From: Clostridia bacterium
Lineage (GTDB): Bacteria > Bacillota > Clostridia > Oscillospirales > CAG-272
DNA length: 62,878 nucleotides
Direction: 5' to 3'
Assembly: GCA_017935065.1 (NCBI GenBank)
Contig: JAGBIF010000033.1
Location: 1-62,878, forward strand
A model generated the notes under the pieces. It saw only the letters and a list, made by a program, of their open reading frames with translations, was not told where the DNA came from and searched no databases. Of this stretch, positions 1-62,878 are shown piece after piece. The translations under genes and the position numbers were made by a program. Position 1 is the stretch's first letter. Every line of letters starts with the position of its first letter.

Positions 1-43
1 GTCACGCTAGAGGTCGTGGGTTCGAGCCCCATCCGAGTCGCCA
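1..43 (+). tRNA. tRNA-Asp (GTC), 3' part only
   Basis: The window starts inside this gene, apparently on the anticodon GTC itself, followed by AC and the 3' anticodon stem. The T arm (GTGGG, loop TTCGAGC, CCCAT), acceptor 3' strand CCGAGTC, discriminator G and encoded CCA (41-43) are all present. G as discriminator fits tRNA-Asp. The 5' half lies outside the window, so identity rests on the loop pattern and discriminator. Confidence 0.85.
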
Positions 44-53
44 TTCCCTATTC

Positions 54-129
54 GCCTCTGTAGCTCAGTTGGTAGAGCGGAGGACTGAATATCCTCGTGG
101 CGGTGGTTCGATTCCGACCGGAGGCACCA
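54..129 (+). tRNA. tRNA-Phe (GAA)
   Basis: This is a full cloverleaf. Acceptor GCCTCTG pairs with CGGAGGC, the anticodon stem is GAGGA/TCCTC around loop CTGAATA (anticodon GAA), and the discriminator is A with encoded CCA (127-129). It lies 10 bases after tRNA-Asp and is probably part of the same transcript. Confidence 0.95.
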
Positions 130-135
130 TATAAT

Positions 136-211
136 GCGGATTTAGCTCATTTGGTAGAGCGCAACCTTGCCAAGGTTGAGGTGGCGGGTTCGAGCCCCGT
201 AATCCGCTCCA
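136..211 (+). tRNA. tRNA-Gly (GCC)
   Basis: Acceptor GCGGATT pairs with AATCCGC. The anticodon stem CAACC/GGTTG holds loop TTGCCAA (anticodon GCC). The discriminator is T (usual for Gly) and CCA is encoded (209-211). Its last 19 bases also form the left arm of a long inverted repeat with the downstream terminator (193-268), which is unusual. Confidence 0.95.
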
Positions 212-268
212 AAAAAGAAGGACCGTCCTTGAGACGGTCTTTCTTTTTTGGAGCGGTACAACGGGGCT
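193..268 (+). terminator. terminator of the tRNA cluster inside a long inverted repeat that includes the tRNA-Gly 3' end
   Basis: The core hairpin is GGACCGTC/GACGGTCT with A-rich and T-rich flanks, a normal intrinsic terminator. Complementarity continues outward: bases 193-211 (T-stem and acceptor 3' strand of tRNA-Gly) match the reverse complement of 250-268, with one small internal loop. The arms are about 35 bases each (193-227 and 233-268). Confidence 0.8.
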
Positions 269-616
269 ACTTTAAAAATGCGTAAGCCTTTTTAAAGTAA
301 GACCCAGCATTTGCTGTGCAAATGCGGACAATTCACTTGTGAATTGCTAGTAATTTTTTTAAAATTACGACCGATTGACTTTGTCAATCGCTTTAATCTA
401 ACGCGCTCCGACAGACCTTGTGTCTGTTCTTCTTTTTTGGAGCGGTGTAAACGGGGCTATCTTCGCTTTGCGAAGGTAGCCCCAGTAATTGCATAGCAAA
501 TGCGGACAATTCACTTGTGAATTGCTAGTAATTTTTTTAAAATTACGACCGATTGACTTTGTCAATCGCTTTAATCCAACGCCCCGAACAGACCTTGTGT
601 CTGTTCTTCTTTTTTT
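243..616 (+). repeat. two tandem copies of a ~185-base palindrome-rich unit
   Basis: Copy 1 runs from about 243 to 427 and copy 2 from about 432 to 616. Each begins with a T-run plus GGAGCGG...ACGGGGCT, which is antisense to the tRNA-Gly 3' end. Then come a variable hairpin, a TTTGC/GCAAA hairpin, an AATTCAC/GTGAATT hairpin, an AT-rich palindrome, CGATTGA/TCAATCG, and CAGACC...GTCTG followed by another T-run. Bases from about 325 to 398 and 503 to 576 are nearly identical. No protein of credible length is encoded. Confidence 0.75.
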
Positions 617-802
617 ATTTAAAGTTATGAGGCTCGCTTTCGCTCACCGTTATGAGCTTGCATAGCAAACGTTATGATATGATTGCCCTGCTGACTTACA
701 GCTTGCCAAAGCCAATCATAACGATACGAAGTATCTTATAACTCATAATCTGCCCGAGGGGCAATCATAGCTGTAGCGTAAAGCTCGTTTAAGAGCTTCG
801 CG
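617..802. other. non-coding stretch with further short palindromes
   Basis: It continues the palindrome-rich character of 243-616 without obvious tandem copies, for example GCTCGCTTTCGCTCAC and the TTATGA/TCATAA words around 640-745. No ORF with an SD signal was seen. The right end holds the terminator hairpin of the leftward regulator. Confidence 0.5.
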
Positions 803-806
803 CTAC
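773..806 (-). terminator. hairpin overlapping the stop codon of the leftward AraC gene
   Basis: GTAGCG-T-AAGCTC pairs with GAGCTT-CG-CGCTAC around a 6-base loop. It covers the TAG stop (803-805 on the complement). There is no clean T-run on the minus side, so termination strength is uncertain. Confidence 0.5.
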
Positions 807-1567
807 ACCCCAGCCGAAGTTTGTATTCTTTTCCGCCACTCGCTGGGGGATGTGCGTTCTTCCTTCAGGAAGCATTTATAGAAATAGGGGTAGTCGGAAA
901 AACCGCACTCGGCGGCAATTTCCGAGAGCGAGCGCGAGGTCGTTTCAAGAAGGTATTTCGCAAGACTTATGCGCTCGGCATTGATATACTGAAAGGGTGT
1001 TTTGCCAAGCTCTTTTTTGAAAATTCTGATAACATAGTTCTTACTGTAATGAAGCTCTTGGCATAGCTCGTCAAGCGAGGACACGGTCTTAATATTTTTT
1101 CTGATATAGTCCTGTGCCTTTGTCAGTGGCTCTGACAGGGTGCGCTTTGTTCTTAAGGAAAGAAGAAGCTTTAAAAACAGATACTCGCGTTCAATATATG
1201 CGCTGTCGTTGTGAGATACCTCGTCAAGCATTGTCATAATACCCATAAGACGCTCTGTGTCAAAGTCGCCCGACAGAGGCAGAGAGCCCTCTGTGTCGGT
1301 GATATCCGCATCAAAATGCACATACAGATATTTCGGCTTGTCACTTGGAACCTTGCCCTCGTGGTAGGTGTTTTTCCTTTGGATATAATACCTGCCCGCG
1401 CCGACCTCAACATCCCTGCCGTCCTCTGAAAAGCGAAGAATGCCGTCAAAAACCATAAGCAGGACATTCTCCCGACAAAACCTATTTACATGCCTCTCGC
1501 CCCTGTCAAAATAGCGCATTGACGCGTGCCTTATCACGATATTGCCGTTAAGATTGATACCGTACAT
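803..1567 (-). CDS. AraC-family transcriptional regulator
   Basis: This is a 254-residue DNA-binding regulator. The N-terminal part is a cupin-like sensor (a GAGRYYIQRKNTYHEG stretch). The C-terminal ~100 residues hold two helix-turn-helix motifs typical of AraC/XylS: SSLDELCQELHYSKNYVIRIFK, split at its centre, and LSEIAAECGFSDYPYFYKCF. The longer reading frame opens at 1645, but I place the start at 1567. That ATG has AGAGG seven bases upstream and the consensus promoter at 1596-1624 lies inside the longer version. The gene is divergent from the GH127 gene at 1732, so it probably senses a plant-derived sugar and controls that enzyme. The ligand is unknown. Confidence 0.88.
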   Translation of the reverse strand: MYGINLNGNIVIRHASMRYFDRGERHVNRFCRENVLLMVFDGILRFSEDGRDVEVGAGRYYIQRKNTYHEGKVPSDKPKYLYVHFDADITDTEGSLPLSGDFDTERLMGIMTMLDEVSHNDSAYIEREYLFLKLLLSLRTKRTLSEPLTKAQDYIRKNIKTVSSLDELCQELHYSKNYVIRIFKKELGKTPFQYINAERISLAKYLLETTSRSLSEIAAECGFSDYPYFYKCFLKEERTSPSEWRKRIQTSAGV

Positions 1568-1595
1568 AAATAAACCTCTCATATAGCTTGAGGCT

Positions 1596-1624
1596 ATTAT
1601 AGCACCTTTGTGTGATATTGTCAA
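1596..1624 (-). promoter_or_regulatory. sigma-A promoter for the AraC gene
   Basis: On the minus strand: TTGACA (1619-1624), 17-base spacer ending in TGC, TATAAT (1596-1601). It decides the start codon of the regulator. Confidence 0.85.
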
Positions 1625-1731
1625 TGTAATATGCGTTTTTGTCAATTTTACGGCGAGCTTTGGTATGATAAAATATATGTAGAGATTAAAATCATTCAGG
1701 ATTTTAAATATACTTTTGCGAGGTATGTGCT

Positions 1732-3543
1732 ATGCGTAAATGGGATTTTTATACCGCGAAGGAAATAAAGCCGTCGGGGTGGCTGAAAAGACAGCTTCGC
1801 CTTCAGGCAGAGGGGCTTTCGGGTAACCTTGATAAGGTCTGGCGTGACGTCAGGGACAGCAGATGGATAGGCGGAGATGCCGAGGGCTGGGAGCGAGTGC
1901 CCTATTGGCTTGACGGCTTTATTCCTCTTGCATATCTTCTCTCGGATGAGGATATGATTTCAAGGGCGAAAAAATACATAGATGCAATTCTTTCCTTCCA
2001 GCGTGCTGACGGCTGGATTTGCCCTTGTGATGACAAGGATATCCCTACCTACGATACCTGGGCGGTACAGCTTATCAGCAAGGTGCTTGTCGTTTACTAC
2101 GAATGCTCGGCAGATGAGCGAATTCCCGATGTGGTATACCGAGTAATGAAGAATTACTATACGCTATTGAAGAGTGGCACGGTAAAGCTTTTCAGGTGGG
2201 GGGAATACCGCTGGTACGAGACCTTTATCGCGATTAATTTCCTGAAGGGGCGCTATACCGACGCATGGCTTGGCGAGCTTGCCGAGATGCTCTATGCTGA
2301 GGGAAAGGACTATACGACGCTATTAGATAAGTGGAAGAAGCCCTTTAACAAATGGACGCTTGATACGCATATTGTAAATATCGTTATGGCGCTTAAGGCA
2401 GAGGCAGTCTGCTGTGATGCGCTCGGTAAGGAATACAGTGGCGAGGCAGACCGCCTTTACGAGGTTCTCTCGCGCTACAACGGCACCGCGGTAGGGCTGT
2501 TTACAGGCGACGAGTGCCTTTCGGGACTGAGCCCGATACAGGGCACCGAGCTTTGCTCGGTGGTAGAGCAGATGTACTCCTACGAGCAGATTTTTGCCTA
2601 TACGGGCGAGGGAAAATGGGCGGAGCGCCTCGAGATGCTCGCCTTCAACGCGCTTGTCGCGGGTATCAGCGACGATATGTGGACGCACCAGTACGATCAG
2701 ATGTCTAACCAGATAGCCTGCCGCAGACTTCCAGGAAAGCCCATCTTCCGCACCAATAGCGGTGAGGCGCACCTTTTCGGGCTTGAGCCGCACTTTGGCT
2801 GCTGCACCGCGAACTTTAATCAGGGCTGGCCAAAGCTTGCGCTCTCGGCATTTATGCACAGGGGTGACAGGGTGCTTTCGGCAATTCCGATCCCCTCGGT
2901 GCTTGACGCTGACGGCATAAGGATTACGCTCGATACCGAGTACCCCTTCAAAAATGGCTTTGTGTATAACGCAAGAGCCGACCGCGATATATCGCTCACG
3001 GTAAGAATTCCGTCCTTTGCGAGGGACCTTACGGTAAACGGTGTTCCCACCGTGAAGAGTGAGGAAATTACCTTCAATATTTTAAAGGACACCGATACCC
3101 GTGTCGAGATTTCCTATGATATAGAGCCTATGCTTGTTGACAGACCGCACGATTTGAAGTGCGTAAGATGTGGCTCGCTCGTCTTTTCGCTTCCTATTGA
3201 GTACGAGGCGGTGTCTCATGAGTATGAAAAGGACGGCGTTTTGCGCAAGGCGCCCTACTGTGACTACGAGTATATACCTAAATCCGACTTCGGCTATGCC
3301 TATTCGTCACCCTTTTTCAAGGTCGAGCGCGGTGATGTGTCCGACATTCCGTTTTGCTCAAAAAATCCGCCCGTGACGGTGCTGTGTGAGGTTAAGAAAA
3401 TAGCTTGGGGCTATGAGGAGGGCTATGACAGCATATGTGCAAAGGTCCCTGCCTCGCGTGAGCCTATTTCTGAGGCAATGACCGTCAGGCTCTATCCCTA
3501 CGGCTCGGCAAAGCTCAGAATGACCGAGCTTCCGCTTGTGTAA
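1732..3543 (+). CDS. GH127-type (DUF1680) glycoside hydrolase, putative beta-L-arabinofuranosidase
   Basis: This 603-residue protein has no signal peptide, so it is likely cytosolic. It has the GH127 layout: an N-terminal alpha/alpha barrel with many Trp/Tyr (WDFYTAKEIKPSGWLKRQL) and C-terminal beta domains. The family's zinc-thiolate active site is visible as E273-x-C275 (TELC) and the Cys pair C357-C358 (FGCCTANFNQG), which correspond to Glu338/Cys340 and Cys417/Cys418 of HypBA1. The loop carrying the other family Glu is shorter than in HypBA1 (E261 is 12, not 16, residues before E273), so substrate may differ. GAGG lies eight bases before ATG. A divergent AraC gene suggests sugar-induced expression. 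Confidence 0.85.
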   Translation: MRKWDFYTAKEIKPSGWLKRQLRLQAEGLSGNLDKVWRDVRDSRWIGGDAEGWERVPYWLDGFIPLAYLLSDEDMISRAKKYIDAILSFQRADGWICPCDDKDIPTYDTWAVQLISKVLVVYYECSADERIPDVVYRVMKNYYTLLKSGTVKLFRWGEYRWYETFIAINFLKGRYTDAWLGELAEMLYAEGKDYTTLLDKWKKPFNKWTLDTHIVNIVMALKAEAVCCDALGKEYSGEADRLYEVLSRYNGTAVGLFTGDECLSGLSPIQGTELCSVVEQMYSYEQIFAYTGEGKWAERLEMLAFNALVAGISDDMWTHQYDQMSNQIACRRLPGKPIFRTNSGEAHLFGLEPHFGCCTANFNQGWPKLALSAFMHRGDRVLSAIPIPSVLDADGIRITLDTEYPFKNGFVYNARADRDISLTVRIPSFARDLTVNGVPTVKSEEITFNILKDTDTRVEISYDIEPMLVDRPHDLKCVRCGSLVFSLPIEYEAVSHEYEKDGVLRKAPYCDYEYIPKSDFGYAYSSPFFKVERGDVSDIPFCSKNPPVTVLCEVKKIAWGYEEGYDSICAKVPASREPISEAMTVRLYPYGSAKLRMTELPLV

Positions 3544-3553
3544 TAAAAATAGG

Positions 3554-3598
3554 AAAACACCTATGATACGGCTTTGTCCGTAATCATAGGTGTTTTTT
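3554..3598. terminator. bidirectional intrinsic terminator
   Basis: AACACCTATGAT pairs with ATCATAGGTGTT, with an ACGG/CCGT inner extension, A-run on the left and T6 on the right. It sits between the convergent GH127 and second AraC genes. Confidence 0.85.
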
Positions 3599-3642
3599 GC
3601 TTCGCGGTGATATTCGTTCTTCGCATTTTGGCGCGGTACGGC

Positions 3643-4485
3643 TTACTTGCCCCCCCGCTTGCCCTTGCGGAATTCAAGCGGGGTACAGCCGCGCTCTTTT
3701 TTGAAGAGGTGGATAAGTCCTACCGTATCAGAGTATCCGACCCGCCTAGATATTTCATTTACCGAAAGGGTGGTTGTGAGAAGCAGGTTTTCGGCGCGCT
3801 CTAAGCGCCTTTCTATAATATATCTGCTTATCGTTTTTCCTGTGTGACGCTTGAATTCGCGTTCAAGATGTGTGGGGGTGAAGCCAAGCTCGGCAGCGAT
3901 TTCCTTAATGCTTAAGGTATTGCTCACTATTTTAGTGTACACTCGGTGTACAAGAGGCGGCATGCTGACCTCGCCTCTCGCATTAGCCTCAAGCAGGTCG
4001 GTAAGCAGACAGGAAAGCTGTTTTGATATCTCAAAGAATTTAACCTCGGGTGTGACGAGGGGCTTCAGGGTTTCGTAGAGAGCTGTTATCCTTTCGCCCC
4101 CCACCGAAAGCAGTATGTTCTGTCCATTATTGGTCGCGTGGCGGAATATGCTCTTTATCTGCGCGCCGTTTGCGTTGAAGCTGAAAAATTCAAAGTCGTC
4201 ACACAGCGGAAAGAGAATATTATGCACGCCAAGATAGGCGAATGTCAGAGTGCCCTCTGTCAGGGTGTAGTCCTTTCCGTCATAAATAAATCTCGCGCTG
4301 CCTCTGCTTGTGTAGAGTATCATATAGGAATCGGTCTCAACTCGCTCGATGTAATAAGAGCGCTTGGGATATTCGTGCGCAAGGCTGGTCAGGTAGAATA
4401 TCGCATCATCCTGCTGTGGCTTTGGAAGAAAGTAGAAGGACTCTGATGTCTCGTTTAAGTCTATTCGGTATACGCTTTTTTTCAT
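3643..4485 (-). CDS. AraC-family transcriptional regulator
   Basis: The protein has 280 residues. The N-terminal half is a cupin-like sensing domain (SARFIYDGKDYTLTEGTL). The C-terminal HTH pair contains IKEIAAELGFTPTHLEREFK and VNEISRRVGYSDTVGLIHLF, followed by a PLEF motif as in many AraC/XylS proteins. GAGGG lies five bases before the ATG. The gene is divergent from the SGNH lipoprotein gene at 4625 and probably controls it. It is only distantly similar to the AraC protein at 803-1567; the pairing of each regulator with a divergent enzyme gene looks like two independent sugar-response units. Confidence 0.9.
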   Translation of the reverse strand: MKKSVYRIDLNETSESFYFLPKPQQDDAIFYLTSLAHEYPKRSYYIERVETDSYMILYTSRGSARFIYDGKDYTLTEGTLTFAYLGVHNILFPLCDDFEFFSFNANGAQIKSIFRHATNNGQNILLSVGGERITALYETLKPLVTPEVKFFEISKQLSCLLTDLLEANARGEVSMPPLVHRVYTKIVSNTLSIKEIAAELGFTPTHLEREFKRHTGKTISRYIIERRLERAENLLLTTTLSVNEISRRVGYSDTVGLIHLFKKERGCTPLEFRKGKRGGK

Positions 4486-4534
4486 TTTTCCCTCAATATG
4501 TTCGATTTGTATAATTATAAGTCACAAAAGTATA

Positions 4535-4563
4535 TTGTTTTACCTGTCTGTACGTAGTATAAT
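4535..4563 (+). promoter_or_regulatory. promoter for the SGNH lipoprotein gene
   Basis: TTGTTT (4535-4540), 17-base spacer, TATAAT (4558-4563), about 62 bases before the start codon and in the divergent space shared with the AraC gene. Confidence 0.7.
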
Positions 4564-4624
4564 ACTATCAGATGGATTTGTCAAGCACCAAAAAACAAGA
4601 TGGATTTGACAGGAGGGATTTGAT

Positions 4625-6895
4625 ATGAAAAAAATTCTTTTGCTTATTCTTTTAATGCTTCTTTCGGTATCAATGCTTCTGACCTCGTGTAATCTTAATG
4701 AGGATGATGAGGATGAAAAGGATCCGCCGAATACGGATACTGATACGGATACCGATACGGACACCGATAAGACCGTTATCACAATGCCTTATACCTTCGG
4801 GGATATTACTCTTACTGTCGGTGAGAGTATTCCTCTGCCAAGGGTACTTAAGGACGGCAGTGTCAACCGCACGCTTACCTATACCGTAAGCGGAAGTCAG
4901 GCCACGGTTGGGGGCTATGTGCTTACCGCAAGGGCAGAGTGCGCGGCGGGTGTTACTGTATCGGTAAGCTGTGAGGGCTATTCGGCAGCCTTTGCGCTCA
5001 GGATAAATGCGGCACCCGACGGTGACACATCACAGCCACAGACACCTGTGCGTGAGAGCTTCGGTAAGTACAGTCAGGGCACGCTCGGCGTTGAGGGTGG
5101 CTATGTATATGATGAGAGCAAGTCGGCATATGTGACTAAAGCAGGCACCAACGGTGATAGCGCCTTTATACTCAAGGCAGGTACACCTCTTATGGTGGAC
5201 TACTTCTTCAATGCCAATGTAACCGTTCCCGATATGAAGGAGGGCGGAGCCTTCTACCTTTCCTGCAAGAAGGGAAACAGCACCGTGATCCGATTCGGTA
5301 TTGAGGCGACATCGACGAGCAGCTTCAAGATTATTTCCGACTACTGTCAGGGAAGCACCGCCATAAGAGGCAGAATTACTCATAAGACGGTTTCGGGCTA
5401 TACAGGTGCGCCGATAAAGCTCGGTGTCGTAGCGTACGGCAACTCGGTTGTGATGCTCTATCAGGGGAAGCTTATATATAAGCGCACGCTCTCGGGTATT
5501 GGCGATTCCGAGCTTGTAGTCTCGGGTGGCGGCAATATGGTAGCGCAGATAGCGGGTATACAGTACGAGGACGACAGCGCAAGGACCGAAACTCTCTACA
5601 ATATGGCGCTCGGTGAGTACAGAGATGCACTCTTCACCTCGTCGCAGTTCCCCGAAAAGATTACCGAGGATAGGGCAGCGGGCACTGTTACTCTGTCAAA
5701 TAAGGCATCAAACACCGATTCCCCTGCGATATACCCCGCAACGGGCGGAAATCAAATATCCGCGCCCGCCTTCGCAATAAAGGGTACGGTGAGAATTGTG
5801 ATCGCCGATGGCAAGTCGGGACATTTCAATTTCGCAACGATAGCCGACTCCGACAATTCCGCGAATATTATAGTTAACCGAAATCTTACCGGCTCAAACG
5901 GTGTGTGGCGAAATATTAAGCTTGACGGCACCCGCGCCCCCGCATCGGGCAACGAGCATATTTCCGAGACACTTACCGTAGGTACCGATTGGACGGCAGA
6001 ATTTGCCTACACCTTCTATAAGGGCGAGCTTTGCCTCTATATAAAGGAAAAAGGTGAGAGCTGGGAGCTTGTATCAAGATGTAAGACCGATTGGGCAAGC
6101 GCATACCCGAAGCTGATTGCAAAGCAGTATGTCGATGCGACCTTCTCAAATCTCACTATGACAATGAATGAAAGCGAAGTAGTCGACATAATAAATGAGG
6201 TCGACCTGACGAAAGGAAAGGATACTATGAAGATACTGTTTATAGGAAATAGCGCTACCTCTGTTAACGATGTACCTAATCTTCTCAAAAGACTTGCGGC
6301 AAGCGCGGGCAAGACTGTGACCGTCAAGGCGATTACCAAGGGCGGATACACTCTGGCACAGCATGCCGATGAGACCACCGACCACGGCAAGGGTGTCTAT
6401 GCCGAAATCGCGAAGGGCTACGATATAGTATTCCTGCAGGACAACGGCAACTGTATTTCCAGCACCGCAAATATCGATGCCAGCACCTCGGCGTGCAAGA
6501 AGCTCGCCTCTGCGATAAAGACCGCGGGCGGCAGGACCTACCTCTATGTGCGTCCGCCCTACGGCTACGAGAGTAGCGGAAGGACACCGTTCCAGCAGTG
6601 CGAGGGCTTCGATACACACTTCACAGATATAGCTCTTGAGGTGGGCGGAGTGTGCGCTTATGTAAACCGTGCGTTTGCATATGCTATCAAAAATCATGCA
6701 AGTCTCGCTCTATGGGGCTCGGACAATGCGCACACAAGCGAGCTTGGCGCATACCTTGTTGCAAGCGTTATGTTCACTACGATTTACGGCATCTCTGCGA
6801 CAGAGCTTGATAAGGATTCCTTATCCGCGACCGATGCCGCGCTTATTCAGTCAATCGCCGACAAGATAGCGCTTGCTGGCTATAATCCATTCTAA
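4625..6895 (+). CDS. secreted lipoprotein with C-terminal SGNH/DUF4886 hydrolase domain
   Basis: This 756-residue surface protein starts with a lipoprotein signal (hydrophobic stretch, lipobox LTSC at about 19-22). A short acidic linker follows, built of repeated Asp-Thr (encoded by six GATACG-like units near 4737-4768). The middle part (about 60-530) looks like two or more beta-sandwich modules, probably carbohydrate-binding or LamG-like. The last ~220 residues form an SGNH-type domain: KILFIGNSATSVNDV carries the GNS block I serine, FLQDNG is a block III-like segment, and SDNAHTSELG holds the catalytic-type D-x-x-H. This domain resembles DUF4886 proteins, often esterases on plant glycans. 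AGGAGG precedes the start. The substrate is not known. Confidence 0.82.
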   Translation: MKKILLLILLMLLSVSMLLTSCNLNEDDEDEKDPPNTDTDTDTDTDTDKTVITMPYTFGDITLTVGESIPLPRVLKDGSVNRTLTYTVSGSQATVGGYVLTARAECAAGVTVSVSCEGYSAAFALRINAAPDGDTSQPQTPVRESFGKYSQGTLGVEGGYVYDESKSAYVTKAGTNGDSAFILKAGTPLMVDYFFNANVTVPDMKEGGAFYLSCKKGNSTVIRFGIEATSTSSFKIISDYCQGSTAIRGRITHKTVSGYTGAPIKLGVVAYGNSVVMLYQGKLIYKRTLSGIGDSELVVSGGGNMVAQIAGIQYEDDSARTETLYNMALGEYRDALFTSSQFPEKITEDRAAGTVTLSNKASNTDSPAIYPATGGNQISAPAFAIKGTVRIVIADGKSGHFNFATIADSDNSANIIVNRNLTGSNGVWRNIKLDGTRAPASGNEHISETLTVGTDWTAEFAYTFYKGELCLYIKEKGESWELVSRCKTDWASAYPKLIAKQYVDATFSNLTMTMNESEVVDIINEVDLTKGKDTMKILFIGNSATSVNDVPNLLKRLAASAGKTVTVKAITKGGYTLAQHADETTDHGKGVYAEIAKGYDIVFLQDNGNCISSTANIDASTSACKKLASAIKTAGGRTYLYVRPPYGYESSGRTPFQQCEGFDTHFTDIALEVGGVCAYVNRAFAYAIKNHASLALWGSDNAHTSELGAYLVASVMFTTIYGISATELDKDSLSATDAALIQSIADKIALAGYNPF

Positions 6896-6920
6896 AAGCA
6901 TTTTCGTCTTGCAAAGAAAA

Positions 6921-6957
6921 AAGCGCGGTAGCCCGTAGGTGAGCTACCGCGCTTATC
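6921..6957. terminator. bidirectional intrinsic terminator
   Basis: AAGCGCGGTAGC pairs with GCTACCGCGCTT, A-rich left flank. It separates the convergent lipoprotein and mscL genes. Confidence 0.85.
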
Positions 6958-6977
6958 TCTTAGCGCTTTTAGGATAA

Positions 6978-7595
6978 TCAGTCCTTTTTAATCTCTGCCA
7001 AAATCATCTTGAGAAGGTCCTCGGTGGTGGGGTTGGCCTCGCGCTCAAGCCTTGCCTTTTCGGCAGCCTCTGCCTTTGCAGCCTCTTCCTTAGCCTTTGC
7101 CTCGTCTTCCTTCTTCTTCATATACGCCTTGACAGCATCCTCGTCGTGAAGCTTTATTCCGAGCTTCTTCATTTCCTTGCGGTCGGCCTTTGAGGGAATG
7201 CTCTTGAACATCTTCTTCTGGTCCTCGCGCACCTTGTTAACTATCTTGACGATAGAGAACAGCACGAAGGCGATAATGAAGAAGTTAAGCACCGCGTTGA
7301 TAAACGCGCCCCAATCTATGTAGATAGAGCTTGCGAGGTCTACTTCCTTGCCGATGACATTTCCCTCAGCATCAAGGACGTCCTTCTCGGCTCTTATAAG
7401 GAAGGTGAAAATTTCCTTAAGCGAGTCCTTGCCGAGAAGCATAGCCAAAAACCAGTTGATTATCGGCTTAAGAATGTTGTTGGAAAGACCGTTTACTATT
7501 GCGGTGAAGGCGCTACCTACGGTAACACCGACTGCCATATCAACGACGTTTCCGCGCGTTATGAACTTTTTGAATTCCTGAAAAAACTTTGTCAC
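6978..7595 (-). CDS. mscL: large-conductance mechanosensitive channel MscL
   Basis: Emergency osmotic-release channel of the cytoplasmic membrane, 205 residues. The N-terminus (FFQEFKKFITRGNVVDMAVG) and TM1 (GVTVGSAFTAIVNGL) are typical; TM2 is FINAVLNFFIIAFVLFSIV at about 95-113. The C-terminus is longer than the usual 130-150 residues: a charged, Ala/Lys/Glu-rich tail (about 150-190) that should form a coiled coil, then TTEDLLKMILAEI. The long tail also contains the usual cytoplasmic bundle. The start codon is GTG with AAGGAA seven bases upstream. Confidence 0.95.
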   Translation of the reverse strand: MTKFFQEFKKFITRGNVVDMAVGVTVGSAFTAIVNGLSNNILKPIINWFLAMLLGKDSLKEIFTFLIRAEKDVLDAEGNVIGKEVDLASSIYIDWGAFINAVLNFFIIAFVLFSIVKIVNKVREDQKKMFKSIPSKADRKEMKKLGIKLHDEDAVKAYMKKKEDEAKAKEEAAKAEAAEKARLEREANPTTEDLLKMILAEIKKD

Positions 7596-7635
7596 AGCAG
7601 TTTCCTTTCGTATATTTTATTTTTCGACATAAACG

Positions 7636-7665
7636 ATTATACCTTCAAAGTGGGTGATTTGTCAA
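7636..7665 (-). promoter_or_regulatory. promoter for mscL
   Basis: Minus strand TTGACA (7660-7665), 18-base spacer, TATAAT (7636-7641). Confidence 0.75.
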
Positions 7666-7830
7666 GGGGGGAGTGGAGAAATGAAATATTCTACAGCATT
7701 AAACCGACCTAATAACCGCTAAAGCTTCTTAAAGAAGTGGTGCGTCGCGCAAACGAATAATTATATTACAAAACCCATATAATGCTTTTGAGAGTGATTT
7801 TTTCATTTTTAAAAAATAAATAAAAAGGTA

Positions 7831-7859
7831 TTGACAAAGCCCCTTGCGTTTGCTATAAT
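7831..7859 (+). promoter_or_regulatory. promoter for tRNA-Cys
   Basis: TTGACA (7831-7836), 17-base spacer ending in TGC, TATAAT (7854-7859), 22 bases before the tRNA. Confidence 0.9.
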
Positions 7860-7880
7860 AGATAAGCGCAAAACGAATAC

Positions 7881-7954
7881 GGTGCCATAGCCAAGTGGTA
7901 AGGCAAAGGTCTGCAACACCTCTATCCCCAGTTCAAATCTGGGTGGCACCTCCA
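7881..7954 (+). tRNA. tRNA-Cys (GCA)
   Basis: Acceptor GGTGCCA pairs with TGGCACC; the anticodon loop CTGCAAC gives GCA; discriminator T and encoded CCA (7952-7954). It is a monocistronic gene with its own promoter and terminator. Confidence 0.95.
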
Positions 7955-7990
7955 AAAAATCCTGAAAACCCAGTTTTCAGGATTTTTTCA
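7955..7990 (+). terminator. terminator of tRNA-Cys
   Basis: AATCCTGAAAAC pairs with GTTTTCAGGATT around CCA, followed by a T6 run. It starts one base after the tRNA CCA end. Confidence 0.92.
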
Positions 7991-8225
7991 TTTGTGCTGG
8001 AGTTCGCAAAGCGAACTCGTGGGCACTAACATCATTTGCGTGTGGCACGCAACATCATTTGAGCGTCAGCTCAACATCATTCCGCCACAGGCGGACACAA
8101 ATGAACGATGTTGCCTGCGGCAAATGATGTGCTTCGCAATGATGTGGGCTTGCGCCCGACGGATGCTGCACCTCGCGCGTCGGTCGGCGTGGCACCATCA
8201 CTGTGCGTCAGCGCTAATGAATTTT
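7991..8225. repeat. array of short palindromes joined by an ACATCATT word
   Basis: Successive mini-hairpins (GAGTTCGC/GCGAACTC, GCGTG/CACGC, GAGC/GCTC, CCGCC/GGCGG, GCCTGCGGC, GCTTCGC, GGGCTTGCGCCC) are separated by AACATCATT on the left half and its complement AATGATGT on the right half. The whole block is thus palindromic at two scales, centred near 8100. No supported ORF is present. Confidence 0.65.
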
Positions 8226-8268
8226 ACGCTCTAAGGTATCATTTTTTGATATTCCTTGTCAGAGTGAG

Positions 8269-8296
8269 TTGACAGCCCATAAAAATGTGATATAAT
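8269..8296 (+). promoter_or_regulatory. promoter for the small ORF and rtcB
   Basis: TTGACA (8269-8274), 16-base spacer, TATAAT (8291-8296). Confidence 0.75.
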
Positions 8297-8327
8297 TAAG
8301 GTATAAAGCAGAAAGGAGTTGATTATT

Positions 8328-8441
8328 ATGTCTGCGTCTATATACACTACAACCGATACTCAAACAAAACGAAATATTAATAGGAGATATAATGATCAAA
8401 TTACAAGGAAAAAGAAACTCGGCTATAGTATATGCCGATAA
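8328..8441 (+). CDS. possible 37-residue leader peptide overlapping rtcB
   Basis: An ATG with a strong AAAGGAG nine bases upstream opens a 37-codon frame (MSASIYTTTDTQTKRNIN..., Thr-rich then basic). It lies between the promoter at 8269-8296 and rtcB and overlaps the rtcB start in another frame, ending 50 bases inside rtcB. The RtcB ribosome binding site lies inside it. It may couple translation or act as a leader; no homology is recognised. Confidence 0.4.
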   Translation: MSASIYTTTDTQTKRNINRRYNDQITRKKKLGYSICR

Positions 8442-9561
8442 GCTTGACAAGCCTACCAAAACACAGATAAGCGCGCTTTTGCGCGAGGAGGCGTACGCGG
8501 ACAGTAAAATTCGCATTATGCCCGACACGCACTCGGGAAGAAGCGTTGCCGTAGGCACGACGATGACCGTAAACGGCAGAATTGCGCCCACTCTGGTGGG
8601 TGTCGATATCGGCTGCGGAATGGAGGTCGTGTTCCTGAAGGAGAGGGATATCGACCTTGAGAGGCTCGACGGGGTTATAAGGTCTCACGTTCCCTGCGGA
8701 GCGAAAATACACGGGGCACCGATAGCGGACTTCGACTTCTCGTCGCTTTATTGCAGGGATAAGGTTGATACGGCGCGTGCGCTCAGAAGCATCGGAACGC
8801 TCGGCGGCGGAAATCACTTCATAGAGCTTGACAGGACACAGGGCGGTGAGCTTGTCCTCGTTATACATTCGGGCTCGCGCCAACTTGGTAGCGACGTTGC
8901 GAATTATTACAAGGACCAGGCCTACCGATACCAGTGCAAAAGGCAGAGAAAGCGCGCGCGACAGAGCTATTACGATGATGTTGATGCAGGTTTTTTAAGC
9001 AGAAAAACAAGTAAGGGCACTGTAGATGTAAAGCGCGAGGGCGCAATTCTCGAGGGTGAGCTGTTCGGGAAGTATCTGCACGATCTTGATATAGCCGTCT
9101 CGTTTGCCGACCTGAACAGAAAAACGATAGCAAGGGCTATCTGCGAAAATATGGGGCTTACCGTACAGGACCGCTTCGCTTGCATTCACAACTATATTGA
9201 TACTACGCATATGATACTGCGCAAGGGAGCAATTTCCGCCCGTCTTGGCGAGCGCGTTATCATTCCCCTGAATATGCGTGACGGCGCGCTGCTGGGTGTG
9301 GGACTTGGCAACCCCGAATGGAATTTTTCAGCCCCTCACGGAGCAGGCCGCGCTTGCACGAGAACCGAGGCGAGGTATGCCTTTACGGTCGAGGAATATA
9401 AGCGACAGATGGAAGGTATTTATACGACCTGCGCGACCGAGGGCTCTATTGACGAGTGCCCGATGGCATACAAGGACCCCTCGCGGATACTTGATTTTAT
9501 AGGCGAAGCCGTGTCGGATTTTGAGATTATTAAGCCCGTATACAACTTTAAGGCCTGCTGA
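8392..9561 (+). CDS. rtcB: RtcB-family RNA ligase
   Basis: This 389-residue protein belongs to the RtcB family, which joins 2',3'-cyclic phosphate (or 3'-phosphate) RNA ends to 5'-OH ends using GTP and Mn(II) and serves in RNA repair. Visible motifs are PDTHSG, the metal-binding GVDIGCGM (C75), GGGNHFIE, HSGSRQLG, CIHNYID and PHGAGR, whose His is the guanylylated residue. The length is that of the shorter bacterial class. AGGAG lies six bases before the ATG. Nothing adjacent looks like an RtcA or archease partner; tRNA-Cys upstream has its own terminator. Confidence 0.93.
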   Translation: MIKLQGKRNSAIVYADKLDKPTKTQISALLREEAYADSKIRIMPDTHSGRSVAVGTTMTVNGRIAPTLVGVDIGCGMEVVFLKERDIDLERLDGVIRSHVPCGAKIHGAPIADFDFSSLYCRDKVDTARALRSIGTLGGGNHFIELDRTQGGELVLVIHSGSRQLGSDVANYYKDQAYRYQCKRQRKRARQSYYDDVDAGFLSRKTSKGTVDVKREGAILEGELFGKYLHDLDIAVSFADLNRKTIARAICENMGLTVQDRFACIHNYIDTTHMILRKGAISARLGERVIIPLNMRDGALLGVGLGNPEWNFSAPHGAGRACTRTEARYAFTVEEYKRQMEGIYTTCATEGSIDECPMAYKDPSRILDFIGEAVSDFEIIKPVYNFKAC

Positions 9562-9645
9562 CCCTTTGAAATGCTTGCCGAAAAGCAGTTGACATATACG
9601 TAGCCCCTTACGGGACAATTCAGCCAAGCCCTCTTTTGGTAGGCG

Positions 9646-9680
9646 GAGCGCTTAACCTTTTGGTTAGGCGCTTTTTTTAT
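9646..9680 (+). terminator. terminator of rtcB
   Basis: GAGCGCTTAACC pairs with GGTTAGGCGCTT, followed by a run of T. It sits 85 bases after the rtcB stop. Confidence 0.88.
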
Positions 9681-9724
9681 AAATAAATCTTTGCTGAATT
9701 TTAATAATATATTATTTTTTGCAC

Positions 9725-9753
9725 TTGAAATCAATATGCTTCTATGGTAGAAT
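9725..9753 (+). promoter_or_regulatory. promoter for the DUF1538 gene
   Basis: TTGAAA (9725-9730), 17-base spacer, TAGAAT (9748-9753), leaving a leader of about 165 bases. The rest of the 9681-9922 gap shows nothing else that I can support. Confidence 0.6.
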
Positions 9754-9922
9754 ACAATAGGTAGAATATGGGCTTTAGCTTGTCACATGGGGATTTTATC
9801 TTGTCCTTTTTTGGTGATATTGTGGCTTATATTGCGGTCTTTGCGAGGCTTTTTTTGAGCCTGGGCGCGCACCCGCGGGGGCTTTCGTGTTGTGCCCTTA
9901 TGACGCTTTTGGAGGTAGGAAA

Positions 9923-11476
9923 ATGAATTTGATGAAGGATAAGCTTCACGAGTCGCTGAGCTCGGTCTTGCCGATAGCGCTTATCGTGTTTCTTCTGTCG
10001 ATAACCCTGATACCGCTTAACGTCGGTACTATGCTTATGTTCATCATAGGCACGGCGCTTCTCGTTATCGGTATGAGCTTATTTACTATAGGTGCCGAGA
10101 TGTCTATGCAGCCGCTCGGCACTAAGATAGGCTCGTCCATGGCATCGACGGGCAAGATATGGCTTATAGCCTTTATCAGCTTTGTTATAGGCGTTATCAT
10201 AACCGTCTCGGAGCCCGACCTTCAGATACTCGCAAACCAGGTGCCAGGCATCGAGAATACGGTGCTAATTCTCACCGTCTCAATTGGCGTTGGAATATTC
10301 CTTATCTTCGGCGCGCTCAGGATAGTTTTTGGCGTAGACCTCAACGTTTTGCTAATTATATTTTACATAACTGCCTTTACTCTGGCATTTTTCCTTCCCG
10401 AGAGCTTCAGACCTATGGCGTTTGACTCGGGAGGTGTAACGACAGGACCTATGACCGTTCCCTTCATTATGTCCTTTGGCGCGGGTGTCAGCGCCGTGCG
10501 CAGAGGAAAGGGAAGCGGAGATTCCTTCGGTCTTACGGCCCTCGCATCGGTCGGCCCTATTATCGCAACGCTTGTGCTTGGTATTGTTATCAACGTCGAG
10601 GGCGGTAACGTGCAGAGCGCCGAAACGCTCCCACCCGTAAACACTCAGGACGGAATATCAGATTACCTTGAGGGGCTTGCGCATCACCTTCCCGACGTGC
10701 TTGCGGCGATAGCGCCGATGATTGTCTTTACGGTTATATTCCAGCTTATATCACGCGCCTTTTCAAAAAAGCAGCTTATCCGTCTCGGTGTCGGATTTGC
10801 CTACGTGGTGGTCGGCCTTACGTTCTTTATTACGGGCGCTGATGTTGGATTTCTTCCTACGGGCGCTGAAATCGGAAAGCAGCTCGCAACCCTTTACTCG
10901 GGTGCGCTTCTCATACCCGTCGCGATGCTGCTCGGCTTCTTTATCGTCAAGGCGGAGCCTGCTGTGTACGTGCTTAATAAGCAGGTTGAGAAAATGACCG
11001 CGGGCGCGGTATCGGGAAAGACCACGGGGCTTGGGCTTTCGCTCGGTGTGGCGGCGGCGCTCGGCCTTTCGGCGCTTCGCGTTATGACGGGAATTCCGAT
11101 TATGTATATTCTGATACCTGGCTATATCGCGGCGCTCGGGCTTACCTTCTTCGTGCCGAAGCTGTTCGTCGGCATCGCCTTTGATTCGGGCGGAGTTGCC
11201 AGCGGTATTATGATGAGCGCCTTCGTGCTTCCGCTTGCGACGGGTGCCTGCCTTGCGCTCGGCGGGGACGTTATGAGGGATGCCTTCGGCTGTGTTGCCT
11301 TCGTCGCGATGGCGCCTATTATCGCGATAGAGGTATGCGGTCTTGTTTATAAAATCAATTCGAAGAAAAATGCCAAGCGCTTCATTTCGGTAAGCGAGGG
11401 CTTTGTGGAATATGAATACTCAAGAGAGAGGAGGTACGGCGCGTATGGCGAAGGGGCAGAAGAAAAAAAGAGTTAA
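9923..11476 (+). CDS. DUF1538 integral membrane protein, two-domain form
   Basis: A 517-residue polytopic membrane protein containing the DUF1538 repeat twice: both halves carry FDSGGVTTGPMTVPF-like and FDSGGVASGIMMSAF segments, each preceded by a P-rich helix pair. About 12 or more TM segments are expected. The sequence suggests an inverted- or direct-repeat transporter fold; the substrate is unknown. I use ATG 9923 (GGAGG eight bases upstream) rather than an upstream ATG at 9887 with no SD. The next gene, a P-II-like protein, overlaps its 3' end by 32 bases, which suggests the pair works like transporter plus P-II regulator (as AmtB-GlnK); this is inference. Confidence 0.85.
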   Translation: MNLMKDKLHESLSSVLPIALIVFLLSITLIPLNVGTMLMFIIGTALLVIGMSLFTIGAEMSMQPLGTKIGSSMASTGKIWLIAFISFVIGVIITVSEPDLQILANQVPGIENTVLILTVSIGVGIFLIFGALRIVFGVDLNVLLIIFYITAFTLAFFLPESFRPMAFDSGGVTTGPMTVPFIMSFGAGVSAVRRGKGSGDSFGLTALASVGPIIATLVLGIVINVEGGNVQSAETLPPVNTQDGISDYLEGLAHHLPDVLAAIAPMIVFTVIFQLISRAFSKKQLIRLGVGFAYVVVGLTFFITGADVGFLPTGAEIGKQLATLYSGALLIPVAMLLGFFIVKAEPAVYVLNKQVEKMTAGAVSGKTTGLGLSLGVAAALGLSALRVMTGIPIMYILIPGYIAALGLTFFVPKLFVGIAFDSGGVASGIMMSAFVLPLATGACLALGGDVMRDAFGCVAFVAMAPIIAIEVCGLVYKINSKKNAKRFISVSEGFVEYEYSRERRYGAYGEGAEEKKS

Positions 11477-12167
11477 GCTTCTTGTCGGTATAATCAACAG
11501 CAGCGACGCCGAGGCGTTTGCCGAGGCGGTGGGCGCCGAATGCGTCTCGCTTAACTTTTCGGGAATGGCACTCGGTACCGCATCCTCTAACTACTTAAGC
11601 TACTTTGGAATAAACGAGGTAGAGAAAAAGACGGTCTTTTCACTTATACCCGACTACAAGGAGCACGCGACGCTCCTCAGCGTTGCGCACGCGCTGAAGC
11701 TCTATCTTCTCGGCAGGGGCATTGCCTTCACGCTGCCGCTAAGCTCGGTATCCGACGTTATCGAGGGCGTGGTGCTTCAGTCACCCGAGCGTGCCGACAG
11801 CGAGGGCGCTAAAAAAAGAAGAGTATCTAAAAAGGAGAAAAGCACTATGCACGAGCTTGTTGTTGCAGTAGTAGATCAGAAATATACCGAGGTCGCAATC
11901 GAGGCGGCGCGTGCGGCGGGTGCTACGGGCGCTACCGTCTTTCATACCAGAAGCGTCGGAAACGAGGCGTTCGAGCAGAGGCTTGGTACGAGCTTTTCCT
12001 CGGAGACCGACACGGTGTTCTTCCTCACCTCGTTTGAGTACAGAACGAGGATAATGGAGGCGGTGCGCGATGCGGCAGGTCTTAAGACCGAGGGGGGCGC
12101 GGTTATATTCTCGCTACCCGTAGACGACCTCGTTGGCATAGGTCGCTTTGAGGAAAACGAGGAATAA
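11445..12167 (+). CDS. P-II-like protein with two domains
   Basis: This 240-residue soluble protein contains two P-II-like ferredoxin folds: residues ~8-105 (VKLLVGIINSSDAEAFAEAV) and ~135-240 (HELVVAVVDQKYTEVAIEAA, then GATGATVFHTRSVG, the P-II beta2 and T-loop-like region). GGAGG lies ten bases before ATG 11445. Inside the frame, ATG 11847 is preceded by AAAAAGGAG at good spacing and begins the second domain exactly, so a shorter product may be made. The 32-base overlap with the DUF1538 gene implies translational coupling and a regulatory link to that membrane protein. The ligand is unknown. Confidence 0.75.
   Translation: MAKGQKKKRVKLLVGIINSSDAEAFAEAVGAECVSLNFSGMALGTASSNYLSYFGINEVEKKTVFSLIPDYKEHATLLSVAHALKLYLLGRGIAFTLPLSSVSDVIEGVVLQSPERADSEGAKKRRVSKKEKSTMHELVVAVVDQKYTEVAIEAARAAGATGATVFHTRSVGNEAFEQRLGTSFSSETDTVFFLTSFEYRTRIMEAVRDAAGLKTEGGAVIFSLPVDDLVGIGRFEENEE
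11831..11849 (+). promoter_or_regulatory. internal SD and in-frame ATG within the P-II-like gene
   Basis: AAAGGAG (11831-11837) precedes ATG 11847 by nine bases, in frame with the outer gene, at the boundary between its two domains. Confidence 0.5.
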
Positions 12168-12255
12168 GAATAAAAGCAAAAGAAAGCTTCAATAATATAA
12201 CAAATATAAAGGCTACCAAAGTAAGGAATATAAAAGCAAAGGACAAAGTACAAAA

Positions 12256-13677
12256 ATGCGCAGAACCAAAATAGTAGCAACACTGGGCCCTAGCACCGAG
12301 AGCGAGGAAATGCTTGAGAGCATGCTTCGTGCAGGGATGAATGTCGCGAGATTTAATTTTTCTCACGGCACTCACGATTACCACAGAGAAATGATGGAAA
12401 GGCTGAGGAAGGTAAGAGACAGGCTCAAGCTTCCCGCGGCGGTGCTTCTGGATACGAAGGGCCCCGAGATAAGGCTCGGACTCTTTGAGGGCGGTAAGGC
12501 GAGGCTTAACCGCGGAGCAAAATTCATCCTCACCTCAAGAGACGTTTTGGGAAGCTCATCCGAGGCGAGCATCTCATACGCGCCTCTCGTAGCTCAGCTG
12601 AAGGAGGGCACGCGCATACTTATTGATGACGGTAAGGTACGCCTCACCGTAAAGGAGACCACCGATACCGATATTATAACCAAGGTAGAGGTCGGCGGCA
12701 CCGTATCCGACAGAAAGAGCATTAATATCCCCAACACGAAAATAGATATGCCCTATATAAGCGAGGCGGACGAGCGCGACCTTCTTTTCGGCATTGAGAT
12801 GGACGTGGATTTCGTCGCGGCATCCTTCGTCACCTGTCCTGAAAATGTTATAGAGCTTCGCCGATTCCTTGACTACCACGGCGGTCACTCGGTAAAGATT
12901 ATCGCGAAGATAGAAAACAACGAGGGGGTTAAGAACTTTGAACAGATCCTTCGCCACTGTGACGGCATTATGGTTGCAAGAGGCGATATGGGTGTTGAGA
13001 TAGAGTTTGAGAGGCTTCCAGGTATACAGAAGAGATTTATAAGAAAATGCTACTCGGCGGGTAAGATGGTTATTACCGCAACCCAGATGCTTGAGTCTAT
13101 GGTGCATAGCGAGACACCGACCAGAGCCGAGATTACTGACGTTGCCAACGCGGTGTTTGACGGAACTAGCGCGGTAATGCTCTCGGGCGAGACCGCGACG
13201 GGCGACCATCCCGACCTCGCTATACGCGTTATGGCAAGGATTGCCGAGCAGGCAGAGGATGACGCGAGAGATATGGGCGCGTATGCGGGGCGTAGCTATG
13301 AAAACGAGTCGCGCGATATAACCAACGCGCTTTGCGATGCGGCGGTCACCACCGCAAAAGACTTAAATGCCGACCTGATTATCGCGGTAACGAAGTCGGG
13401 GCACACCGCGCGCCGCGTGTCAAAGTTCCGTCCCGAGCAGCCGATAATTGCGGCAACACCCGAGAAAAAGACCTTCCACCAGCTCTCGCTCTCGTGGGGA
13501 GTGCTTCCCGTGCTTTCGCTCTGTCAGAGCGATACCGACACGCTCTTCCGCCACGCGATAGACTGTGCAAAGGTGATAGGGCTTGCAAAAAGCGGCGACC
13601 GCGCGGTAATCACCGCGGGCGTTCCGCTTAACCTTTCGGGTACTACAAATCTTCTTAAGGTTGAAATAGTTGACTGA
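12256..13677 (+). CDS. pyk: pyruvate kinase
   Basis: Last step of glycolysis: phosphoenolpyruvate + ADP to pyruvate + ATP. The 473 residues cover the A/B barrel (RRTKIVATLGPSTES; substrate loop NFSHG; DTKGPEIR; KIENNEGV; MVARGDMGVEI; the ITATQMLESM signature) and the C-terminal regulatory domain. It lacks the extra C-terminal PEP-utiliser-like domain found in many Bacilli (~585 residues). It follows the P-II-like gene after 88 bases that contain no terminator, so it may be co-transcribed. Confidence 0.97.
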   Translation: MRRTKIVATLGPSTESEEMLESMLRAGMNVARFNFSHGTHDYHREMMERLRKVRDRLKLPAAVLLDTKGPEIRLGLFEGGKARLNRGAKFILTSRDVLGSSSEASISYAPLVAQLKEGTRILIDDGKVRLTVKETTDTDIITKVEVGGTVSDRKSINIPNTKIDMPYISEADERDLLFGIEMDVDFVAASFVTCPENVIELRRFLDYHGGHSVKIIAKIENNEGVKNFEQILRHCDGIMVARGDMGVEIEFERLPGIQKRFIRKCYSAGKMVITATQMLESMVHSETPTRAEITDVANAVFDGTSAVMLSGETATGDHPDLAIRVMARIAEQAEDDARDMGAYAGRSYENESRDITNALCDAAVTTAKDLNADLIIAVTKSGHTARRVSKFRPEQPIIAATPEKKTFHQLSLSWGVLPVLSLCQSDTDTLFRHAIDCAKVIGLAKSGDRAVITAGVPLNLSGTTNLLKVEIVD

Positions 13678-13751
13678 TTTACTTACTGTTTGAGCATTGA
13701 CTTGGTAAAAACAGACATATAGCTAACTAAACTTTACAAAGAGGTGTTTAA

Positions 13752-15380
13752 ATGAGAAAGCTGTGCAGAGTTCTGTTTTCGCGATATGCGATTTCTGCAC
13801 TCGTTATACTATTGTATTTCGTAGTAGTTGCATTGCTCGTGGTATATTCCGCGGCATCCTACGTTTACTTCGCGGTGGCGAGCCTTGCGTTTGATATTCT
13901 TATCATTCTGAGCCTTGTCAATCGCGAGACAAATCCCGAGTTCAAGGTGACCTGGCTTATCATAGTCACCCTACTGCCTATATTCGGCGGTATACTTTAC
14001 ATCATATTCTACTCAAGGCGCACCTCGCACAAGGAGGCAAAAAAACTCGGAGAGATTACCGATACACTTGCGCACTTTGAGGAGGGGGATGACGGCTCCG
14101 ACCCTGCCTCTCTGTGTGAGCTTGACGAGCTTTCCGCAATCAGCAGACCCTACGCGGGACAGGCGCTGTCACTGCTTCGGCTTGATAAGCTTTCCTCTCT
14201 TTACAGAGGCTCAAACCTGAAGTATTACCCGTCTGGCGATGAGATGTTCCTTGATATGAAGGAGGCAATGCGCTCGGCAACGAGGTATATCTTCCTTGAG
14301 TATTTTATAGTCGCCGAGGGCGTGATGTGGCAGGAGATCTTCGATATCCTCACCGAAAGACAGCGCGCGGGTGTTGAGATAAGGATGCTCTATGACGATA
14401 TAGGAAGCATGAGCACCGTCAGCGCCTCGTTTGACAGGGAAATGCGCTCGCTCGGTATTGAGTGCTACCGCTTCGCGAGGGTTACCCCGAAGGTCACCTC
14501 GCTTCACAACAACCGCGACCACAGAAAAATTCTTATCGTTGACGGCAGAATAGCCTTTACGGGCGGTGTTAATATTGCCGATGAATATATAGGCGCTCTA
14601 GAGCGCTTCGGCCGCTGGAAGGACGGCGGTGTGAGAATTTCGGGTGACGCGGCAAAGGGCTTTGTCAGGCAGTTTTTACAGCTTTACGATTTCACCGCGG
14701 GCAGTATAAGCGATTACGCCGACTACCTTGTGGCAGAAAGGGCAGGCGCGGCATCAGAGACGGCTGTCCCGCGGGATGTCGGAGATAATACGGCAGAGGG
14801 CGTGTCGGTGTCCGAGGATAACGGTGACGGAGGCTTTTACATTCCCTTCGGCTCGGGACCCTATCCCGTCTACGAGCGCGCGGTGGGCAAGTGCATCATC
14901 ACCGACGTGATAAACCGCTCGGTTGAATATCTGTATATAACTACGCCCTATCTCGTTATTGATTACGACCTTACCGAGGCGCTTCGCTCTGCGGCGCTTC
15001 GCGGAGTTGACGTGAGAATTATTACCCCAGGTGTTCCCGACAAGAGGCTCGTCAAGCTGATGACGAAGGGCTCTTACAGAACGCTTATAGCCTCGGGGGT
15101 TAGGATATTTGAGTACACCCCTGGCTTCATTCACGAAAAGATGATTTTGTGTGACGGTGAGCTTGCTATAATAGGTACGATAAACCTTGATTACAGAAGT
15201 CTCGTGCATCACTACGAGAACGCGCTTTGGATTTATAGATCGCGAGAGCTTAAGAGCATCAGACGGGGCTTTATGTCCTCTCTCAGGCAGTCGCGCGAGA
15301 TTGATAAGGACGAGGCAAAGCTTAAAATTCACGAGCGAATAGTGCGCTATCTCGTAAGGATATTCGCACCGCTTCTCTGA
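13752..15380 (+). CDS. cls: cardiolipin synthase
   Basis: Membrane enzyme condensing two phosphatidylglycerols into cardiolipin. The 542 residues start with two or three TM helices (about 10-75, including the PLDNF-type segment) followed by two phospholipase-D HKD motifs: DHRKILIVDG near residue 257 and IHEKMILCDG near 460, each followed by the GxN/GTINLDYRS elements. GAGG lies seven bases before ATG. A weak promoter (TTGACT, about 13699) may serve it; otherwise it reads through from pyk. Confidence 0.93.
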   Translation: MRKLCRVLFSRYAISALVILLYFVVVALLVVYSAASYVYFAVASLAFDILIILSLVNRETNPEFKVTWLIIVTLLPIFGGILYIIFYSRRTSHKEAKKLGEITDTLAHFEEGDDGSDPASLCELDELSAISRPYAGQALSLLRLDKLSSLYRGSNLKYYPSGDEMFLDMKEAMRSATRYIFLEYFIVAEGVMWQEIFDILTERQRAGVEIRMLYDDIGSMSTVSASFDREMRSLGIECYRFARVTPKVTSLHNNRDHRKILIVDGRIAFTGGVNIADEYIGALERFGRWKDGGVRISGDAAKGFVRQFLQLYDFTAGSISDYADYLVAERAGAASETAVPRDVGDNTAEGVSVSEDNGDGGFYIPFGSGPYPVYERAVGKCIITDVINRSVEYLYITTPYLVIDYDLTEALRSAALRGVDVRIITPGVPDKRLVKLMTKGSYRTLIASGVRIFEYTPGFIHEKMILCDGELAIIGTINLDYRSLVHHYENALWIYRSRELKSIRRGFMSSLRQSREIDKDEAKLKIHERIVRYLVRIFAPLL

Positions 15381-15427
15381 CGGCTCTGCCGCGTTACGTT
15401 AAGACTTGTCAGCTATGAAATATACGA

Positions 15428-15470
15428 AAGTCAGGAAGCACATTTAGGGTGTGCTTCCTGACTTATTTAT
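15428..15470. terminator. bidirectional intrinsic terminator
   Basis: AAGTCAGGAAGCAC pairs with GTGCTTCCTGACTT. It separates cls from the convergent radical SAM gene. Confidence 0.88.
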
Positions 15471-15505
15471 TAGGATATGTAAATAAACATTGGCATAAAC
15501 GGGAC

Positions 15506-16375
15506 TTATGTCTTAAATCTTCTTGCATAGGTGCATTTTCTGCAAAGCGGCTCTACCGCCTGCTTTTTAGCAAAGCCCTCTCTTATCGCGACAGCGCGCG
15601 GGGACGCGAGTATCCTACCGAGCTCATCCTTAAAAATATTTCCGAGCGCCATATGTCCGTCGGCATCGAGACAGCAGGGAACTACCGTACCGTCCGAGAG
15701 AACTGCCAGCTGTCCTGAGAGCGCGTGGCAGTATAGCCTATCTCTTTCTTCGCCGCTTGCCTCCGAGGGCCACTCGAACACCTCGCCGTACTCGATAAAC
15801 ACACGCTCGCAAACCTTAAAGCCCATACCGCGTCTTTGCCACCCATCGCCGAGGCGCTCGCGGATCATGCCCTCGATTTTTGCGTTCTGCGTGTTCTTGC
15901 CCGAGTGAAGCTCGCTGTCAAGGTTCCATAGGCGAAGAACCGTGAATATCCCCGCCGCCGCTGCCGCCCTCGCGAAGCCGCATACCGTCTCGACGTATTC
16001 GGTAAGCTCGTAATTGCCGTTGCCCTCGGGGGCGTGAAGCGATACCGACACCTTGTGAAGCACGTCGGCGTGACGGAGCAGAGCATCGCCCCTCTTGCCG
16101 AGCAGAGTGCCGTTGGTGGTGATACAGGCGCGCATACCGTACTTCTTGATCTGAAGAAGAATTTCATCAAGCGCGGGGTGCAGAAGCGGCTCACCCATAA
16201 CGTGTAGGTAGACGTATTTCACGTATCCCGCAAGACGCGAGAGCGTAAGTGCCGTCTCCTCGGTTGTCATTATCCGCTTTTCTCTTTTACTCTTTTGGCA
16301 AAAGGAGCAGTTAAGATTGCAGACGTTGCCGATTTCAAGATAAGCGCGCTCATAGGATTTATAAGCCTCTGCCAT
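15506..16375 (-). CDS. radical SAM protein with SPASM-like C-terminus
   Basis: This 289-residue protein binds a [4Fe-4S] cluster for S-adenosylmethionine cleavage through CNLNCSFC (Cx3Cx2C, residues ~18-25). Other features are HVMGEPLLHP (the GGEP-equivalent) and ITTNGTLL. The C-terminus has CC near the VLSDGTVVPCCLDADGHMALG segment and CRKC, as in SPASM/Twitch proteins with a second cluster. SPASM proteins often modify peptides or enzymes, but no precursor peptide or partner is seen nearby, so the substrate is open. It has its own promoter (16397-16425). Confidence 0.85.
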   Translation of the reverse strand: MAEAYKSYERAYLEIGNVCNLNCSFCQKSKREKRIMTTEETALTLSRLAGYVKYVYLHVMGEPLLHPALDEILLQIKKYGMRACITTNGTLLGKRGDALLRHADVLHKVSVSLHAPEGNGNYELTEYVETVCGFARAAAAAGIFTVLRLWNLDSELHSGKNTQNAKIEGMIRERLGDGWQRRGMGFKVCERVFIEYGEVFEWPSEASGEERDRLYCHALSGQLAVLSDGTVVPCCLDADGHMALGNIFKDELGRILASPRAVAIREGFAKKQAVEPLCRKCTYARRFKT

Positions 16376-16396
16376 ATTCTCACCCCCTACCTGATT

Positions 16397-16425
16397 ATTT
16401 TACAGGAGCCCTCGGGCTTTGTCAA
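16397..16425 (-). promoter_or_regulatory. promoter for the radical SAM gene
   Basis: Minus strand TTGACA (16420-16425), 17-base spacer, TAAAAT (16397-16402). Confidence 0.75.
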
Positions 16426-16501
16426 GTGCGAGCCTTATGCCTTTTGTTCATTCTTTATCTTTTGCGTGCGAAAAAAGCTTGAAGTTTGTCGAAAGATTTT
16501 A

Positions 16502-16530
16502 TTGACAAATAAAATATATAGTGATATAAT
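16502..16530 (+). promoter_or_regulatory. promoter of the pyrimidine operon
   Basis: TTGACA (16502-16507), 17-base spacer, TATAAT (16525-16530). The leader of about 55 bases contains TACGC-GAT-GCGTA and a repeated ATGCGTAT word just before the pyrC SD. There is no PyrR-type attenuator or terminator in it. Confidence 0.88.
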
Positions 16531-16592
16531 ATAAAAAATAAACGTGCAATACGTACGCGATGCGTATGATGCGTATAGGAAGGAGTTTGACC

Positions 16593-17816
16593 ATGAAAGA
16601 GACATGTGGCGCGCTTATGGGAAAGAATATTGAATTTTCCGACAGACTTTCTTCTGCATCCCGTGTTGCCGTTTCTGCCTTTACCGAGGTCCTTTCGCCT
16701 GATAAAAAATATGCTGCTTTACTCGGCTTTTGCGATGTGCACGTGCATTTTCGTGAGCCGGGTTTTTCTTATAAGGGAACCGTCTATACGGGCTCAAGAG
16801 CCGCGGCGGCAGGCGGCTATACCGCGGTAATGACTATGCCAAATCTAAATCCCGTGCCCGACTGTGTGTCGGCTATCAATATACAAAGGGAGATTATCGA
16901 GCGCGACTCGGTGATTGACGTCTACCCTTACGCGGCGATTACCAAGGGGCAGATGGGGCTTGAGCTTTCGGATATGGAGCAGCTTGCGCCGCTTTGCTGT
17001 GCCTTTTCCGACGACGGGCGCGGAGTGCAGAGCGAGGAGCTGATGCTCTCGGCTATGAAGCGCGCAAAGGCGCTCGGTAAGCTTATCGTCGCGCACTGTG
17101 AGGACAACTCGCTTCTCTTTGGAGGCTACATCCACGCGGGTGAGTACGCAAGGGCGCACGGGCATAAGGGAATAATTTCCGAAAGCGAGTGGGGACCTAT
17201 AAAGCGCGACCTTGAGCTGGTGCGCAAAACAGGCTGTGCCTACCACGTCTGCCATGTTTCGACAAAGGAGAGCATTGAGCTTATAAGAGAGGCAAAGCGC
17301 GAGGGGCTTGACGTCACCTGCGAGACGGCGCCGCACTATCTGATACTTGACGATTCCTGCCTTATGGAGGACGGACGCTTCAAGATGAATCCGCCCCTTC
17401 GTGGGGGGGAGGACAGAGAGGCGCTTGTCGAGGCGATGCTTGACGGCACGCTCGATATGATTGCGACCGACCACGCGCCGCACTCTGTCCTGGACAAGTC
17501 AAAAGGACTTGCACACTCGGCATTCGGTGTTGTGGGGCTTGAGTTTGCCTTCTCGGCAATGTATACCCACTTCGTAAGGACGGGAATTATCACGCTTGAC
17601 AGGCTCGAGGAGCTTATGAGCATAAATCCGCGAGGGAGGTTTGGTTTGCCTATAAACGATACCGACCTGTGCGTTTTTGAGCTTGATGACGAGTATGTGC
17701 TTAACCCCGACGAGTTTATCTCAATGGGACGTGCGACACCGTTTGAGGGGCACAGGCTTTACGGGCGCTGTGTGCTTACCTTAAAGGACGGCAAGCCCGT
17801 CTACGTGCGCAAATAA
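16593..17816 (+). CDS. pyrC: dihydroorotase, class I
   Basis: Cyclises carbamoyl-aspartate to dihydroorotate. The 407 residues show the amidohydrolase metal sites: DVHVHFREPG, AHCED, HVCHVSTKE and ATDHAPHS. I use ATG 16593 (AAGGAG eight bases upstream) instead of the upstream ATG at 16560. It is the first gene of the pyrimidine operon. A GC-rich hairpin (CTCGGGG/CCCCGAG, 17818-17836) lies just after the stop and has no T-run, so it probably acts in mRNA stability or partial attenuation. Confidence 0.96.
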   Translation: MKETCGALMGKNIEFSDRLSSASRVAVSAFTEVLSPDKKYAALLGFCDVHVHFREPGFSYKGTVYTGSRAAAAGGYTAVMTMPNLNPVPDCVSAINIQREIIERDSVIDVYPYAAITKGQMGLELSDMEQLAPLCCAFSDDGRGVQSEELMLSAMKRAKALGKLIVAHCEDNSLLFGGYIHAGEYARAHGHKGIISESEWGPIKRDLELVRKTGCAYHVCHVSTKESIELIREAKREGLDVTCETAPHYLILDDSCLMEDGRFKMNPPLRGGEDREALVEAMLDGTLDMIATDHAPHSVLDKSKGLAHSAFGVVGLEFAFSAMYTHFVRTGIITLDRLEELMSINPRGRFGLPINDTDLCVFELDDEYVLNPDEFISMGRATPFEGHRLYGRCVLTLKDGKPVYVRK

Positions 17817-17900
17817 GCTCGGGGACGACCCCGAGGGCGCTCCTTTCGCAAAAAAAGGAAAAATAAATTGTAATCTATACATCGGAGGATGATTTCAAAT

Positions 17901-20900
17901 ATGGCAAAGAGACAAGATTTAAAGAAAATTCTGATAATAGGCTCAGGACCTATCGTCATAGGTCAGGCGGCAGAATTTGACTATGCGGGCACTCAGGCCT
18001 GCCTCGCGCTTAAGGAGGAGGGCTATGAGGTCGTGCTCTGCAACTCAAACCCCGCTACCATTATGACCGATACCGCTATTGCGGACAAGGTATATATGGA
18101 GCCGCTTACGCTTGAGTATGTTGCGAAGATACTTCGCTACGAGCGCCCCGACGCGATAGTTCCCGGCATCGGCGGACAGACGGGACTTAACCTTGCTATG
18201 CAGCTTGAGAAGAAGGGAGTTCTCAAGGAGTGCCACGTAGAGCTTCTCGGTACCTCGAGCGAGTCTATCGAGCGCGCTGAGGACAGAGAGCTTTTCAAGG
18301 AGCTTTGCGAGTCTATCGGCGAGCCTGTAATTCCCTCTGAAATTACATACAGCCTTGAGGAGGCTAAGGCTGCCGCGGCGAGAATAGGCTACCCCGTTGT
18401 ACTTCGTCCCGCGTTCACTCTCGGCGGTACGGGCGGCGGCTTTGCCTATAACGAGGCGGAGCTTGTTGAAATCGGTATGAACGGCTTTGCGCTCTCGCCT
18501 GTGCATCAGGTGCTCGTTGAGAAGAGCGTCAGGGGCTACAAGGAAATTGAGTTTGAGGTAATGCGCGACTCGTCCGACAGAGCCATTACGATATGCGGTA
18601 TGGAGAATATCGACCCCGTCGGCGTTCACACGGGTGACTCCGCCGTTGTAGCGCCCATCCTTTCGCTAAGCGACAAGGACCTTAAGATGCTCAACGATTC
18701 GGCAATCAAGATTATAAGAGAGCTTAAGATCGAGGGCGGCTGTAACGTACAGTTCGCGCTCAATCCAAATACCAGCGAGTATTATCTCATAGAGGTAAAC
18801 CCGAGAGTATCGCGCTCCTCGGCGCTTGCGTCCAAGGCTTCGGGCTATCCTATCGCGAGAGTTACCGCCAAGATTGCAGTCGGTATGACCCTTGACGAGA
18901 TACAGGTTGCGGGCACCACCGCCGACCACGAGCCGAGGCTCGACTACGTGGTAGCGAAGTTCCCGAGATTCCCCTTTGATAAATTCACCTCGGCGTCAAA
19001 CGCGCTCGGCACTCAGATGAAGGCTACGGGTGAGGTAATGGGCATCGGCTCCAACCTTGCCGAGTGTATTCTTAAGTCGGTACGCTCGCTTGAAATCGGC
19101 GCAAATCACCTCTACCTTCAGAAGTTTGAGGAAATGACCGAGGGCGAGCTTTACGAGTACGCACTTGAGTTCAGGTCGGATACGCTCTTTGCTGTAGCCG
19201 AGCTTCTTAGATACGGCTACTCTATTGAAAAGCTTCACGCGATGACCTCTATCACGCCTCTTTTCCTTGAGTGCTTCAAGTCCATTGTCGATATGGAGAA
19301 TAAGCTTAAGGCCGACAAGAGCCTCGAGGCGCTTCTTGAGGCGAAGAAAATGGGCTTCTCCGACCCCTACATCGCAAAGCTGTGGGGTATCAGCGAGCTT
19401 GACGTATGGAATATGCGCCGCGAAAACGGCATAAAGCCTGTATTCAGAATGGTTGATACGCTCTATTCGGGCGCGTACATCCCCTACTTCTACTCGTCCT
19501 ACACGGGCGAAAACGACAGCAGACTTACCGATAAGCGCAAGGCGGTTGTGCTCGGTGCGGGTCCTATCCGTATCGGACAGGGCGTTGAGTTCGATTACTC
19601 TACCGTACACGCCGTAACTACTATAAGAAAGTCTGGCTTTGAGTCTATCATCATTAACAATAACCCCGAGACGGTTTCAACCGACTACACCACCGCGGAC
19701 AAGCTCTACTTTGAGCCTCTTACCACCGAGGATGTAATGAACATTCTTGATTTTGAGTGTCCCGAGGGTGTTATTGCCTCGCTCGGCGGACAGACCGCAA
19801 TCAACCTTGCGGCACCTCTTATGAATCGCGGAGTTAAGATAATCGGTACCGACTGCGATGCTATCGACAAGGCGGAAAACCGCGATATGTTTGAAAAGCT
19901 TCTTAAGGACCTCGGCATTCCTCAGCCCGAGGGAAGCGCGGTAACGAAGATCGAGGACGGTGTTAAGACCGCCGCGAGAATAGGCTATCCCGTGCTTGTC
20001 CGTCCCAGCTTCGTGCTTGGAGGCCGCGCAATGCAGATAGTCGCTAACGAGACGCAGCTTCGCCACTACCTCAAGACCGCGGTTGAGATTGATGAGGACA
20101 AGCCCGTGCTTGTTGATAAGTACATCACGGGTAAGGAGGTTGAGGTTGACGCAATCTGCGACGGCCGTGACGTATTCGTACCAGGTATAATGGAGCTGGT
20201 TGAGAGAACGGGTATTCACTCGGGCGACTCTATCTCGGTATATCCCACCTTCTCGATTTCGGATAAGGTAAAGGGAACCATACTTCAGTATGCGAAGAAG
20301 CTCGGTCTCGGCATCGGCATCGTAGGTCTTTACAACATACAGTTTATCGTAGATAAAAACGATGAGGTGTTCATCATTGAGGTAAACCCGAGGTCCTCGC
20401 GTACCGTGCCCTTCCTCTCGAAGGCAACGGGCTATTCGCTTGCGGATATCGCGACCGAGGTTATTCTCGGCAAGAGCCTCAAGGAGCAGGGCATCTTCGG
20501 CATCTATCCCGACGAGAAGAAGCGCTGGTACGTAAAGGTGCCTGTGTTCTCGTTCAATAAGATACGCGGACTTGACGCATACCTCTCACCCGAGATGAAG
20601 TCGACAGGTGAGGCGATAGGCTACGATGACAGACTTAACCGCGCGCTTTATAAGGCACTTCAGGCAAGCGGTATGCACCTTCAGAACTACGGCACGGTAT
20701 TCGCTACCATAGCCGACAAGGACAAGGAGGAGGCGCTTCCTCTTATCAGACGCTTCTATGACCTCGGCTTTAATATCGAGGCTACCGCGGGAACGGCTAA
20801 ATTCCTTAAGGAAAACGGCATTCGCACTCACGTCCTTCGCAAGATAGGCGAGGGAAGCGACGAGATATGCGAGTCCATCCGTCAGGGACATATGGCGTAT

Positions 20901-21071
20901 ATCATCAACACCTCGGACGTCGGCGCAATAGGCACCGAGAGTGACGGCTATATGATAAGAAAGACCGCCACCGAGTCGAACGTAACCATATTCACCTCTC
21001 TCGATACAGTAAAGGTGCTTCTCGACGTTCTCGACGAAAATACTATAAGAATATCCACCATCGACGCCTAA
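17901..21071 (+). CDS. carB: carbamoyl-phosphate synthase large subunit
   Basis: The 1056 residues (normal length) hold two ATP-grasp halves: KKILIIGSGPIVIGQAAEFD at the start and VVLGAGPIRIGQGVEFD at about 550, with GGTGGGFAYN and GGRAMQIV loops, and a C-terminal MGS-like allosteric domain from about 930 (LPLIRRFYDLGFNIEATAGT). It makes carbamoyl phosphate from bicarbonate, ATP and glutamine-derived ammonia. The GGAGG at 17884-17888 touches ATG 17889, so I prefer ATG 17901. The glutaminase subunit gene carA is not in this operon or window, which is unusual because carA normally directly precedes carB. Confidence 0.96.
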   Translation: MAKRQDLKKILIIGSGPIVIGQAAEFDYAGTQACLALKEEGYEVVLCNSNPATIMTDTAIADKVYMEPLTLEYVAKILRYERPDAIVPGIGGQTGLNLAMQLEKKGVLKECHVELLGTSSESIERAEDRELFKELCESIGEPVIPSEITYSLEEAKAAAARIGYPVVLRPAFTLGGTGGGFAYNEAELVEIGMNGFALSPVHQVLVEKSVRGYKEIEFEVMRDSSDRAITICGMENIDPVGVHTGDSAVVAPILSLSDKDLKMLNDSAIKIIRELKIEGGCNVQFALNPNTSEYYLIEVNPRVSRSSALASKASGYPIARVTAKIAVGMTLDEIQVAGTTADHEPRLDYVVAKFPRFPFDKFTSASNALGTQMKATGEVMGIGSNLAECILKSVRSLEIGANHLYLQKFEEMTEGELYEYALEFRSDTLFAVAELLRYGYSIEKLHAMTSITPLFLECFKSIVDMENKLKADKSLEALLEAKKMGFSDPYIAKLWGISELDVWNMRRENGIKPVFRMVDTLYSGAYIPYFYSSYTGENDSRLTDKRKAVVLGAGPIRIGQGVEFDYSTVHAVTTIRKSGFESIIINNNPETVSTDYTTADKLYFEPLTTEDVMNILDFECPEGVIASLGGQTAINLAAPLMNRGVKIIGTDCDAIDKAENRDMFEKLLKDLGIPQPEGSAVTKIEDGVKTAARIGYPVLVRPSFVLGGRAMQIVANETQLRHYLKTAVEIDEDKPVLVDKYITGKEVEVDAICDGRDVFVPGIMELVERTGIHSGDSISVYPTFSISDKVKGTILQYAKKLGLGIGIVGLYNIQFIVDKNDEVFIIEVNPRSSRTVPFLSKATGYSLADIATEVILGKSLKEQGIFGIYPDEKKRWYVKVPVFSFNKIRGLDAYLSPEMKSTGEAIGYDDRLNRALYKALQASGMHLQNYGTVFATIADKDKEEALPLIRRFYDLGFNIEATAGTAKFLKENGIRTHVLRKIGEGSDEICESIRQGHMAYIINTSDVGAIGTESDGYMIRKTATESNVTIFTSLDTVKVLLDVLDENTIRISTIDA

Positions 21072-21400
21072 ATCTGCGGTGAATTTTGGCAATCCTAGGC
21101 GTTCTGCCCCAAGCTCGCCGTAGGTAACTACGGCTTCGGGAGCAGAGCCACCAAGCCTTGCCTAAAATTCCCTCGCAGATTGAAAAGGGTGAATTTGGCA
21201 ATCTTCGGCGTTTTGTCCCAAGCTCGCCGTAGGTGACTACGGCTTCGGGAGCAGAGCCGCCAAGCCTTGCCTAAAATTCCCTCGCAGATTATTGGAAAAG
21301 GTGAATTTTGCATCCACGGTGTGTTGTCCCAAGCTCGCCGTAGGTGACTACGGCTTCGGGAGCAGAGCCGTAAACCTTGCTTAAAATTCCCTCGCGGATT
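21071..21400 (+). repeat. three tandem copies of a ~110-base element with a central cruciform
   Basis: Copies span about 21071-21181, 21182-21290 and 21296-21400. Each contains GAATTT(T)GGCAATC, CCCAAGCTCGCCGTAGGTGA, CTACGGCTTCGGGAGCAGAG and AAAATTCCCTCGCAGATT. Copy 1 is bounded by AATCTGCG...CGCAGATT. The core can fold as GCTC-GCCGTAG / CTACGGC-TTCGG-GAGC. A degenerate GC hairpin follows at 21431-21460. The stretch 21072-21488 between carB and the MORN gene has no credible ORF. Confidence 0.85.
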
Positions 21401-21488
21401 GGAAACGGCATATTAGACAAGGCGCAAAATCCGCCTGCTTCCGGAAGCGGGGCGGGCAGGCAAGTACCCTTAAAGAAAGGAATTCGCT

Positions 21489-22670
21489 ATGGCTTTTATA
21501 AAAAAATCAAACTACACCTACGAGGGGCCTGTCAATTCGGCAGGAGAGCCTGAGGGCGAGGGCGATATGAGGTTCACAAGCGGTGACAGGTACACAGGCA
21601 GATTTAAGGACGGAGTACGAAACGGCTTTGGCATATATTATTTCGCCTCGGGCGATGTGTACAGCTATGCGGGCGATTACCTGAATGGGCGCAAGGAGGG
21701 CTATGGCACGTTAGTCTATCGCAACGGCGACCGCTTTGAGGGATACTTCAAGGAGGGTAAAAAGCACGGCTGGGGTACATACTTCTATAAAAGAGAAAGA
21801 GGCGCTACCTGCGAGGCATCCTTCCGCGGGCAGTACCACAAAGGACTTAAGCACGGTAAGTTTACAAAGCGCGATCAGTACGGCTATGAAACCTTTTATT
21901 ACGAGCATGAGTGGAACGGCGACGCGCCCGAGAGGGAGCCCGAAAAGCCAAAGCAGGTGTTGATAAACGCCGTTAAGACCGACAGCGAGGTCAGGCTTCA
22001 GATCGAAAAGCTCAAGAAGGAAAGAAATCCCGTCACCAGACGACAGGCGGGGCTTGATAAGGGCGACTATTACAGCGGTGAAACCTATCAGGGACTTCCT
22101 CACGGCCGCGGAAAATACAGGTATTCGTCGGGCGGCTTTTATTCGGGAGAGTTCCGCTTTGGAAAGCTTACGGGCAAGGGCTGGCTTGATTACGGAAACG
22201 GAAGTCACTATGAGGGCGGATTTCTTGACGGTCTTGAGCATGGCGAGGGCAAGATAATAGATAACGATTGGCAGGGACAGGGCTTCAAGTGGAGAAGCAC
22301 GTCTGTTGTAATGGGCACCTGGCAGAACGGTATACTTGAAAGGGGTACTGTCAAGTACAAGAAGAGAGGCGACGACTATATAGGCGATGTCTATGTCGGT
22401 GAATTTGCTACGGGAACCTATATTCCTCACGGTGAGGGCGTGTATACCGAAAAGGACGGCTCGCGCTACGAGGGTGAGTTCAAGCACGGTCTGCGCCACG
22501 GCTACGGCACCTACATTAAGGTGTACGACGGAAGCACCTACCGTGGCTTCTGGGAAGGCGGAGTCCGCCACGGCTACGGCGAGCTTACATACAGGCAAGA
22601 GAGCGACTATTACGGGAAAAAGAACAAAAAGGGCCAGTGGAAGAACGATGTCTTTATAAAGCCTATGTAA
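21489..22670 (+). CDS. MORN-repeat protein
   Basis: A 393-residue protein made of about 11-13 MORN-like units (pattern GxxYxGxFxxGxxxGxGxxx), for example YTGRFKDGVRNGFGIYYF, FEGYFKEGKKHGWGTYFY, YEGGFLDGLEHGEGKI and YEGEFKHGLRHGYGTYI, broken at ~155-185 by a charged, Lys/Glu-rich linker. There is no signal peptide or TM segment. MORN repeats usually form flat beta scaffolds that bind lipid or protein. It lies between carB and pyrK with an AAAGGA SD and is presumably co-transcribed; its role in pyrimidine synthesis, if any, is unknown. The 110-base repeats upstream suggest insertion into the operon. Confidence 0.88.
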   Translation: MAFIKKSNYTYEGPVNSAGEPEGEGDMRFTSGDRYTGRFKDGVRNGFGIYYFASGDVYSYAGDYLNGRKEGYGTLVYRNGDRFEGYFKEGKKHGWGTYFYKRERGATCEASFRGQYHKGLKHGKFTKRDQYGYETFYYEHEWNGDAPEREPEKPKQVLINAVKTDSEVRLQIEKLKKERNPVTRRQAGLDKGDYYSGETYQGLPHGRGKYRYSSGGFYSGEFRFGKLTGKGWLDYGNGSHYEGGFLDGLEHGEGKIIDNDWQGQGFKWRSTSVVMGTWQNGILERGTVKYKKRGDDYIGDVYVGEFATGTYIPHGEGVYTEKDGSRYEGEFKHGLRHGYGTYIKVYDGSTYRGFWEGGVRHGYGELTYRQESDYYGKKNKKGQWKNDVFIKPM

Positions 22671-22718
22671 TATATCTTCAAACAAAACTTTACATTTTTA
22701 CTTGAAACGGACGAAATA

Positions 22719-23456
22719 ATGGAACAGGTTATTTTTAAAATAAAATCAAATGAACCTATCGCGAGGTCGGTTTATAGGATGGTGCTTGAGGGTGACACCT
22801 CTGCCATCAGTGCCTCGGGACAGTTCGTCAATCTTCTGATTGAGGGCTTCTTCCTCCGCAGACCTATCTCGGTGTGCGACAGCGTCCCCGGAGAGCTTAC
22901 TCTAGTATACAAGGTAGTAGGCAAGGGCACCGAGGCTATGAGCCGAATGGGCGAGGGCGAGGAGGTTGATATCCTCACAGGACTTGGCAACGGCTATGAC
23001 CTTACACTCTCGGGCGACAGACCTCTGCTCGTCGGCGGAGGTGTCGGTGTGCCGCCTCTTTACAGGCTCTGCCGAGAGCTTATAGCGCAGGGAAAGAGTG
23101 TCAGCGTAATTCTCGGCTTCAATACCAAGGACGAGGTATTCTATAAGGATGAGTTTGAGGCGCTCGGCGCGAAGGTTTACGTAAGCACGGTTGACGGCTC
23201 GATGGGTAAGAAGGGCTTCGTCACCGATTGCCTTGAGGGACTTGACTACACCTATTTCTACACCTGCGGTCCTGAGCCTATGCTTAAGGCGCTCTATCGC
23301 GCTACCGCCACCTCGGGGCAGTTCAGCTTTGAGGAGCGTATGGGCTGCGGCTTCGGCGCGTGCATGGGCTGCTCGTGCAAGACGGTTACGGGCTACAAGC
23401 GCATATGCAAGGAAGGCCCCGTGCTTTGCAAGGAGGACATAATATGGGAAAAATAA
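22719..23456 (+). CDS. pyrK: dihydroorotate dehydrogenase electron-transfer subunit
   Basis: Iron-sulfur flavoprotein passing electrons from PyrD to NAD+. The 245 residues have an FAD-binding beta-barrel, an NAD domain (LLVGGGVGVPPLYRL, YTCGPEPMLKAL) and the [2Fe-2S] cluster CGFGACMGCSCK...CKEGPVLC near the C-terminus. No strong SD is visible (GGACG only). The pyrD start overlaps its last 13 bases, so the two subunits are translationally coupled. Confidence 0.95.
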   Translation: MEQVIFKIKSNEPIARSVYRMVLEGDTSAISASGQFVNLLIEGFFLRRPISVCDSVPGELTLVYKVVGKGTEAMSRMGEGEEVDILTGLGNGYDLTLSGDRPLLVGGGVGVPPLYRLCRELIAQGKSVSVILGFNTKDEVFYKDEFEALGAKVYVSTVDGSMGKKGFVTDCLEGLDYTYFYTCGPEPMLKALYRATATSGQFSFEERMGCGFGACMGCSCKTVTGYKRICKEGPVLCKEDIIWEK

Positions 23457-24367
23457 TTGATACTAAGGTGTCGCTTTGCGGTATAGAGATAGACAATCCT
23501 ATTATTCCCGCAAGCGGAACCTTCGGCTACGGCTACGAGTTTGCCGAGCTTTACGATATAAATATGCTCGGTACCTTTTCCTTTAAGGGTACCACGAGGG
23601 AGCCGAGGTTTGGCAACCCCACACCGAGAATTGCCGAGTGCTGTGCTGGAATGATAAACGCGGTAGGACTTCAGAACCCAGGTGTCGATAAGGTCATATC
23701 CGAGGAGCTGGTTAAGATGCGTGCCGTATTTAACAAGAAGGTAATGGCAAATGTCTCGGGCTTTTCGGTTGAGGACTACGCCTATACCTGTGAGAGGCTC
23801 GATAAGTGTGACGAGGTAGGCTGGCTTGAGGTAAACGTATCCTGTCCTAACGTGCACGGCGGTGGAATGTCCTTCGGCACGTCCCCCGAGGCGGCGGCAG
23901 AGGTCACCCGCGCGGTAAAGGCGGTAACTGCCAAGCCCGTATTTATCAAGCTTTCGCCCAACGTCACCGATATCGTATCGATAGCAAAGGCGTGTGAGGA
24001 GGCGGGTGCTGACGGCATATCGCTTATAAACACGCTTCTCGGAATGAGAATAGACCTTAAGACAAGACGCCCCGTTATCGCGAATAAGATGGGCGGCTTC
24101 TCGGGACCTGCTATCTTCCCCGTGGCGGTGAGAATGGTATATCAGGTAGCCCAGGCGTGCAGTATTCCGATTATCGGTATGGGCGGCGTAAGCTCTGCCG
24201 AGGATGTGATCGAGCTTATGCTTGCGGGTGCGACGGCGGTTGAGGTTGGCGCCTGCAACCTTGTAAATCCCTATGCCTGCCGAGATATTGTAAACGCGCT
24301 TCCTTCCGCTATGGAAAAATACGGAATAGATAGACTTTCGGATATAATCGGTCTTGCACACAAATAA
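23444..24367 (+). CDS. pyrD: dihydroorotate dehydrogenase, class 1B catalytic subunit
   Basis: Oxidises dihydroorotate to orotate with FMN. The 307 residues show the TIM barrel: NPIIPASGTFGYG, AVGLQNPG, LEVNVSCPNVHGGGMSFG (the catalytic Cys region of class 1B), KLSPNVTDI and GMGGVSSAEDVIE. ATG 23444 has AAGGAGG seven bases upstream; the reading frame extends further upstream inside pyrK but without SD. It works with PyrK as an NAD+-dependent heterotetramer. Confidence 0.95.
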   Translation: MGKIIDTKVSLCGIEIDNPIIPASGTFGYGYEFAELYDINMLGTFSFKGTTREPRFGNPTPRIAECCAGMINAVGLQNPGVDKVISEELVKMRAVFNKKVMANVSGFSVEDYAYTCERLDKCDEVGWLEVNVSCPNVHGGGMSFGTSPEAAAEVTRAVKAVTAKPVFIKLSPNVTDIVSIAKACEEAGADGISLINTLLGMRIDLKTRRPVIANKMGGFSGPAIFPVAVRMVYQVAQACSIPIIGMGGVSSAEDVIELMLAGATAVEVGACNLVNPYACRDIVNALPSAMEKYGIDRLSDIIGLAHK

Positions 24368-24413
24368 ATAAAAACAAAAATAATGCTATAAATGTAAAGA
24401 GAGGTTTTCAAAA

Positions 24414-25112
24414 ATGGGAAAAGACGTAATCATTGCCTGTGATTTCGACAGCGCGCAAAAGACGTTTGAGTTTCTTGATAAATTCACGGGAGTTAAGCCC
24501 TTTGTCAAGATTGGTATGGAGCTTTATTATGCGGAGGGCCCCGAAATCGTCCGCGAGATCAAAAGACGCGGTCACAAGATTTTCCTTGACCTGAAGCTTC
24601 ACGATATTCCCAACACCGTAAAGAAGTCTATGGCGGTGCTTTCAAGGCTTGATGTCGATATGACCAACCTTCACGCGGGCGGTACGGGCAGAATGATGTC
24701 GGCGGCAATCGAGGGACTTACACGTCCTGACGGAACCCGTCCTCTGCTTATCGCGGTAACCCAGCTTACCTCAACTGATGAGGAAACGATGAGAGCCGAC
24801 CTTCTTATCGAGCGCCCCATTGACGAGGTCGTTATGCACTATGCGTCGGTTGCGAAGGCATCGGGGCTTGACGGAGTTGTTTGCTCGCCCCTTGAGGCGG
24901 CAAAGGTACACGGCAGCTGCGGCAAGGACTTCCTTACCGTCACCCCCGGTGTAAGATTTGCTGACGGAGACGTTGGCGACCAGAAGCGCGTTATGACACC
25001 TGCCGAGGCAAAGAAAATCGGCTCGGATTATATCGTAGTCGGCAGACCTATTACCGCATCTGCCGACCCCGTAGCGGCTTACGAGAGATGCGTAAGAGAG
25101 TTCGTTGACTGA
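24414..25112 (+). CDS. pyrF: orotidine 5'-phosphate decarboxylase
   Basis: Decarboxylates OMP to UMP, the final step of the pathway. The 232 residues carry the catalytic [10 protein letters not shown] motif, [16 protein letters not shown] and [10 protein letters not shown]. The length is normal for the group I enzyme. GAGAGG precedes ATG. Confidence 0.96.
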
Positions 25113-25137
25113 TTCCCACGGTTTGTCTTTTTAGAAA

Positions 25138-25941
25138 ATGAGATACGTATACGACCACGATTTGCACATACATTCACAAATCTCGCTCTGCTCAAAGGAC
25201 CCCGAGCAGACACCCGAGCGCATATTGCAGTACGCTAAGGAAAACGGACTTCGCAAAATATGCCTCACCGACCACTTCTGGGACGAGGCGGTGCCCGACA
25301 CGATAGAGTGGTACAAAATACAAAACTACGAGTGGATCGCGAAATCGCTTCCTCTGCCGAGGGCTGAGGGAATACAGTTTCTGTTCGGTGCCGAGTGCGA
25401 GATGGACAAGGACACGAGGATAGGTCTTACCCCGAGATATTATGATAAGCTTGATTTTATCATAGTGCCGACCACGCACCTGAACAATATAGGCTTCAGC
25501 CTCACCGAGCAGCAGGCGCAGAGCGCCGAGGGCAGGGCACAGGCATGGCTAAAAAAGCTTGAGGGACTGCTCTATTCGGGCCTGCCCTATCACAAGGTAG
25601 GCGCGGCGCACCTTGCCTGCTCACTGATTTCCAAGAAGAGGGAGGAGTACCTTGCGGTGCTTGATATGCTTCCCGAGGACAGGCTTCGCACCCTCTTCCG
25701 TCGCGCGGCGGAGATAGGTATCGGAATTGAGCTTAACTCGTCGGATATGAGCTTTAAGGAAAACGAGGCGCAGACTGTGCTTCGCATATTTGAGATAGCA
25801 AAGATGTGCGGCTGCAGGTTCTATCTCGGCAGTGACGCGCACTGTCCGAAGGGACTTGATAAGGCTAAGGAGATTTTTGAGCGCGCCATTGATTACCTCG
25901 AGCTTAAGGAAAGCGATAAGCTTGAGTTTTGCAAGCTTTGA
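25138..25941 (+). CDS. PHP-domain metal-dependent phosphoesterase
   Basis: A 267-residue protein with the PHP metal ligands: DHDLHIHSQ, LTDHFWD, GAECEMD, PTTHLN and LGSDAHCP. These sites usually hold three divalent metals and hydrolyse phosphoesters. Its place between pyrF and pyrE suggests a role in nucleotide metabolism, such as a nucleotide or PRPP-related phosphatase, but this is inference only. The SD is weak, so it may depend on coupling with pyrF (25-base gap). Confidence 0.82.
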   Translation: MRYVYDHDLHIHSQISLCSKDPEQTPERILQYAKENGLRKICLTDHFWDEAVPDTIEWYKIQNYEWIAKSLPLPRAEGIQFLFGAECEMDKDTRIGLTPRYYDKLDFIIVPTTHLNNIGFSLTEQQAQSAEGRAQAWLKKLEGLLYSGLPYHKVGAAHLACSLISKKREEYLAVLDMLPEDRLRTLFRRAAEIGIGIELNSSDMSFKENEAQTVLRIFEIAKMCGCRFYLGSDAHCPKGLDKAKEIFERAIDYLELKESDKLEFCKL

Positions 25942-25981
25942 TTTGCATTTTGTCAGATTATAATTACAAGGAGATATAAAA

Positions 25982-26635
25982 ATGGAAAGCTACAAGAGAG
26001 AATTTATTGACTTTTTGAGAAGCGCCAACGTGCTTAAGTTCGGTGATTTCACCGCCAAAAGCGGAAGAAAGATACCCTACTTCATCAACGCGGGCGAGAT
26101 TAAGACGGGCGAGCAGGTTATGAAGCTCGGCTCCTTCTACGCGAAGGCATACTTTGACAAGCTCGGTAAGAAGCGCGCCGCGCTCTTCGGCCCTGCCTAC
26201 AAGGGCATATCAATCGCCGTAAGCGCCTCGGTTGCCCTTGCGAAGGAAGGACTTGACCTTCCCTTCTTCTTCAACAGAAAAGAGGCAAAGGACCACGGCG
26301 AGGGCGGCATCTTCGTAGGCTACAAGCCCACCGCGGGCGAGGAGGTAGTAATCGTTGAGGACGTTATCACCGCGGGCACCGCTATCCGCGAGACCATGGA
26401 GATAATGAAGACGCTTGACGGTGTTAAGGTTTGTGCTTGCTTCGTTATGGTTGACCGTAAGGAAAAGGGCAAGGGCGAAAAGGGCGCTATGGCTGAGATT
26501 GGCGAGGAGTTCGGCTTCCCCGTATACTCGGTGGTAGACGTCTACGATATCATAGAGTACCTCGAGGCCGAGGGCGGAAACGAGGAAAACGTCGATAGAA
26601 TTAAGAGATATCTTGAGGTATACGGCGCAAAATAA
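25982..26635 (+). CDS. pyrE: orotate phosphoribosyltransferase
   Basis: Makes OMP from orotate and PRPP. The 217 residues contain the PRPP-binding motif [13 protein letters not shown] near 122-134 and [29 protein letters not shown] is six bases before ATG. Confidence 0.96.
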
Positions 26636-26673
26636 ATCGCCGTCTGCCTATATTACTTCAGAAAGGAAATGAA

Positions 26674-27771
26674 ATGAGAAGTCTTATCGATATTCACAAT
26701 TTTTCGGTAGAGGAGCTTGACTCTCTTATCGCGGTTGCCAAGGATATTATGGAAAGCCCCGATAAGTATGCCGAAATGTGCAAGGGGCGAAAGCTCGCTA
26801 CGCTTTTCTTTGAGCCCTCGACGAGAACGAGGCTCAGCTTTGAGGCGGCGATGCTTGAGCTTGGCGGCAGCGTTATAGGATTTTCCGAGGCAAGCTCATC
26901 AAGCGCGGCAAAGGGCGAGAGCGTTGCCGATACGGCAAAGATAATCACCTCGTACGCGGATATAATGGTAATGAGGCACCCGAGAGAGGGCGCGCCGCTT
27001 GTGGCATCGCAGAACGCGGGCATTCCCGTGATAAACGCGGGCGACGGAGGGCACGCGCACCCCACGCAGACGCTTGCCGACCTTCTTACCATATCGGTAG
27101 AGCAGGGCAGGCTCTCAAATATGACGGTTGGCTTTTGCGGAGATTTGAAATACGGGCGCACGGTGCATTCGCTGATTGCGGCGCTTGCGAGATATAAGGG
27201 CATAAGACTGGTTCTCATTTCGCCGCCCGAGCTGAAAATTCCAAGCTATGTCAAGTATGAGATTATAGACAAGTACGGTATGGAGTACCGCGAGGTAACC
27301 TCGCTTGAGGAGGCGCTTCCTCTGCTTGACGTGCTTTATATGACGAGAATTCAGAGAGAGCGCTTCGCCGACCCCAACGAGTACGAGCGTCTTAAGGACT
27401 GCTACGTGCTTACCGAGGACAAGATGACGCTCTTGAAGACTACGGGCTCGGTGCTTCATCCTCTGCCGAGGGTAAACGAAATCTCGGTTAAGGTCGACAA
27501 GGACCCCCGCGCCGCATATTTCAGACAGGCGCTTTACGGAAAATATATGCGTATGGCGCTCATACTTAAGCTTCTTGACGAGGCAAAGGATAAGAACGAT
27601 ACGCGAAGGATAAGAGCGGACGCGGGACTTGGTCTTGTCTGCAACAATCCCAGCTGTATCACGAGATGCGAGCAGGAGCTTGAAAATCTCTTTACGGTGA
27701 CCGATGCCGAGGCGGGAATCGCAAGATGCGTATTCTGCGAGGCAAAGCAGTATTTTAAGAAAACGATATAA
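26674..27771 (+). CDS. pyrB: aspartate carbamoyltransferase fused to a PyrI-type zinc domain
   Basis: The first ~305 residues are a complete catalytic chain: [10 protein letters not shown] (carbamoyl phosphate site), [26 protein letters not shown] and [11 protein letters not shown]-terminal segment follows (about 312-365) that matches the zinc domain of the PyrI regulatory chain, with C323-x4-C328-x23-C352-x2-C355, the same spacing as E. coli PyrI Cys109/114/138/141. The ~95-residue nucleotide-binding allosteric domain of PyrI is absent. So the enzyme probably keeps the structural zinc contact but has lost ATP/CTP control through that domain. The total length of 365 lies between plain PyrB (~310) and full PyrB-PyrI fusions (~520). 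Confidence 0.93.
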
Positions 27772-27803
27772 ATAAACGAAATAACGAAACGGAGAAAAAG
27801 AAA

Positions 27804-29309
27804 ATGGCAAAATTTATAAACGAACCCTCACATACCTTTAACGAATATCTGCTTATCCCTGGCTACTCGTCGGCAGAGTGCATTCCCCAGAATGTAAGCC
27901 TCAAGACACCTCTCGTTAAGTTCAAGGAAGGTGAAGAGAGTGCGATTACAATGAATATCCCTATGGTATCGGCTATAATGCAGGCGGTATCGGGAGACAG
28001 ACTTGCGGTAGCTCTCGCAAAGGAGGGCGGTGTGTCCTTCATTTACGGCTCGCAGTCCATTGAGGACGAGGCGGCTATGGTAAGACGCGCTAAGAGCAAC
28101 AAGGCAGGCTTCGTTATTTCCGATTCCAATATCACCCCCGACGCGACGATGGCGGACGTTATCGCGCTTAAGGAGAGGACGGGACATTCCACCGTGGCGG
28201 TTACCGATGACGGCACGCCGAACGGCAGACTTCTCGGCATAGTTACCAGCCGTGACTACCGCCCCTCGCGTATGGAGCCCACCACCCCCGTGCGTGAGTT
28301 TATGACACCCTTCGCAAAGCTCGTTACCGCACCCGAGGGTACTACCCTTAAGGAGGCAAACGATATTATCTGGGAGCATAAGCTCAACTCGCTTCCTATC
28401 GTTGACAAGGACGGAAAGCTTCTTTATATGGTATTCAGAAAGGATTACGAGTTCCATAAGGCAAACCCCAACGAGCTTCTTGATAAGGCAAAGAGATACG
28501 TGGTCGGTGCGGGTATCAATACCAGAGACTATGCGGAGCGTGTTCCCGCGCTCGTTGACGCAGGCGTTGACGTGCTTTGCATTGACTCATCCGAGGGCTT
28601 TTCCGAGTGGCAGAAGCGCACTATCGCGTGGATAAGAGACAAGTACGGTGACAGCGTTAAGGTTGGCGCGGGTAACGTTGTAGACGCGGCGGGCTTCCGC
28701 TTCCTCGCAGACTGCGGCGCGGACTTTATCAAGGTCGGCATCGGCGGTGGCTCTATCTGTATCACAAGAGAGACTAAGGGTATCGGACGCGGACAGGCAA
28801 CCGCGCTTATCGACGTATGTGCAGAGCGTGACAGATACTTCGAGGAAACGGGCGTATATATTCCCGTATGCTCGGACGGCGGTATCGTTTACGACCACCA
28901 CATCACCCTTTCGCTTGCTATGGGCGCTGACTTCGTAATGCTCGGCAGATACTTCGCAAGATTTGATGAAAGCCCCTCGAACAAGGTTTCTATCGGCGGT
29001 ACCTACTACAAGGAATATTGGGGCGAGGGAAGCGCCAGAGCAAGAAACTGGCAGAGATACGACCTCGGCGGTGATAAGAAGCTCTCGTTTGAGGAGGGCG
29101 TTGATTCCTACGTTCCTTATGCGGGTAGCCTTAAGGATAACGTGGCTATGTCGCTCGCTAAGGTTAAGTCCACGATGTGCAACTGCGGCGCGCTCACCAT
29201 TCCCGAGCTTCAGGAAAAGGCAGTCCTCACCCTCGTCAGCGCAACCAGCATAGTAGAGGGCGGTGCACACGACGTTATAGAGAAGGACAAGAGCGGTAGG
29301 ATTAAGTAA
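27804..29309 (+). CDS. guaB: IMP dehydrogenase
   Basis: Oxidises IMP to XMP with NAD+, first step of GTP synthesis. The 501 residues hold the barrel split by a CBS pair (~100-230, including [12 protein letters not shown]). The catalytic loop is [18 protein letters not shown] with C319; the flap has [10 protein letters not shown]. The GGGSIC form and the [10 protein letters not shown] segment place it in a divergent IMPDH branch. It is the last gene of the pyrimidine operon (33-base gap after pyrB), so a purine gene is apparently co-expressed with UMP synthesis. Confidence 0.95.
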
Positions 29310-29331
29310 GAGATTGCGATGATTTATTAAA

Positions 29332-29366
29332 GCGGGGATGCTTTTTGAGCCAAAAAGCACCCCCGC
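29332..29366 (+). terminator. hairpin after guaB, possible end of the pyrimidine operon
   Basis: GCGGGG-A-TGCTTTTT pairs with AAAAAGCA-CC-CCCGC. The stem is strong but no T-run follows, so it may terminate weakly or protect the 3' end. Confidence 0.5.
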
Positions 29367-29467
29367 ACCCCCGAAAAGGCATATATGGGGTAAATTTATT
29401 ATTAAGTAAAATATTATTTCAGTAATTTTCCTGAAAAAATCGTGCAGATATTTTTTTGCAAAAAGGG

Positions 29468-29496
29468 TTGATTTTTTCGTGGGAAAGTGATACAAT
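29468..29496 (+). promoter_or_regulatory. promoter of the pseudoknot-repeat RNA
   Basis: TTGATT (29468-29473), 17-base spacer ending in TGA, TACAAT (29491-29496). The expected start is near 29503. Confidence 0.75.
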
Positions 29497-29502
29497 AACA
29501 GT

Positions 29503-29638
29503 GACAGTAAATTGCTGCTCGATATGCAAGTGAAATAAAGTCGAGATTTTCCATTTAATTGCTGCTCGATATGCAAGTGAAATAAAGTCGAGATTTCTCT
29601 AACTGTCAAAAAAATCCTGCTTCACGCAGGATTTTTTT
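29503..29638 (+). ncRNA. small RNA with two tandem 47-base pseudoknot-forming repeats
   Basis: It has its own promoter and an intrinsic terminator (29608-29638). The inside holds two exact 40-base copies (29510-29549 and 29557-29596, period 47). In each copy TTGC can pair with GCAA (29512-29515/29526-29529) and CTCGA with TCGAG (29518-29522/29541-29545). These two stems interleave, giving an H-type pseudoknot with loops of 2, 3 and 11 bases; the last loop is A-rich (GTGAAATAAAG). GACAGT (29503-29508) and ACTGTC (29602-29607) can close the whole unit. Tandem pseudoknots before a terminator are the layout of type III antitoxin RNAs (ToxI, CptI). A tandem riboswitch or trans-acting RNA is an alternative. 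Confidence 0.65.
29608..29638 (+). terminator. terminator of the pseudoknot-repeat RNA
   Basis: AAAATCCTGC pairs with GCAGGATTTT around TTCAC, ending in T7. Confidence 0.92.
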
Positions 29639-29662
29639 AATGAGTGAAAAATTAGGGATATT

Positions 29663-29779
29663 ATGGAAAGGTTGATTATAAACAAGGCGTTTCTTGATGG
29701 CTGTGACGCGCCCTAGAGGATGGGAACAGCGTTTACCCGCAAGACTGTTTTTGAGTACGACTATTACAGCAAGCACTGA
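29663..29779 (+). pseudogene. short ORF remnant interrupted by TAG, between two terminators
   Basis: Reading from ATG 29663 (AGGG six bases upstream) gives MERLIINKAFLDGCDAP, an in-frame TAG, then RMGTAFTRKTVFEYDYYSKH and TGA. It lies exactly where a type III toxin gene would be: after the RNA terminator and before another strong terminator (29790-29828). At 39 codons it is far shorter than known toxins of that type (~150-200 residues). It is either a deletion remnant or chance; no homology is recognised. Confidence 0.3.
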
Positions 29780-29789
29780 ATAATAAAGC

Positions 29790-29828
29790 AACGGGCGTGA
29801 TGCTTACATTCGCATCACGCCCGTTTTA
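29790..29828 (+). terminator. strong intrinsic terminator
   Basis: AACGGGCGTGATG pairs with CATCACGCCCGTT, then TTTT. No intact gene lies directly upstream, which supports the idea of a lost gene at 29663-29779. Confidence 0.85.
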
Positions 29829-29889
29829 CCCCTGGCAAGCAAATATTTATTCCTTTTTTAAAAGCCTCTTTTCGGTGCCCTGATAGATA

Positions 29890-30035
29890 TAAAATGATTG
29901 AACTTTGTCAGGCTTTAGACCGACAAAAAAGCGGGAAAACTGTCAGCCTTAAGCCTGACAAAAATGTTGACAAGTATATTCTTTTTCGTATATGTGCGAT
30001 ATATGTAAATAATAGGTGTCAAAATGCTATGTATT
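29890..30035 (-). terminator. paired TGTCAGG hairpins downstream of manA
   Basis: Two related hairpins lie here. On the minus strand the first is TTTTTGTCAG...CTGACAGTTTT (about 29938-29968) and the second is TTGTCGG...CCTGACAA (about 29910-29932). They may terminate manA transcription. The short frame running 29894-30103 on the plus strand overlaps manA and is not believed. Confidence 0.4.
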
Positions 30036-30968
30036 TCAGTCGATGCTTACCGCGATTATTTTTCCGTAGCCTGAAATTTTGGCAAGTCCTGAGCCTCTTT
30101 TGATAAGCGCGGTCTCGCCTGTGGCAAGGGGTAGGCTCTCACCCCCGAGCGTCACCGTAAGCTCGCCTGCGACAGCCGTGAGCGAAAGGAACGAGGTGTC
30201 GCTCACCGCAAGCTCGGCATCGGTGCCCGAGAGTGTATATTCTCTTGCGAAAAAGTAATCGCATTTTGCAACCGTCCGTGCGCCGTCGCTTTCGTCGGGG
30301 TACTCGGCATTGCGGTAGACGTCGGGTATCAGCACCTCAAGTGCCTTGTCAAGGTGAAGCTCACGCTCACGGCCGAGACTATCGCGTCTTTTATAATCGT
30401 AAAGGCGGTAGGTCAGGGTAGAGGACTGCTGTATCTCGAAAATAAGCACGCCCTTGCCTATCGCGTGCACGGTGCCTGCGGGGATAAAGAAGAAGTCGCC
30501 AGGCTTAACCCTCTTAAACGAGAGCATTTTTTCAATCTCACCGCTGACTACCGCCTCGCGTATCTCGTCCTTCGTGTAGCGCTTGTCAAAGCCGAGATAC
30601 AGCCCCGCGCTCTCGTCGCAGTCGACCACGTACCACGCCTCGGTCTTTCCGTACATTCCCTCATTTTTCAGGGCGTATTCGTCAGACGGATGCACCTGCA
30701 CCGAGAGATTGTCCCTTGCGTCTATAAATTTTGTGAGAACGGGAAACGCACCGAAGCCTCGGCGCTCGGAATAAAGCTCGCTTTGCGGTATGAGCTTACT
30801 TATCGGTATTCCGTCTGCCTGTGCCTCGCTTCCCTCAATAAATGAAAGCTCCCAGCTCTCGGCAATACAGGAAAGCCCCTCTGACTTGCCCTTGCCAAGC
30901 TCAAAAAGCCGAGTACCGCCCCAGATTGCCTCCTTAAGTACGGGTGTAAGCTTGAAAATTTTTTTCAT
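30036..30968 (-). CDS. manA: class I mannose-6-phosphate isomerase
   Basis: Interconverts mannose-6-phosphate and fructose-6-phosphate. The 310 residues match the short cupin form of Firmicutes. Zinc ligands are visible in QVHPSDEYA, the Glu of GKTEAWY and AGTVHAIGKG. SWELS near the start and FEIQQSSTLTYRLYDY are also conserved. It is a monocistronic gene with its own promoter, unlinked to other sugar genes here. Confidence 0.93.
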   Translation of the reverse strand: MKKIFKLTPVLKEAIWGGTRLFELGKGKSEGLSCIAESWELSFIEGSEAQADGIPISKLIPQSELYSERRGFGAFPVLTKFIDARDNLSVQVHPSDEYALKNEGMYGKTEAWYVVDCDESAGLYLGFDKRYTKDEIREAVVSGEIEKMLSFKRVKPGDFFFIPAGTVHAIGKGVLIFEIQQSSTLTYRLYDYKRRDSLGRERELHLDKALEVLIPDVYRNAEYPDESDGARTVAKCDYFFAREYTLSGTDAELAVSDTSFLSLTAVAGELTVTLGGESLPLATGETALIKRGSGLAKISGYGKIIAVSID

Positions 30969-31002
30969 TCACACTTTGCCCCCTTCTATTCGGTTATGTC
31001 TT

Positions 31003-31031
31003 ATTTTAGCACCATATTTCCTCCGTGTCAA
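31003..31031 (-). promoter_or_regulatory. promoter for manA
   Basis: Minus strand TTGACA (31026-31031), 17-base spacer ending in TGC, TAAAAT (31003-31008). Confidence 0.82.
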
Positions 31032-31173
31032 TACGCGCCCCTCAGTCAAAAATATAAACTGCGGGTAAATTTTCTAAAAGGTATTTATTTTTATAAAAAT
31101 TTATGTTATACTATTTTAAATAAGCCATGCGCGAGTGCGATTGTACGCATACGCATAAGAAAGCGAGGTCCTT

Positions 31174-32493
31174 ATGGAAAAGGAAAATGAAATTATAGCG
31201 GGCGAGGCTATAGCCGAGGCACCCGATGCCGTTGAAGGTCGCGAGGATACCGCGGTGCTTGCGGATACCGTAGAGGCAGAAGGCACAGAGACCGAGGCGG
31301 AAAAGACCGTCTGCACGCCCTGCGGTGAGGGGCTTAAGTCTAGGCTCGGTAAGGTCGGCGGTCAGGCGGTGCTCGAGGGCGTAATGATGAAGGCAGGCGA
31401 GCATTCGGTGACGACCTGTCGCAAGGAGGATGGCTCTCTCGTGGTCTGCGATGACAGCTTCAAGTCGGTAAGGGCGAAGAATAAGCTTCTTAACCTGCCG
31501 ATTATAAGAGGTGTGGTAAACCTCGTTGAAATGCTTAAGCTCTCGATAAAAACTCTCTCAAACTCTGCCGAGGCGCTCGGTCTTGAGGAGGAGGACGGAA
31601 AGACCGAGAGGTGGATGAAGAAGCACCTCGGTATAGGTCTTACCGATTTTATTATGATAATAGGCACGGTCCTCGGTGTGGGGCTTGCTCTGTTTTTGTT
31701 TATGTTCCTGCCTGCCGTTGTGGCAGACGGAATTGACGCGCTTATAGTGCTTCTCGGCGGCTCTTCGCTCGGAATTTGGCGCGCGGCGGTTGAGGGTGTC
31801 GCAAAGGTGCTGATATTCCTTAGCTATCTGTGGCTTGTCGCGCTTATGCCCGATATCAAGCGCACCTTTATGTATCACGGTGCCGAGCATAAGACTATTG
31901 CCTGCTTTGAGGCGGGTGAGGAGCTTACCCCCGAAAACGCTATGAAGCACAAGAGATTTCACAGGCGTTGCGGAACCTCGTTTATGTTCTTTATGATACT
32001 TCTCGGTATTATAGCGGGCCTTTTCGTGAGACTTCTTTTTGAAGAGGTAATAGGCATAGTCCTTCCCGGTATCGCCTACGTGGGAATAAGGCTTCTTATT
32101 CTTCCGCTCGTCGTAGGAATAGGCTACGAGTTCATTATGTACGCGGGAAAGCACGATAACCTCTTTACCCGTGCGCTCAGCGCCCCCGGTCTTTGGGTGC
32201 AGAGAATTACCACGCGCGAGCCAACCCTTGATATGCTCGAGGTTGCTATCGTGTCGACCAAGTGCGCCCTTCGCGAGGAATTTCCCGAGTTTATGGAATA
32301 CTTCAACGCGCGCCCCTGGGAAGCAAAGCCTGAGGTGAAGGAGGCGGAGGTCTCGCCCGACGGTGAGGCTGATAATGAGGCTTGCATAAATGAAGCCGAG
32401 CCGACTGTCGGCGATGCCGAGATCGATCCCACCGACAAGGTTACCGCCGAGGGATTTGTCGGAGGTGCGGACGGCGAGGGCGGCGCGGAATGA
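31174..32493 (+). CDS. DUF1385 membrane protein (YqhQ family)
   Basis: A 439-residue membrane protein. The core (about 60-390) carries the DUF1385 hallmarks GGQAVLEGVMMK, RGVVNLVEML, YHGAEHKTIACFE and RRCGTSFM, with about four TM helices. Acidic tails of ~55 residues at both ends are extra compared with B. subtilis YqhQ. The function is unknown. The prmC ATG overlaps its stop (ATGA), as in many Firmicutes where the two genes are neighbours. Confidence 0.88.
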   Translation: MEKENEIIAGEAIAEAPDAVEGREDTAVLADTVEAEGTETEAEKTVCTPCGEGLKSRLGKVGGQAVLEGVMMKAGEHSVTTCRKEDGSLVVCDDSFKSVRAKNKLLNLPIIRGVVNLVEMLKLSIKTLSNSAEALGLEEEDGKTERWMKKHLGIGLTDFIMIIGTVLGVGLALFLFMFLPAVVADGIDALIVLLGGSSLGIWRAAVEGVAKVLIFLSYLWLVALMPDIKRTFMYHGAEHKTIACFEAGEELTPENAMKHKRFHRRCGTSFMFFMILLGIIAGLFVRLLFEEVIGIVLPGIAYVGIRLLILPLVVGIGYEFIMYAGKHDNLFTRALSAPGLWVQRITTREPTLDMLEVAIVSTKCALREEFPEFMEYFNARPWEAKPEVKEAEVSPDGEADNEACINEAEPTVGDAEIDPTDKVTAEGFVGGADGEGGAE

Positions 32494-33332
32494 CCGAGCG
32501 CCAGCTTGCCGCCGAGCTTCGGGCGGTGGGTGTCCCCGAATACGATACCGAGGCTAGGATAATATTCAGAGAGCTTTCTGGCAAGAGCGCGGCAGAGCTT
32601 GCGCTGAAGCGCACCGAGCTTGACGGCGAGGTGCTTTTGCCTATTATAGAAAGACGGAAAAAAAGAGAGCCGCTTGCCTATATTCTCGGAGTGTGGTACT
32701 TCTGCTTTGAGAGCTATCTTGTGACGGAGGACGTTCTTATTCCGAGGCGCGATACCGAGCTTCTCGTAACCTCGGCGGCGCGCGAGATAAAGCGCGGCGG
32801 GCGAATTCTTGATTTATGCACGGGCTCGGGCTGTGTCGGAATATCCACCCTTCGTATGACCGAAAAAACAACCGCGCTTCTCGTTGATATATCCGAGAGC
32901 GCTCTTGAAGTTGCAAAAAGGAATGCCGAGCGAAACGGTGTTGCAGGCAGGTGCGAGCTTGTCTGCCTTGACGTCCTTCGCGAGCTTCCCTTTGGGGAAT
33001 TTGACGCGATACTCTCAAATCCGCCCTACGTGACCTGTTCTGAGTACAGGGAGCTTGAGCCCGAGCTTTACTATGAGCCGAGGGCGGCGTTTGTCGGCGG
33101 TGAGGACGGGCTTGACTTTTACCGCGCGCTGATACCGAGGCTCGGGGATATTCTTGCCGAGGGCGGATTTATCGCCTTTGAGATAGGCGAGAGCCAGGCG
33201 GAGGCGGTAGGCATGCTTGCGGTGAGATACGGCTACAGATACGAGATTGAAAGGGATTTCGCACAGCACAACAGAGTGCTTATACTTCGTCGCTTTGATG
33301 ACGCTAACCCCTACTGCTCCGACGAGGATTAG
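32490..33332 (+). CDS. prmC: peptide chain release factor N5-glutamine methyltransferase
   Basis: Methylates the Gln of the GGQ motif in release factors RF1/RF2. The 280 residues have the N-terminal helical domain and the SAM-binding fold: LDLCTGSGCVGIS and the catalytic SNPPYV (NPPY 177-180), with EPRAAFVGGEDGL. It overlaps the YqhQ-like gene by four bases. No prfA is adjacent in this window. Confidence 0.93.
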   Translation: MTERQLAAELRAVGVPEYDTEARIIFRELSGKSAAELALKRTELDGEVLLPIIERRKKREPLAYILGVWYFCFESYLVTEDVLIPRRDTELLVTSAAREIKRGGRILDLCTGSGCVGISTLRMTEKTTALLVDISESALEVAKRNAERNGVAGRCELVCLDVLRELPFGEFDAILSNPPYVTCSEYRELEPELYYEPRAAFVGGEDGLDFYRALIPRLGDILAEGGFIAFEIGESQAEAVGMLAVRYGYRYEIERDFAQHNRVLILRRFDDANPYCSDED

Positions 33333-33416
33333 CTCTCGGTAGCAAAAAAATATTTCCCTCATATCATTTTCGTAAGATACGGTGTGATTTGCACCGAGGC
33401 TTGTGGAGATGATAGA

Positions 33417-34499
33417 ATGGAAGCTTTTACACCCCTTAGCTTCTACGACGCGGCGCTTATTTTCGGCGGTGTCGGAAGCGAGAGAGAAATTTCTAAATTA
33501 TCGGCAAAAACGATTTACGGCATCCTCGGAGGCTTAGGTCTTTCGGTGCTTCGGGTTTTCATAGCTCACACGGGGGATATGTATATTCTCGGTGAGGATG
33601 CCGACTTCTTATCGGGCAGAGATGACACGGGGGGCGGTATACCCACCTTTCCCGTAAGGCTCTCGGGCAGGTCGGGCTTCCTCTGCATGGGTGATATAAT
33701 ATCCGTCGGATGCGTAATACCCGCCCTTCACGGCGACTTCGGTGAGGACGGCAGGATAGCGGGACTGCTTGGTGCGGCAGGGCTTCGCTTCGTCGGTGCA
33801 GACACGCTCGGTGGCGCGATAACCCAGGATAAGGCGGTAACGAAGCTTATTGCTATGAGCGAGGGGATACCGACCGTGCCCTTCGTGCTATATAAGAGCG
33901 GTGGCGGGGATATGCCTCACGGAGTGCGCCACGCCTACAGCATAGACAGCGCGGTGACGCTTGCGGAGCAGAGCCTTTCCTATCCCGTGTTCGTTAAGCC
34001 CTCGGGGCTTGGCTCGTCGGTCGGTTGCGCCATAGCGAGGAATAGGGGCGAGCTTGTGTCTGCGCTTGCTGCCGCCTCGGAGCTTGACTCGCGCGTAATT
34101 ATCGAAAAATATATTGATGTAAAAGAGGAGCTTGAGGTTGCCTTCCTTGACGGCGAGGTGCCGCTGTTCGTAGGCCCCGCGGGGATAAGCACCGACGGCT
34201 TTTACGATTTCGAAAAAAAATATCGGGGCTCGGCGGGAGTGAGAGTTACGCCGCGCTCTATGGCAGGCGATTCTCTGGCGGCGAGATGCCACGACCTTGC
34301 AAGACGGCTGGTAAGGCTTACCGAGATGCGCTCGCTCTGTCGGGTTGACTTTCTTCTGTCAAGGGACGGCAGCCTTTACTTTAACGAGATAAACAGCTTC
34401 CCAGGCTTCACGGATGCGAGCATGTACCGCGAGCTTATGAGGCGGTGCGGTGTCGGGGACAGAGAGCTTATCTCGAGGCTCACGGGTGGCGCCCTATGA
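33417..34499 (+). CDS. ddl: D-alanine--D-alanine ligase family protein
   Basis: ATP-grasp enzyme making the D-Ala-D-Ala dipeptide for peptidoglycan. The 360 residues show FGGVGSEREISKLSA, ALHGDFGEDGRI, FVKPSGLGSSVGC, IIEKYIDVKEELEVA and FNEINSFPGFTDASMY. I use ATG 33417 (GGAG eight bases upstream) rather than the longer GTG start at 33384. The omega-loop (YDFEKKYRGS) differs from classical Ddl, so acceptor preference (D-Ala versus D-lactate or D-Ser) cannot be read with certainty. The murI-like gene overlaps its stop (ATGA). Confidence 0.88.
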   Translation: MEAFTPLSFYDAALIFGGVGSEREISKLSAKTIYGILGGLGLSVLRVFIAHTGDMYILGEDADFLSGRDDTGGGIPTFPVRLSGRSGFLCMGDIISVGCVIPALHGDFGEDGRIAGLLGAAGLRFVGADTLGGAITQDKAVTKLIAMSEGIPTVPFVLYKSGGGDMPHGVRHAYSIDSAVTLAEQSLSYPVFVKPSGLGSSVGCAIARNRGELVSALAAASELDSRVIIEKYIDVKEELEVAFLDGEVPLFVGPAGISTDGFYDFEKKYRGSAGVRVTPRSMAGDSLAARCHDLARRLVRLTEMRSLCRVDFLLSRDGSLYFNEINSFPGFTDASMYRELMRRCGVGDRELISRLTGGAL

Positions 34500-35164
34500 T
34501 AGGCGTATTTGACAGCGGTCTCGGAGGGCTCTGCGCCCTTTGTGAAATACACAGGCTTCTGCCGCGCGAGAGCACGGTTTTTCTTGCCGACAGAGAGAAC
34601 GCGCCCTACGGCGAAAGGAGCGAGAGTGAGCTTATCCGTCTCGTTTCGCGCGACACCGAGCGACTTGCTCTTTCGGGGGCGGACAGAATATTGGTCGGGT
34701 GCTGTACCGCGTGCACGGTGCTTGACAAAATTCCGAGAGAGCTATCAGAGCTTTGCACCTCGATTATCGAGCCTACCGTGCGTGAGGCTCTCTCTCTTAC
34801 CGCAACGGGAAGAATTGCGGTGCTTTGCACCGAGGCAACCAAGAGAAGCCGAATTTACGAGAGAACGGCATTGAGTATAATGCCGAGTGCCGAGGCGGTG
34901 ACCTACGCGGCAGGCGGGCTCGTGCGGCTCGTCGAGGGCGGTATGAGTGACGCTTGCATTGATGACGGAGGCAGAGAGAGGCTATCCTCTGTCTTAAGCG
35001 GTCTTAACCTCGCGGGGTGTGATACGCTCATTCTCGGCTGCACGCATTTTTCGCATCTTGAGCGCACCCTTGGGGATGTGCTCTCTATAAGGACGGTAAG
35101 CGCCGCGCGTGCGGGGGCCGAATACTTCTCGAAAATCATTATGAAAAAATCCCGAGGCAGCTAG
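34496..35164 (+). CDS. murI: glutamate racemase family protein
   Basis: Makes D-glutamate for peptidoglycan by a two-Cys proton relay. The 222 residues include FDSGLGGL (D6-S7), PYGERSESEL and LGCTHFSHLE (second Cys). The first Cys block reads VGCCTACT (C69-C70), where the family normally has CNTA, so the usual Asn is a Cys. The protein is also shorter than typical MurI (~265). It overlaps ddl by four bases, which supports a cell-wall role. An aspartate/glutamate racemase of slightly different type is possible. Confidence 0.82.
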   Translation: MIGVFDSGLGGLCALCEIHRLLPRESTVFLADRENAPYGERSESELIRLVSRDTERLALSGADRILVGCCTACTVLDKIPRELSELCTSIIEPTVREALSLTATGRIAVLCTEATKRSRIYERTALSIMPSAEAVTYAAGGLVRLVEGGMSDACIDDGGRERLSSVLSGLNLAGCDTLILGCTHFSHLERTLGDVLSIRTVSAARAGAEYFSKIIMKKSRGS

Positions 35165-35243
35165 CCTCGGATGACGAATACGGACGAAATAAGACGGAAT
35201 AAGACCGAAACCGACAGTCGGACGGTCGGAAAGGGAAAATAAA

Positions 35244-35618
35244 ATGGCAAATTACAGACGCGGAAGAATAAATGACGCGGTAAAGGAGGAGCTTGCTATC
35301 GCGCTTGGCGGTGTCAGAGAGCCGAAGGTGGTAGATAACTTCGTATCGATAACGAGAGCCGAGGTAGCTCCCGACCTTAAGGGCGCTACGGTATATTTCT
35401 CCTGCATGGGTGACGAGAGGGAGGCTCTTATCGGACTTAAAAAATGCGCGGGTATTCTGCGCCATCATCTTGCCTCAACGCTCAATCTTCGCGTGACGCC
35501 CGAGCTTCACTTCGTGTTTGATCAGTCGATGCTTCACGGCGCGAGAATAGCAAAGCTTCTTGACGAGATAAGCAGGAAGGATGAGGAAAATAAGGGGGGA
35601 GATGACGACGGTGAGTAG
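35244..35618 (+). CDS. rbfA: 30S ribosome-binding factor A
   Basis: Cold-associated 16S rRNA maturation factor. The 124 residues form the single KH-like domain (RGRINDAVKEELA, VSITRAEVAPDLKGATVYFS, LRVTPELHFVFDQS). The next gene begins within its last codons. The rbfA-nrnA order is common in Firmicutes, normally downstream of infB, which is not here. Confidence 0.93.
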   Translation: MANYRRGRINDAVKEELAIALGGVREPKVVDNFVSITRAEVAPDLKGATVYFSCMGDEREALIGLKKCAGILRHHLASTLNLRVTPELHFVFDQSMLHGARIAKLLDEISRKDEENKGGDDDGE

Positions 35619-36591
35619 CTTTCGTGAGATAACGCTCGGGGAGTGCGTCGATAGGCTTCTCGAGATAAAAAGACCGCTTGTGCTTATGCACGTCAGGCCC
35701 GACGGAGATACCGTCGGCTGCTGTGCGGCGCTTATTGAGGTGTACCGCCAGCTCGGAGTAGCCGCAAAATACGCCTGCTCGGATAAGATCCCCGACAGGC
35801 TTGCCTTTCTGCTTGAGGGATGCGAGATGGCAGACGAGAGCGAGTATAGGCTTTTGACACCCGTCTCGGTGGATGTTCCGAGCCCTATGCAGCTCGGCAA
35901 AATAATAGACAAGCTTCCGAAAATAGAGCTTATGATAGACCATCACGAGGTGTCGGTGCCCTTTGCCGATATATACACCGTGCGCGGAATGTCTAGCGGC
36001 GGCGAGGTGATGCTCGGTTTGGTAAAGGAGCTTTGCGAGAGAGGTCTTATAAGTCTTACGCCTCGCCTCGCGTCCTCGCTCTATGCGGCAATATGCTCGG
36101 ATACAGGGCAGTTTGCCTACTCCTGCGCGACCTCAACGACCTACCGCGCGGCGGCAGAGCTCATTGATGCGGGCGCTGACTTTGTTTCTATAAATCACAG
36201 GCTGTTTATGCAGAAGTCGGAAAAGCTTCTGCGCGCCGAGGGAGTTATACTCGGCAGGCTTCTGACTTCCGCGGACGGCAGGCTTTCTTATTCGTATATC
36301 TCGAAGCGTGAGCGCGACAGTCTCGGACTTATGATGGAGCATTTTGAGACCTCGATCGACCTTGTCCGCGCGGTTAAGGGCGCGGAGATTTCCTTTATCG
36401 TAAAGGAGACCGACGAGGGCGAGTTCAAGGGCTCGCTTCGCTCGGTTGAGGTTGATGTGACACCGCTTGCGGTTGAGTTCTCGGGCGGCGGACACACTCA
36501 CGCGGCAGGCTGTACCGTAGCGGCGGACAGCTGTGAGCAGGCGGCAGAGATTTTGCGCCTCGCTATTGAAAAAAGATATTTCGGCTCTTAA
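35611..36591 (+). CDS. nrnA: DHH-DHHA1 phosphoesterase, NrnA-like (oligoribonuclease / pAp phosphatase)
   Basis: Degrades short RNA oligomers and 3'-phosphoadenosine-5'-phosphate in Firmicutes. Motifs are HVRPDGDTVG (motif I), LMIDHHEVS (DHH), SDTGQFAYS and C-terminal GGGHTHAAG of DHHA1. Three starts are possible: ATG 35581 and ATG 35602, both with no spacing to an SD, and GTG 35611 with GGGGGAG nine bases upstream. I choose 35611 (326 residues), overlapping the rbfA stop. Confidence 0.9.
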   Translation: MSSFREITLGECVDRLLEIKRPLVLMHVRPDGDTVGCCAALIEVYRQLGVAAKYACSDKIPDRLAFLLEGCEMADESEYRLLTPVSVDVPSPMQLGKIIDKLPKIELMIDHHEVSVPFADIYTVRGMSSGGEVMLGLVKELCERGLISLTPRLASSLYAAICSDTGQFAYSCATSTTYRAAAELIDAGADFVSINHRLFMQKSEKLLRAEGVILGRLLTSADGRLSYSYISKRERDSLGLMMEHFETSIDLVRAVKGAEISFIVKETDEGEFKGSLRSVEVDVTPLAVEFSGGGHTHAAGCTVAADSCEQAAEILRLAIEKRYFGS

Positions 36592-36646
36592 TATACCCAC
36601 CTCAAAAAGAGGTGCGACAACGGGTTAGGAAAAGGAGAAATAGGAT

Positions 36647-37522
36647 ATGAAAAAAATCACAAAGGCAATTATTCCCGCGGCGGGACTCGGAACGAGAATG
36701 CTTCCGATATCAAAGACGGTTCCCAAGGAAATGCTACCTATAGTTGACCTTCCTGCGATTTATTACCTCGTTGAGGAGGCAGTGAGGTCGGGAATCACCG
36801 ATATACTTATCATAACCAACCGAGACAAGGATGCTATGGAGGATTTCTTTGACCTCTCTATTGAGTATGAGGACAACCTCTCAAGGAAGGGAAAGACCGA
36901 CGAGCTGATGCGGCTTCGCGAAATTGCGAATATGGCGAACGTCTACTTCCTTCGCCAAAGGGAGACAAAGGGCCTCGGTCACGCGGTAGGCCGCGCGAGA
37001 AGCTTCGTTGGGGACGAGCCCTTCGTTGTGCTTTACGGTGACGATATTATCTTCTCACAGACACCCGTCTGCCGTCAGCTTATCGAGGTGTACGAGAGAT
37101 GGGGCAAGCCCGTAGTGGGTGTCAAGCCCGTACCTAAGGAGCAGCTTCAGAAATACTGCTCGCTCAAGGTAGACGAGACCGACACCGAGGGCGTGTACTT
37201 CTGCACCGATATGATAGAGAAGCCGAAGGCGGGCGAGGAATTTTCCAACCTCTCAATTCTCGGCAGAGTTCTGCTCACACCCGAGGTTTTTGATATAATA
37301 GATAGCCTCACACCGGGGGCTGGCGGTGAATATCAGCTCACCGATGCTATGGCAACGCTCGCAAGATGCGACGGCGTTATGGCGCTTATGTTTGAGGGTG
37401 ACAGATACGATATGGGCTCAAAGCTCGGATTTCTCAAGGCGAATATCGTAAAGGGACTTGAAAATGCCGAGACCTGTGAGGGGCTTCGCGAGTTTCTTCG
37501 TGATATAATAGGTAAGCTCTGA
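36647..37522 (+). CDS. galU: UTP--glucose-1-phosphate uridylyltransferase
   Basis: Makes UDP-glucose. The 291 residues carry the nucleotidyltransferase signature AAGLGTRMLPISKTVPKEML, the Asp of LYGDDII, and IEKPKAGEEFSNLSILGRVL, LTPGAGGEYQLTDA. A good SD precedes the ATG. It shares its TGA with the rimI ATG (TGATG). Confidence 0.96.
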   Translation: MKKITKAIIPAAGLGTRMLPISKTVPKEMLPIVDLPAIYYLVEEAVRSGITDILIITNRDKDAMEDFFDLSIEYEDNLSRKGKTDELMRLREIANMANVYFLRQRETKGLGHAVGRARSFVGDEPFVVLYGDDIIFSQTPVCRQLIEVYERWGKPVVGVKPVPKEQLQKYCSLKVDETDTEGVYFCTDMIEKPKAGEEFSNLSILGRVLLTPEVFDIIDSLTPGAGGEYQLTDAMATLARCDGVMALMFEGDRYDMGSKLGFLKANIVKGLENAETCEGLREFLRDIIGKL

Positions 37523-37977
37523 TGAATTTTCGCCGTGCAGTACCCGATGACGCGCCGCATATTGAAGAGCTTGAGAGGGAATGCTTTTCTCACCCCTACT
37601 CGCTTAAGGATATCTTTTCCTATATCTGTCAGCCGACGGGCACCTGCTTCGTTGCCACCGATGAGGGGGGCAGAGTAATCTCTTACATAATAGGCAGGCT
37701 TATCGCGCCTGAGGGCGAGATATACAGAATAGCTACGAGAGAGAGCCACAGGCGCCGCGGTATCGCCTACCGCCTGCTTGACTATATGCGAAAGTGCGAG
37801 CTTGGTCGGGGGCTTGAGGTTTTGTTTCTTGAGGTAAGAAGCAAAAATACCGCCGCGAGAAATCTTTATAGATCCTTCGGCTTTGCCGAGTGCGGAACAA
37901 GACGGGGGTATTATAAGGACCCCGAGGACGATGCTGTGGTTATGGTAAAGGCGCACAGGTCGGATCTTATAAACTAG
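37522..37977 (+). CDS. rimI: ribosomal-protein-S18-alanine N-acetyltransferase
   Basis: GNAT-family N-terminal acetyltransferase, 151 residues, with the acetyl-CoA loop SHRRRGIAYRLLDY and C-terminal NLYRSFGFAECGTRRGYY. Adjacency to tsaD is typical in Firmicutes and supports RimI over other GNATs. It overlaps galU by one base. Confidence 0.9.
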   Translation: MNFRRAVPDDAPHIEELERECFSHPYSLKDIFSYICQPTGTCFVATDEGGRVISYIIGRLIAPEGEIYRIATRESHRRRGIAYRLLDYMRKCELGRGLEVLFLEVRSKNTAARNLYRSFGFAECGTRRGYYKDPEDDAVVMVKAHRSDLIN

Positions 37978-38002
37978 AAATAAAAAAGGACAAAAACCCT
38001 TA

Positions 38003-39088
38003 ATGAATATTTTGGCATTTGAATCCTCCTGCGACGAGACCGCCTGCGCGGTGGTGTCGGCAGAGGACGGGCTTTTTAAAATAAAATCGAATACAGTAGC
38101 AAGTCAGGTTGACATTCACCGTCTTTACGGCGGGGTCGTGCCCGAGATAGCCTCGCGCGCCCACACCGAGGCGATAAGCAGGATCACCTACGAGGCGCTC
38201 GATGTGGCGGGCGTTACGCTTCGGGATATCGACCTCGTTGCGGTTACGGCAAATCCTGGGCTTATCGGAGCGCTTCTTGTCGGGGTAAGCTTCGCAAAGG
38301 CGCTTGCCGTAAGATACGGCATACCTCTTGTCGGAGTAGACCACATAAAGGGGCATATTGCCTCGGCATACCTGAAAGACGGGAGGGCGCCCGCCGCACC
38401 GCAGATAGCGCTCGTCGTATCGGGCGGACATACCGCAATATACAGGGTGAATTCGCTGAATGACGTCAGGGTTATCGGCACCACGCGCGACGATGCTATC
38501 GGCGAGGCGTTTGATAAGATCGGAAGAATAATAGGCATACCCTATCCTGCGGGCGCAGGCTTTGACGCGCTGGCGGGAGAGGGCTTTGTAAAAACGGTAG
38601 GCGAGGGCGAGGGCTACTTCAAGAGGTTCCGCAAGAGCGAGATATACAAGCAGGGGGAGCTTGCGCTTCCATCGCCCGCGCTTCGTGACGGCACGCTTGA
38701 TTTTTCCTTCTCAGGGCTTAAGACCGCCGCGATAAATCTCATCCACCGCTATGAAATGCGAGGCGATGAGCTACCGCGTGCCGAGTTTGCCGCGCGCTAT
38801 ACCTACGAGGCGGTTGAGGCGGTATATACCAAGCTTAAGGAAGCGCTTTCCTATGAGGAAAACGCCGATTGCGAGATGATCCTCGCGGGCGGTGTTGCCG
38901 CGAACTCGCATCTTCGCGCAAGGCTTGGCGAGCTTGCGAGGGAAATGAGGCGAAAGCTCACAGTAGCCGACAGGTCGCTTTGCGGTGACAACGCCGCTAT
39001 GATTGCCGTAGCGGGCTTTTATGAATACGAAAGGGGACGCATTCAGGATTCGAGTCTCAACGCCTCGGCTCTTGACGGAATAGTTTAA
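38003..39088 (+). CDS. tsaD: tRNA N6-adenosine threonylcarbamoyltransferase
   Basis: Adds the threonylcarbamoyl group to A37 of ANN-decoding tRNAs, working with TsaB and TsaE. The 361 residues have ESSCDETA, the metal-binding H114-x3-H118 (HIKGHIAS), VSGGHTAIY, YPAGAGFD, SFSGLKTA, GGVAANSHLR and GDNAAMIA. TsaB and TsaE are not in the window. The rex ATG overlaps its stop (TAATG). Confidence 0.97.
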   Translation: MNILAFESSCDETACAVVSAEDGLFKIKSNTVASQVDIHRLYGGVVPEIASRAHTEAISRITYEALDVAGVTLRDIDLVAVTANPGLIGALLVGVSFAKALAVRYGIPLVGVDHIKGHIASAYLKDGRAPAAPQIALVVSGGHTAIYRVNSLNDVRVIGTTRDDAIGEAFDKIGRIIGIPYPAGAGFDALAGEGFVKTVGEGEGYFKRFRKSEIYKQGELALPSPALRDGTLDFSFSGLKTAAINLIHRYEMRGDELPRAEFAARYTYEAVEAVYTKLKEALSYEENADCEMILAGGVAANSHLRARLGELAREMRRKLTVADRSLCGDNAAMIAVAGFYEYERGRIQDSSLNASALDGIV

Positions 39089-39795
39089 TGGAAAGTATAG
39101 ATAAGGTAAAGGGCACCTTCGGCAGAGGTCCTGCCTCGCGTATGCAGAAGGAGGATGAGGTGCCTCTCGCGATAATCAGAAGGCTTCCGAGATATCACAG
39201 ATTTTTAGGCGAGCTTTTGAGGGCAGGCACGCTTCGTATATCGAGTGCCGAGCTGTCAAGGCTTATGGGCGTTACCGCCAGCCAGATAAGAGCCGACTTC
39301 AACCGCTTCGGCGGCTTCGGTCAGCAGGGCTACGGCTACAACGTGAAGTATCTTCACTCAAAGCTCGGTGAGCTTCTCGGTATCACCGAGGACTATCGCG
39401 CTGTTATAGTGGGTGCGGGTAATCTCGGTCGCGCGCTTGCGACCTCGCATATGTTCAAAAGGCGCGGCGTCACACCCGTAGCACTCTTTGACAACGATAA
39501 TTCGGTAATAGGGCAGAGCATCGGCGGAATTCCCGTGCTTGACGTTGCGACGCTTCCCGAATATCTTAAGAGTGAGAAAATAGACATCGGTGTGCTTACC
39601 GTTCCGAAGGATTCGGCAAGGGACGTCTGTGACACGCTTGCCAGGGGCGGTGTTCTCGGCATATGGAATTTCGCGAGCAGTGAGCTTGACGGCATTCAAG
39701 GTGTAGTTATTGAGAACGTTCACCTCGGGGACTCTCTTTTACAGCTGACCTACGCGATGCGTACAGGCGCGGGAGGCGACGGCGCCGATGAGTGA
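39088..39795 (+). CDS. rex: redox-sensing transcriptional repressor Rex
   Basis: Represses fermentation and respiration genes until NADH rises. The 235 residues have an N-terminal winged helix (ISSAELSRLMGVTASQIRAD, then FGGFGQQGYGYNV) and a Rossmann domain (VIVGAGNLGRAL with FDND), ending in the swapped helix. It overlaps tsaD by one base and the dnaD-like gene by eight. No Rex operator (TTGTTAAnnnnTTAACAA) was spotted in the window. Confidence 0.96.
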   Translation: MESIDKVKGTFGRGPASRMQKEDEVPLAIIRRLPRYHRFLGELLRAGTLRISSAELSRLMGVTASQIRADFNRFGGFGQQGYGYNVKYLHSKLGELLGITEDYRAVIVGAGNLGRALATSHMFKRRGVTPVALFDNDNSVIGQSIGGIPVLDVATLPEYLKSEKIDIGVLTVPKDSARDVCDTLARGGVLGIWNFASSELDGIQGVVIENVHLGDSLLQLTYAMRTGAGGDGADE

Positions 39796-40756
39796 TTTTC
39801 GTTTTAAAATACATAAGGAGGCAATGCTGGGGGACGGGCTTATCAGAGAATTAAGCGCGGACGAGGCGAGGATATTGCTTGCTATCATAGCCACAGGCGG
39901 TGTGTTTGACAAGGCGGATGTTCAAGAGCTCACGGGCGCCGCGGCGGCAAGAGTGGTCTCAAGCATAGCCCTCTTTACCGAGGCGGGCATTCTCTCGGAT
40001 TTTGACGAGGCGCGTGTGACAGAGGAATTCACCGAGACGAAAATTGAGAGTGATGAGGTCCTGTCGGATAGCGGTAAGCTCGCGGATATAATAAGAGACC
40101 GAGAGCTTGCGTCTCTTCCAGAGGAATTCAGGCTTCTTACGGGCAAGGGCACTCTGAGACCGATCGAGGTCTCACAGATAACCGACCTTGTGTCAAAGCA
40201 GGAGCTGTCGGCAGAATACGTTGCCCTCTATATGTCACACCTTGAGAGAATGGGAAGGCTCAAGAGTGCCTCAGCGCTTCGCTCGGGCGCGATAGCCCTC
40301 AAGGAAAAGGGAATATGCGATGTCGAGGCACTCACAAAATATATCGAGAACGTCGAGTCGACCTCGCGCGTTATGAGCGAGATAAAGGCCGCCCTCGGCA
40401 TATACAGGCAGCTCGCCCCAAGCGAGAGCGCTTTTATTAAAAAGTGGACCGAGGAGCTTTCCTACTCGCTGCCCGTCATTTCGCTTGCCTACGATATCAC
40501 GGTGCTCAATACGGGCAAGCTGAGCTTTAAATATATGGATAAGCTTATTTCGGATTGGCACAGTGCCGACTGTCATACGGTCGACGATTGCGAGAAGCGA
40601 TATAACGGCAGGTCAAGGGAGCTTGCAAAAAGTGCAACAGCCCGAGGACGCGGTGAGGAAAAGCCCAAGCTGAAGTACGGTGATTTTGACCCCGAGGAGG
40701 CGCTTAAAAACGCAATTCGCAACAGCGGCTTCTTCGATGATGAGGATGACGAATAG
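39788..40756 (+). CDS. DnaD-domain replication protein
   Basis: A 322-residue DnaD/DnaB-like primosomal protein. The N-terminal ~90 residues look like a winged helix; a DnaD domain (about 205-290) ends in SDWHSADCHTVDDC, close to the YIxxW-type element of the family (here LISDW). The C-terminus is acidic (FFDDEDDE). It overlaps rex and is followed by a DnaI-like loader gene 197 bases on, so the two likely help load DnaB helicase. The gap 40757-40953 has palindromic words but no terminator. Confidence 0.8.
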   Translation: MSDFRFKIHKEAMLGDGLIRELSADEARILLAIIATGGVFDKADVQELTGAAAARVVSSIALFTEAGILSDFDEARVTEEFTETKIESDEVLSDSGKLADIIRDRELASLPEEFRLLTGKGTLRPIEVSQITDLVSKQELSAEYVALYMSHLERMGRLKSASALRSGAIALKEKGICDVEALTKYIENVESTSRVMSEIKAALGIYRQLAPSESAFIKKWTEELSYSLPVISLAYDITVLNTGKLSFKYMDKLISDWHSADCHTVDDCEKRYNGRSRELAKSATARGRGEEKPKLKYGDFDPEEALKNAIRNSGFFDDEDDE

Positions 40757-40953
40757 ACTATTTATCCACTACCAAAGCCCACCCGAATTTTCGGTATCGC
40801 CACAGGCGACAAAACGCGCGCTGAATTGCGTTTTGCGAAAATTCAAAGCAAGGCAAACCGAAAGTCAGACTTTTGCTATAGTGAGAGCCTTGCGTATGCT
40901 CATCCACTATCATAGCAAGAGAAAGCTTAAATATGTAATGAAAGGTTTACAAA

Positions 40954-41907
40954 ATGTATTCTAACGAGATTTATAACCGAGTTAAGGAAATTATACATAA
41001 CAGAAGACGCGCGGCGAGAGGCGAGTCGGAAAGAAGATGCGCCGAGCTTGAGGCGCTCTCGCCCGAGCTTGCCGAGATAGGGCGCGAGCTTCGCGCGGTA
41101 GGCCCGCTTATTTTAAGGACTGCCTGTGAGGGCGGTGACGTTGAGGCAATCAAGAGGCGCAACACCGAGCTTAACGAGAGGCGCCGCGCGCTTACCGTTG
41201 AGCTTGGCTACCCTGCAGACTATGCCGACGTCAAGTACACCTGCCCGAGGTGCCAGGACTCGGGCGCGGTTGATATCTATGTCTGCACCTGTATGAAGGA
41301 GCTTCTCTATACCGAGACTATCAAGGCATCGGGCATAGGACGGCTTATCGAGAAGCAGACCTTTGAGAGCTTTAGGCTTGATGCTATTGAAGATGAGAAG
41401 TCAAGACGGCGTATGAGCAGCGTGCTTGATGCCTGCCGAAGCTTTGCGGAGAAATTTGATACCGAGTTCAAGGGCAAAAATCTGCTTATGCTGGGCAAGA
41501 CGGGTGTCGGTAAAACGCATATGTCAAGCGCCATCGCAAGACGCCTGATTGAGACAGGTCACAGCGTGATATACGATTCGGTTATAAACATCATCTCTGC
41601 CGTTGAGCAGGAGAAGTTCAGACCTCAGACGGTAAGCGAGCCCGTTATGGAAAAATATCTTGAGTGCGACCTTCTGATTATGGATGACCTCGGCACCGAG
41701 TTCAATACTCAGTTCTCAACCAGCTGTCTTTACAACATCATCACCACAAGGCTCAACCGAGGTCTTTCGACTGTTCTTTCAACCAATCTCTCGGCAGAGG
41801 AGCTTGCCACGAGATACGAGGCGAGAATTTTCTCAAGAATAGTCGGCGGAGAATACATTACGCTTCACTTCCTCGGCAAGGACTTCAGGCTTTTAAGCAA
41901 GAAATAG
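40954..41907 (+). CDS. DnaI/DnaC-type helicase loader ATPase
   Basis: A 317-residue AAA+ protein that loads the replicative helicase. An N-terminal helical part is followed by a Cys zinc-like cluster (CPRCQDSGAVDIYVCTC), Walker A (GKTGVGKTH, about 181-189), Walker B (LLIMDDLGTE) and the sensor/Arg finger region (ARIFSRI). The zinc-ribbon plus ATPase layout is typical of clostridial DnaC/DnaI proteins. It is the last gene of the 31-42 kb run. Confidence 0.9.
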   Translation: MYSNEIYNRVKEIIHNRRRAARGESERRCAELEALSPELAEIGRELRAVGPLILRTACEGGDVEAIKRRNTELNERRRALTVELGYPADYADVKYTCPRCQDSGAVDIYVCTCMKELLYTETIKASGIGRLIEKQTFESFRLDAIEDEKSRRRMSSVLDACRSFAEKFDTEFKGKNLLMLGKTGVGKTHMSSAIARRLIETGHSVIYDSVINIISAVEQEKFRPQTVSEPVMEKYLECDLLIMDDLGTEFNTQFSTSCLYNIITTRLNRGLSTVLSTNLSAEELATRYEARIFSRIVGGEYITLHFLGKDFRLLSKK

Positions 41908-42045
41908 AAGCCGAGGCGCCAGGGTGCGTTTTTCATCCGCGTTTATCCTCGCGGGACTTCCCGTGTAAAAGCCGTATGAGCCCGCCGTTTACAGGCGCTG
42001 AACTGTAAAGTGAAAAAATTTTTATATCCCGAAAGGAAAGTGACG

Positions 42046-43632
42046 ATGAAGGTAATTGACTTAATGAAAAAGAGTATTGCCTACCTATGGGCAGGCATTG
42101 TTCTGTTTATTGGACTTTGCGTTTTAATATTGCCGAGCTTTATAGAGTATTATTGCAAAAAGCATTTTACCCTTCCGAACGCGGTCGTCTTTCTTATAGA
42201 TCTCGTTTTTATTTCGGCAACCGTATTCGTTGCCATAAGATACGGAAAAAGGCTTGAGCGTGCGCTTGATAAATTCGTCAGCAGAGGCTTCGTCATTGTC
42301 CTGGCTGCCGCGCTATTTCTCGTTCAGCTCTATATTGCGAGGAACATATATTTCCTGACAGGCTGGGACGCTGGGATGGTGTTCGATTCTGCCGTAAGCA
42401 TGTCGCAGGGCGGAGTGGCGAATGAACAGTACTTTACCTCTTATCCCAACAATCTTCTTATAACCTTCCTGTATTCCTTTATTCTTAAGGTAAATAATGC
42501 GGTCGGTATACTTCCCGAAAATGAGGGTGTATTCGCGATAATTGCGTTTCAGTGTATGCTCTTTGCAGTGTGCGCATATCTCGTATACAGCGTGTGCTAC
42601 GAGCTTACGAAAAGAAAAACGGTATCGCTCCTTGCCTTCGCGGTCTTTTTCCTTCTCATAGGACTGTCCCCGTGGGTGGTTATTCCGTACTCGGATTCTA
42701 CGGGAATTATATTTCCTATACTCATTTTCAGAATTTATCAGCTTTCCGCGAGGGCGAGGGGCAGAGTGCGACCCGCGGTCCTCTGGGGTGTGAACGCGCT
42801 CGTTTCCTATATTGGCTTCAAAATTAAGCCGCAGCTCGTTATAATGTTTATCGCGGTTGTGATAGTAGAGGTGTTTCGGACGGCTTTTTTGAGAAGAAAG
42901 GATTTGAAGCTGCTGAAAAAGGGGCTGACAAATATCGTCGCCTGCGTTCTGGTGCTCGTAATTGCCGCTGCCGCCTTTTCGGTATTTTGCTCGACACAGA
43001 CCTCAATCAAGCTTGACGAGGAAAGAGAGATGGGTGCTGCGCATATCTTTATGATGGGAATGAACGGCAAGACGTACGGCGGTTATCTGGACAGCGATAT
43101 TTTATTCTCTATGTCGTTTGATACGAAGGCAGAGCGGGATAGGGAAAATATGAGAGTAGCGTTTGAGCGCATACAGGAAATGGGCTTTTTCGGTCTTGTC
43201 AATCATACGGTGCGCAAGAGCCTCGCAAACTTTGGCGACGGAAGCTTCGCCTGGGGAGTAGAGGGGCGCTTCTATGACGAGGTTTTACCCGAGCCGAACG
43301 CCTCGGTAGCGCCGTGGCTCAGATCGCTTTACTATAACGACGGAGATAATTACAGACTGTTTGAGGATTCTATGCAGGCAATCTGGCTTGCCGTTCTCAT
43401 CTTCAGCGGTACGGCGGTGCTTTATATTAAAAGGAATAAGGGCAAAAACGGTCTTGAGGCTTCGCTTCTCGTTCTGTCGCTTATCGGTCTTGCGCTGTTT
43501 GAGGCGCTGTTCGAGGCGCGCGCGAGATATCTTATGACCTACGCCCCGATATTTATAATATGCGCCGTGATAGGTCTTTACACGCTAACGAGATTTATCA
43601 GAGAAAAATTCGTCAAGTGCAGCGAGGAGTAG
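42046..43632 (+). CDS. GT-C fold multi-pass membrane glycosyltransferase-like protein
   Basis: A 528-residue membrane protein with about 11-12 TM segments. The first external loop contains TGWDAGMVFDSA, then a TSYPNNLLITFLYS segment. This order of acidic loop and YPNN resembles uncharacterised GT-C (GT39/PMT-like) enzymes that use polyprenyl-phosphate sugars to modify surface glycans or proteins. A large extracellular loop occupies about 320-430. ATG 42046 has AAAGGAAA upstream and is preferred over the GTG at 42010. The exact donor and acceptor are unknown. Confidence 0.65.
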   Translation: MKVIDLMKKSIAYLWAGIVLFIGLCVLILPSFIEYYCKKHFTLPNAVVFLIDLVFISATVFVAIRYGKRLERALDKFVSRGFVIVLAAALFLVQLYIARNIYFLTGWDAGMVFDSAVSMSQGGVANEQYFTSYPNNLLITFLYSFILKVNNAVGILPENEGVFAIIAFQCMLFAVCAYLVYSVCYELTKRKTVSLLAFAVFFLLIGLSPWVVIPYSDSTGIIFPILIFRIYQLSARARGRVRPAVLWGVNALVSYIGFKIKPQLVIMFIAVVIVEVFRTAFLRRKDLKLLKKGLTNIVACVLVLVIAAAAFSVFCSTQTSIKLDEEREMGAAHIFMMGMNGKTYGGYLDSDILFSMSFDTKAERDRENMRVAFERIQEMGFFGLVNHTVRKSLANFGDGSFAWGVEGRFYDEVLPEPNASVAPWLRSLYYNDGDNYRLFEDSMQAIWLAVLIFSGTAVLYIKRNKGKNGLEASLLVLSLIGLALFEALFEARARYLMTYAPIFIICAVIGLYTLTRFIREKFVKCSEE

Positions 43633-43917
43633 GATAAAAGATTAAGGACGCGTCACATTTGGTAAGACCGAAAAAGGCCAAAGAAAGTGAAAAATGTCCC
43701 TAAAAATTACCAAAGCTGCAAACAAGACACAATAAGGTTGAATTTCACGCCCGTGAAATTCAACCTTAATTATTCATTATTCATCATTCATTATCCACAA
43801 TAAAAAGGCTCTCTCAAATGCGACAGTCATTTGAGAGAGTCTTTTTCTACACTTCCGCACCGCGTTGGCATTTTCGTTACGATACGCCCCGTCCCTTCGG
43901 GGGCGGCGTGTGCCACC
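43633..43917. terminator. intergenic stretch with two bidirectional terminators (43734-43767, 43802-43847)
   Basis: The first is AAGGTTGAATTTCAC paired with GTGAAATTCAACCTT. The second is AAAAAGGCTCTCTCAAATG paired with CATTTGAGAGAGTC plus T5. They separate the rightward GT-C gene from the leftward HAD gene. Nothing else is supported here. Confidence 0.85.
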
Positions 43918-44490
43918 TTACCTTATCCCGTGGGCAAGAAGGGCGCGCTTCAGCGACCGTGTGCCTGTGAAAACTTCTGCGTTTATACCAATCGCTCGCG
44001 CGGCGCTGATATTCTCGGGGTTATCGTCGGTGAAGAATGCCTCTTCGGGGCGGATACCGATATTCTTAAGCGCGTAAACGTAGTATGCTCCTGAGGGCTT
44101 TTTAAGCCCTATCTCGCAGGATATAAACAGTCCGTCAAAGAGGGGATATAGGTCATTTTCCTGGAGCACGCGACGAAGAAAGCCCTCGGGGGCGTTTGAG
44201 AGAAGATAAACCTTATATTTTTCCCTTAAGCTCTTTATATACTCTACAAGCTCACGGTTGATTTTTACGAGCGAATAAAATTCCTCGCGAATTCTTTCCT
44301 TAGGAATACCGCTTATCTCGGACATCTCGGCATAGGTTTCGTCCTCGCTGATAAGACCGAGGTCGGCGCGCTCAAAAATCTGCGCCTTAAGCCGTACGGC
44401 ATCAGCCTCGTTAAAGTAGCGAGAGAACCAAGGCGGTGCAACCTCGTCGGAGATTACGCCAAAGAAATCAAACAAAACTGCCTTAATCAT
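43918..44490 (-). CDS. HAD-superfamily phosphatase (subfamily IA)
   Basis: The 190 residues show the HAD motifs: DFFGV (nucleophile Asp), LLSNAPEG, KKPSGAYY and FFTDDNPENI. Small sugar phosphates are common substrates. It is the last gene of a reverse operon with a GPH symporter and GH13 glucosidase, so a sugar-phosphate role is likely. GGGGG lies five bases before ATG 44490, overlapping the symporter stop by eight bases. Confidence 0.87.
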   Translation of the reverse strand: MIKAVLFDFFGVISDEVAPPWFSRYFNEADAVRLKAQIFERADLGLISEDETYAEMSEISGIPKERIREEFYSLVKINRELVEYIKSLREKYKVYLLSNAPEGFLRRVLQENDLYPLFDGLFISCEIGLKKPSGAYYVYALKNIGIRPEEAFFTDDNPENISAARAIGINAEVFTGTRSLKRALLAHGIR

Positions 44491-45994
44491 TTTTACCCCC
44501 ATCCGTTGACACGCTCTCCCTGGCCCTTGTATCCGATACAGTCTCTGCGGTATCCTCTGCCGCTAAGCGGCGCGTGTCAAGCTCCTTAATTATATTTTCG
44601 TATGTCGCCTCGTCGATCTTGAAGAATTTGCGCCAGATAAGAAAGCCTGCCAGAATACAGATAAGAGGAAGTATCATCATCGCGCACTTCATTATCCATA
44701 CCGATGATGAGCCGACCGAGGCAAGGGTGGCATCTATCTCGGCCATAAGCGAGGCTATCTCGGCAGGGTCGGTTGCCTTTGCAAGAGCATCCTCAAGGCC
44801 CGCAAGCTTCTGTGATATGGGATTTATTCCCGAGATTATGAGCGTTACCGTAACCACGCCCGTGCCTACCGCACCGCCAAGCTTGTTAATAAACGGCTGT
44901 ACCGCAAAGGATACGCTCTCGTTTCGGCGTCCGAGCTTCCACTCGCCGTACTCTACCGCATCGGCAATAAAGAGAAGCATAAGAAGCTGTATAAATGCCT
45001 GCGCGAAGAACAGGGCAAGCCCCGATATTACGATGAGGGCGAGGTTTTCAAACGAGAGGAAGAACAGAATATAGGAAGCAACCACCGTTATCATCGAGCC
45101 GAAATAAAGCTGCCTGCGCGTAAAGCGCTTTGAGAAAAGAGGGAATATCGAGAGCGCCGTAAGCTGTGCTACGCCAAGCACCGCCGCGAAGAGCGTGTAG
45201 GTGCCCTCGTCACCGTAGGCGTACTTGAAGTAGTAGACACCGAAGGATGTAGTGGTGCAGTAGCCAATCATAAATAGCGCCATAGCAACCGCCGACACCA
45301 TAAGCTGATCGTTTCCGAGAAGCACCCTTACCATACCGCGTAGGGTGGTGCGCTCGCCCGTCGCCACCGTCTGTCCGCGCTCCTCTCTTACACCGAATAT
45401 AGTGAAGAGCTGGAAGCCCCACATCAGAAGCACGAGTATTACTGCAAAGACGAGATAGGCAGACTTTGGCGGCAGGGGGATGAGGTCGGGCACCATAGTG
45501 TAAAGCACCACCACCGCAAACATACCGATATTCGCGCATATCCTCGCGACGGCTCCGATGCCCTCGCGAAGCCGCCTGTCCTTGGTTATCGCGGGCATCA
45601 TCGACCAGTAGGAGATATCGTTCGTGGTGTACGCCATACCCCAGAGCAGGTAGCACACCGCAAAGAGCGCGATATACCATCCGCCCGAAAGACCGAAGTC
45701 GCAGAAAAGAAGTATAGTAAGAATACCCGATGTGATAGAGCCGAAGATTATCCACGGCTTGAACTTTCCGTATTTTGTCCTTGTGTTGTCAACAATTGTT
45801 CCCATAATCGGGTCATTGATCGCATCAAATATGCGGAATATCACCATAAGTCCGCCGATTATAGCAAGCTCGGCATTTCCGAGGCCTACCGTCTCGGTGA
45901 GGTAGGTGATAAGGTACATTGAAATGAGCGTGTATACCGCGTCGCGCCCGAGTGTACCAAGCCCGAAGCAAAAGCGGTTGTTTCTCTTTGTCAT
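44483..45994 (-). CDS. GPH-family sugar:cation symporter (MelB type)
   Basis: A 503-residue major facilitator protein with 12 TM segments. It matches the glycoside-pentoside-hexuronide group: FGLGTLGRDAVYTLISMYL at the start, the D-rich IFDAINDPIMGTIVDNTRT motif in helix II-loop, and KFKPWIIFG. Na+ or H+ drives uptake. Its start overlaps the stop of the GH13 gene (ATGA), so it probably imports the alpha-glucoside that the enzyme cleaves. A loop near residues 410-450 between the last helices is unusually long and acidic. Confidence 0.92.
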   Translation of the reverse strand: MTKRNNRFCFGLGTLGRDAVYTLISMYLITYLTETVGLGNAELAIIGGLMVIFRIFDAINDPIMGTIVDNTRTKYGKFKPWIIFGSITSGILTILLFCDFGLSGGWYIALFAVCYLLWGMAYTTNDISYWSMMPAITKDRRLREGIGAVARICANIGMFAVVVLYTMVPDLIPLPPKSAYLVFAVILVLLMWGFQLFTIFGVREERGQTVATGERTTLRGMVRVLLGNDQLMVSAVAMALFMIGYCTTTSFGVYYFKYAYGDEGTYTLFAAVLGVAQLTALSIFPLFSKRFTRRQLYFGSMITVVASYILFFLSFENLALIVISGLALFFAQAFIQLLMLLFIADAVEYGEWKLGRRNESVSFAVQPFINKLGGAVGTGVVTVTLIISGINPISQKLAGLEDALAKATDPAEIASLMAEIDATLASVGSSSVWIMKCAMMILPLICILAGFLIWRKFFKIDEATYENIIKELDTRRLAAEDTAETVSDTRARESVSTDGGKND

Positions 45995-47652
45995 AGTATT
46001 ATATCCCCATATACAAGTCTTGCCTCAAACGGCATAAGCCTGTCACCCTTGCCGCCCGTCGACGAAATAATAGGCTCACGCTCTGCGTATTTCATAAGAG
46101 CCCTGGGAAGCCTTACGGTCTTATTCGTGAAGTTGAGAAGCACCACAATCGTTTCAAAGACGCTGTGTATGCCGAGCCCCTGCTCGCTTGTCACGCATCT
46201 TTGGTAGGCGTAGATTTTGTCACTCTCGTAAAGCGAGGTGAAGCTTCCGCGGCAGAGCGCGGGGTGTGTCCTTCTCAGCTCAATCATTTTTTTGTAGAAG
46301 CTAAGCACGCTGTCGCTGTCCTCAATCTGTGCCTCAACATTGATATGCCTGTGATTGGGATTTATCTTGAGCCAGGGTGTACCGCTTGTAAAGCCCGCGC
46401 CTGCCTCAGCCGTCCACTGCATCGGGCATCTTGCGTTGTCCCTTGAGGTGCGCGAGATCATTTTCATTCGCATACGCCTCGGGATATGAAGCTTTTTTGC
46501 GAGGGCGTAGACGTTGTGGCTCTCAATATCCTGAATTTCGTCAAGTGACTTGAAGTCGCCACCCGTCATGCCTATCTCCTGTCCCTCATAGATAAAGGGT
46601 GTGCCGCCGAGGGTAAGGGTTAGCGCACCGACAAGCTTTGATGCCGCCCTATGATGCCCCGCGGCCCCGACGAGCCTTGATATAAATCTTGGCTGATCGT
46701 GGTTTTCAAAATATATAGCACCGTGGGGAAGCACCCTTTGCCACTTGGTGAGCGTTCGCATCAACCTCCCCGGACGAAGCTTCTTCTTAAACCACTTGAC
46801 TATTATCTGGTCGACCTCCATATGCTCGAAGGTGAATACCATATCAAGCTCGCCGTCGGTAAGCCGCCTTGCGCTGCTTTCGTCGACGAACACCGTCTCG
46901 CCTACCGTCCACGCGCCGTACGGCTCGATGCATTCGCGCCTCAGCTCCTTCAGTATTTCGTGACAGCCGTCGGTAGAGAGGTAATGCTCCTTACCCGTGA
47001 GGATAAACGACCGCCTTCCGTCATCAAGGGTGTTTTTGTATATGACATTTATCACGTCACAGCGGAAGCCCGCCACACCGCGGTCAAGCCAGAATTTCAT
47101 TATCCCTTTTATTTCCTCTATGACGGCGGGGTTTTTGAAGTTGAGGTCGGGCTGCTTTTTTGAAAAGAGGTGCAGATAATACTCGTCGCCATCCCCGAGC
47201 CTTGTCCAGGGGCACTCGGCAAAGAAGTTGCCCCAGTTGTTGGGAAGCGAGCCGTCGGGCTTACCTTTTCTTATGATATAGTAATCGCGGTATTTTTCCT
47301 CGCCCGCAAGAGCGCGCCTGAACCATTCGTGCTCATCCGAGGTGTGATTGATGACGAGGTCCATTATGATATCTATACCGCGCGCCTTTGCCTCGGCAAC
47401 AAGCTCGTCAAAGTCTTGAAGCGTGCCGAAGTGCGGCTGTATCGCGCAGTAGTCGGAGATATCGTAGCCGTTATCGTCATCGGGGCTTTTGTATATGGGG
47501 CTTAGCCATATTGCGTTGATACCAAGCTCTCTGAGATAATCAAGCCTTGATATTATACCTCTTATATCGCCTATTCCGTCACCGTCCGAGTCCTGAAAGC
47601 TTCTCGGATATATCTGGTATACTATAGTACCCTCGTTAAGTCGTTTTTGCAA
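45991..47652 (-). CDS. GH13 oligo-1,6-glucosidase / alpha-glucosidase
   Basis: A cytosolic 553-residue GH13 enzyme. Catalytic residues are D199 (GFRCDVIN), E252 (TVGETV) and D319 (FENHDQ). The residue after the nucleophile is Val200; in this subfamily Val there goes with cleavage of alpha-1,6 links (isomaltose type), while Thr goes with alpha-1,4. The calcium loop DSDGDGIGDIRG is present. The start is TTG with GGGGGTAGG upstream; no in-frame ATG is near. It is the first gene of a three-gene reverse operon (glucosidase, GPH symporter, HAD phosphatase). Confidence 0.93.
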   Translation of the reverse strand: MQKRLNEGTIVYQIYPRSFQDSDGDGIGDIRGIISRLDYLRELGINAIWLSPIYKSPDDDNGYDISDYCAIQPHFGTLQDFDELVAEAKARGIDIIMDLVINHTSDEHEWFRRALAGEEKYRDYYIIRKGKPDGSLPNNWGNFFAECPWTRLGDGDEYYLHLFSKKQPDLNFKNPAVIEEIKGIMKFWLDRGVAGFRCDVINVIYKNTLDDGRRSFILTGKEHYLSTDGCHEILKELRRECIEPYGAWTVGETVFVDESSARRLTDGELDMVFTFEHMEVDQIIVKWFKKKLRPGRLMRTLTKWQRVLPHGAIYFENHDQPRFISRLVGAAGHHRAASKLVGALTLTLGGTPFIYEGQEIGMTGGDFKSLDEIQDIESHNVYALAKKLHIPRRMRMKMISRTSRDNARCPMQWTAEAGAGFTSGTPWLKINPNHRHINVEAQIEDSDSVLSFYKKMIELRRTHPALCRGSFTSLYESDKIYAYQRCVTSEQGLGIHSVFETIVVLLNFTNKTVRLPRALMKYAEREPIISSTGGKGDRLMPFEARLVYGDIIL

Positions 47653-47677
47653 AAAAGCCTACCCCCTTTTTTCTTCT

Positions 47678-47706
47678 ATTGTAGCATATACAGGGGCGCA
47701 AATCAA
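47678..47706 (-). promoter_or_regulatory. promoter of the GH13-symporter-HAD operon
   Basis: Minus strand TTGATT (47701-47706), 17-base spacer ending in TGC, TACAAT (47678-47683). Confidence 0.8.
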
Positions 47707-47764
47707 GCGCTCGCGCAAAATTACTTACTCTTTGCTTATATCAAAAAATAATACACCGCGCATC

Positions 47765-47793
47765 TTGAATTTGCCGCGCGTGTGTGCTAAAAT
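47765..47793 (+). promoter_or_regulatory. promoter for the gene at 47825
   Basis: TTGAAT (47765-47770), 17-base spacer ending in TGC, TAAAAT (47788-47793). Confidence 0.78.
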
Positions 47794-47824
47794 AATAGAG
47801 GAATAAAACAGAGAGGTAATGCTT

Positions 47825-48442
47825 ATGGAAAAGGTATATTTAGCAAGCGAAAGTGAAATCCCCGAGGTAAGGCTTCTGTCCGAGGCGCTACGCGAGGCGG
47901 GAATTGACGGTTATGACAAGGTGCATCAGAATGAGGGCGGACACCCCTTCTTTATGCTGCCTAAAAAATACGCGAGGGAAAGCGAGGGGGATCCCGAGTG
48001 CCACCACGTCTATATTGACGTCTGCGAAATACCGAGCGGCGCCGAGTACAAGCTTACTATGGTATACACCCCGATTTATTTCTATACGGTAGAGGACGTC
48101 GTGTCGGTGTGCAAGGGGCTTCTTGACGAGACGGTTGCCGAGGTTGCGTTTGTCACGCCCATCGGTCTTGCGAGCGGATTTATTCACCATACGGGTGAGC
48201 ATGAGAAGAATATTGAGTGCCTCGTCGGCATTGCGCAGATGCTGATAAATACCCTTAAGCGCTGTAAGGAAAACGCTGATGTTCTCTCAAGAGGCACAAC
48301 GCAGTCAGTGCTCCAGGGTAAAGGACTTATCGCGGACGCTATCGGCTTTATGTCCGCCGATGACAGACAGTATAACGGCATTACCGTTTATGCGGCATCC
48401 TATCTTTGCGCATATCACCCCGAGATATACGTTCTTCAGTAA
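47825..48442 (+). CDS. uncharacterised 205-residue protein
   Basis: I do not recognise the family. It is soluble and acidic, with conserved-looking stretches GGHPFFMLPKKYARESE, CHHVYIDVCEI and IGLASGFIHHTGEHEKN, rich in His and Cys, so metal binding is possible. ATG 47825 has GAGAGG eight bases upstream; the ATG at 47819 is too close. A Nudix hydrolase and a HisK-type PHP phosphatase follow within 50 bases, so the three may form an operon. Confidence 0.75.
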   Translation: MEKVYLASESEIPEVRLLSEALREAGIDGYDKVHQNEGGHPFFMLPKKYARESEGDPECHHVYIDVCEIPSGAEYKLTMVYTPIYFYTVEDVVSVCKGLLDETVAEVAFVTPIGLASGFIHHTGEHEKNIECLVGIAQMLINTLKRCKENADVLSRGTTQSVLQGKGLIADAIGFMSADDRQYNGITVYAASYLCAYHPEIYVLQ

Positions 48443-48488
48443 ACAGGGGAAATTGAAAACAATACATTACATATAAGAGGTCTTTGAT

Positions 48489-49019
48489 TTGGAAATCTGG
48501 GATTTGTATAACGAGAAAAGACAGCCGATCGGCAAGACGATGATAAGAGGCGAGAAGGTACCCGAGGGGAAGTACCGTATAATAGTCTGCCTTTGCATTA
48601 TAGGAAGCGACGGAAGAATGCTGGTTCAGAGGCGCGCGCTCGATAAGGACGGCTGGCCAGGGCTCTGGGATATATCCTGCGGCGGCTCGGCCATAGCGGG
48701 TGAGGATTCGCAGCGCGCCATAGAGCGTGAGCTTTTTGAGGAGCTTGGAATTAAATACGACCTCTCGCACGAAAGACCGAAGGTAACCTATTCAATAGGT
48801 CAGGGCTTCGTTGACGTGTATATCATACGCGCCGATTACCCGCTTTGCGAGCTTACGCTTCAGGAAAGCGAGGTTATGGACGCGGCTTATGCTACGCGGG
48901 ATGAAATTATGAAAATGATAGAGGACGGAAGCTTCATACCCTACCACAAGAGCATTATTGACAGCGTGTTCTTTCTTGCGGACTCACAGAGGCTTCAGAC
49001 GAATACGGATAAAAAATGA
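48489..49019 (+). CDS. Nudix hydrolase
   Basis: The 176 residues contain the Nudix box G-x5-E-x7-RE-L-x-EE-L-GI (segment GGSAIAGEDSQRAIERELFE onward). The N-terminal WDLYNEKRQPIGKT and the WDISCGGS element are like IDI/YfcD-type Nudix enzymes, which act on nucleoside diphosphates linked to another group. The start is TTG with AGAGG eight bases upstream. It overlaps the next gene by four bases (ATGA). Confidence 0.88.
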   Translation: MEIWDLYNEKRQPIGKTMIRGEKVPEGKYRIIVCLCIIGSDGRMLVQRRALDKDGWPGLWDISCGGSAIAGEDSQRAIERELFEELGIKYDLSHERPKVTYSIGQGFVDVYIIRADYPLCELTLQESEVMDAAYATRDEIMKMIEDGSFIPYHKSIIDSVFFLADSQRLQTNTDKK

Positions 49020-49789
49020 AATACAGCTATCACAACCACACACCTCTGTGTCAGCACGCCTTCGGCACACCCGAGGAATACGTAAGGGAGGCAATCTCGG
49101 CGGGACTTCTGTTCTTTGGCTTTTCCTGTCACGCGCCACATCACTTTTCGGACGGCTACGTATCGCCCATCCGTATGAGGGAGGAGCAGCTTCCCGAGTA
49201 TGCCGACACGGTGCTTTCGCTTCGGCACAAATACCGCGACTATATCAATATCGGGCTCGGTCTTGAATACGAGCTATACAGGCCTACGTTCAATGAGGAT
49301 ATCGCCTACTACAGGTCGGCGGGGATCGAGTACCTCCTTTTAGGTCAGCATTTTACCGATGACGAGACGCTTCCCACATCCTTTAATTCCTATCACGAGA
49401 CCGACTCTGCCGAGGGGCTTTCTGCCTACACCGATACGGTTATAGAGGCTATGAGCACAGGGCTTATTTCCTATGTCGCGCACCCCGACTGCTTCTTCTT
49501 TTCGGGGGATGAGAGGCTCTACCTCGCCGAGGCAGACCGACTTATCCTTGCTTCGAAGAAATACGGCGTACCGCTTGAGGTAAATGCCTTCGGTCACTCA
49601 AGAGGCAGGCACTACCCGAGGGTAGGCTTCTGGGAACGCGCCGCCGCGCTCGGCGCTGACTGTGTGATAGGCATTGATGCTCACACGCCCGAGAGAGTGT
49701 ATATAGAGAAAGAAATCGCAAGCACGCGCGCCTTCCTTGATACGCTCGGCATCACACCGCTTGATAGAATTCCCTTAAGAAAAATCTGA
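49016..49789 (+). CDS. histidinol-phosphatase-type PHP protein
   Basis: A 257-residue PHP-domain protein resembling HisK (B. subtilis histidinol-phosphatase, histidine pathway). Metal ligands: YHNHTPLCQHA, FSCHAP, GLGLEYELY, GQHF, AHPDCF and GIDAHTP. No other his genes are in the window, so a different small phosphate ester is possible. It shares ATGA with the Nudix gene. Confidence 0.85.
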   Translation: MKYSYHNHTPLCQHAFGTPEEYVREAISAGLLFFGFSCHAPHHFSDGYVSPIRMREEQLPEYADTVLSLRHKYRDYINIGLGLEYELYRPTFNEDIAYYRSAGIEYLLLGQHFTDDETLPTSFNSYHETDSAEGLSAYTDTVIEAMSTGLISYVAHPDCFFFSGDERLYLAEADRLILASKKYGVPLEVNAFGHSRGRHYPRVGFWERAAALGADCVIGIDAHTPERVYIEKEIASTRAFLDTLGITPLDRIPLRKI

Positions 49790-49798
49790 CAGTAAAAA

Positions 49799-49848
49799 AC
49801 GAGCGCCTTCGGTGTCGGTTAATACCGATGGCGCTCGTGATATTTTAT
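49799..49848. terminator. bidirectional intrinsic terminator
   Basis: ACGAGCGCC pairs with GGCGCTCGT around a loop holding an inner CGGT/ACCG pair, followed by ATATTTTATT. It lies between convergent genes. Confidence 0.82.
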
Positions 49849-49857
49849 TATTCAAAA

Positions 49858-50280
49858 TTATTTAAGTGCGAAGTAGACGATTACCGCAACGAACAGAGCA
49901 AGAACTACAGCACCCGCGATGATATATCTTCTTATTCTTCTGTGTCTTGCAAATCTGCGTGCCTTCTTGAGGTAGGCAGAGATAGGATCCTTCTTCTTCT
50001 CGAGGTCGCGGGTAAATTTCTTTATCCACTTAAGGTCGTTCTTGGTAAGGTCATCGTTCTTCTTGAGAGCGCCTGGCTCGTGCGCGAATACGTTCCTTAT
50101 GTTTCTGTATTTTACGAGCATAGGAAGCACCTCGTCGCGTCTTGGCGCAAAGCGAGTATTGCTAAGACGGTTGATATACTCGGTCACGCCACCCGTGGAT
50201 ACACCGAGCTTATCGCAAAGAATTCTGTCAAGCTCCATATATGAATTGAGAAATTTCTCATTAATCTTCTTTCTACTCAA
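49858..50280 (-). CDS. membrane-anchored HEPN-like protein
   Basis: A 140-residue protein not assigned with certainty. The N-terminal ~80 residues are helical and end in KYRNIRNVFAHEPG, with the R-x4-H arrangement (R62...H67, preceded by R59-N60) that marks many HEPN ribonuclease or nucleotide-binding domains. A basic stretch (KKARRFARHRRIRR) is followed by one TM helix at about 119-138 at the C-terminus, so the domain faces the cytoplasm. The start is TTG with a moderate AAAGGCAGG. It has its own strong promoter and stands alone, without a nucleotidyltransferase partner. Confidence 0.6.
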   Translation of the reverse strand: MSRKKINEKFLNSYMELDRILCDKLGVSTGGVTEYINRLSNTRFAPRRDEVLPMLVKYRNIRNVFAHEPGALKKNDDLTKNDLKWIKKFTRDLEKKKDPISAYLKKARRFARHRRIRRYIIAGAVVLALFVAVIVYFALK

Positions 50281-50337
50281 CCCGAAAAACCTGCCTTTCT
50301 TGTCTCTTTCATCTCTCTGACTGTACCTCTTTATGTT

Positions 50338-50366
50338 ATTATAAACTATTTTTTACCATTTTTCAA
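50338..50366 (-). promoter_or_regulatory. promoter for the HEPN-like gene
   Basis: Minus strand TTGAAA (50361-50366), 17-base spacer, TATAAT (50338-50343). The remaining AT-rich part of 50367-50575 should hold the promoter of the rightward GT2 gene (TTGAAG near 50471, TATATA near 50493), but that is less clear. Confidence 0.75.
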
Positions 50367-50575
50367 TACCTAAATTGAATTTTTTCTTGCATAGTGTTAA
50401 GTTTCCCGAAATATTTACACGACGCTTTTATAAATTTTTATTAATTATTGAAAATTCCTCTTTATTTTTTTGAAGGAATAGTGTATATTATATATAAGGC
50501 GGTGCTTTACCGTACCGTTTTTTCGAAAATGTTTTGTAAATCTGAAGAATAAATCGGAAGAAAAGGAGAAGCTCT

Positions 50576-51991
50576 ATGCTCCTCGATATACTTAATATAA
50601 CTAACTTCTGCCTGGGAATACTCTTCGTTATGTGCTATTTCTTCCAGGTTATGTATCTCTTTATTCCCTTCATCATCAAAATGCCGAAGCACAAGCCCAC
50701 CGTACCTCACAAGTACGCCATACTTATCTCGGCAAGAAATGAGGAGGCGGTTATCGGCACGCTTATCGACTCTATTGCCCAGCAGGATTATCCGTCGGAG
50801 CTGGTCACGGTGGTAGTGGTTGCCGACAACTGCACCGATAAGACTGCCGAGGTCGCAAGGCAGAGAGGCGCTCTCGTTTACGAGAGATTTAATACCGAAG
50901 AGGTCGGCAAGGGCTACGCGCTGAACTTCGTGCTTCACAGGCTCGACGAGGACCTCGGCCCCGATGCATTTGATGCCTTTATCGTATTTGATGCCGATAA
51001 TATCCTTACTAAAAACTTTATCACCGAGATAAACAAGACCTTCTCGGACGGCTACGAGGTAATCACCACCTACCGTAATTCAAAGAACTATGGTGACAAC
51101 TGGCTCTCAAGCGGTACGGGGCTTTGGTTCATAAGAGAGTCAAAGTATCTTAACGGCTCACGCTTCCGCATCGGTGCCTGCCCTCAGGTCTCGGGTACGG
51201 GCTTCCTTTTCTCAAACAATATCAAAAAGCAAAACGACGGCTGGCCCTATCACACCCTCACCGAGGATTATGAGTTTACCTGTGACAGCGTGGTTAAGGG
51301 AATTCGCTTCGGCTATTGCGAGGACGCGCGCTTCTATGACGAGCAGGTTACGGGCTTCGTTCAGGCGTGGCACCAGAGAGTAAGATGGTGCAAGGGCGGT
51401 ATGCAGGCCTTCATCAAGCATTGTGGCGGACTTATCAAGGGTATTTTCTCGAAAAAATTTGTCGCAAGCTATGATATGACTATGTCAATTTTCCCCGCAT
51501 ACGTTATTTCAATTCTTGCCTGCTTTGTAAACATTATCGGTGTTACGGCGCTTCTTATCGCGGGCTATGATCCTATTGAGACTATCACCTCGACGCTTCT
51601 TATGGTGCTTGGCGCATATCTTCTGCTCTTTACGCAGTCGCTCGTCTGCACTATCACCGAGTGGCGGCACATTCGTGCCAAGTGGTATAAAAAGGTGCTG
51701 TACGCCTTTACCTTCCCGTTCTTTATTTTCAGCCTTATCCCCGCCGCATTCGTGGCTATGTTCAAGAGGGTTGAATGGAAGCCGATAAAGCACTCGGATG
51801 CCTCGGAGGAGGAAAGAGCGCAGATGGAGGCGGTAGACGAGGTAGGTAAGCGTCAAAGAGAGGCAGACGATGACGGTGACGGCACTGTGGGCGAGGGCGA
51901 AGGCGCCAAAGGCGGTGAGGGCTCTGCCGATACAGACAGCGAAGCTACGGCCGACAAGTCCGTGAGCACCGCCCCCGCAACGGTTGACTAG
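50576..51991 (+). CDS. GT2-family membrane glycosyltransferase
   Basis: A 471-residue protein in the processive synthase style (cellulose/hyaluronan/poly-GlcNAc synthase-like). An N-terminal TM is followed by the GT-A domain: SARNEEAVIG, the D-x-D in FDADN (near 138), SGTGFLF, TEDYEFTC and the QxxRW motif (HQRVRWCKGG). Three or four TM helices follow (about 300-400). The C-terminal ~75 residues are a hydrophilic, acidic Gly/Asp/Glu tail not normal for the family. AAGGAG precedes ATG. Product polymer unknown; it stands alone without accessory subunits. Confidence 0.88.
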   Translation: MLLDILNITNFCLGILFVMCYFFQVMYLFIPFIIKMPKHKPTVPHKYAILISARNEEAVIGTLIDSIAQQDYPSELVTVVVVADNCTDKTAEVARQRGALVYERFNTEEVGKGYALNFVLHRLDEDLGPDAFDAFIVFDADNILTKNFITEINKTFSDGYEVITTYRNSKNYGDNWLSSGTGLWFIRESKYLNGSRFRIGACPQVSGTGFLFSNNIKKQNDGWPYHTLTEDYEFTCDSVVKGIRFGYCEDARFYDEQVTGFVQAWHQRVRWCKGGMQAFIKHCGGLIKGIFSKKFVASYDMTMSIFPAYVISILACFVNIIGVTALLIAGYDPIETITSTLLMVLGAYLLLFTQSLVCTITEWRHIRAKWYKKVLYAFTFPFFIFSLIPAAFVAMFKRVEWKPIKHSDASEEERAQMEAVDEVGKRQREADDDGDGTVGEGEGAKGGEGSADTDSEATADKSVSTAPATVD

Positions 51992-52049
51992 CCCTGTCAA
52001 GCATCATTATTGACAGAATTTTCCGCTTTAATCACAGAATATAAAAAAA

Positions 52050-52093
52050 GAAGAAGGAAGAATTTCACCCGTCGGGAAATTCTTCCTTCTTTT
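52050..52093. terminator. bidirectional intrinsic terminator
   Basis: AAGAAGGAAGAATTTC pairs with GAAATTCTTCCTTCTT. Further small palindromes (ATACCG/CGGTAT, CAATAC/GTATTG) fill 52120-52217 before the mscS stop. Confidence 0.85.
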
Positions 52094-52217
52094 ACTTGTT
52101 GCTTTTTGCCACCCCGCGCGCGTCTCCCTCCATACCGTCATTAGCGGTATGATGAAATCAGCATTATCGCTGTATGGCATCCGCCAAAGCAAAACGGAAG
52201 CAATACACAGTATTGTA

Positions 52218-53075
52218 TCAATCCTGTCTTACGCGAACGTCGAGCTGATTGAAGGGGATTTCTATTCCTTCCTTCTCAAATCTGTCGGTAACCGCCTCAA
52301 TCACGTCGAAGTTTACCGTCCAGTAGTCACCGCTCTTCACCCATGCGCGGGCGGTGATGTCAAGCGCGCTGTCACCCTGATTTGTGAGCCTTACGAAAAC
52401 CTCGGGGTCCTTAAGCACAAGCTCGTGTCCCTCGATTATCTCACGGATGATTTTTTTCGCCTGCTCAACGTCGCTTCCGTAGGCTACCGAGAAGGTAAAG
52501 TCGACACGCCTTGTGTCCATTACCGAGTAATTTACGATATTGCCCGTCGCAAGAGGGCCGTTGGGTATATAGATTACCTTGTTGTCGGGGGTGCGTAGCT
52601 TCGTCGTTGTGATATGAATATCAACGACCGTGCCCGAGTAGCCCTGAGCCTCGATATAATCGTCGAGCTTAAAGGGTCTTGTGAGTATGATAAGTACACC
52701 GCCCGCAAGGTTTGAGAGTGCGCCGTTTACCGCAAGACCTATGCAGGCACCGAAGGAAACGACGAGGGCGGTAAGCCCCGAGGTGTCAATGCCGACGTAT
52801 CCGACAAGGCAGATAACCACCAGCACCTTAAGTCCTATTTTGGTAAGATATGCAAGAGTTTTCATAATGGTCTTGTCGGCCCTTGCATCGTTTGCGCGCC
52901 TTTCTATTCTGCGCGAGATGAGGTTTATAACCTTAAAGGAGACGAACATTATGATAAATGCGATAACGAGCCTCACACCTACCGACATCACCCAGTCGAT
53001 TACCTTATCCACGACGGACTGTACGTCAACGAACTGCACCTCACCCGCGGGTGCGGTTGCTTCTTCAAAAAACAT
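52218..53075 (-). CDS. mscS: small-conductance mechanosensitive channel MscS
   Basis: Osmotic safety valve of the cytoplasmic membrane. The 285 residues have three TM segments; pore helix TM3 is visible in GLAVNGALSNLAGGVLIIL with Gly/Ala packing, then RPFKLDDYIEAQGYSGTVVDI of the beta domain, and a C-terminal alpha/beta domain ending in PFNQLDVRV. The length fits E. coli MscS (286). Confidence 0.95.
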   Translation of the reverse strand: MFFEEATAPAGEVQFVDVQSVVDKVIDWVMSVGVRLVIAFIIMFVSFKVINLISRRIERRANDARADKTIMKTLAYLTKIGLKVLVVICLVGYVGIDTSGLTALVVSFGACIGLAVNGALSNLAGGVLIILTRPFKLDDYIEAQGYSGTVVDIHITTTKLRTPDNKVIYIPNGPLATGNIVNYSVMDTRRVDFTFSVAYGSDVEQAKKIIREIIEGHELVLKDPEVFVRLTNQGDSALDITARAWVKSGDYWTVNFDVIEAVTDRFEKEGIEIPFNQLDVRVRQD

Positions 53076-53108
53076 AATTTTTAAATTCCTTTCTTTTTTG
53101 ATATAACC

Positions 53109-53137
53109 ATTATACTACAAAAAACGAGGCTAATCAA
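53109..53137 (-). promoter_or_regulatory. promoter for mscS
   Basis: Minus strand TTGATT (53132-53137), 17-base spacer, TATAAT (53109-53114). Confidence 0.78.
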
Positions 53138-53187
53138 TGACTGCGCGCGTATTTTCTAAAAATTGTTATTTAAGTTTGGTTTCATTA

Positions 53188-53216
53188 TTGACAAGCGAGG
53201 CTTACTTTGTTAAAAT
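53188..53216 (+). promoter_or_regulatory. promoter for the P-type ATPase gene
   Basis: TTGACA (53188-53193), 17-base spacer, TAAAAT (53211-53216). Confidence 0.8.
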
Positions 53217-53252
53217 ATTTATTGTAATTTTAAGAATACGGCGGTAAATATT

Positions 53253-55622
53253 ATGGAAAAAGAAAATCGTGCCCTGCCGACAGGACTTACCACCGCTGAG
53301 GTCGAAAGGCTCACCTCAGAGGGACGTGTCAACGTGTCGGACATCAAAAGCGGTAAAAGCTACGGAAGGATTATAATAGACAACCTTCTTACCTTCTTTA
53401 ACCTGGTATGGACGGTGGTCGCGGTGATCCTTATTTCGTTTGGAAGCTTCGACAACCTCGGCTTCCTTGCGGTTGTAATACCCAACGCGGTTATAGCTAT
53501 CGTGCAGGAGATGCGCGCAAAGCGCGTGGTTGACAAGCTATCGGTTACCACCGAGCCCCGCGCAAGCGTGGTAAGAGATGGGGAGCTGATTGAGATACCC
53601 GCGAATGAGATAGTGCTTGGCGACGTTATGTACGTTGAGATGGGCAGACAGGTGCTGTCAGACGGCGTTGTGGTAGAGGGACTTGCCGAGGCAAATGAGT
53701 CAATGCTCACGGGTGAGTCGGATGCAATCAGGAAGTCGGAGGGCGACCGCGTGCTTGCGGGCTCCTATCTCGTGTCGGGCGGTATCTACGTCAAGGTTAC
53801 CGCGGTGGGCAAGGATAACTATGTCACGAAAATAGAGCGCGCGGCAAAGAGCTTCAGGGCGCCTCAGTCAAACCTTTTCCGCGACCTTAACAACCTGGTT
53901 AAGTACATAGGTATTTTTATGATACCGATGACCGTAATCGTCGCTATCAGCAACTGGTTCGTAATAAACGAGGGCGGAATTGCTATTCCCGAGGGCTCGA
54001 CGGCAATCGCGGAGACCATTCAGAAGACCAGCGGTGCTATAATAGGTATGATACCCTCGGGTATATATCTTCTTATCACCCTGACGCTCACGCTCTCGGT
54101 AATACTTCTTGCCAAGAAGAAAACCCTCGTTCAGGATATGTATTCCATCGAGATGCTCGCGTCCGCCGACGTCGTCTGCCTTGATAAGACGGGTACCATC
54201 ACCGACGGCACCATGACGGTTACAGAGGTTGAGTGCCTTGGCGACAGTACCGAGGAGGATATAAAAAATATAATGGCGTACATCGAGGGAAGCGAGAGCA
54301 GCATAAACGCGACCTCCCGCGCCCTTATCGAGCGCTTCGGCACGAACACCGACTGCAAAATACTCGACAAGATACCCTTCTCGTCGGCGCGTAAGTATTC
54401 CGCGGTGTCAATAGAGGGTGTAGGCACCTACGCGATAGGCGCCCCCCACTTCGTAAAATGCCCCATAAGCGAGGCACTTGAGGATAGGATTTCCTATCAC
54501 GCCGCTCAGGGTGAGCGAGTTCTTCTTCTCGTAAGGCAGACCGACCTCACTACCGAGGGAGAGGCGATTGCCCTTATCGCCATAGCGGACAGAATTCGCC
54601 CCAACGCCGAGCAGACCATACGCAAGTTCCAAGAGCAGGGCGTAAGAGTTAAGGTAATTTCGGGCGACAATGCCCTTACGGTATCAACCATTGCAAAGCG
54701 CGTGGGTATTCTCGGCGCGGATAAGTACCTTTCCTGTGAGGCGCTTAGTGACGACGAGCTTCTTGCGGTCGCAAACGATTACGACATCTACGGCAGAGTA
54801 AGCCCCGAGCAGAAGGTGCTTTTAGTCAAGGCCTTCAAGCGCGCGGGACATACGGTTGCTATGACGGGTGACGGTGTAAACGATACTCTCGCCCTTCGTG
54901 AGGCGGATTGCTCTATCGCAATGGCAGACGGCTCGGACGTCGCGAGAAAGGTATCCAAGATAGTTCTTCTTGAGAGTGATTTCGGAACGCTTCCCGACGT
55001 CGTAAGAGAGGGCAGGCGCGCTATAAACAATGTAAGAATGTCAAGCGTGCTTTTCCTTATGAAGACTATGCTCACGATAGTGCTTTCGATATTTGCGGTT
55101 ATAGTTCACATAGGCTATCCGCTCGAGGCAAAGCATCTCAATCTCATTGAGCTTATTATCATCGGTCTTGCGTCACTCGCCCTTACCGTTGAGCCTAACA
55201 ATAAGCGTATCGAGGGCTCGTTTATCAAGACGGTGCTTATCAAGAGTATTCCGAACGCAATCTCAATGCTTATCCCCGTATGCACTATTCTCATTATGTC
55301 GCGTGCGGGTGTGATAACCGATTCCGCCCTCGTCAGCGCGCTCTGTATGCTGACACTGACGCTTGCGGGATTTGTAAACCTTATCTTTATCTGCATACCC
55401 TATACTAAATGGCGCGTAGGCGTTGTGGCTATAGTTACCGTGCTTCTTGCCGTAGCTCTCGTCGGCTCGGTGCTGCTTCTCGGTGACCTGTGGGAGATAA
55501 TGCCCGCAATAAACTCACTCGGCACGCTTATGCCGCTTCTCGGCGTAACGGTGCTTTGCGCGGTAGCCGTTCACCTTGTAAGAATAGGCGTAGGGTACCT
55601 TATAAAAAAGAAAAAGGCGTAA
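53253..55622 (+). CDS. P-type cation-transporting ATPase (CtpE-like)
   Basis: A 789-residue ion pump. Visible parts are the TGES actuator motif (about 153), phosphorylation site DKTGT (D311), the nucleotide domain and TGDGVND, with about ten TM segments. The M4 ion-binding stretch reads MIPSGIYLL where Ca2+-pumps of the PacL type have a PEGLP motif; this and the LVQDMYSIEMLAS segment resemble the CtpE-like group (a Ca2+-related pump in mycobacteria). No N-terminal heavy-metal domains. The transported ion is best left as a cation, possibly Ca2+. Confidence 0.9.
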   Translation: MEKENRALPTGLTTAEVERLTSEGRVNVSDIKSGKSYGRIIIDNLLTFFNLVWTVVAVILISFGSFDNLGFLAVVIPNAVIAIVQEMRAKRVVDKLSVTTEPRASVVRDGELIEIPANEIVLGDVMYVEMGRQVLSDGVVVEGLAEANESMLTGESDAIRKSEGDRVLAGSYLVSGGIYVKVTAVGKDNYVTKIERAAKSFRAPQSNLFRDLNNLVKYIGIFMIPMTVIVAISNWFVINEGGIAIPEGSTAIAETIQKTSGAIIGMIPSGIYLLITLTLTLSVILLAKKKTLVQDMYSIEMLASADVVCLDKTGTITDGTMTVTEVECLGDSTEEDIKNIMAYIEGSESSINATSRALIERFGTNTDCKILDKIPFSSARKYSAVSIEGVGTYAIGAPHFVKCPISEALEDRISYHAAQGERVLLLVRQTDLTTEGEAIALIAIADRIRPNAEQTIRKFQEQGVRVKVISGDNALTVSTIAKRVGILGADKYLSCEALSDDELLAVANDYDIYGRVSPEQKVLLVKAFKRAGHTVAMTGDGVNDTLALREADCSIAMADGSDVARKVSKIVLLESDFGTLPDVVREGRRAINNVRMSSVLFLMKTMLTIVLSIFAVIVHIGYPLEAKHLNLIELIIIGLASLALTVEPNNKRIEGSFIKTVLIKSIPNAISMLIPVCTILIMSRAGVITDSALVSALCMLTLTLAGFVNLIFICIPYTKWRVGVVAIVTVLLAVALVGSVLLLGDLWEIMPAINSLGTLMPLLGVTVLCAVAVHLVRIGVGYLIKKKKA

Positions 55623-55651
55623 AATGATTTAGCTTTAACTCGTATAACGGC

Positions 55652-55693
55652 AAAAAGGGGCTGTCTCAAATGTGAGCATTTGAGACAGCCCCT
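55652..55693 (-). terminator. terminator between the P-type ATPase and the leftward coiled-coil gene
   Basis: GGGGCTGTCTCAAATG pairs with CATTTGAGACAGCCCC. The A5 run on its left gives a T-run on the minus strand, so it best serves the leftward gene. The rest of 55694-55923 holds repeated AACCGATA words and no gene. Confidence 0.78.
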
Positions 55694-55923
55694 CGAAGTA
55701 TAACCCGTTACTTCCTTCGGCGGGGGAAAGTTTTCTTATACCGATGCCAAAAAGAAAAGGCTTTTGAACCATTAAAACACATTAACAATAAACCGAACCT
55801 ACTATAACACAACCGATAACCGACAACCGATAAGCAATAAACCGAATTCTCAATCATTTATGCGCTATAAATAGCAAAGGGTGGCAAGGGTATAACGGGA
55901 AAATTTTTTAGAGCTTTACCGCA

Positions 55924-56409
55924 TCAGACCTCTATCATATTGATGAGATTTGCTCTGTCGATAGCGACCTGAAGCGAGCTGATACGGCTCTTGAGCGCAC
56001 GCGCCGCCTCGGTGACCTCTTCGACATTGTAGAGACACTCGGTGTACTCAAGAATACCGACGGGGGTAATTCTTCTTGTGAGCTGCTGATGTCTCGCCAT
56101 ATAGGAAAGGCGCGAGTACTCGCCGTTAAGCTGTGAAAGAAGCACAAGGCCCTCACCGATGGTGATATCAAAGCCCTCAAGCTTAACCGTACAGTTCGCA
56201 TATGCGAGAGCCGACCTGATCTTGCGGATCTTGGTGTCGATCTCATCAATACGCTTGCGTGTCTCGGCGTAGGAATAGCCGTTTAGGACCTTAGTCTCGG
56301 TTTCCTTGTAGGAGACGGTGCTGGTGTCGCTCTCACGCTCAAGAATTCTTTCCTTTTCCTCCTCGAGCGCCTTGATTTCCTTCATAGCTTCCATGTGACA
56401 AATTTTCAT
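55924..56409 (-). CDS. uncharacterised coiled-coil protein, possibly DIP1984/DUF6847-like
   Basis: A 161-residue helical protein. The first ~85 residues are charged and heptad-like (EIKALEEEKERILERE, RKRIDEIDTKIRKIRSALAY), then VKLEGFDITIGEGLVLLSQL and a basic region HQQLTRR; the last ~50 residues are again helical. The pattern resembles small DIP1984-like proteins of unknown function; this is a weak match from memory. GAGAGG precedes ATG and a consensus promoter drives it. Confidence 0.7.
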   Translation of the reverse strand: MKICHMEAMKEIKALEEEKERILERESDTSTVSYKETETKVLNGYSYAETRKRIDEIDTKIRKIRSALAYANCTVKLEGFDITIGEGLVLLSQLNGEYSRLSYMARHQQLTRRITPVGILEYTECLYNVEEVTEAARALKSRISSLQVAIDRANLINMIEV

Positions 56410-56480
56410 AATCTTTTTCCTCTCATTTCTTTGGTGTGATAGTGCCCCTCTTCATCGGGCGCCTTTTGCTTTGTGAGACT

Positions 56481-56509
56481 ATTATACATAGGAATTTTTT
56501 CACAGTCAA
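56481..56509 (-). promoter_or_regulatory. promoter for the coiled-coil gene
   Basis: Minus strand TTGACT (56504-56509), 17-base spacer, TATAAT (56481-56486). Confidence 0.78.
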
Positions 56510-56570
56510 TAGCTTTTCTCGCTTTGTATCACAAAATGATACAGTAAGATAATTTACCCCAAAAATACAG

Positions 56571-56599
56571 TTGAATTTTAATCTCGCGCGTGCTATAAT
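56571..56599 (+). promoter_or_regulatory. promoter for the MATE gene
   Basis: TTGAAT (56571-56576), 17-base spacer ending in TGC, TATAAT (56594-56599). The expected start lies near 56606, which excludes the longest reading frame for the MATE protein. Confidence 0.82.
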
Positions 56600-56650
56600 A
56601 CTTTGTGTAATATAAAAAGCCTTGCGCTTTTGGAGGCAAAAAAATTTAAA

Positions 56651-58072
56651 ATGAACAAAGCTTTAAAAAAGGACTTTACCGAAGGACCGATGTTTTTGCG
56701 AATGCTGCTTTTCGCCCTGCCGATAATGCTGACGGGCGTTTTGCAGATAGCCTACAATATGGCAGACAACATCGTGGTAGGTCAGTTCTCGGGAGACGAT
56801 TACGCGCTTGCGGCAGTAGGCTCGACCTCATCTCTTACAAACCTCGTGCTTAACCTTCTTTTGGGTGTCGCGGCAGGAACGGGTGTCGTGGTGGCGCAGC
56901 GCTACGGTGCCAAGGACTACGGTGCCGTGTCAAAAACCGTGCATACCGCGCTTTCCTTCTCGGGCGTGGCGGGTGTTGCGGTAATGCTTATAGGACTTAT
57001 TATATCCGAGCCTGTGCTTACCCTCATGGGTACCAAGGCTGAGGTGCTTGATAACGCGGTGCTGTACTTCAGAATAATCTGTGTCGGTATTCCCGCAAGC
57101 AGTGTGTATAACTTCGGCGGCTCGGTGCTTCGCTCGGTGGGGGATTCCAAGACACCGCTTATAATACTCGGCACCTCGGGCATTCTGAATGTCGCGCTCA
57201 ACCTCTTTTTCGTTATCACCCTTCATATGTCGGTAGCGGGCGTTGCGCTTGCTACTATTATTTCACAGTATGCATCGGCGCTGGCGGTTATGCTCGTGCT
57301 TTATATAAGGCGCACCGAGTGCTACGGCTTCCGCCCGCGCGAGCTTCGCTTCCATAAGGCGAGCCTGCTCGCGATACTCAGGTTTGGTATTCCCGCGGGA
57401 ATACAGGGCTGTATGTTCTCAATATCCAATGTATTTATTACGTCCGCGATGAACAGCTTCCCGACACCCGACGCGGTGCTTGCTAATACAATTGCGAATA
57501 ATATTGACGCGATAAGCCTGACGGTAATGAACGCCTTTACACAGGCGGCCCTCACCTTCACAGGCCAGAACTTCGGCGCGGGAAAGCACGACAGAGTAAG
57601 GCGGGTGCTTCTGCTTGCTCTGCTTCAGGTTTTGGTCATAGGCGTTGCGATAACCCAGCTTGAGCTTTTCTTCGGAGAAGAGCTTATAATGCTCTACATA
57701 AGTAAGGACGCGCAGAACAAGGAGGCGGTAATCGCGATAACGATGGACATTATCACGCTTCTCTTAAACACCTTCTTCCTTTGCGGAATACTTGATGTTA
57801 TGTCAGGCTCGCTTCGCGGTATCGGCTACTCAATATCGCCGATGCTAGTAAATATTATAGGAATTTGCGGTGTGAGAATTCTCTGGATATTCGCATTTTT
57901 CCCGATGGATATGTTCAACACTCCGACGGGGCTTATGATGAGCTACCCTATATCCTGGTCGCTCTCAATAGTCGCTATGGCGGTGATAAGAGTTATTGCC
58001 GAGGTAAGAGTGAGAAAGCGACTTAAGGCGCTTGCCGATAATAAAAACTGTGCGCCTGCCGTGGCAGAGTAG
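56651..58072 (+). CDS. MATE-family multidrug/cation efflux transporter
   Basis: A 473-residue, 12-TM protein exchanging drugs or toxins for Na+/H+. MATE signs are the MADNIVVGQF-like helix 1 segment (YNMADNIVVGQFSG), the LRSVGDSKTPLIILG loop repeated as SGSLRGIGYSISP in the second half, and FTGQNFGAGKHDR. I use ATG 56651 because the promoter excludes upstream starts; its GGAGG is 14 bases away, longer than usual. Confidence 0.92.
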   Translation: MNKALKKDFTEGPMFLRMLLFALPIMLTGVLQIAYNMADNIVVGQFSGDDYALAAVGSTSSLTNLVLNLLLGVAAGTGVVVAQRYGAKDYGAVSKTVHTALSFSGVAGVAVMLIGLIISEPVLTLMGTKAEVLDNAVLYFRIICVGIPASSVYNFGGSVLRSVGDSKTPLIILGTSGILNVALNLFFVITLHMSVAGVALATIISQYASALAVMLVLYIRRTECYGFRPRELRFHKASLLAILRFGIPAGIQGCMFSISNVFITSAMNSFPTPDAVLANTIANNIDAISLTVMNAFTQAALTFTGQNFGAGKHDRVRRVLLLALLQVLVIGVAITQLELFFGEELIMLYISKDAQNKEAVIAITMDIITLLLNTFFLCGILDVMSGSLRGIGYSISPMLVNIIGICGVRILWIFAFFPMDMFNTPTGLMMSYPISWSLSIVAMAVIRVIAEVRVRKRLKALADNKNCAPAVAE

Positions 58073-58099
58073 ATTAAAAAAATGTAAGGAGTAGGGCCT

Positions 58100-59062
58100 A
58101 TGAGCGTGATGATAAATAAAAGGGCGGTAAGAGTATGTCTTGCGCCTATGGCAGGGTTTACCGACAGCGCTATGCGTATTATCTCGCGCGAGTGGGGCGC
58201 CGACCTTACCTTTACCGAAATGGTAAGCGCCAAGGCGGTAAGATACGGTGACAAAAAGACCCTTACGCTTTCCCGCATAGATGAAAGAGAGGGCGACTGC
58301 ATCCTTCAGCTATTCGGAAGCGAGCCCGATACTCTGGCATATGCCACCGAAGCGCTTCTGGCTACCGCCGAGATAAAGCCTGTCGGTATAGACATCAATA
58401 TGGGCTGTCCCGTAAATAAGATCTTCCAAAACGGTGAGGGCTCTGCCCTTACGAAAAATCCAAGCCTTATTTATGATATAGTTAAAAGCACACGCTCGGC
58501 AACCGACCTGCCTCTCTCTGTGAAAATGCGCCTCGGTGTCGACGATGCGCACAAGAATGCCGTTGAGTGCGCGCTTGCCGCAGAGAGCGCGGGCGCTGAT
58601 TTTATCACCGTCCACGGCAGAACAAGAGCACAGATGTATAGTGGCGAAAGCGACCTTCTTAGTATAGCAGAGGTAAAGTCTGCTTTACATATTCCCCTGA
58701 TTGCAAGCGGAGACGTGGTAGACGGTGAAAGCGCGCTTCGCATACTTTCGCGCACGGGAGCCGACGCAATTATGGTAGGCAGAGCCGCCATCGGCAATCC
58801 CTTCGTCTTTGCCGAGATCAAGTCGGCACTTGACGGAAATGCCAAAAGCGAGATAACGCTTGAAACAAAAATGACGACCGCGCTTCGTCAGCTTTCGCTT
58901 GCGATAGAGCTTAAGGGTGAGCATACCGCGGTGCTTGAATCAAGAAAGCAGCTCGCCCTCTACTTCAAGGGCATGAAGGGTGCCAGCGCCCTGCGCGGTG
59001 CCCTCAACACCGCCACCACCTATGCCGAGATAACCGAGCTTCTCTCGGCAATCGGTGAATAG
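58100..59062 (+). CDS. dus: tRNA-dihydrouridine synthase
   Basis: FMN- and NADPH-dependent reduction of specific tRNA uridines. The 320 residues show APMAGFTDSAMR, the catalytic Cys in INMGCPVNKI (C103), KMRLG, VHGRTRAQMYSG and SGDVVDGESAL. The size and motifs fit the DusB-like type of Firmicutes. AAGGAG precedes ATG; it follows the MATE gene by 27 bases and may be co-transcribed. Confidence 0.94.
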   Translation: MSVMINKRAVRVCLAPMAGFTDSAMRIISREWGADLTFTEMVSAKAVRYGDKKTLTLSRIDEREGDCILQLFGSEPDTLAYATEALLATAEIKPVGIDINMGCPVNKIFQNGEGSALTKNPSLIYDIVKSTRSATDLPLSVKMRLGVDDAHKNAVECALAAESAGADFITVHGRTRAQMYSGESDLLSIAEVKSALHIPLIASGDVVDGESALRILSRTGADAIMVGRAAIGNPFVFAEIKSALDGNAKSEITLETKMTTALRQLSLAIELKGEHTAVLESRKQLALYFKGMKGASALRGALNTATTYAEITELLSAIGE

Positions 59063-59091
59063 AGACTATAAAACTACTAAAGGAGTTCGTA

Positions 59092-61095
59092 ATGAAAGCA
59101 AGCAGGCTCAGACTGGCGCTACTGCTGATAACGGCTTTAGCCCTCGTTGCTCCCATACTTTCCTCGTGCGATGCCCTTTCACAGGACGGTGAGGGCGATT
59201 GTATTCACGTATGGGAGAAGCAGGAGGTCCTTAAGGCGGCTACCTGCGGCACGGATGAAATCGGTACTGTCCGTCATACCTGCAGTCTCTGCGGCGCCAC
59301 CCGTGAAACGGAGGTTCGGGCAAGCAAAGCCCACGACCTCAGGGTTATTACGCTCAGGAGTGCCGCGTGCGGTGTCGAGGGGCTTATGAGGGAGGAGTGC
59401 CGCACGTGCGATTATTCACGCGAATACACAACCTCGGCACTAGTGCATTCATACGGACTTAGGGCTATACCCGACGGCGGAGGGTGCGCTGTTATGTGCC
59501 CGAAATGCCTTGATATTGAAAGATACGTCAGCGTTATCCGCTACGAGGATTACGGCGCGGCAGGTGACGGCAGGACCGACGATTCTTCCGCTATACGCGC
59601 CGCTCACGAGGATGCCAACCGCTTCGGATTGCCCGTAGAGGGAAAGGAGGGTGCCGTCTACTATATCGGCTCTCTTTACAGGACTATCAATATAAAAACC
59701 GATACTGATTGGAACGGTGCGGAGCTTGTATTTGACGATAGCGTGATAAAATGGAATGATAAGAGCTTACGCGAGGTTAACGTCTTTACGGTAGTCTCCG
59801 ACTTATCCGCCGTAAGAAGTCTGACAGTGCCCGAGGGCTTGGCTATATCGAGGGGGCAGACTAATATCGGTATGAGCTTTGATGAGCCCTGTATGATTAA
59901 AATTGAAAGCTCGTACGAAAAAATTTATATGCGCTACGGGGTGAATTCCAACAGCGGTGAAAACAAGAGCGAGGTAATTCTCGTTGACAGAGACGGAAAC
60001 GTAGATCCCTCTACACCCATTCAGTACGATTACGGCACCGTCACCTCGGTTACGGTCTTCTCTATTGACGATAAGCCTATCCGCATCGGCAACGGCACTA
60101 TCACCACCGTAGTACCTGATCCCAAGGCAGACACGCCCGATTACGAGAACAACTACTGCTATTATTCGCGAGGTATATCAGTTAAGCGATCGAACAGCAC
60201 GCTTTACAACATAAAGCACGATATCGTCGGTGAGGATATGACCGTTGAAATTGACAGAGACGGTGACGGTATTATTGAAAAATGGGGTGACGATAAATCC
60301 TACGGTGTGCCATACAGAGGCTTCTTCAGCTTCAATAGCTGCTATGGCAGCACGATGGAAGGCTGTACCGTCAAGGGACATCAGGCGTATTCCTTCTATC
60401 AGGGAAGCTCGCGCAACGAGATGGGGAGCTATGATATCACCGCGAGCTTTTGCATTGATCTCAAATTCCATAAGGTAGTACAGTACGAAAACGAGGCGAC
60501 GGGAGAGACCATTACCAACAGATTTATGTATCACGGTGTTATGGGAAGTAATTTCTGCCGTAACGTCGTTATGGACGAATGCTACCTGGATAGGTTTGAC
60601 GCGCATCAGGGACTTCACAATGCGAGGATAACGCGCTCTACGCTCGGCTTCGGTATTCTCGTCACGGGTGGCGGTAAGCTGTATATTGAGGACGTTTACC
60701 GTATCAGCGAGGGGGCGTTCATTCATCTTCGTAGCGACTACAACAGTGTATTTGACGGTGACGTTGTTATTAAGAGCTGCAGAATGGGAAGCGGTATCAG
60801 GGCTATTATCGACGGCACCTGGCGAAGCTTTTACAACGGACTTCCCAATTATATGATAAGAAATCTTACCGTAGACGGTCTGACCGTCGAGGGTAGCGCG
60901 CTTGATGTGTATATCTTTGATATCAGCGGTGCCGATAGCAGTAAAAATCCCCCAGACGATAAGACGAATAAGCTGTATCTGCCCGAGAGCGTAACGGTTT
61001 CCAATATCAAAAATTTAAACGGTGAGAGGGTAAGCGCCATTGCCACCGCCAGGGTAGCAAACGCCTTTTCCGCCGTCGTGATTACCGAAAAATAA
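59092..61095 (+). CDS. secreted lipoprotein with Cys modules and a pectate-lyase-like beta helix
   Basis: A 667-residue surface protein. It has a lipoprotein signal (lipobox LSSC, about 23-26). Two Cys modules follow at ~37-115 (HVWEKQEVLKAATCG...HTCSLCG and HDLRVITLRSAACG...ECRTCD), of the same kind as the repeats in the protein at 61647. The segment YGAAGDGRTDDSSAI (about 157-171) opens a pectate_lyase_3-type right-handed beta helix that runs to the C-terminus. It probably binds or cleaves a cell-surface or plant polysaccharide. Catalytic residues cannot be assigned. It lies 29 bases after dus, so it may share transcription. Confidence 0.83.
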   Translation: MKASRLRLALLLITALALVAPILSSCDALSQDGEGDCIHVWEKQEVLKAATCGTDEIGTVRHTCSLCGATRETEVRASKAHDLRVITLRSAACGVEGLMREECRTCDYSREYTTSALVHSYGLRAIPDGGGCAVMCPKCLDIERYVSVIRYEDYGAAGDGRTDDSSAIRAAHEDANRFGLPVEGKEGAVYYIGSLYRTINIKTDTDWNGAELVFDDSVIKWNDKSLREVNVFTVVSDLSAVRSLTVPEGLAISRGQTNIGMSFDEPCMIKIESSYEKIYMRYGVNSNSGENKSEVILVDRDGNVDPSTPIQYDYGTVTSVTVFSIDDKPIRIGNGTITTVVPDPKADTPDYENNYCYYSRGISVKRSNSTLYNIKHDIVGEDMTVEIDRDGDGIIEKWGDDKSYGVPYRGFFSFNSCYGSTMEGCTVKGHQAYSFYQGSSRNEMGSYDITASFCIDLKFHKVVQYENEATGETITNRFMYHGVMGSNFCRNVVMDECYLDRFDAHQGLHNARITRSTLGFGILVTGGGKLYIEDVYRISEGAFIHLRSDYNSVFDGDVVIKSCRMGSGIRAIIDGTWRSFYNGLPNYMIRNLTVDGLTVEGSALDVYIFDISGADSSKNPPDDKTNKLYLPESVTVSNIKNLNGERVSAIATARVANAFSAVVITEK

Positions 61096-61416
61096 CGAAA
61101 AAAGCACCCAGGCACCGAGCCTTTCTCGGTGCTTGGGGATAATAGCGTTGCTAATTAATTGATCAGGTCCTCGCGCCGTACTGTGTGCTATGCGTACACG
61201 GCGGCACCAAGGCACCGCCCTACGGCTTATAAATGAAATTAGGTTATAAAAAACGGGAACTAACGCGATGCTCTTGACCGAGCGCTCTCGCTAATTCCCG
61301 TTTTTTGCTTAATTATTTACTTCTTCGCGCTTCTTTTGCTACGGGCTTGGGGCTTTTTGCCCTCGGCTCCTTGTTTATATATTTTTATAGAGTAATAATT
61401 TAATGTAACATGTGTA
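61096..61416. terminator. intergenic stretch with a bidirectional terminator (61249-61307)
   Basis: AAAAAACGGGAA pairs with TTCCCGTTTTTT, with an inner GCGA/TCGC pair, giving a strong terminator in both directions. A second hairpin, CACCGA/TCGGTG at 61113-61134, lacks a T-run. No ORF was supported. Confidence 0.8.
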
Positions 61417-61445
61417 TTGACAAATATTTTTCTTTGTGCTAGAAT
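61417..61445 (+). promoter_or_regulatory. promoter of the structured RNA
   Basis: TTGACA (61417-61422), 17-base spacer ending in TGC, TAGAAT (61440-61445). The predicted start, near 61452, is the first base of the closing stem of the RNA. Confidence 0.85.
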
Positions 61446-61451
61446 GTTCGT

Positions 61452-61616
61452 GCGACATAATTTCATATTTTGATTAGGAACAAGGGTGTACTATGCCATT
61501 TTTAGTACTTCCTCTTTTTCACATACTTGTTCCAATCAAGATAATGAAAGAAATTGTGTCGCAGCAATGTGGAGTGCTTTAATGGGGGTGCGTTCGCTTT
61601 GCGAGCGCACTTTTTT
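61452..61616 (+). ncRNA. 165-base structured RNA ending in an intrinsic terminator, upstream of the repeat lipoprotein
   Basis: The 5' end GCGACATAATTTC (61452-61464) pairs with GAAATTGTGTCGC (61550-61562), 13 pairs with one G-U. Inside, TTGATTAGGAACAAG (61470-61484) pairs with CTTGTTCCAATCAA (61526-61539) with one bulge. Inside that, GTACTA (61488-61493) pairs with TAGTAC (61503-61508). A terminator follows: GTGCGTTCGC/GCGAGCGCAC with T6 (61588-61616). I see no match to a T-box, SRP RNA or tmRNA. It may be a stand-alone small RNA or an attenuating leader for the gene at 61647. Confidence 0.7.
61588..61616 (+). terminator. terminator of the structured RNA
   Basis: GTGCGTTCGC pairs with GCGAGCGCAC around TTT, then T6. 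It lies 31 bases before the start codon of the repeat lipoprotein. Confidence 0.9.
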
Positions 61617-61646
61617 ATTTAGTGTATGAAATTGGAGGAGGACAAA

Positions 61647-62878
61647 ATGAAAAATAGTAGGGTAATATTTTTGCTGGCGGCGCTTCTTATGCTTGTTATT
61701 TGCTTGCTATCACTTAGTGCGTGTCAAATTGTTGACACTAGGTGTGATCATAGCCTAGAGCATGTGGATAGAAAAGAAGCACAGTGTATTAAGTCGGGCA
61801 ATGTTGAGTATTGGCATTGTACCGAATGTGATAAGAATTTCACTGACAACACTGCAATGACTGAAATTGATAACATTGTCATTTCAAGCATTGGGCATAC
61901 GGTTGAAATGCGTGAAAGAAGAGAGGCTACTTGCACCGAATACGGAAATATAGAGCATTGGGAATGTACCAGTTGTGGAATATGTTTCGCTGATTCAGGC
62001 TGTAAATATATTCTTCCTGACACTAAAATCATTCCTTCCCACACACTTGTTTTTTACAATTCTATTGCGCCTACGTGTAGCGAGTCTGGACGTGTTGCAC
62101 ATTGGGCGTGTTCTGTATGCTACAAAACGTTTTTGGATTCTAGGGGAACTAACGAGATTTCTGATGTAACTTCAAGCAAAACAGGGCACAGTCTTATCCA
62201 TCGCGTGAAAGTCGAACCGGGCTGTACGACTGATGGTAGCGTTGAGCATTGGTATTGTACAAATTGCAAAAACAAGTATTCCGATTCGCGTGCAGCGACC
62301 ATATTAGAAAACATAGTTATTGTTGCAACCGAGCATAGTCTTACTCATCACACAGAAGTTGAGGAAACTTGCACAACCGACGGAAACGTGGAATATTGGT
62401 CTTGCTCTAACTGTGGTAATAACTATTCAGACGAAGTCGCTACTACAGTAGTTGATAACGTTGTACTTGAAAAGACGGGACACAGTCTTACTTATCATGC
62501 GAGGGTTGAGGCGGGCTGCACTACCGATGGTAATACAGAGCATTGGTCTTGTTCGAACTGCGGAAAGAATTACTTTGATGAAGATGCTATTACGGTAGTT
62601 GATGACGTTGTACTTGGAAAGACAGGACACAGCCTTACACATCACGCAAGGGTAGAGGCGGGCTGTACTACAGATGGAAATATAGAGTATTGGTTCTGCT
62701 CAAACTGCGGAAAGAATTACTCTGATGAAGATGCTACTGCAGCGGTGACTGATGTTGTACTTGAAAAGACAGGTCATAGCCTTACACATCACGCAAGGGT
62801 AGAGGCGGGCTGTACTACAGATGGAAATATAGAGTATTGGTTCTGCTCAAACTGCGGAAAGAATTACTCTGATGAAGA
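61647..62878 (+). CDS. lipoprotein of tandem 49-residue Cys repeats, 3' end outside the window
   Basis: At least 410 residues are open to the window end. GGAGGAGG precedes ATG 61647. A lipoprotein signal with lipobox LSAC (about 26-29) is followed by eight repeats of ~49 residues: pattern H-S-L-x8-11-C-T-x-x-G-x3-(Y/H)W-x-C-x-x-C-x-K-x-(Y/F)-x-D-x12-V-x5-GH. The last copies (from 62332) are near identical at DNA level with a 147-base period (62626, 62773), a sign of recent duplication. CxxC and the upstream Cys suggest metal or disulfide links. Similar HT...C...G...C..CG...GH repeats are common in clostridial surface proteins; the 'YW' in place of YT is distinctive. Function unknown. Confidence 0.85.
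   Translation, partial: MKNSRVIFLLAALLMLVICLLSLSACQIVDTRCDHSLEHVDRKEAQCIKSGNVEYWHCTECDKNFTDNTAMTEIDNIVISSIGHTVEMRERREATCTEYGNIEHWECTSCGICFADSGCKYILPDTKIIPSHTLVFYNSIAPTCSESGRVAHWACSVCYKTFLDSRGTNEISDVTSSKTGHSLIHRVKVEPGCTTDGSVEHWYCTNCKNKYSDSRAATILENIVIVATEHSLTHHTEVEETCTTDGNVEYWSCSNCGNNYSDEVATTVVDNVVLEKTGHSLTYHARVEAGCTTDGNTEHWSCSNCGKNYFDEDAITVVDDVVLGKTGHSLTHHARVEAGCTTDGNIEYWFCSNCGKNYSDEDATAAVTDVVLEKTGHSLTHHARVEAGCTTDGNIEYWFCSNCGKNYSDE
62332..62878 (+). repeat. 147-base tandem DNA repeats in the lipoprotein gene
   Basis: The word CACAGYCTTAC-CATC/TCACGC recurs at 62479, 62626 and 62773, period 147, with identity rising towards the window end. The array continues outside the window, so its copy number is unknown. 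Confidence 0.9.

What the first reader, a model, noticed from the sequence alone, without database searches (positions are those of the whole stretch)
29468..29828. Type III toxin-antitoxin-like locus: two tandem pseudoknot repeats, terminator, and no intact toxin
Seen: a promoter, then two exact 40-base copies at period 47, a terminator, a broken 39-codon ORF and a second terminator. Each copy has two interleaved stems (TTGC/GCAA and CTCGA/TCGAG) with an A-rich 11-base loop, an H-type pseudoknot. Known: type III antitoxin RNAs (ToxI, CptI, TenpI) are tandem 35-48 base pseudoknots followed by a terminator, then the toxin, and their toxins cut A-rich sites like the GAAATAAA here. Inferred: an antitoxin RNA kept after toxin loss, or a new family with a tiny or unlinked partner.
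Basis: partly seen in the sequence, partly recalled or inferred. Interest (0 to 1): 0.78.

Follow-up and report, generated by a model that had tools for sequence, protein, structure and literature searches.

The report
Toxin-free type III antitoxin RNA gene
A small bacterial RNA gene that folds into two knots is a close relative of the RNA antidote of a known toxin-antidote pair, but no toxin gene was found with it, a second toxin-free copy sits elsewhere in the same genome, and the knots have nevertheless been kept intact.

Summary
A model built from this repeat and its paralogue finds tandem units in a sister genus directly upstream of a CptN toxin (NF047359, E=2e-55). A model built only from toxin-linked units finds both window copies (E=4e-7). 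In 57 distinct toxin-linked units both pseudoknot stems covary.

No CptN was found at this locus, in the window or in the held genome (75% complete). The genome carries a second toxin-free array. Between the two loci the knots (62/68) and promoter (41/44) are conserved, while linkers and closing-stem arms are near chance (11/39). That points to selection on the RNA without an adjacent toxin.

The 39-codon ORF is not a recognisable toxin relic. The most likely role is a stand-alone, uncut antitoxin decoy (about 0.4); a repurposed regulator, an unlinked partner and a relic remain open. Toxin-free CptI units also occur in other genomes and in phage tRNA arrays.

The parts
29449..29496 (+). Promoter region: palindrome TTTTTGCAAAAA (29453-29464), -35 TTGATT (29468-29473), TG-extended -10 TACAAT (29491-29496); 33 nt (29449-29481) identical in the paralogue
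   Evidence: 41 of 44 identical over 29455-29498
29502..29508 (+). 5' arm of the closing stem (TGACAGT), at the inferred transcript start
   Evidence: sequence; paralogue has AAGTGCAG in the same register; 35 of 20000 shuffles as good
29512..29545 (+). CptI-type unit 1: S1 29512-29515/29526-29529, S2 29518-29522/29541-29545
   Evidence: toxin-linked-only model R3, 32.5 bits, E=4.1e-7
29546..29558 (+). Linker ATTTTCCATTTAA; lacks the CAAA motif found at unit boundaries of toxin-linked arrays
29559..29592 (+). CptI-type unit 2: S1 29559-29562/29573-29576, S2 29565-29569/29588-29592
   Evidence: R3, 32.5 bits, E=4.1e-7
29602..29608 (+). 3' arm of the closing stem (ACTGTCA)
29608..29638 (+). Intrinsic-terminator-like hairpin, 13 bp, arms 29608-29620/29626-29638
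   Evidence: I4; not listed by the consensus scan
29663..29779 (+). 39-codon ORF (last stop counted) with in-frame TAG, located where CptN starts in relatives; not CptN-like
   Evidence: -1.4 bits against a CptN HMM; 95th percentile of 1000 shuffles +0.6
29790..29825 (-). Hairpin, terminator-like on the minus strand, probably of the convergent gene at 30036-30968; not part of the RNA gene

Best explanation
It is a stand-alone, toxin-free CptI-type antitoxin RNA gene, duplicated in this genome and kept under selection. Shown by sequence: a promoter-like site, two pseudoknot units of the CptI family, a stem closing the array, a terminator-like hairpin, and no CptN found. Inferred: a transcript of about 135-140 nt starts at the closing stem. 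Because the CAAA boundary motif is lost, CptN-type enzymes would not cut it into monomers. It would remain one closed RNA presenting two CptI knots side by side, the stoichiometry of the CptIN heterotetramer (two toxins, two RNAs). The mechanism I favour is that it binds CptN-type ribonucleases in trans (from incoming plasmids, phages or neighbours, or an unseen divergent CptN) as an uncuttable decoy and protects the cell from them. Confidence by step: CptI relative 0.95; no toxin at either locus 0.95; kept under selection about 0.75; decoy as the role about 0.4.
For: Family: R1, built from the four units of this genome, hits G293 with two units 46 nt apart, followed by CptN. R3, built from toxin-linked units only, hits the window. 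Six toxin-linked loci of the same family show the same kind of array. Knot: and the unbiased check (65 of 68 distinct strict units fully paired; shuffle mean 30.9, maximum 40). No toxin. Selection: units 62/68, promoter 41/44, rest of transcript 11/39 between the two loci; unit 2 of the paralogue has a compensatory CUUGA/UCAAG; the closing stem is kept with almost all letters changed (35 and 13 of 20000 shuffles as good). Uncut: CAAA in the linker of 36 of 37 distinct intact-CptN two-unit arrays (40 of 41 rows), absent in both loci here. Decoy precedent: phage pseudo-ToxI (PMC3475682, passages); CptI units without CptN in phage contigs.
Against: CptI RNAs are reported to be toxin-selective (PMC4627078, section 13). 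The units here deviate at position 28 (A in all four; G in 67 and T in 2 of 69 distinct toxin-linked units) and, in the window copies, at position 19 (G; C in 62, A in 2, G in 1 of 65 distinct 34-nt units), which could mean loss of CptN binding. Toxin-free arrays in other genomes often keep CAAA (5 of 9 two-unit arrays without CptN), so its loss is not general. No transcript data. No CptN known to meet this RNA. Only one of 69 genomes of the genus carries the arrays. The closing stem was noticed post hoc, and any-position helices as long occur in 75 and 25 of 2000 shuffles.
Confidence: 0.45

Rival explanations
1. Exaptation: a CptI array that lost its toxin and now works as a small RNA with a different partner (another protein, or base-pairing through the linkers).
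For: Derived changes at position 28 (all four units) and the loss of the CAAA motif remove CptN-related features while the fold is kept. Conserved promoter with a palindrome suggests regulated expression. In genome G798 the toxin-free arrays of L121 and L108 also lack CAAA in the linker and sit among other RNA-like genes with the same promoter, one a drum RNA; their position 28 is still G.
Against: No partner or target identified. Linkers, the free single-stranded parts, are not conserved between the two loci.
Confidence: 0.27
2. Unlinked pair: the cognate CptN, perhaps divergent, lies in the quarter of the genome that is not assembled, and these arrays neutralise it in trans.
For: Genome is 74.9% complete in 47 contigs. 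Three of 18 genomes chosen for toxin-free, broken-toxin or undecided arrays have a CptN over the cut-off elsewhere in the genome.
Against: In one search none of the 6 (of 395) family genomes with CptN over the cut-off belongs to this genus. The boundary motif that CptN would cut is missing.
Confidence: 0.13
3. Decaying relic: the toxin was lost and the arrays have simply not yet eroded.
For: Toxin loss looks common: 14 of 87 genome-collection stretches have a broken CptN and 15 none within 2.5 kb (the 15 include L135, a probable chance match, and some breaks may be assembly errors). R3 scores here (32-38 bits) are below those of the G798 arrays (50-54 bits) in the same search.
Against: Flanks of the two paralogues have diverged to near chance while the units and the promoter have not, and changes inside S2 and the closing stem are compensatory.
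Confidence: 0.15

Closest known systems
CptIN type III toxin-antitoxin family (Eubacterium rectale CptIN, PDB 4RMO; NCBIfam NF047359)
   Same: Two tandem H-type pseudoknot units, period 47 against 46-48 in the intact-toxin arrays, short L1, A-rich 11-nt loop, terminator-like hairpin after the array; units 31 of 34 identical to the nearest toxin-linked unit.
   Different: No toxin found; boundary CAAA motif lost; position 28 A instead of G; closing stem around the array instead of the 5' leader hairpin I read by eye in toxin-linked loci; two copies in one genome.
Pseudo-ToxI of phage PhiTE (PMC3475682, passages)
   Same: Antitoxin-like RNA repeats without a toxin, acting in trans on a host toxin once expanded.
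   Different: ToxI not CptI family; phage-borne; the wild-type phage carries 1.5 repeats that do not encode one full unit, whereas here two complete units stand in a bacterial genome.
ToxIN and TenpIN type III families
   Same: Tandem antitoxin repeats plus terminator before the toxin.
   Different: The three ToxI-type RNAs named in PMC5086642 (passages) have 34-36-nt units in 2.8-5.5 copies; no PF13958 hit in the genome (where no control genome rang). TenpN was not searched.

Membership tests
CptI antitoxin RNA (unit level) | H-type pseudoknot unit with S1/S2 and A-rich loop, homologous to units upstream of CptN | tested here: met
   R3 from 57 toxin-linked units hits both window units at E=4.1e-7; R1 from this genome hits a CptN-linked array
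CptI antitoxin RNA (unit level) | Two tandem units at about 45-48 nt period | tested here: met
   Period 47; intact-toxin two-unit arrays 46-48
CptI antitoxin RNA (unit level) | Toxin-cleavable A-run at unit boundary (CAAA motif) | tested here: not met
   36 of 37 distinct intact-CptN two-unit arrays have it, the window and its paralogue do not; that it is the cut site is inferred from the scissile A45 in PMC4627078
CptIN toxin-antitoxin system (locus level) | cptN gene directly after the terminator | tested here: not met
   No CptN in the window or in 18 kb around the paralogue or in the held genome; ORF 29663-29779 not CptN-like
CptIN toxin-antitoxin system (locus level) | RNA neutralises a CptN toxin | not testable with these tools
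   Needs a kill/rescue assay
ToxIN | ToxN-family protein in the genome | tested here: inconclusive
   PF13958 gave no match, but no control genome rang either
TenpIN | TenpN protein in the genome | not tested
   No TenpN model was searched
Known Rfam RNA family | Match at a family's gathering score | tested here: not met
   Only three tRNAs in the window; the highest-scoring sub-threshold matches overlap the terminator hairpin; toxin-linked CptI loci L036, L038, L109 also gave no match but tRNAs

The most novel reading that the evidence does not exclude
Toxin-free CptI genes are a recurrent kind of stand-alone RNA: bacteria keep closed, uncuttable two-knot versions as immunity RNAs (or repurposed regulators), and phages carry single units inside their tRNA arrays to disarm CptN. 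Type III antitoxins would then have a life outside toxin-antitoxin pairs on both sides of the phage-host conflict.
Probability: 0.35. Interest if true: 0.8.

Novelty: new variant of a known kind. Interest (0 to 1): 0.62.

Why it matters
The type III survey described in PMC5086642 (passage) defined systems by a toxin homologue preceded by a terminator and repeats, so toxin-free antitoxin RNAs would be missed by such a design. If these RNAs are functional, type III antitoxins act as independent immunity or regulatory RNAs. Comparing cut and uncut versions makes it directly testable whether cleavage is needed for inhibition. The same unit wedged into phage tRNA arrays suggests natural counter-defence against CptN, a family for which no anti-phage activity had been seen in the two systems tested (PMC5086642, passage).

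Tried and rejected
Considered and rejected. (a) Riboswitch or leader of the following ORF: a terminator-like hairpin comes directly after the array, the ORF is broken, and the paralogue has no comparable ORF there. (b) The ORF as a CptN relic: HMM score -1.4, below the shuffles' 95th percentile (my first try, used a frame off by one base). (c) Rfam families: no RNA but tRNAs at the gathering score; weak matches cover mainly the terminator. (d) An empty-site test in congeners: in the 19 congener guaB loci fetched (up to 1.5 kb of flank), no isomerase or next-gene homologue lies beside guaB, so the site cannot be compared. (e) Plain DNA similarity in phages and plasmids: 3 and 4 records with short pieces covering at most 19% of the query. 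(f) First viral pattern scan: 10 stretches, none a relative on inspection. (g) Weak single hits in congeners: 7 genomes at E<=1 with R1 (best 25.2 bits) and 11 at E<=0.05 with R2 (18-23 bits against 42-45 for the own units); none is tandem, not counted as arrays. (h) A paper search for 'drum RNA' with 'Firmicutes' returned nothing. (i) L135 fits the pattern but was set aside as a probable chance match, though it is among the 15 'no CptN'; L075 is, by eye, the viral unit that does not pair fully.

Limits. A5 and A6 were drawn with a finder that demanded pairing, so their near-100% pairing is partly by construction; one search is the unbiased check. A5 and A6 hold 34-nt units only, one row per distinct sequence; one of the 98 listed references (second unit of L163) was not passed to A5. 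A6 leaves out L041 (one-base insertion) and toxin-linked units whose letters were first listed under another locus; one search recounts over all 97 units (69 distinct) of the 56 intact-CptN loci. Four of the 41 intact-CptN two-unit arrays are contigs fetched twice. The searches over more than 40 genomes used stricter filters that lose weak matches. In one search, 82 of 395 genomes match at E<=1, mostly weakly, and 3 of 14 control genomes ring at that level, none over the cut-off; G574 (50.6 bits, E=2.9e-13) is below the cut-off and was not counted. Assemblies are incomplete, so 'no CptN' means not found. The genome-collection scan used one degenerate pattern and misses diverged units such as that of G293.

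Full report
What is there. Between an IMP-dehydrogenase gene (27804-29309, +) and a convergent mannose-6-phosphate-isomerase-like gene (30036-30968, -) lies a compact RNA gene. It has an extended -10 promoter-like site (29468-29496), two exact 40-nt copies at period 47 and a 13-bp terminator-like hairpin (29608-29638). Each 34-nt unit (29512-29545, 29559-29592) holds two interleaved stems, TTGC/GCAA and CTCGA/TCGAG, with an 11-nt A-rich loop. The nested minimum-energy fold contains 6 bp of this stem and the terminator hairpin but not the knots, as expected of a method that cannot draw pseudoknots.

A second copy in the same genome. Searching the held genome (1.74 Mb, 47 contigs, 74.9% complete) finds a paralogue on contig 23 at 71226-71362 (L002). 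It has the same period, the same promoter block, its own closing stem AAGTGCAG/CTGCACTT in the same register (three bases before unit 1) and its own terminator-like hairpin. It lies in a stretch of about 4 kb without convincing genes, between a parA-like gene and a phosphoglycerate-mutase-like gene (names by eye), with no Rfam match at gathering scores.

What it is. A covariance model of the four units (R1) was run over 394 genomes of the order at E<=0.01. It hit two: the own genome and G293, a sister genus, with two units 46 nt apart. Directly after that array and a terminator-like hairpin comes a 168-aa protein. It is CptN by NCBIfam NF047359 (E=2e-55) and matches PDB 4RMO, the CptN toxin (E=1.5e-24). 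NF047359 passes its cut-off in 6 of 395 genomes of the family, none of them the own genome. All six carry a two-unit array upstream (read by eye; the relaxed finder recovers one of the two units of L041).

Wider census. A degenerate unit pattern in the collection of 84,980 species genomes gave 87 stretches. Within 2.5 kb downstream, 47 have an intact CptN, 14 a broken one, 2 a weak trace and 15 none; 5 are cut by the end of the held DNA and 4 have too little DNA to tell. In the 41 intact-CptN two-unit rows the CptN profile match starts 58-83 nt after the array in 37 and 86-119 nt in 4. The window's broken ORF starts 71 nt after its array, but scores -1.4 bits against the CptN profile, below the 95th percentile of shuffles, so it is not a recognisable toxin relic.

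The knot. Over 97 distinct units, 99.9% of 872 cells pair, with 108 double-sided changes. Over 57 distinct toxin-linked units, 100% of 513 cells pair, with 69 double-sided changes, against 26-39% of cells when partners are slid; of the five measures, the number of further pair types does not exceed the shuffles there (402 of 500 as high). Because my finder demanded pairing, I also took strict pattern hits only, where four pairs are free to mismatch: 65 of 68 distinct units pair at all four; the shuffle mean is 30.9 and the maximum 40. A model from toxin-linked units alone (R3) finds both window units (32.5 bits, E=4.1e-7) and both paralogue units (38.2 and 35.5 bits). At unit level this is CptI.

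How it differs. (1) No toxin: nothing resembling CptN in the window or in 18 kb around the paralogue with stops masked, nor in the genome. (2) The linker between units has CAAA in 40 of 41 two-unit rows with an intact CptN (36 of 37 distinct arrays; the exception, L095, has ATAAAT); in both loci here it does not. In E. rectale CptI the scissile base is A45 at the unit end (PMC4627078, section 11); that CAAA is the cut site is my inference. (3) Position 28 is A in all four units here; among 69 distinct units of intact-CptN loci it is G in 67 and T in 2. Position 19 is G in the window's two; among 65 distinct 34-nt units it is C in 62, A in 2, G in 1. (4) In place of the leader hairpin that I read by eye upstream of toxin-linked arrays there is a closing stem. 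Helices this long at this register occur in 35 and 13 of 20000 shuffles, at any position in 75 and 25 of 2000; the stem was noticed post hoc, but its letters differ almost completely between the two loci.

Kept, not drifting. Between the two loci the units agree at 62 of 68 positions and the promoter at 41 of 44, while the remaining transcript agrees at 11 of 39, near chance. The difference inside S2 of unit 2 is compensatory (CUCGA/UCGAG to CUUGA/UCAAG). Since both loci share the derived features, they most simply duplicated after toxin loss, and the knots were then maintained. The arrays occur in 1 of 69 genomes of the genus.

Not alone. Of 18 genomes chosen for toxin-free, broken-toxin or undecided arrays or single units, 4 have a CptN match at E<=0.001, 3 over the cut-off. 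One genome (G798; loci L108, L121) repeats the pattern: two toxin-free two-unit arrays, no CptN, and no CAAA in either linker (L108 has CAGAT). Its shared promoter also precedes other RNA-like genes, one a drum RNA; unlike the window, position 28 is G there. Five other toxin-free two-unit arrays (L110, L113, L137, L139, L163) keep CAAA, which fits recent loss; two of those genomes (L137, L139) have a CptN elsewhere. In IMG/VR, 20 stretches matched; 3 have CptN, 16 none, 1 too little DNA, and 12 of 13 distinct strict units pair fully (shuffle maximum 10). In 8 of the 20 the unit lies between tRNA-Tyr and tRNA-Ser of a tRNA array (14 of the 20 scanned), in two sequence types (6 and 2 contigs), so these are not 8 independent cases. 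Terminase and portal genes lie nearby in L066.

How it may work. In CptIN two toxins and two RNAs form a closed heterotetramer (PMC4627078, section 11), and a single CptI repeat is a full antitoxin (figure legend in section 12). An RNA with two knots joined by an uncuttable linker and a closing stem presents the same two-RNA set as one molecule. I therefore favour a decoy that holds CptN-type RNases, with probability about 0.4. Against it: CptI RNAs are selective (section 13) and near-invariant positions have changed, which an exapted RNA with a new partner would explain at least as well. An unlinked toxin in the missing quarter of the genome and a slow relic remain possible.

Literature. Searches of the held library (listings with abstract starts seen) returned no paper whose listing describes toxin-free CptI genes. 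Read: PMC4627078 sections 11, 12, 13 and 16; passages of PMC5086642, PMC3475682 and PMC5449768. Most subscription papers are not in the library, so this is not proof of absence.

Noticed in passing
L066, L068, L071, L072, L074, L077, L078, L081 (viral contigs); L115, L125 (genome contigs); e.g. L068 4933-4966 between tRNA-Tyr 4836-4922 and tRNA-Ser 4974-5064: A single CptI unit sits between tRNA-Tyr and tRNA-Ser inside tRNA arrays of up to 19 tRNAs, beside terminase and portal genes in L066; no CptN within 2.5 kb, except that L071 and L125 have too little DNA to tell. It looks like a natural phage counter-defence RNA against CptN.
   Followed up: partly
L067, L069/L079/L080, L073/L076, L082/L083: Further viral contigs with CptI units and no CptN within 2.5 kb; no tRNA array in those scanned (L079 and L080 not scanned).
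   Followed up: partly
L121 4631-4742 (-) and L108 about 4980-5240: In genome G798 the toxin-free CptI arrays share one promoter and leader sequence with neighbouring RNA-like genes, one a drum RNA (RF02958, 60 bits); by eye the promoter occurs four times, plus a diverged fifth, in the two loci.
   Followed up: partly
L086-L172: Loss of the toxin from CptIN loci looks common: 14 of 87 stretches have a broken CptN, some perhaps by assembly error.
   Followed up: partly
Rfam 15 against L036, L038, L109: No CptI match even for toxin-linked CptI loci; alignments A5/A6 could seed a family.
   Followed up: no
L238 5830-9860: About 4 kb without convincing genes between a parA-like and a phosphoglycerate-mutase-like gene, holding the paralogous array.
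   Followed up: partly
window 29904-29962: Inverted repeat with 22-nt arms, 86% complementary, 15 nt apart, downstream of the isomerase-like gene.
   Followed up: no
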